Assembly: GCA_022839045.1 (NCBI GenBank)
Contig: JALHDI010000082.1
Span: forward strand, 1-17,637
DNA: 17,637 nt
From: Sporomusaceae bacterium
GTDB lineage: Bacteria; Bacillota_C; Negativicutes; Sporomusales_B; UBA7701
Reading direction: 5' to 3'
Part shown: piece by piece, positions 1-17,637 of the stretch
Layout of the letters: each line of letters starts with the position of its first letter
How positions within the stretch are numbered: the stretch's first letter is position 1
The notes under the pieces: model-generated
The model's database searches: none
Seen by the model: only the letters and a program-made list of their open reading frames with translations
What the model was told of the DNA's origin: nothing
Position numbers and translations under genes: made by a program

Positions 1-565
1 TCTGGAAGTGACGGGTGACTTCCTGGATGAAGTCCATGCTGTCCATGCAGGCGAATTCGCAGCGGGCCATGCCGACGCAGCCGCTCGGGGTGCGGAGACA
101 GCCGCCGGAGCCGCCGAGGTCCCAGCCCTTATCGCTCAGTTCGTCGAAGCAGGGCTGCAGGTTTTCGGTGGTGGTGCCGAGGAGGATTACGTCGCCGGTG
201 GAGCCGTGCATGTTGGTGAGGCCGCTGCCGAATTTGTCCCAGGTCTCGCACAGGCTGCGCAGGGCCTTGGTGGTGTAGAAGAAGCCGGAAACCATATTGA
301 CGCGGACTGTGTGGAACTCCTTGACGTTCTGGAACTGTTCGGGTTTGGCGGAATAACGGCCGATGACGCCGCCGCCGTAGCCTTTCACGCCGACGATGCC
401 GCCGTGTTTCCAGTAGCCGGTCTTGTCCTTGTAGGACAGCTCGAGCTGGTTCAAGAGGTCCTGGGAACTAGCCTTGGTTGCGGCAGCTTTCTTAATTTCG
501 GTTACGAAACTGGGCCACGCGCCTTTTTCGAGATCGTCCAACAATGGGGTCTTGGAATCTGCCAT
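1..565 (-). CDS. dsrA: Dissimilatory sulfite reductase alpha subunit (partial, C-terminus outside window)
   Basis: The first 188 codons of DsrA are present; the gene runs off the left edge. DsrA pairs with DsrB in a cytoplasmic sirohaem/Fe-S enzyme that reduces sulfite toward sulfide. The translation carries family-specific stretches: WPSFV (residues 17-21), [20 protein letters not shown] (51-70), [13 protein letters not shown] (113-125), LGGSGG (150-155), and a Cys-x5-Cys pair (C163, C169) followed by EFAC, the first half of the cluster/sirohaem cysteine set. The second cysteine motif would lie beyond the edge. The ATG at 565 follows a near-perfect GGAGGTGA site (571-578). It starts 28 bases after a ferredoxin gene and is probably co-transcribed with it. 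DsrAB fits reductive sulfite or organosulfonate metabolism; direction cannot be proved from this fragment. The identification rests on recalled family motifs and is strong for DsrA over assimilatory or Asr-type enzymes. Confidence 0.93.
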
Positions 566-593
566 ACTCTTCACCTCCGCATTATTAGGGCCT

Positions 594-776
594 TTAATAC
601 TCCTGGACGACGATGGCCTCAGCCGGGCACATCATCATGCAGCTTTGGCAACCCATGCACTCTTCGCCGGTCACTTCGGCTTTGCCGTCGACCAAGGACA
701 GGATTTTGGCCGGGCAAGTGGCGACACATTCGCTACAGCCAACGCATTTGTCCTGATCAATCGTTACTACGAACAA
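594..776 (-). CDS. 2[4Fe-4S] ferredoxin, 60 aa
   Basis: A small bacterial-type ferredoxin, probably a cytoplasmic electron carrier. It has two complete CxxCxxCxxxCP motifs ([12 protein letters not shown] and [12 protein letters not shown]), each binding one 4Fe-4S cluster together with the distal cysteine of the other motif. The frame is open up to 830, but the upstream codons look like leader. I chose the TTG at 776 because a GGGAGGTGAT site sits 8 bases before it and the product then begins directly with the ferredoxin fold ([11 protein letters not shown]), at the usual length of about 60 residues. It lies 28 bases upstream of dsrA in the same direction. This suggests it supplies electrons to, or is regulated with, sulfite reductase; that partnership is inferred from position only. 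Confidence 0.9.
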
Positions 777-828
777 CAGTATCACCTCCCTCACAGAACA
801 TGTCCGCATCGAGACAGCCGGCCCACAC

Positions 829-877
829 AAAAAAATGAGGCATCAGGATCAACCAATGCTCACTTTGTGTTCCTGAT
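829..877 (-). terminator. Terminator-like hairpin in the ferredoxin-dsrA leader
   Basis: On the minus strand ATCAGGA (877-871) can pair with TCCTGAT (848-842). The stem can continue inward with a bulge (AC/CAA against TTGGT). Seven T residues follow at 835-829 after a six-base gap. No gene lies upstream on this strand before the RND terminator at 1148-1181, so the hairpin falls inside the leader of the ferredoxin gene rather than at the end of another transcript. It may be an attenuator. The gap between stem and U-tract is atypical for an intrinsic terminator, so confidence is limited. Confidence 0.35.
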
Positions 878-910
878 ACTACGGGAAAAATAGTACGTGA
901 TGTTTTTTAC

Positions 911-939
911 ATTTTAAGCGTAGCAGAATTTTGCGATAA
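911..939 (-). promoter_or_regulatory. Candidate promoter for ferredoxin-dsrA
   Basis: On the minus strand, TTATCG (939-934) and TAAAAT (916-911) are separated by exactly 17 bases. The -10 matches the sigma-A consensus at 5 of 6 positions and the -35 at 3 of 6. Transcription would begin near 904 and give a leader of about 128 bases before the ferredoxin start at 776. An ATGT-N5-ACAT inverted repeat overlaps the expected start site. This is pattern matching only, and other weak promoters in this AT-rich stretch are possible. Confidence 0.4.
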
Positions 940-1003
940 CGACAAGCCGCTCGGCACATCACTTTTGCTTTGCCGGGTATAATATTTGTTTATGCTCATT
1001 ATC

Positions 1004-1072
1004 GCCTATTATTCTGTGGCCGGCCCGCTTTCTCCTCCGGCGGCGCTCCCTCCTGCGCTGGTAATAATAGGC
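1004..1072. repeat. Long-range inverted repeat with a GC-rich core in the 777-1147 gene-free region
   Basis: GCCTATTATT (1004-1013) and AATAATAGGC (1063-1072) form a perfect 10-bp inverted repeat enclosing 49 bases. The core is very GC-rich and contains a GCGC-N8-GCGC hairpin at about 1044-1059 and a GGCCGGCC palindrome, so a multi-branched fold is possible. Flanking DNA is AT-rich. No coding region is supported in 777-1147 on either strand. I do not recognise it as a known riboswitch, and no second copy occurs in this window. Confidence 0.45.
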
Positions 1073-1147
1073 AGCAGCCGCATTACACTATTATGAGGGT
1101 TGTCAGGTAATAATTACTCTATAGGGTTCTGATGGTGTTGCCGGATG

Positions 1148-1181
1148 ACAAAAAGCAGCCCGAACGATGTTCGGGCTGCTT
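1148..1181 (-). terminator. Intrinsic terminator of the RND efflux operon
   Basis: A perfect 13-bp stem (1153-1165 with 1169-1181) with a 3-base loop is followed on the minus strand by a T-rich tract (CTTTTTGTC). It begins 5 bases after the permease stop codon at 1186. This is a textbook rho-independent terminator closing the efflux transcription unit. Confidence 0.9.
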
Positions 1182-1185
1182 GGCG

Positions 1186-2736
1186 TTAGCGGGACCGGTA
1201 CCCGCCCCTCAGCCAGGCAATGGACATTCGGCCGTAGAGGCTGACTGTGGCGAGTTTCTGGTGGAGGGTGTTGGCGCGCCACCAGTTCTGGAAGGTGTCG
1301 ACGATAAGATAGACGAGCGGAACGATGACGAGGGTGAGGAAGGTGGAGGTGATGAGGCCGCCGACGAGGACGACGCCCATGGAGGAGCGCATTTCGGCGC
1401 CGGCGCCCCAGCCGAGGGCAATGGGCAGCATGCCGAGGATCATGGCGAAGGTGGTCATGAGGATGGGCCTCAGCCGCACGGCGCCGGCCTCGACGAGCGC
1501 TTCTTCGATGGCCATGCCCCTGCCGCGCAGATGGTTGGTGTAGTCGACGAGGAGGATGGCGTTCTTGGTGACGAGGCCCATCAGCATGATGAGGCCGATC
1601 ATCGACATGATGTTGATGGTCTTGCCGCCCAGCAGCAGCCCCAGCACCGCGCCGATAAGCGAAAAGGGCAGCGAGAGCATGATGGTGAAGGGGTGGACGA
1701 AGCTCTCGAACTGGGCGGCCAGCACCATGTAGATGAGGACGACGGCGAGGGCCAGGGCTTTGCCGATCTCCATATACGAATCCTTCATGGTCTGGGCCTG
1801 GCCGACGAGGCGGTAGGAGTAGCCGAAGGGGATGTTCATGCTGGGGATGATCTCGTTCATCGCCTTGGCCATGACCTCGCCGGTGGAAATGCCGACGGCG
1901 TTGCCATAGACGATGATCTGGCGCTGGCGGCCCTCGCGGTCGATCTGGGTCGGGCCGGAAGTGAACCTGATGTCGGCGATGTCGCCGAGGCGGACGAAGC
2001 TGTTGATTTTGCCGCTGTAGATGCGCAGGTTGGCGACATCGTCAATGTTCTTGCGGTATTCTTCGGACATCTGGATCCTGATGTTGTAGGACTTGTCGGC
2101 GACATTGAAGACGTTTTTCTGGACGATGCCGAGGAAGGCCATCTGAACGACGTTGCCGGCGCTGGTGGCGTCGACGCCGAGCTGACCCATGCGGGTCGGG
2201 TCGAGTCTGATTATCACCTCGGGCTCGGACTGGGCGCTGGAGATGTCGACGTCGGTGGTGCCCGGAATCTTGCGGATCTCGTCGGCGAGTTCAGTGCCAA
2301 GTCGCCTGAGTTCCTCCAGGTCGGGGCCGCGGAAGGCGATCTGGATGGGGCGAGGGTCGCCGCGGCCGACGCCGGAGGCGTTGTTGACCGCCACTTTGAG
2401 GCCCTGGATCTGGCGGAACTTGACCCGCAGTTCATCCATGATCTCCATCATCGACTTGTCGCGCTGATCGGCTGGAATGAGCCGCACGCCCATGAAGCCC
2501 TTATACACCGGGTTGCGCGCCGAGCCAATATTAGTAAACACCGTCTCCAGCCCGGGAATCTGGAGCACTTCTTGTTCGATCTGGCCGACAAGTTCTTTCA
2601 TCTTGTCGATCGAAGTGCCGGCTGGAGCCTCCATGGCGATGTTGAATTCCCCCGAATCGTACGTCGGCGAAAACTCGAAGCCGAGCAGGGGGATGAGGAG
2701 AGCGTTGATGAACAGCGATAGGACGGCGGCGGCCAC
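1186..2736 (-). CDS. RND efflux permease (HAE1/AcrB type), C-terminal half in a separate frame
   Basis: The frame encodes TM7 to TM12 of an AcrB-like proton-driven exporter. It begins in the TM7 region (VLSLFINALLIPLLG), continues through the large periplasmic porter/docking segment (for example TRMGQLGVDATSA near residue 181), and carries the TM10 motif MGLVTKNAILLVDY with its conserved lysine (K391 of this fragment), part of the proton relay. The reported start is a GTG at 2736 with only a weak upstream site. The same frame is open further upstream and reads [15 protein letters not shown] before it, so this is probably not an independent gene but the continuation of the permease beginning at 4247. 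The two halves total about 1010 residues, while the family runs about 1020-1060. The missing part is the cytoplasmic linker between TM6 and TM7. Confidence 0.85.
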   Translation of the reverse strand: MAAAVLSLFINALLIPLLGFEFSPTYDSGEFNIAMEAPAGTSIDKMKELVGQIEQEVLQIPGLETVFTNIGSARNPVYKGFMGVRLIPADQRDKSMMEIMDELRVKFRQIQGLKVAVNNASGVGRGDPRPIQIAFRGPDLEELRRLGTELADEIRKIPGTTDVDISSAQSEPEVIIRLDPTRMGQLGVDATSAGNVVQMAFLGIVQKNVFNVADKSYNIRIQMSEEYRKNIDDVANLRIYSGKINSFVRLGDIADIRFTSGPTQIDREGRQRQIIVYGNAVGISTGEVMAKAMNEIIPSMNIPFGYSYRLVGQAQTMKDSYMEIGKALALAVVLIYMVLAAQFESFVHPFTIMLSLPFSLIGAVLGLLLGGKTINIMSMIGLIMLMGLVTKNAILLVDYTNHLRGRGMAIEEALVEAGAVRLRPILMTTFAMILGMLPIALGWGAGAEMRSSMGVVLVGGLITSTFLTLVIVPLVYLIVDTFQNWWRANTLHQKLATVSLYGRMSIAWLRGGYRSR

Positions 2737-2765
2737 AAGCTTCTTCGGCCGCTTCAGCGCCCAGG

Positions 2766-4247
2766 TTATGATTTCCCGGTAAGCCAGTAGGCCGACAGCA
2801 TGGGAGTGAGGGCTAGGGCGACGAACAGCGAGAAGGCGACGGCGAAGGCGACGGTCAGGCCGAACTGCTTGAAGAACTGGCCGATGATCTCGCCCATGTT
2901 GCCGACCGGCACGAACACCGCCAGGATACAGAAGGTGGTGGCCAGCACGGCGAGGGAAATCTCGGCGGTGCCGTCGCGGGCCGCCTCGAGGGATGGCTGG
3001 CCGTGCTCAAGGTGGCGGTAGATGTTTTCGATAACGACGATGGCGTCGTCGATGAGGATGCCGACGGCGAGGCTGAGCCCCATGAGCGACATGTTGTTGA
3101 GGGTGAAGCCCATGATCTTCATGAGGAAGAAGGTGGCGATGATCGAGGTGGGGATGGCGATGGCGCCGATGATGGTCGCCCGGGTGTTCTGCAGGAAAAG
3201 AAAGGTTATCAGCACGGCCAGCAGGCCGCCGAAGACGAGCGACATGGTGACGTCGTGGACATTTTCGCGGATAAAACGGGTGCTGTCGCGGGTAACGGTC
3301 ACTTTGATGTCGGGCGGCAGGACGTTTTTCTGCAGCCAGTCCATCCGGTCCCGCACCCGGTCGGCGACGTCGACGGTGTTGGAGCCGGACTGCTTCTGGA
3401 CGGCGATCATGACGCTGGGCGTCCCTTTGGTACGGGCGAAGTTGCGTTCTTCCTCCCAGCCGTCCTCGACGGTGGCGATGTCGCCGATCCTGACGATCTC
3501 CAGTCCTTGGCTGGCGACGACGATGTTTTTGATGTCGTCGACGCTCTTGTACTGGCCGAGGGTGCGGATGGTTATCTCGGTGCCCTTCTCCTTCAACCGG
3601 CCGCCGGGGGTGTCCATGTTCTGGGCGTCGAGGATGTCGAAGATCTGCTTGAAGCCGATGTTGTACGCTTCGAGTTTGCGGGGGTCGACGTAGACGTGGA
3701 TCTCGCGCGCCTGCGCGCCGTAGACGTCAACATTGGCGACGTTGTCGAGGCGCTGCAGTTCGTCCTTGACGATATCCCAGGCAATCTTGCGGACTTCGCC
3801 GCGGCTGCGGGTCTCGGATGCCAGGCTGAAATAGATGATGGACTGGGCGGTGATGTCGTAGCGCCGCACCGCCGGCTCGTCGATCTGGTCGGGCAGCCGC
3901 CGTCTGATGCCGGCCACCTTCTCGCGCACCTCGTTGGCCATCATTTGCGCGTCGGTGCCGAAGGTGAACTCGAGCGTCGTCTGCGAGAAGCCCTCCAATG
4001 TTACCGATGACAGCGTTTTGATGTTCGAAACCGAGCTGACGGCGTCCTCAATCGGTTTGGTTACCAGGGTCTCCATCTCTTCCGGCGAAGTGCCCTGCCA
4101 GGTGACCGTGACGGTGACGATGGGGAAATCGACGTCGGGGTACAGGTCTACGCCGAGGTTGGGAAGAGCGTTGAACCCGAAGACGACGAGGAGCATGACG
4201 ACCATCGTCGTGAAAACGGGCCGCTTGATAAAGGTAAAAATACCCAT
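2766..4247 (-). CDS. RND efflux permease (HAE1/AcrB type), N-terminal half ending at a frameshift
   Basis: This encodes TM1 to TM6 of the inner-membrane pump that drives drugs or other amphiphiles out with protons. Visible features are the TM1 start ([19 protein letters not shown], residues 6-24), [18 protein letters not shown] (33-50), the TM4 motif [15 protein letters not shown] with the paired aspartates D400-D401 of the proton relay, and the TM6 end LTPMLSAYW (480-488). Three codons later it runs out of frame into a stop at 2766. The ATG at 4247 follows the fusion-protein stop by six bases with GGGGA as ribosome site, so the two are translationally linked. The second half continues in another frame at 2736. 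Substrate cannot be read from the sequence, and no TolC-type outer-membrane partner is in the window. Confidence 0.88.
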
Positions 4248-4253
4248 CAGCGT

Positions 4254-5381
4254 TTATTCCCCTTTCCCACCGGGCCGCTCGATCGTCGCCCCGTCACGCA
4301 GCTTGTTCTGCCCGCCGGTAACTATCAGCTCGCCTTCCTTGAGGCCGTCGAGCACTTCGGCCCAGCCGCCGCCTATGTAGCCGAGCTTGAGGATGCGCTG
4401 CTGGACTTTGTTGCCGTTCATGACTACGTACACCGATTTCTGATCCTCCCTGAGGACGAGGGCGCTTTCCGGCACGGCGACGACGTTCTTGCGCACGTCG
4501 CCGGCGATCTCGACCCGGGCGAACATGCCGGCGAGCAGCAGCCCGTCGGCGTTGGGCACGGTGACCTCGGCGGTGAAGGTGCGGACCGGCAACGACGCCG
4601 CCGGAGTCAGGCGGGTCACTTTGCCGGCGAACGGGCGGTCGCCGAGGGCGCCGACCTTCACGGTGGCGGCCGTGCCGAGCTTAAGCTGGCTGATTTCAGC
4701 CTCGCCGACCGACGCTTTGACGAGCATCGCGCTCAGGTCGGCCAGGCTGACGATCGCCGTACCGGTCCGGGCGTAGGTGCCGGCTTGCAGGTAACGCTTG
4801 GTGATGACGCCGTCGCGCGGGGCGACGACGTTGGCGTTGCCGAACCTGGCCCGGAGCTGGGCGAGTGTGCCTTCGGCCGAGCGCAACTGGCCGATGGCCA
4901 GATCCCGTTTTATTTTGGCCGTATCGAGGGCCTGGGCGGAGATGGCTCCCTGCTGGGCCAGGGGTATGGCCCGCTTGAGGTCGAGCTCGGCCTGTTCCAG
5001 GTTGGCGCGGGCGACGTACACGCTGCCTTCGGCCTGCGTGACCTGGGGCAGCAGTTCGTCGGTGTCGAGCGAGGCGACGACCGTCCCGGCAGCGACCCTG
5101 TCGCCTTCGTCGACGAACAGCGCGGCGATCCGGCCGTCTACCTTCGGCGACAGGTCGGCCGTCCAGAAAGGCTCGAGGTTGGCGGAGAAACTCAGCACCG
5201 GCTGGATGTCGTGCCGGCCGACCTTATTGACCTCCACCGCGACCGCGCGCCCCTGGGTAACCCTGCCGGCCCGCTCCTTGTTCGCCGCCAGGTTGGCGTA
5301 AATGCGGTAGGCGATCATTGCCGTGAACGCAATTACGACAATCGCTACAATTTTAACAAGTTTCTTTTTGTCAGTGGCCAC
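4254..5381 (-). CDS. RND periplasmic adaptor (membrane fusion protein, HlyD/AcrA-like), 375 aa
   Basis: The adaptor subunit connects an RND pump to an outer-membrane channel. It has an N-terminal membrane anchor (LVKIVAIVVIAFTAMIAY, about residues 8-25), a barrel-sandwich first half (LSPKVDGRIAALFVDEGDRV), a helical hairpin of about 80 residues (VTQAEGSVYVARANLEQAEL onward), a return half (VVAPRDGVITKRYLQAGTY) and a C-terminal beta-barrel and membrane-proximal domain (VVAVPESALVLREDQKSVYV). No lipobox cysteine is seen. The frame is open to 5483, but I chose the GTG at 5381: it has a GGGGGAGAG site just upstream, and the extra 34 residues do not look like a signal sequence. The permease follows after six bases. 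Candidate promoter and operator palindromes lie upstream, suggesting induced expression. Confidence 0.9.
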   Translation of the reverse strand: MATDKKKLVKIVAIVVIAFTAMIAYRIYANLAANKERAGRVTQGRAVAVEVNKVGRHDIQPVLSFSANLEPFWTADLSPKVDGRIAALFVDEGDRVAAGTVVASLDTDELLPQVTQAEGSVYVARANLEQAELDLKRAIPLAQQGAISAQALDTAKIKRDLAIGQLRSAEGTLAQLRARFGNANVVAPRDGVITKRYLQAGTYARTGTAIVSLADLSAMLVKASVGEAEISQLKLGTAATVKVGALGDRPFAGKVTRLTPAASLPVRTFTAEVTVPNADGLLLAGMFARVEIAGDVRKNVVAVPESALVLREDQKSVYVVMNGNKVQQRILKLGYIGGGWAEVLDGLKEGELIVTGGQNKLRDGATIERPGGKGE

Positions 5382-5417
5382 TCTTTTTTCTCTCCCCCAG
5401 CCGTGAAAATTCATTTG

Positions 5418-5423
5418 ATTATA
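5418..5423 (-). promoter_or_regulatory. Candidate -10 box for the RND operon
   Basis: A perfect TATAAT on the minus strand (5423-5418) would start transcription near 5411, about 30 bases before the GTG of the adaptor gene. The -35 region at 17-base spacing is poor, which would fit a promoter needing an activator or controlled by a repressor. The neighbouring palindromes may be the control sites. Confidence 0.4.
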
Positions 5424-5456
5424 TTCGCCCCCGAGCAGTACTATCCTGCCTAAAAT

Positions 5457-5466
5457 TGACCGGTCA
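5457..5466. promoter_or_regulatory. Palindrome TGACCGGTCA, possible operator
   Basis: This perfect 10-bp palindrome lies about 75-85 bases upstream of the adaptor start and about 35 bases upstream of the candidate -10 box. Palindromes with a GACCGGTC core are typical of TetR-family operators near efflux genes, but no regulator gene is present in the window, so the assignment is inference. Confidence 0.35.
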
Positions 5467-5472
5467 GTCCAG

Positions 5473-5488
5473 AATATTTGCAAATATT
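5473..5488. promoter_or_regulatory. Perfect 16-bp palindrome AATATTTGCAAATATT
   Basis: The sequence reads identically on both strands over 16 bases and lies six bases upstream of the TGACCGGTCA palindrome, in the gap between tldD and the efflux operon. Its AT-rich symmetrical form suits a dimeric regulator binding site. The binding protein is unknown. Confidence 0.4.
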
Positions 5489-5489
5489 A

Positions 5490-5515
5490 GGAGCGGCCGT
5501 GTCAAAGGCCGCTCC
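5490..5515 (-). terminator. Hairpin downstream of tldD, possible terminator
   Basis: GGAGCGGCC (5490-5498) pairs perfectly with GGCCGCTCC (5507-5515) across an 8-base loop. On the minus strand it is followed by TAATATTTG, a weak U-rich tail. It is the strongest simple hairpin between tldD and the efflux promoter, so termination of the tldD transcript is likely here, though the tail is imperfect. Confidence 0.4.
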
Positions 5516-5567
5516 GTGCTTGGATTTATACGGTTGGTTGCCCGCCGCGCTCACGAACGGCCGGAAA

Positions 5568-5689
5568 GGCCGTTCAGAAGCGCCCAGATGCAAGGCGTAC
5601 CGGAGGACGGATGCGAAGGCAGTACTGCGGGAAGTACGGCGAGCGTCCGTCCGAGGAACAACGAAGCAGATGGGCGCTTATCAACGGCC
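5568..5689 (+). repeat. Interspersed structured repeat, copy A (122 bp)
   Basis: It begins GGCCGTTCAGAAGCGCCCA and ends TGGGCGCTTATCAACGGCC. The two 24-base ends form an imperfect terminal inverted repeat with two small internal loops. Inside, GGACGGATGC (5605-5614) pairs with GCGTCCGTCC (5643-5652), and the tip GTACT/AGTAC (5622-5626 with 5633-5637) forms a small loop, so the whole element can fold as one long hairpin. Related copies are at 10055-10125 (same orientation) and 12580-12702 (inverted). The right end overlaps the last two codons and stop of tldD. A separate hairpin (GAACGGCC/GGCCGTTC, 5555-5575) uses its left end. No coding capacity is supported. Confidence 0.85.
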
Positions 5690-7075
5690 GGTATGGTCGG
5701 TGCCGCCGACGACGATCTCCGGTATCCTGATCGTCGGCTGCGCGTCCGACACCGGCGCTCCCTGGCCGTCCTTGCCGCAGGTGCCGATCGAGAAGCCCAA
5801 ATCGCTGCCCACCATGTCGATCTGGCGCAGCACTTCCGGGCCGTTGCCGGTGAGGGTCGCGCCCCGCACGGCGTGGGCCACCTTCCCGTCCCTGATGAGG
5901 TAGCCTTCGGCGACGTCGAAGACAAAATCGCCGTTGACGGTGTTGACCTGGCCGCCCCCCATCTTCCTGACCAGCAGGCCGTTCTTGACCGAACCGATGA
6001 CGGTGGCCGGGTCTTGCTTGCCGGCGGCTATATAGGTGTTCCGCATGCGGGGGATGGGCTTGTGCTCGAAGGACTCCCGCCGGCCGTTGCCGGTGTGGTC
6101 GGCCTTGTCGCGCCCGGCCGTCAGGTAGTCGTACATGAAGCCCTTGAGGATGCCGTCTGCGATAAGGACGGTTTTCTGGGCAGGGAAGCCTTCGTCGTCG
6201 AAGCGCAGTGTCCCGTAGCGGCGGGGCATGGTGCCGTCGTCGACCACGGTGACGTCGCGGGAGGCCACCTGCTCCCCCCGGCGGCCGGCGTAAACCGACA
6301 GCCCTTTCTGGACCAGGTCGGCTTCCAGGCCGTGGCCACACGCTTCGTGAACCATGGTGCCGCCGGCGGCGCCCGCCATGACGACCGGCATCCTGCCGGC
6401 GGGGGCGGGTTTGGCCTCGAGCGCGGCTATCGCCCGGCGGGCCGCTTCGCGGGCCATTTTTTCGCAGGCGTCGCGCTTCGCAAGCTCGAAGCCCTGCGTA
6501 CCGCCGATGGCTTCGAAGCCGGTCTGGATCTGCCCGTCGCCGCCGGCGACGGCGTTTACCGACAGCCTGGTCCGCACCCGGCGGTCCTCGACCAGCCGGC
6601 CGAGCGAGTTGGCGATGGTGACGTCCTGAATAACGTCCCCGTACACGACCATCACCTGCTTGATCCGCCCGTCGACCTCGCGGGCCGCCTCGTCGGCGGC
6701 GGCCACGACCGCCACCTTGTCGTCGATGGAGACGGTGTCGGGCATGACGGCGATATCCAACTCGACCGTCGGTTTGACCGCCTTGAGGTCGATGCTGACG
6801 TCCCGCGCCGAAATCTTGGCGGCCCGGCTGGCGACGTCGGCGGCCTTGACGAGTTCCTCGGCGGTGATCTTGTTGGTGTAGGCGTATGCCGTGGTATCGC
6901 CGGAAATCACCCGCACGCCGGCGCCGCAGTCGGTGCCGGTCTTGACGCGCTCGATCCTGTTGTCTTCGCAGGACACCATGGTGGTGGCCCGGTTTTCCAC
7001 GAATATGTCGGCGAAATCGCCGCCGTGCCGCAAGGCTGCGGTCAAAACGTCGCCGAGCACCCTCCGGTCAAGCAT
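5681..7075 (-). CDS. tldD: TldD/PmbA-family metalloprotease, 464 aa
   Basis: TldD normally forms a heterodimer with TldE/PmbA that degrades unfolded peptides and matures some ribosomal peptides. The zinc site is visible as HEACGH (residues 243-248, an HExxxH form), with a likely third ligand C433 in GTCGKDGQ. The N-terminal domain (ADIFVENRATTMVSCEDNRI, from residue 22) and the C-terminal IPEIVVGGTDHTG match the family, and length is close to the usual 460-480. The ATG at 7075 follows a GGGGGAGA site. It stands alone, 92 bases after aroB, with no tldE partner in the window. The final codons GGC CGT and the TGA stop are supplied by an interspersed repeat (copy A), so the original C-terminus may have been altered by its insertion. 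Confidence 0.93.
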   Translation of the reverse strand: MLDRRVLGDVLTAALRHGGDFADIFVENRATTMVSCEDNRIERVKTGTDCGAGVRVISGDTTAYAYTNKITAEELVKAADVASRAAKISARDVSIDLKAVKPTVELDIAVMPDTVSIDDKVAVVAAADEAAREVDGRIKQVMVVYGDVIQDVTIANSLGRLVEDRRVRTRLSVNAVAGGDGQIQTGFEAIGGTQGFELAKRDACEKMAREAARRAIAALEAKPAPAGRMPVVMAGAAGGTMVHEACGHGLEADLVQKGLSVYAGRRGEQVASRDVTVVDDGTMPRRYGTLRFDDEGFPAQKTVLIADGILKGFMYDYLTAGRDKADHTGNGRRESFEHKPIPRMRNTYIAAGKQDPATVIGSVKNGLLVRKMGGGQVNTVNGDFVFDVAEGYLIRDGKVAHAVRGATLTGNGPEVLRQIDMVGSDLGFSIGTCGKDGQGAPVSDAQPTIRIPEIVVGGTDHTGR

Positions 7076-7093
7076 CGTATCTCCCCCATGTGT

Positions 7094-7114
7094 GCGCCGG
7101 CCGCGAGCCGGCGC
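7094..7114. other. GC-rich hairpin between aroB and tldD
   Basis: GCGCCGGC (7094-7101) pairs perfectly with GCCGGCGC (7107-7114) over a 5-base loop, about 20 bases before the tldD start. No U-tract follows on the minus strand, so it is not a clear terminator. It could influence tldD leader structure. Confidence 0.3.
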
Positions 7115-7157
7115 GTTGTCGTAGAGCTAGTATTCGTAATGGCGGACTTAGCTAAAC

Positions 7158-7181
7158 CCGAGACCGCTTACGTAATCTCGG
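7158..7181 (-). terminator. Weak terminator-like hairpin at the aroB stop
   Basis: TCTCGG (7176-7181) and CCGAGA (7158-7163) pair around the aroB stop codon with a 12-base loop, followed on the minus strand by GTTTAGC. The stem is short and the tail is poor, so it may only reduce read-through into tldD. Confidence 0.25.
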
Positions 7182-8250
7182 ACAGCACCTGGCGGACCGC
7201 CTCCTCGGGCACGTCGTTGCTGATGGCGACGCGGCCGATTTCGTCGGGCAGCACCCAGTTGACCGCGCCGCCGATGCTTTTCTTGTCCCTGGCCAGGTAG
7301 GCGGCCAGGTCATCCACGCGGCAGCCGCGGGCGGCCGTCGGCAGGCCGAACCGCGCAAGCAGGGCGGCGACGTTTTCGACCGTCTCCCCGCCGCAGCGGC
7401 CGAGGAGGTTGCTCAGGCGGGCAGCGCCGTACATGCCGATGGCCACGCCTTCGCCGTGGGTATAGCGGGCGAAGCCGGTGGCCGCCTCGACGGCGTGGTC
7501 GATGGTGTGGCCGAAATTGAGGATCATCCTGAGATGGCTTTCCTTCTCGTCCTGTTCGACGACCGCGGCCTTGATCTCGCAGGAACGGCGGATGATCTCG
7601 CCGAGGACCCCGGCTTCGCGCGCCAGGATGGCCTCGCTGTTGGCGCCCAGCCAGGCGAAGAAGGCGGCGTCGGCGATGACGCCGTACTTGGCGACTTCCG
7701 CCAGGCCGGAGGCCAGCTCGCGGGCCGGCAGGGTCGCCAGGGCGGCGGTGTCGGCGACCACGAGGCGCGGCTGGTAGAAGGCGCCGATGAGGTTCTTGCC
7801 GGCCGGGTGGTTGACGGCCACCTTGCCGCCGACGCTGGAATCGACCTGAGCGAGAAGGGTTGTCGGCACCTGGATGAAGGGCACGCCTCTGAGGTAGGTG
7901 GCGGCCACGAACCCGGCCAGATCACCCACGACCCCGCCACCGAGGGCGATGATCGGCGACCTGCGGTCGAGCCCGCCGTCGATCGCTTTGCTGTAGAGCC
8001 CTTCGGCCGCGGCCAGCGATTTCGATTCCTCTCCCGGCGGTACGACGGCGAGATCTGCGCACATGCCGGCCCGCCGAAGGGCGGCCAGGGCACGGTCGCC
8101 GTACAGGGCGGCGACGGTGGCGTCCGTCACCGCCAAGGCGCGGTCGCCGAGCTTGAGCCGGCGGACGAGATCGCCGAGCAGGTCGAGGCCGCCGGGGACG
8201 ATGTGGATGGCGTACCCGCCGCCGGGTAGGTTGACGTTAACTTCGGTCAT
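7168..8250 (-). CDS. aroB: 3-dehydroquinate synthase, 360 aa
   Basis: This NAD- and metal-dependent cytoplasmic enzyme converts DAHP to 3-dehydroquinate, the second step of the shikimate pathway. The family signature is clear: ALGGGVVGDLAGFVAATYLR (about residues 102-121), PTTLLAQVDSSVGGKVAVNH, the zinc-ligand helix LNFGHTIDHAVEA and a following GEGVAIGM. Length is normal. The ATG at 8250 has an AGGAGGGG site seven bases upstream and overlaps the 3' end of aroK by 14 bases, so the two are translationally coupled. It is the last gene of the aroC-aroK-aroB unit. Confidence 0.97.
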   Translation of the reverse strand: MTEVNVNLPGGGYAIHIVPGGLDLLGDLVRRLKLGDRALAVTDATVAALYGDRALAALRRAGMCADLAVVPPGEESKSLAAAEGLYSKAIDGGLDRRSPIIALGGGVVGDLAGFVAATYLRGVPFIQVPTTLLAQVDSSVGGKVAVNHPAGKNLIGAFYQPRLVVADTAALATLPARELASGLAEVAKYGVIADAAFFAWLGANSEAILAREAGVLGEIIRRSCEIKAAVVEQDEKESHLRMILNFGHTIDHAVEAATGFARYTHGEGVAIGMYGAARLSNLLGRCGGETVENVAALLARFGLPTAARGCRVDDLAAYLARDKKSIGGAVNWVLPDEIGRVAISNDVPEEAVRQVLSEIT

Positions 8251-8764
8251 GGATATGCCCCTCCTGCCTGAGAAAGGCGATGATTTTCTCCGCCACCAGC
8301 CGGGGCGGGATGTTGCTGGTATCGAGAATGAAGTCGGCCTGGGCGTACAACGGGGCTCTCTCGGCCAACAGCCTGGAAACGGCCTCCTCGCGGTCGGGGC
8401 GGGCGAGGAGCGGGCGGGTGCTCCTCCGCCCCGTCCGTTCCAGGATGGTCTGGACCGAGGCGGTCAGACAGATTATCACGCCGCCGGCGCGCAGCCGCGC
8501 CATGTTGTCCGGGTCGAGGACGACGCCGCCGCCGGTGGCGATGACGGCTTTCCGGTGACGGGAGACGCGGGCGATCGCGTCCTTCTCCAAGGCCCGGAAG
8601 TATGCCTCGCCGTGCCGGGCGAAGATTTCGCCGATGGTGAGGCCGCTTTCGCGTTCTATCTTCCTGTCGACGTCGATGAACGGGCGGCCGAGGCGGCTGG
8701 CCAGCAGGCGGCCGGTGCTGCTCTTCCCCGTACCCATGAAGCCGATGAGCGCGATGTTTTTCAT
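8237..8764 (-). CDS. aroK: Shikimate kinase, 175 aa
   Basis: It phosphorylates shikimate to shikimate 3-phosphate with ATP in the cytoplasm. The P-loop GFMGTGKSS is at residues 8-16, the shikimate-contact segment FIDVDRKIE at about 29-37, and the GGG motif in [11 protein letters not shown] at about 74-84, with the lid arginines in RRSTRPLL. The 175-residue length is typical. Its ATG overlaps the aroC stop by four bases (ATGA), and aroB starts 14 bases inside its end, a tight translationally coupled arrangement. Confidence 0.96.
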
Positions 8765-9921
8765 CTTGGACCGCCGCGCAGGCGGCGCCGGTAGTGCTCC
8801 ACCCCCGCGAGCACGTCCTCCAGGTGATCGCCGCCGAATTTATCCAGCACCGCCCCGGCGAGGACGATGGCTACGGCCGCCTCGCCCACCACCGCGGCGG
8901 CAGGCACGGCGCAGACGTCGCTGCGCTCGGTGTTGGCGCGGGCGGCCGCCTTGGTGGCGATATCCACCGAGGCCAGCGGCGCCATGAGGGTCGGGATGGG
9001 CTTCATCACCGCCCGGGCCACAAGGTCTTCGCCGGTCGAAATGCCGCCTTCCACGCCGCCGGCCCGGTTGGTCTTACGGTAGTAGCCGCGGCCGGGGTCG
9101 TAAAAAATCTCGTCATGCGCCTGGCTGCCGGGCAGGGCGGCGTTGGCGAACCCCTCCCCTATCTCGACGCCCTTTACGGCCGGTATGGACATAAGGGCGG
9201 CGGCGAGCGCCGCGTCGAGGCGGCGGTCCCAGTGGACATGGCTGCCCAGTCCGGGCGGCATGCCCGACGCCACGATCTCGAAAACGCCGCCGAGGGTGTC
9301 GCCGCGCGTCTTGGCTTCGTCGACGGCCGCCATCATCGCCGCTTCGGCCGCTTTGTCGGCGCAAAACAACGGCGAGGCCGCGGCGAGGCTCCCGATTTCG
9401 TCCGCGGTGTAAGCGCGGCGGGCGGCGGCCACGCCGCCGACGGCGACGACATGGGCGGCCACGGCGACGCCGACGGCCGCCAGCAGCTGGCGGGCGACCG
9501 CGCCGACGGCGACGCGGGCCGCCGTCTCGCGGGCGCTGGCCCGTTCGAGGATGTTGCGGATATCGTCATGCCCGTATTTCTGTATCCCCGCCAGGTCGGC
9601 GTGGCCGGGGCGCGGCGCGGTGACCGCCTCCCCCACCGCCGGGCCGGAAGGCGACATCCGCTCCTGCCAGTTGGCCCAGTCGCGGTTCCTTATCGAGAGC
9701 GTAAGCGGACTGCCCAGGGTGCGCCCGAAGCGCAGGCCGGACAGCACCTCGGCCTCATCCTTCTCGATGCGCATGCGGCCGCCCCGGCCGTAGCCCTGCT
9801 GGCGGCGGGCCAGGTCGCCGTTTATAATGGCCCTGTCAACGGGCAGGCCGGCAGGCAGGCCTTCGATGACGGCCGTCAGGCACGGCCCGTGTGATTCGCC
9901 GGCGGTCAGGAAACGAAACAT
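8761..9921 (-). CDS. aroC: Chorismate synthase, 386 aa
   Basis: This FMN-dependent enzyme makes chorismate from EPSP, the last step of the shikimate pathway. The N-terminal signature [20 protein letters not shown] (4-23) is followed by [29 protein letters not shown], the [16 protein letters not shown] block and the C-terminal [16 protein letters not shown]. Length is slightly above the common 360-390 range centre. The ATG at 9921 has a GGGGAGG site eight bases upstream. It leads the aroC-aroK-aroB operon and follows the pilus unit after a terminator and its own candidate promoter. A run of alanine and valine near residues 135-170 is compositionally biased but in frame. Confidence 0.97.
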
Positions 9922-9958
9922 CGGTCAGTCCTCCCCAATCAACGGTTATATAGAAAAA

Positions 9959-9964
9959 ATTATA
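9959..9964 (-). promoter_or_regulatory. Candidate -10 box for the aro operon
   Basis: A perfect TATAAT on the minus strand (9964-9959), followed by an AT-rich tract, would give a leader of about 30 bases before aroC. The -35 region is not convincing. A small hairpin (CAGGA/TCCTG, 9985-10000) lies just upstream. The position between the pilus terminator and aroC makes a promoter plausible. Confidence 0.45.
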
Positions 9965-10013
9965 ACTGTAGTATTTCTAAGCCACAGGACCCATATCCTG
10001 CCTGGCAGACAGC

Positions 10014-10038
10014 AAAAAACCAAGGCATTTGCCCTGGT
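10014..10038 (-). terminator. Intrinsic terminator of the comFB-pilMNO unit
   Basis: On the minus strand ACCAGGGCA (10038-10030) pairs with TGCCTTGGT (10027-10019) with one G-U pair and a very short loop, followed directly by TTTTTT. It lies about 90 bases after the pilO stop, beyond repeat copy B, and separates the pilus genes from aroC. Confidence 0.82.
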
Positions 10039-10054
10039 CCTCGTTACTCCATAA

Positions 10055-10125
10055 GGCCGTTCAGAAATCCCCAGATGCAAGGCGCCCTGAGGAGCAACGC
10101 CGCAGATGGGGGTTTATCAACGGCC
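10055..10125 (+). repeat. Interspersed structured repeat, copy B (71 bp, lacks the inner arm)
   Basis: It has the same 24-base ends as copies A and C (GGCCGTTCAGAAATCCCCA at left, TGGGGGTTTATCAACGGCC at right) and the same GAGGAGCAACG segment, but the internal hairpin arm of about 50 bases is absent. The stem bases differ from copy A on both sides in ways that keep pairing: G-C becomes A-T, G-C becomes C-G, and C-G becomes T-G. It starts one base downstream of the pilO stop codon and precedes the operon terminator. Confidence 0.85.
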
Positions 10126-10126
10126 G

Positions 10127-10675
10127 TTACTTTTTAACGCTGTAGATTACCACCTGCAACTTCGCCTCCAGCCCGCCGCCCGGCTTCATGTTCATCGTCA
10201 GGGAATTCACGGAATTGAAGCGCGGCGCGTCTTCAAGCTGTTTGAGAAAGCCGACCGTCTGGAAAAAGTCGCCTCTGACGAGGATGTCGAGCGGCGTTTC
10301 CTGGTAGTTGTTCCGGCTCACGACCTGGGCCGGCTTGATGTGCATAATCTGGACGCCGCTGGCGCGGGCCGCCTTCTCGACCGCGACGAGGAAATCGCTA
10401 ACGCCGGGGGTCTCGGGCAGCATCCGGTCGACGACCCGCCGCCGGGCGTCAAGCTCGGCCATATGCTTGGCGGGATCGGGATGGGCGAGCACATGGGCTT
10501 CGATAGTATCCACCTGCAGCTTCTCGTTCCGGTAGCGGCCGTCAAGTTCGGCGAGGCGGTGCCGCTGGGGCTGGAAGACGAAGAACCAGGCCACCACGGC
10601 GGCCAGCAAAGTAACGATCGCGAACAGGATCAGCTTATGTTTTAGGGAGAGTTCTTTAGGCAGCCTGATCGCCAC
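10127..10675 (-). CDS. pilO: Type IV pilus alignment protein PilO, 182 aa
   Basis: PilO forms an inner-membrane alignment complex with PilN and PilM, linking the pilus motor to the outer part of the machine. It has a short cytoplasmic N-terminus, one membrane segment (LILFAIVTLLAAVVAWFFVF, about residues 15-34), a coiled-coil stretch (RLAELDGRYRNEKLQ) and a ferredoxin-like periplasmic domain with the family-typical LPETPGVSDFL and GDFFQTVGFLKQLEDAPR. The GTG start at 10675 is placed by AAGGGGAGG, which is the end of pilN itself; only two bases separate the pilN stop from this start. It is the last gene of the unit; pilP and pilQ are not found after it. Confidence 0.9.
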   Translation of the reverse strand: MAIRLPKELSLKHKLILFAIVTLLAAVVAWFFVFQPQRHRLAELDGRYRNEKLQVDTIEAHVLAHPDPAKHMAELDARRRVVDRMLPETPGVSDFLVAVEKAARASGVQIMHIKPAQVVSRNNYQETPLDILVRGDFFQTVGFLKQLEDAPRFNSVNSLTMNMKPGGGLEAKLQVVIYSVKK

Positions 10676-10677
10676 GG

Positions 10678-11205
10678 TTACCTCCCCTTGATCTTGAGGG
10701 TGATTTCGAACTTGGTGGCAAAGGTGGTGATGTCCCGCTCCGCCTTGACCAACGTCGGTTCGGCGAACAGGTCGTCCTGCTCAAGTTTGCGCATGAAAGC
10801 GGCCAGGTCCGGGGTGCTCTTGGCCATCCCGGTCAGTTTCAGCACGCTTTTATCGACCGTAAGGTCGGTGAACCACAGTTCGGGGGGCGTTTTGGCCCCG
10901 AGTTGAGTGAGAACGGCGTACCAGGAGGCGCGGTCGCGGGTGAGGGCGATGAGCACGTTTTCCTTTGCGTCGATGCCCTGCTGCTTGGCGTTGGCGGCCA
11001 GCATGGCCTCGCGCGCCGGACGCAGAAGCTGGTGGCGATTCTTGGTTTCCTCCAGGTTGCGTTCGGTGTGGGCGAGCATGAATTGGAAATAGCCCCAGAT
11101 GCTCAGAAAGGCGCCGAGGACTAGCAAGACGAGGGTGAAGAAAATCCGGCCGGTCCGCCATTTGGGCTGACGCTCGGCCAGCGGCAGCAGGTTGATGTGG
11201 ATCAT
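10678..11205 (-). CDS. pilN: Type IV pilus protein PilN, 175 aa
   Basis: PilN is a bitopic inner-membrane partner of PilO. Its short N-terminal tail carries the conserved INLLP motif (residues 4-8), which in the family docks into a groove of PilM. A single membrane segment follows (about residues 21-42, IFFTLVLLVLGAFLSIWGYF), then a coiled coil and a periplasmic domain ending in FATKFEITLKIKG. Its ATG overlaps the pilM stop by four bases, so translation is coupled and stoichiometry with PilM is likely controlled. Length is close to the usual 170-200. Confidence 0.92.
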   Translation of the reverse strand: MIHINLLPLAERQPKWRTGRIFFTLVLLVLGAFLSIWGYFQFMLAHTERNLEETKNRHQLLRPAREAMLAANAKQQGIDAKENVLIALTRDRASWYAVLTQLGAKTPPELWFTDLTVDKSVLKLTGMAKSTPDLAAFMRKLEQDDLFAEPTLVKAERDITTFATKFEITLKIKGR

Positions 11206-12281
11206 CCTTCCCCTCCCCTCAGCGCGAGGCCGACGGCTACGCCGAGGCGGCCGCCGAGACTGCGTACATGCTGGGGATCGAAGCTGCCGGCGACATCGAA
11301 CGGCGCCAGGGGGTCGTGGATGACCACCGGGACGTCCAACTGGGCGGCGAAGTAGTGGACGATGTTCTCCAGGGCGGCGGCACCGCCGGTGAGGAAGGCC
11401 TTGTCGATAATCGCCTCTTTGTTCTGGATGCGGTAGTATTCGATGGTGCGCATGGCTTCGCGGGCCGCCTCGGTGACGAGCAGCTCGAAGCGGCGGTGGA
11501 CGGCGGACGTTTCCCCCTGGGTGCCCGGGCGGAAGAGCAGGCCCTTCTGGCGTTGCTTGAGGCGCTCGGCCTCCACCTGGCCGAGCTCGAAGGCTTCCAT
11601 GACGACCTCGGTGAACCGCTGGCCGCTGATGGGCAAGGGACGGGCCACCACCGGAGCGCCGTCCTGGAAGATGGCGGCGTGGGAAAGCTCGGCGCCGATG
11701 TCGACCACCAGCGCGTTGCCGGCGGCCGGCAGGGTCCGGTAGATGGCGAGGGGCTCGGCGTCGATGGCCGCCGGCCGGAGCCCGGCCTCCTTGGCCGCGG
11801 CCACCAGGTCGTCGACGGCTTCGCGGGGCGCGGCGGCGAGCATGACCCTGAGCTCGAGCTCGCTCGTGCCGCGGCCGGTGACGGCGTAATCGTAATAATA
11901 TGTTTCAGGGGCGAAGGGGACGTATTTCTCGCTGTCCCACTTCACAGCCTCCCGCAATTCTTCGGCGCTGAGGGGCGGAAAAGAAATCTCGCGCACGAAC
12001 AGGGCGGGCACGCCGATGGCCAGCGCCGCGTCGCGGAGGCTGGCCCCGCTGGTGCTCAGGGCCTGACGCAAAACAGCCGCCAGGGCTTTGACGTCGCGAC
12101 ATGCGCCGTTCTCCATGATGCCGGGCGGCAGGTCCACGACGCCGGCGGCCTTCAACAGGGGCCGGCCCTTGCGGCGGTCGAGCTGGACGATTTTGACGGC
12201 GCTGGTGCCGACGTCGACGCCGAGCACGTTATCCGTCTGACGGGCAAACAGGGACCGTAAGACGTTTCGCATGGATGTCAC
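11202..12281 (-). CDS. pilM: Type IV pilus assembly protein PilM, actin-like ATPase, 359 aa
   Basis: PilM is the cytoplasmic actin/FtsA-like member of the alignment complex and binds the PilN tail. The nucleotide-binding phosphate-1 loop is visible as GVDVGTSAVKIVQL (21-34), a second phosphate loop as ALVVDIGAELSHAAIF and the adenosine motif as AFLTGGAAALENIV. The segment FPPLSAEELREAVKWDSEKY is typical of PilM. The GTG at 12281 overlaps the comFB stop as GTGA; an in-frame ATG at 12272 is an alternative start. The gene is followed by pilN with another 4-base overlap. Length is the family norm of about 350. Confidence 0.95.
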   Translation of the reverse strand: MTSMRNVLRSLFARQTDNVLGVDVGTSAVKIVQLDRRKGRPLLKAAGVVDLPPGIMENGACRDVKALAAVLRQALSTSGASLRDAALAIGVPALFVREISFPPLSAEELREAVKWDSEKYVPFAPETYYYDYAVTGRGTSELELRVMLAAAPREAVDDLVAAAKEAGLRPAAIDAEPLAIYRTLPAAGNALVVDIGAELSHAAIFQDGAPVVARPLPISGQRFTEVVMEAFELGQVEAERLKQRQKGLLFRPGTQGETSAVHRRFELLVTEAAREAMRTIEYYRIQNKEAIIDKAFLTGGAAALENIVHYFAAQLDVPVVIHDPLAPFDVAGSFDPQHVRSLGGRLGVAVGLALRGGEG

Positions 12282-12556
12282 TCATCGACCCGGTCGTGGT
12301 GGGGCCGCGACTTGACGAGGATGATGGCGTTGGTGAGCGCGGCGATGATGTCGACATAGAACTGCTGGTCGAGGGCTTTGACCTTGGTCAGCGTCTGGCC
12401 CTTGTCGGTGACGACATAGCGGGGCGGCAGGAAGTTGAGCGCCAGGGCCGCGATGTCGTACTGGCAGCGCTTGCAGTTGCAGGCGTCGGCGTGGTTGGCG
12501 AGCTGCTCGGGGAGGTGCTGCCAGACGAGGGTTTCCATGTAGTTGATAAGATCCAT
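12278..12556 (-). CDS. comFB: ComFB-family (late competence) protein, 92 aa
   Basis: The 92-residue product matches the ComFB family: NYMETLV near the N-terminus, a CNCKRC cluster (C26, C28, C31) that suits zinc binding, DIAALALNFLPPRYVVTDKG (34-53) and QQFYVDIIAALTNAI (64-78). Some ComFB proteins are reported as cyclic-dinucleotide receptors; whether this one binds is not shown by the sequence. I chose the ATG at 12556 because AAGGAG lies eleven bases before it and the domain begins right there; longer upstream frames only translate the adjacent repeat. It overlaps pilM by four bases, heading the pilMNO unit, so a role in controlling pili or DNA uptake is a reasonable inference. Confidence 0.88.
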   Translation of the reverse strand: MDLINYMETLVWQHLPEQLANHADACNCKRCQYDIAALALNFLPPRYVVTDKGQTLTKVKALDQQFYVDIIAALTNAIILVKSRPHHDRVDE

Positions 12557-12579
12557 ATCCCCACTCTCCTTTTGGTCCC

Positions 12580-12702
12580 GGCCGTTGATAAGCGCCCATC
12601 TGCTTTGTTGCTCCTCGGATGGCCCACTTGACGTACGCAACCAAGTACGCCTTCGCGGACCATCCTGCGGTGCGCCGCGCATCTGGGCACTTCTGAACGG
12701 CC
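12580..12702 (-). repeat. Interspersed structured repeat, copy C (123 bp, inverted)
   Basis: Read on the minus strand it begins GGCCGTTCAGAAGTGCCCA and ends TGGGCGCTTATCAACGGCC, matching copies A and B at both ends and at GAGGAGCAAC. Its internal arm differs in sequence from copy A but keeps its pairing: GGATGGTCC (12665-12657) with GGGCCATCC (12625-12617), with a CGTAC/GTACG tip. It lies between the pilD terminator and comFB, with its edge 24 bases upstream of the comFB start, so it would be transcribed in the comFB leader if the promoter lies above it. Confidence 0.85.
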
Positions 12703-12742
12703 TCGAGATGCTCCAGACTGTCGTATTATGTATTAATTAGAC

Positions 12743-12771
12743 AAAAGCCGCCGGCTACCTGCCGGGACGGC
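12743..12771 (-). terminator. Intrinsic terminator after pilD
   Basis: On the minus strand a GC-rich stem (12771-12761 with 12755-12747, nine pairs with a two-base bulge and a five-base loop) is followed by TTTTGTC. It begins about 20 bases after the pilD stop and closes the pilB-to-pilD unit, separating it from comFB-pilMNO. Confidence 0.75.
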
Positions 12772-12790
12772 GGGGGTTAACGGGAAAATA

Positions 12791-13582
12791 TCACCGGCCG
12801 AGGAAGTGGCGGACGTACCAGGCGACGATGCCGGGGCCGTAGATGAGGGCGATGAAGGCGCCGGCGGCGATGAACGGCCCGAAGGGGATGATGTCCTTGC
12901 GCTTCCTGAGCCTGAGGAGCAGCAGCGCCCCGCCGCCGAGGCCGCCGGCGAGGAAGGACAGGAAGATGGCCAGGAGGGTGTGCTGCCAGCCGAACCACAG
13001 GCCGAGCGCGGCGGCGAACTTGACGTCGCCCCCGCCCATGCCGCCGCGGGTGACGACGGCGATGGCCAGCAGCAAGCCGCCGCCTATCAGGCCGCCGAGG
13101 AGCATGTCGAACGGGCCGACGGGCAGGGCTATGGTTGAGCCCCACAGGGGCGTATAGGCGAAGGAAAGGTTTATGGCGACACCGACTCCGGCAAGCCATA
13201 CGAGGACCTTGTCGTAGATGAGCTGGTGGTCGAAGTCGATGAGGGTGATGACGACGAGAAAGGAGGTGAGGACAAACGCCTTGAGGAGCGCCGGCCCGAG
13301 GCCGAACACAAAGAAACACCACGCGAACAGCGCGCCGGTCGCAAGCTCGACCAGGGCGTAGCGGGCGGAGAAGGGAGCGCCGCACGACCGGCAGCGGCCG
13401 CGGCGGAGGATGTAGCTGAGGACGGGGATGAGATCGGCGGGCCCGAGACGGACGCCGCAGGCGCGGCAGTGCGAGGGCGGGCTGACGATCGACTCCCCGG
13501 CCGGCAGGCGGTAGACGCAGACGTTGAGGAAGCTGCCTACCGCCAGGCCGAGAAGGAAAAAGATAAGAATTAACAAGGGCAT
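12791..13582 (-). CDS. pilD: Prepilin peptidase / N-methyltransferase PilD, 263 aa
   Basis: This polytopic membrane aspartic protease cleaves the pilin leader and methylates the new N-terminal phenylalanine. From the chosen start the order is: TM1 with GSFLNVCVYRLP (16-27), a cytoplasmic loop with two CxxC pairs (C39-C42 and C64-C67), then TM segments with the first catalytic aspartate in LIDFD (D116) and the second in the GGGD motif (D186). Length is typical. ATG 13582 sits directly on an AAGGAG site, too close for ideal use; a TTG six bases downstream (13576) is better spaced, and a longer frame to 13627 is unlikely. The gene follows the pilin, its substrate, after a hairpin-bearing gap. 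Confidence 0.94.
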   Translation of the reverse strand: MPLLILIFFLLGLAVGSFLNVCVYRLPAGESIVSPPSHCRACGVRLGPADLIPVLSYILRRGRCRSCGAPFSARYALVELATGALFAWCFFVFGLGPALLKAFVLTSFLVVITLIDFDHQLIYDKVLVWLAGVGVAINLSFAYTPLWGSTIALPVGPFDMLLGGLIGGGLLLAIAVVTRGGMGGGDVKFAAALGLWFGWQHTLLAIFLSFLAGGLGGGALLLLRLRKRKDIIPFGPFIAAGAFIALIYGPGIVAWYVRHFLGR

Positions 13583-13616
13583 CTCCTTGGGGTTGTGCGC
13601 GGTAAGAAGACAGCAA

Positions 13617-13646
13617 GGCCAAGGCACCCCGTAAGCTGCCTTGACC
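13617..13646 (-). terminator. Hairpin between pilin gene and pilD, possible attenuator
   Basis: GGTCAAGGCA (13646-13637) and TGCCTTGGCC (13626-13617) pair over ten positions with one mismatch on the minus strand, followed by a T-rich stretch (TTGCTGTCTTCTT). A partial terminator here would let the pilin be made in excess over the peptidase. Confidence 0.4.
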
Positions 13647-13674
13647 CGGCAAATATCTTTCTCCCTGGCATGGT

Positions 13675-14070
13675 TTACGGCGCCGGCACAGTTTCGGCGT
13701 TGAAGGTACCCTGATGGTCACCACCGGTTATAACAACCTGGGCACGACCGCCCGCGATTTCGTATACCGCCGTCGTCGCCCCGCCGTAAAGCGGTGCTGT
13801 CGGCTCAGCGGCCAGGTAATCAGGCACCAGGGCGGCCACGGTAGCAGCATTGGCGCCAGTCCTGGCGAAAAAGATCGCGTTAGCGCTGTCGATGGTCCGC
13901 AGGTCGGCCTGCAGTTTGCCTCTCTGGGCGGACGCGGTGGTCCCAGTAAACTGGGGAATAGCGATGGCAGCTAGTATACCAATTATTGCTACTACGACCA
14001 TTAGCTCGACCAGAGTAAACCCCTTCTGGTATCGCATCATTTTACGCAGATTAATCAGCAATTCACTCAC
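13675..14070 (-). CDS. pilA: Type IV prepilin (major pilin candidate), 131 aa
   Basis: This is the fibre subunit. The class III signal is explicit: a basic leader ending in QKG, then FTLVELMVVVAIIGILAAIA, with cleavage between G17 and F18 and the conserved glutamate at mature position 5 (E22). The mature protein is about 114 residues, short for a pilin, with a YLAAEP/LYGGATTAVYEI beta region and no cysteine, so it lacks the disulfide-closed D-region of many pilins. The frame opens at a GTG (14070) directly after AGGAGGTGA; a TTG at 14061 is better spaced from that site and would give a 14-residue leader. It is the only pilin in the window, between pilC and pilD, which supports a major role. 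Confidence 0.92.
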   Translation of the reverse strand: MSELLINLRKMMRYQKGFTLVELMVVVAIIGILAAIAIPQFTGTTASAQRGKLQADLRTIDSANAIFFARTGANAATVAALVPDYLAAEPTAPLYGGATTAVYEIAGGRAQVVITGGDHQGTFNAETVPAP

Positions 14071-14091
14071 CTCCTTCCGAAAAAGACTGTC

Positions 14092-15321
14092 TTACATTTT
14101 TACGTTACCAATACCTGATATGACATCAAAGAGCGGCATGAGGATCGCGATGATGATCGCGCCGATGACCACTCCCAGCGTCCCGATGAGGATGGGGCCC
14201 AATAGGGTACTCAGGCGGCCGACGGTGTCGTCGACGTCGCTTTCGTAGAAGTCGGCGACCTTCTCGAGCATCTTGTCGAGTTCGCCCGTCTCCTCGCCGA
14301 CCGCCGCCATCTGCACGACCATCGGCGGGAAGACGCGCGCCGTGCCGAGGGTGGCGGCCAGGCCGAGGCCCTCGCTCACGCCCTCCTGGGCGGCGGTGAG
14401 GGCGCGAGCCATGAGGCGATTGCCGGTCGCTTTCTTGACGACCTCGAGAGCGGTGATGATGGGCACGCCGCCGCGCAGCAGCGTACTGAGGGTGCGGCTG
14501 AAGCGGGCGACGGCGATCTTGCGCCATAACCCGCCCATCACCGGTACATGGAGCATAAGTTTGTCCAGAAGCCGCTGTCCCTGGGGCTGGCGCAGGTAGA
14601 GCCGCAGGCCGAATGCGGCAACGGCGAGCACGGCGGCCAGAATTAGGCCATATTCACGTAGGAAGGTGCTGACTGCCAGCAGGGCGCGGGTCGGCGCCGG
14701 CAGTGCCACTTTCATGCTTTGGAAGAGGCCTACGAACCGGGGGAGGACAAAGGTGAGGATGAAGGTTATCGCTACGACCGCAAAGGTAACGACCACCGCC
14801 GGGTAGGTGAGGGCCGACTTGACGTTGGCGGTCAGCTTGCTGTCTTTCTCAAAGTGGACGGCCAGGCGCTCAAGAACGACGTCGAGCACGCCGCCGACCT
14901 CGCCGGCCTCAACCATGCTGACCATGATGTCGGGGAAGACGCCGGGGTGGTTCTGCATGGCCCGCGACATGGTCTCGCCCTCCTGCACTTTAACGAGCAG
15001 GTCTTTGGCCGCCGCCCTAAGACGCGCGTTGTTGGTCTGATCGACCATAACGCCGAGGCTGACGGTGAGGGAGAGGCCGGCGTCGACCATGGTGGCGAAC
15101 TGGCGGCAGAAGACGGCCAGGTCCTTGGAATTGACGGGGTTGAAAATATCGGCCAGGCCATTTAGGGAGCCGCCTTTGTCGGCGGCCGGCCTGATCTGGG
15201 TGACGAAGTAGCCCTGGTTGCGTATGTATGCCGCCACGGCCGCCTCGTTTTCGGCGACGAGCGAGCCGGTGAACAGTTGGCCGGTGCGGTCCTTGGCTTT
15301 GTAGGCGAATGTTTTCGACAC
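14092..15321 (-). CDS. pilC: Type IV pilus inner-membrane platform protein PilC (GspF family), 409 aa
   Basis: PilC is the polytopic platform that the PilB and PilT motors act on to add or remove pilins. The N-terminal segment (FAYKAKDRTGQLFTGSL), the first GspF domain (LAVFCRQFATMVDAGLSLTV, VFPDIMVSMVEAGEVGGVLD) and a second GspF repeat (RFSRTLSTLLRGGVPIITAL, FPPMVVQMAAVGEETGELDK) are in canonical order. Membrane segments lie near residues 175-195, 220-240 and at the C-terminus (GPILIGTLGVVIGAIIIAIL). Length is normal. The GTG at 15321 has a GGAG site nine bases before it. The pilin gene starts 21 bases downstream. Confidence 0.95.
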   Translation of the reverse strand: MSKTFAYKAKDRTGQLFTGSLVAENEAAVAAYIRNQGYFVTQIRPAADKGGSLNGLADIFNPVNSKDLAVFCRQFATMVDAGLSLTVSLGVMVDQTNNARLRAAAKDLLVKVQEGETMSRAMQNHPGVFPDIMVSMVEAGEVGGVLDVVLERLAVHFEKDSKLTANVKSALTYPAVVVTFAVVAITFILTFVLPRFVGLFQSMKVALPAPTRALLAVSTFLREYGLILAAVLAVAAFGLRLYLRQPQGQRLLDKLMLHVPVMGGLWRKIAVARFSRTLSTLLRGGVPIITALEVVKKATGNRLMARALTAAQEGVSEGLGLAATLGTARVFPPMVVQMAAVGEETGELDKMLEKVADFYESDVDDTVGRLSTLLGPILIGTLGVVIGAIIIAILMPLFDVISGIGNVKM

Positions 15322-15367
15322 CGGTTATTTCTCCTTACATGGGCGCCGGCTAAAAGCCCGGGTGTTT

Positions 15368-16460
15368 CTATCCATTAAGAAGCCTGGCCAATGTTTCCGG
15401 GTCGCTTGCCCGCGCCAGCGCCTCGTCGGTGCCGACCAGGCCGCGGCGGCAGAGGTCGCGCAGGGCGTTGTCCATCGTCTGCATGCCGTTCTTGGCGCCC
15501 GTCTGGATGACGGAAGGTATCTGGTGGGTCTTGCCTTCGCGGATGATGTTGCGCACCGCCGGGGTGGCCAGGAGGATTTCGAGGGCCGCCACCCGGCCGC
15601 CGCCGTCGCGGCGAGGCAGGAGCTGCTGGGCGATGATGCCCTGGAGGGTGAGCGACAGCTGGACGCGGATCTGCTGCTGCTGGTAGGGCGGGAAGGCATC
15701 GATGATGCGGTCGATGGTCTGGGCGGCGTCGCCGGTGTGGAGGGTGGCCAGCACGAGGTGGCCGGTCTCGGCGGCGGTGATGGCGGTGGCGATCGTTTCC
15801 GGGTCGCGCATCTCGCCGACGAGGACGACGTCGGGGTCTTCGCGGAGGGCCGCCCGCAGGGCGGCGGACGACGTCGGGGTCTTCGCGGAGGGCCGCCCGC
15901 AGGGCGGCGGCGAAGGAATGGGTGTCGGCGTGGATCTCGCGCTGGTTGATGATGCTGCGGTCGTGCCGGTGGAGGTATTCGATCGGGTCCTCGAGGGTGA
16001 CGACGTGGCAGGCCCGCTCGCGGTTGACGAGATCAATCATGGCCGCCAGGGTGGTGGACTTGCCGCTGCCGGTGGGGCCGGTGACGAGCACCAGGCCGCG
16101 AGGCTTGCGGGCGAGGGTTTTGACGGTGTCGGGGTGTCCCAGCTCGTCCAGCGTCGGCACCTGCTCGGCGACGATGCGGACGACGATGGCGACGGCGCCC
16201 CGCTGGCGGAAGGCGTTGACGCGGAAACGGCTCAAGCCGGGAATGGCGTAGGAAAAGTCGACTTCGCCCCGGTCGTCGAAGACGGCGCGGTGGCTCTCGG
16301 CGGCGATGGCCGCGAACAGCGCGACGGTGTCGGCGGGACAGAGGACCGGCCGGTCGATGCGGACGAGGTCGCCGTCGATTCTGAGGACGGGCGGGATGCC
16401 GACGGTTATATGCAGGTCGGAGGCTTTGCGGGCCACCGCTTCGCGCAGCAGGGATTCCAT
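15368..16460 (-). pseudogene. pilT: Twitching ATPase PilT, frame broken by a 43-bp tandem duplication
   Basis: PilT is the hexameric ATPase that retracts type IV pili. The first frame (ATG 16460, site GGAGGTAACGC) encodes the N-terminal domain (LLREAVARKASDLHITVGIP, 4-23), Walker A GPTGSGKS (128-135), the Asp box LEDPIEYL (157-164) and reads LREDPDVV up to residue 198. There a perfect 43-bp tandem repeat shifts the frame, and the original frame then encodes arginine/proline-rich nonsense to 15375. The rest of PilT (LVGEMRDPETIATAI, the His box GHLVLATLHT, and a C-terminal domain) continues in another frame to a stop at 15368. Removing one 43-bp unit gives an uninterrupted 349-codon gene, the normal PilT length. 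As written, the product lacks Walker B and His box and should be inactive. Either a genuine, possibly reversible mutation or an assembly error. Confidence 0.85.
15823..15910. repeat. 43-bp perfect tandem duplication inside pilT
   Basis: Two adjacent copies with a 43-base period (about 15824-15866 and 15867-15909, matching one more base on each side) have no differences. Each contains a perfect 7-bp hairpin, GCCGCCC-GCA-GGGCGGC (15849-15865 and 15892-15908), which could stall replication and promote slippage. Because 43 is not a multiple of three, gain or loss of a unit switches the pilT frame. Confidence 0.95.
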
Positions 16461-16472
16461 GCGTTACCTCCG

Positions 16473-17637
16473 TTATTCTCCGCTGTACGCCACGCGCATG
16501 ACTTCCTCGACGGTGGTCAGCCCGGCGAGGGCTTTGGCTATACCGTCCTCGCGCATGGTGGTCATGCCCTGGCGGCGGGCGAGGGCGGCGAGCTCGCCGG
16601 TGGAAGCGCGGCGGATGATGAGCTCGTGCAGTTCGGGGGTGACGGGCATGACTTCGTGGATGGCCACCCGCCCGCGGTAGCCGCTGTGGCCGCAGCGCAT
16701 GCAGCCGATGCCGCGGTGGAGGGTGACGGCGTCGTCGGGGCCGAGGCCGAGGAAGTGGCGCTCGGGCGAGTCGGCGAGGGGCGCGTATTTCTGTTTGCAC
16801 TCCGGGCAGATGACCCGCACGAGGCGCTGGGCTACGACGCCGAGCACCGACGAGGCGGCCAGGAAGGGCTCGATTTCCATGTCGATGAGGCGGGTGATGG
16901 CGCCGGGGGCATCGTTGGTATGGGCGGTGGAAAGGACGAGATGGCCGGTTAGGGCGGCCCGGACGGCGATATCGGCCGTCTCGGTGTCGCGGACCTCGCC
17001 CACCATGATGATGTTCGGGTCCTGGCGAAGGATGGACCGCAGGCCGTTGGCGAAGGTGAGGCCGGCGCGGGGGTTGACCTGGACCTGGTTGACGCCGTCG
17101 AGACGATACTCGACCGGGTCCTCGACGGTGATGATATTTTTGCCCGGCACGTTGACGGCGGCGAGGGTCGAGTAGAGGGTGGTGGTCTTGCCGGAGCCGG
17201 TTGGCCCGGAGACGAGGATCATGCCATGCGGCTGGCGGTATAAATTGCGGTATTTGCCAAGATTATCGGCGGAAAAACCCAGACTGTTGATATCCAGGAT
17301 CACCGTCTGCTTATCCAGTATCCTGAGGACCGCTTTCTCGCCGAGGATGGTTGGCAGGGTGGACACGCGGATGTCGATGTCGCGGCCGGCCTCGCATACT
17401 TTGATGCGGCCGTCCTGGGGCAGACGCTTCTCGGCGATGTCCATCTCGCTCATTATCTTGACGCGCGAGATCAGCGACGCATGGGTGTGGCGCGGGAAGG
17501 TGACCACCTCGCGCAGCACGCCGTCGATGCGGAAGCGGACGCGGAGGTTCTTGTCCTGGGGTTCGATGTGGATATCGCTGGCCCGGTCCTTGACCGCCTG
17601 GCTGATGAGCGAGTTGACGATGCTCACCGCCGGGGCG
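16473..17637 (-). CDS. pilB: Type IV pilus extension ATPase PilB (GspE family), partial, N-terminus outside window
   Basis: The C-terminal 388 codons are present; the gene continues past the right edge. PilB powers pilus extension. Visible in order: VNSLISQAVKDRASDIHIEP (N2 domain start), RVRFRIDGVLREV, Walker A GPTGSGKT in ILVSGPTGSGKTTTLYST, the Asp box TVEDPVEYRLDG, Walker B MVGEVRDTETADIA, the His box GHLVLSTAHTND, and the zinc tetracysteine CPEC...CMRC that separates extension ATPases of the PilB/GspE class from PilT. The C-terminal EGLTT-like end reads LAGLTTVEEVMRV. The pilT start follows 12 bases after its TAA, with the ribosome site in between. No damage is visible in this part. Confidence 0.95.
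   Translation of the reverse strand, partial: APAVSIVNSLISQAVKDRASDIHIEPQDKNLRVRFRIDGVLREVVTFPRHTHASLISRVKIMSEMDIAEKRLPQDGRIKVCEAGRDIDIRVSTLPTILGEKAVLRILDKQTVILDINSLGFSADNLGKYRNLYRQPHGMILVSGPTGSGKTTTLYSTLAAVNVPGKNIITVEDPVEYRLDGVNQVQVNPRAGLTFANGLRSILRQDPNIIMVGEVRDTETADIAVRAALTGHLVLSTAHTNDAPGAITRLIDMEIEPFLAASSVLGVVAQRLVRVICPECKQKYAPLADSPERHFLGLGPDDAVTLHRGIGCMRCGHSGYRGRVAIHEVMPVTPELHELIIRRASTGELAALARRQGMTTMREDGIAKALAGLTTVEEVMRVAYSGE

Follow-up and report, generated by a model that had tools for sequence, protein, structure and literature searches.

Modular hairpin repeats with strand-specific covariation recur in Selenomonadales-type genomes

The question raised by the stretch of DNA analysed here (17,637 nt, in the following "the window") is why it contains three related palindromes and whether their fold has been selected. 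An initial annotation had located these copies, had described paired changes in their stems, and had placed all of them at boundaries between transcription units. The three copies were confirmed. Copy A is a full hairpin element of 122 nt on the plus strand (5568-5689; 108.4 bits, E 1.4e-24), copy B is a short form of 71 nt without the inner hairpin, also on the plus strand (10055-10125; 81.3 bits, E 1.1e-17), and copy C is a full element of 123 nt (12580-12702; 109.1 bits, E 9.4e-25) whose canonical strand is the minus strand; copies A and C belong to the 60 copies of the covariance model used and copy B is outside it, and these E values apply to copies that had been picked for folding or matching. 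On the canonical strand all three read GGCCGTT-CAG-AANNNCCCA-GA-TGC ... GCA-GA-TGGGNNNTT-ATC-AACGGCC. In copy A, the left outer arm, GGCCGTT-CAG-AAGCGCCCA-GA-TGC, occupies positions 5568-5591 (plus strand; delimited by sequence, inverted ends and RNA fold) and the right outer arm, GCA-GA-TGGGCGCTT-ATC-AACGGCC, positions 5666-5689 (plus strand; sequence and inverted ends). The changes that had been described between copies A and B in the outer stem (G-C to A-T, C-G to T-G and G-C to C-G) and between copies A and C in the inner arms (C-G to T-A and A-T to T-G) are present in the sequence.

For the same preselected copies, RNA folding of the canonical strand (GGCCGTTCAGAA...TTATCAACGGCC) gave z values of -8.6 (A), -5.3 (B) and -7.0 (C). 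The opposite strand folds more weakly, but still folds (z = -7.1, -4.0 and -4.4, respectively), and native folding was reached by 0 of 200 shuffles in each of the six strand/copy cases. The 60-copy covariance model, which includes A and C, recovered all three copies at E <= 1.1e-17 in a 583-kb search, and the reversed right-arm pattern, used as a control, had 0 matches in four genomes. Together these results indicate that the window copies are not due to chance. No Rfam 15 model matched the window copies, and none matched members in 14 related loci up to E 0.1; searches of plasmids, phages and IMG/VR with a window copy produced no match.

All 17 genes called in the window, by a custom script, are on the minus strand, and each of the seven submitted to Pfam has a family match. 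A PmbA/TldD gene (5681-7075, minus strand; gene calls and Pfam) runs at its 3' end into copy A, which provides its TGA stop codon (5681-5683, minus strand). Copy B abuts the stop codon of a PilO gene (10127-10675, minus strand; gene calls and Pfam), the TAA at 10127-10129 (minus strand) lying one base beyond the copy. Copy C is flanked by co-directional ComFB and type IV leader peptidase genes, and its canonical strand is sense to both. Placement at gene ends thus holds for A and B, but "boundaries between transcription units" is not borne out, since every gene points the same way and copy C lies between two co-directional ones. At 15823-15908 of the window, a pilT-like gene (Pfam: T2SSE) contains 43 bp that are exactly duplicated in tandem. 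As 43 is not a multiple of 3, the duplication breaks the reading frame; an assembly error is possible.

The annotation had proposed a covariance-model search of related genomes, and this revealed many more than three copies. A right-arm scan of a species-genome collection found 73 stretches, all but four of them in the Selenomonadales MAGs SL1-B47, D110_maxbin.017 and D180_maxbin.015. Of the other four, two are from Anaerospora hongkongensis, one is from an Oscillospiraceae MAG, where the match lies inside a gene and looks like a chance match, and one is from a Sphingobacterium MAG. The contig of the latter (L037) carries a Selenomonadales-type element at 2262-2382 and is probably mis-binned. 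One of the SL1-B47 stretches, L011, shows synteny with the window (85-89% identity). At E <= 0.001 there are at least 150 copies in genome G001, 122 in G002, 139 in G003 and 31 in Anaerospora hongkongensis; G025, an assembly of at least two contigs with a main contig of 4.36 Mb, has 109 copies at E <= 1e-5, and G012 has 103. Within one Selenomonadales-type order, 24 of 28 genomes contain family matches and four contain none, and four genomes have from 109 to at least 150 copies; a single order therefore includes genomes with no copy and genomes with at least 150. These counts come from relatives of the source genome. Across 398 sampled genomes of the phylum, with stricter filters and nine candidates scored per genome, 19 matched at E <= 1e-5, namely G001 and 18 genomes outside the 28 of the order. 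The nine distant members inspected, one of which (L101) is strongly diverged, have other end sequences but keep the architecture: they have complementary outer ends and a central hairpin, together with AGAT.C.AGG-like and CAAC-like segments and an arm resembling GCAGAT. A distant member was also present on one IMG/VR contig.

For the analyses below, two sets of elements were used. The MAG loci had been found by the exact right-arm pattern; the 583-kb search yielded 203 rows, of which 122 elements (MAG loci plus window) were analysed, the rest being opposite-strand rows and a few weak ones. G025 was searched by the covariance model and not by the exact pattern. Of its 109 copies, the 102 on contig C1 were kept, 57 of which fall in the 20 stretches analysed (L111-L130), and the seven on C2 were used only in the arm-partner count.

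The copies are frequently found at gene 3' ends, where most of them run antisense to the gene with the abutting stop. Genes were called on both sides of 110 of the 122 elements of the first set and of 54 of the 57 G025 elements. In canonical orientation, the flanking genes of the 110 intergenic copies were (-,-) in 58 cases, (+,+) in 20, (+,-) in 20 and (-,+) in 12, and those of the 54 G025 copies were (-,-) in 35, (+,+) in 5, (+,-) in 10 and (-,+) in 4; elements inside genes numbered 6/122 and 2/57. The right end was within 20 nt of an antisense stop codon in 56/78 copies of the first set (uniform placement: mean 23.4, maximum 36) and in 33/43 copies of G025 (34/45 before filtering; uniform mean 11.9, maximum 23), where uniform placement used the same gaps and only copies having an antisense gene there were counted. 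A sense stop was at most 20 nt from the left end in 11/40 and 4/15 copies, respectively. The TGA stop codon comes from the element itself in 20 copies (offset -9). The strand of the copies also followed local GC skew (80/107 in the first set, 47/54 in G025). Replication strand was considered as the cause of orientation and rejected, since the copies follow both skew and gene direction and the disagreeing cases divide about half and half; replichore by itself accounts for 69/102 copies of G025. As a separate observation, the coding strands in L111-L130 of G025 are C-rich at fourfold sites (skew -0.35 and -0.33), so that the G-rich strand is usually the template.

The excess of right ends near antisense stops over uniform placement is what would be expected of a 3'-end element that works for the host, the hairpin protecting, processing or terminating transcripts or acting as an antisense structured RNA. 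The plain form of this idea, the mRNA 3'-end stabiliser that the annotation had listed, is weakened: as most copies are antisense to the abutting gene, the mRNA of that gene usually carries the other, weaker-folding strand. In addition, no T run follows either end in the position frequencies of 130 flanks, and no terminator-like site coincides with the window copies, the two that were found being 50-65 bases off. Position frequencies of 130 copies likewise showed no shared tetranucleotide beside the ends, the ends themselves being read by eye.

Comparison of elements with each other, and of the same sites between species, bears further on this point. The element is a modular hairpin of 52-233 nt (n=179), consisting of an outer stem with conserved internal loops, a core belonging to one of several classes, and optional insert modules. 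A search for six insert modules in the 179 elements found 141 without any and 38 with one or two. Another 29 module matches lie outside the listed elements; the clear ones are in longer or truncated family members and a few look like coding coincidences. In L066, at about 1000-1250 on the minus strand, module M2 is nested in the hairpin of module M1. The same core can be found in different outer stems: L006 and L121 have cores identical at 82/82 positions, while 15/38 outer-arm bases differ and six positions have changed on both sides, and L016 and L072 have cores identical at 85/85 positions and four differing arm bases, all compensated.

In 49 comparisons of orthologous sites, which overlap between genome triples and are thus not independent, 37 sites had a copy in both species, 34 of these with matching orientation and 3 inverted, and the other 12 were scored as unoccupied. 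At many of the doubly occupied sites the core differs in class or length, or a module is carried; for instance, window copy B is 71 nt long and its SL1-B47 counterpart at the orthologous site 196 nt. An inverted case is L029:5227 versus L049:6919, the same address in two species with elements of 119 and 233 nt. Related species therefore usually have the element at the same addresses, often with different cores and modules. Twelve sites were inspected by eye (11 of the 12 scored as unoccupied plus one more, the twelfth being the reverse view of an occupied pair): seven had a decayed, short or 3' remnant and five had none that could be seen, and 0 of the 12 was a clean empty site.

Conservation at these sites can be read in two ways. 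In favour of a host-functional 3'-end element, identity in 24 of the 34 same-orientation pairs is 90.6% for stem columns and 97.5% for internal loops, against 80.2% for fourfold sites of the surrounding genes; these 24, however, had been chosen for having at least 29/38 arm matches. When all 34 pairs are taken together, about 80% of the arm bases are identical (1037/1292), as at the fourfold sites, so constraint at fixed sites is not seen for the whole set, and purifying selection at orthologous sites was rejected as a general statement, holding just for the 24 pairs picked for arm similarity. Three orthologous pairs (L006/L118, L071/L124 and L030/L113) are 98-99% identical between species that differ more in the 600-nt flanks (83-93% identity); constraint is one candidate explanation, and conversion or recent transfer are others. 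Decayed and truncated copies also occur, which counts against a host function. Overall, we regard a host-functional 3'-end element as possible but doubtful.

The exchanged interiors suggest another, similarly tentative account, namely cassette exchange: outer hairpins would sit at fixed addresses behind stop codons, and folded cores and modules, perhaps even nested in one another, would be moved between them by something that recognises the single-strand fold of one strand.

Covariation analysis addressed selection on the fold. In 60 distinct copies, 97.0% of the cells of 30 stem pairs are paired, and 17/30 pairs have changed on both sides. The covariation score was 0.218, compared with 0.094 for shuffled copies (0/500 reached the native value) and 0.02-0.06 for slid partners, and RNAalifold reported double changes in 16/29 pairs. 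The differences between copies thus do covary, as the paired changes in the window had led the annotation to propose. Non-canonical pairs are informative about the strand. The outer stems of 148 distinct elements (at least 60 nt long, at least 14/19 outer pairs formed) contain 149 G.T and 30 A.C pairs, versus 220 and 108 when right arms were re-dealt between elements, a procedure that preserves column composition; since many copies inherit the same column variants, the events counted are not independent of each other. A.C was observed 4 times in the variable columns 12-16, versus 35.8 expected (minimum of 27 in 500 re-deals), an approximately ninefold purge, whereas G.T was not purged (94 versus 101.5 expected). 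Half of the A.C pairs (15/30) fall in one column (24). In the G025 copies, found by the model alone, G.T was depleted too, but less than A.C (56 and 17, versus 86.1 and 47.8 expected). The G.T:A.C ratio was similar for both orientations to genes (sense 20:3, antisense 81:17) and for both signs of local GC skew (119:24 and 30:6), so that local mutation bias does not explain it. Finally, in the 24 same-orientation orthologous pairs with at least 29/38 arm bases alike, 26 of the columns that differ had gone from Watson-Crick to G.T and 1 to A.C, 20 had become a different Watson-Crick pair and 9 a mismatch, and 4 had changed in other ways. Together, these results show that the fold is kept on one strand by covariation.

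Two alternatives are confronted by this strand specificity. Arm-to-arm template switching in long hairpins is an established mechanism that yields double changes without any function, and neutral quasi-palindrome correction of this kind would mimic compensation without selection. It would, however, treat G.T and A.C equally, and it removes mismatches, while the internal loops CAG/ATC and GA/GA stay mismatched in 116/148 and 117/148 elements, respectively; we consider it improbable. A double-stranded or cruciform DNA site for a host protein, of the BIME or gyrase-like kind, would agree with the conserved inverted ends, the high copy number and the intergenic placement. As a cruciform folds both strands, though, each G.T on one strand corresponds to an A.C on the opposite one, and purging should be equal for the two, which is not what was observed, and such a site is also an unlikely explanation. 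Because a cruciform, a duplex site and arm-to-arm template switching would all treat the two mispairs alike, the stronger purge of A.C argues for a single strand, RNA or ssDNA, as the selected form. Of the "selected RNA or cruciform fold" proposed initially, the single strand is favoured over the cruciform.

If the family spread through a folded single strand, some agent would have acted on it. None of the three candidate partner families tracks copy number or occurs in every high-copy genome, and all three were rejected. Y1 (RAYT) transposase genes are absent from G001, G002 and G003; there are 7 in G025 and 3 each in G006 and G012, and G026 has a single match, which contains stops. No RVT_1 was found in G003, G006, G025 or G026; G001 has 2, G002 has 1 and G012 has 3. 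For IS110 there was no match in G001 or G006, 1-2 each in G002, G003, G025 and G026, and 7 in G012. G012, with its 103 copies, has genes of all three families. The RRXRR domain (IscB; a test for HEARO) was found in 0/28 genomes, and likewise in none of the control genomes. In 1.1 Mb there was no autonomous copy and no unpaired arm pair 330-4500 nt apart that could enclose a gene. Exact matches of 3-9 nt that could be target duplications were seen in 0-1 of 128 copies, and TA on both sides in 2/128. An apparent two-base duplication (29/128 versus 11.1) was rejected, as 23 of the 29 are the self-complementary GC/GC, i.e. a longer stem. With no mobilising gene, no target duplication and no clean empty site, recent transposition is not demonstrated. 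A MITE, also among the annotation's candidates, would be marked by a target-site duplication and by a partner transposase with shared ends; neither was seen, Y1 and IS110 being the transposase families covered.

Truncation of the copies is one-sided. In G025, 13/55 right arms have no evident left partner (14 by coordinates, one of which was set aside because it has the same bases as a left-arm match); 11 of these are truncated at the left, no partner being seen within 280 nt, and two have a left end with an internal deletion. By contrast, 2/51 left arms lack a partner, one having a degenerate right end and one being a coincidence inside a gene. Thus 11/55 right arms are 5'-truncated and 0/51 left arms 3'-truncated (Fisher p 0.0006). 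This asymmetry would suit a SINE-like retroposon copied from canonical-strand RNA, an account that we judge very improbable, since RVT_1 is absent from G025, G003 and G026, and since deletion with a protected right end explains the truncation equally well: four orthologous sites have a full or longer copy in one species and only a 3' remnant in the other (three of the four being short matches judged by eye), and the retained end is the one near the stop codon, which selection would protect.

How does the family compare with known repeats? ERIC elements carry internal insertions, REPs are hairpins with conserved mismatches near stop codons, and BOX elements are small repeats with optional internal segments. 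ERIC (IRU) is a 127-bp palindrome with many intergenic copies and a stem-loop RNA (PMC2229807), and YPAL (RU-2) is a 168-bp intergenic palindrome of Yersinia without TA termini and with target duplications of 3-26 bp (PMC2229807). The present family is like ERIC in its similar length, palindromic structure, many intergenic copies, a strand able to form a stem-loop RNA, and internal insertions. It differs in that ERIC has TA ends and a TA duplication, as against TA on both sides in 2/128 copies here, and in that strand-specific covariation, several insert modules and core exchange were found here. Among 20,395 E. coli records, blastn (E 0.01) gave no match to copy A; identity with ERIC is thus ruled out by sequence as well as by the ends. 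Set beside its description, YPAL is similar as an intergenic palindromic repeat without TA termini, but it duplicates 3-26 bp of target, whereas none of 3-9 nt is apparent here. The REP/REPIN elements share with the present ones a hairpin with conserved mismatches near stop codons; the present ones are much longer and have no GTAG or CGTC tag at the hairpin foot. The annotation's REP-like candidate with a RAYT partner found no support, and identity with REP/RAYT systems was rejected, as Y1 genes are absent from three high-copy genomes (G001-G003) and the tetranucleotide tag is missing. The Correia (NEMIS) elements occur as 107- and 155-bp forms with an optional internal segment (PMC2229807). 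By description, they and BOX resemble the present family as small repeats with optional internal segments; the present family differs in lacking a TA duplication. Geobacter and Pelobacter have intergenic multicopy families, some of them palindromic (PMC2996986, PMC2700814, PMC3543383); compared by description only, these palindromic families may include relatives. No published description of the hairpin family was found in the literature searched, a scope outside which most subscription journals and all preprints lay, and text searches with core strings returned only papers unrelated by title and abstract. The features found (high copy number, intergenic location, a long hairpin, no gene of its own, and module-bearing copies of up to 233 nt) are those of the ERIC/YPAL-like class. 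Our best reading is that the family is new in sequence and architecture and ERIC/YPAL-like in kind; the structured family suspected initially is thus new in the former respect and of a familiar type in the latter.

We favour, at roughly even confidence, the view that these are non-autonomous ERIC/YPAL-like hairpin repeats that spread via a single-stranded fold and are now exchanging cores, and an old repeat family of the ERIC/YPAL kind is the most economical account. The family would have spread as a parasitic or semi-parasitic element, its folded single strand (RNA or ssDNA) serving as substrate of some agent. The surviving copies would be those that landed behind stop codons, and they would now evolve in concert, recombination swapping cores inside resident outer stems. 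An effect of the copies on the adjacent transcript is possible. Several results count against this explanation. The searches described above gave no mobilising gene, no target duplication and no clean empty site, and in G025 G.T is depleted as well as A.C, if less so. Moreover, in 69/102 G025 copies it is the leading-strand template that folds, and ssDNA elements of the lagging-strand-template kind show the opposite strand preference. Taken as a whole, the interpretation in the initial annotation is partly supported.

Small palindromic repeats have been known for decades, whereas what moves or keeps them is mostly not known. In the present family, strand-specific covariation identifies the folding strand, exchange can be followed at orthologous addresses whose interiors differ, and the search for an agent is narrowed, as each of the three usual partner families is missing from one or another high-copy genome. 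The finding adds to Selenomonadales-type genomes an unnamed structured family that recurs every few tens of kilobases and supplies some of their genes with stop codons.
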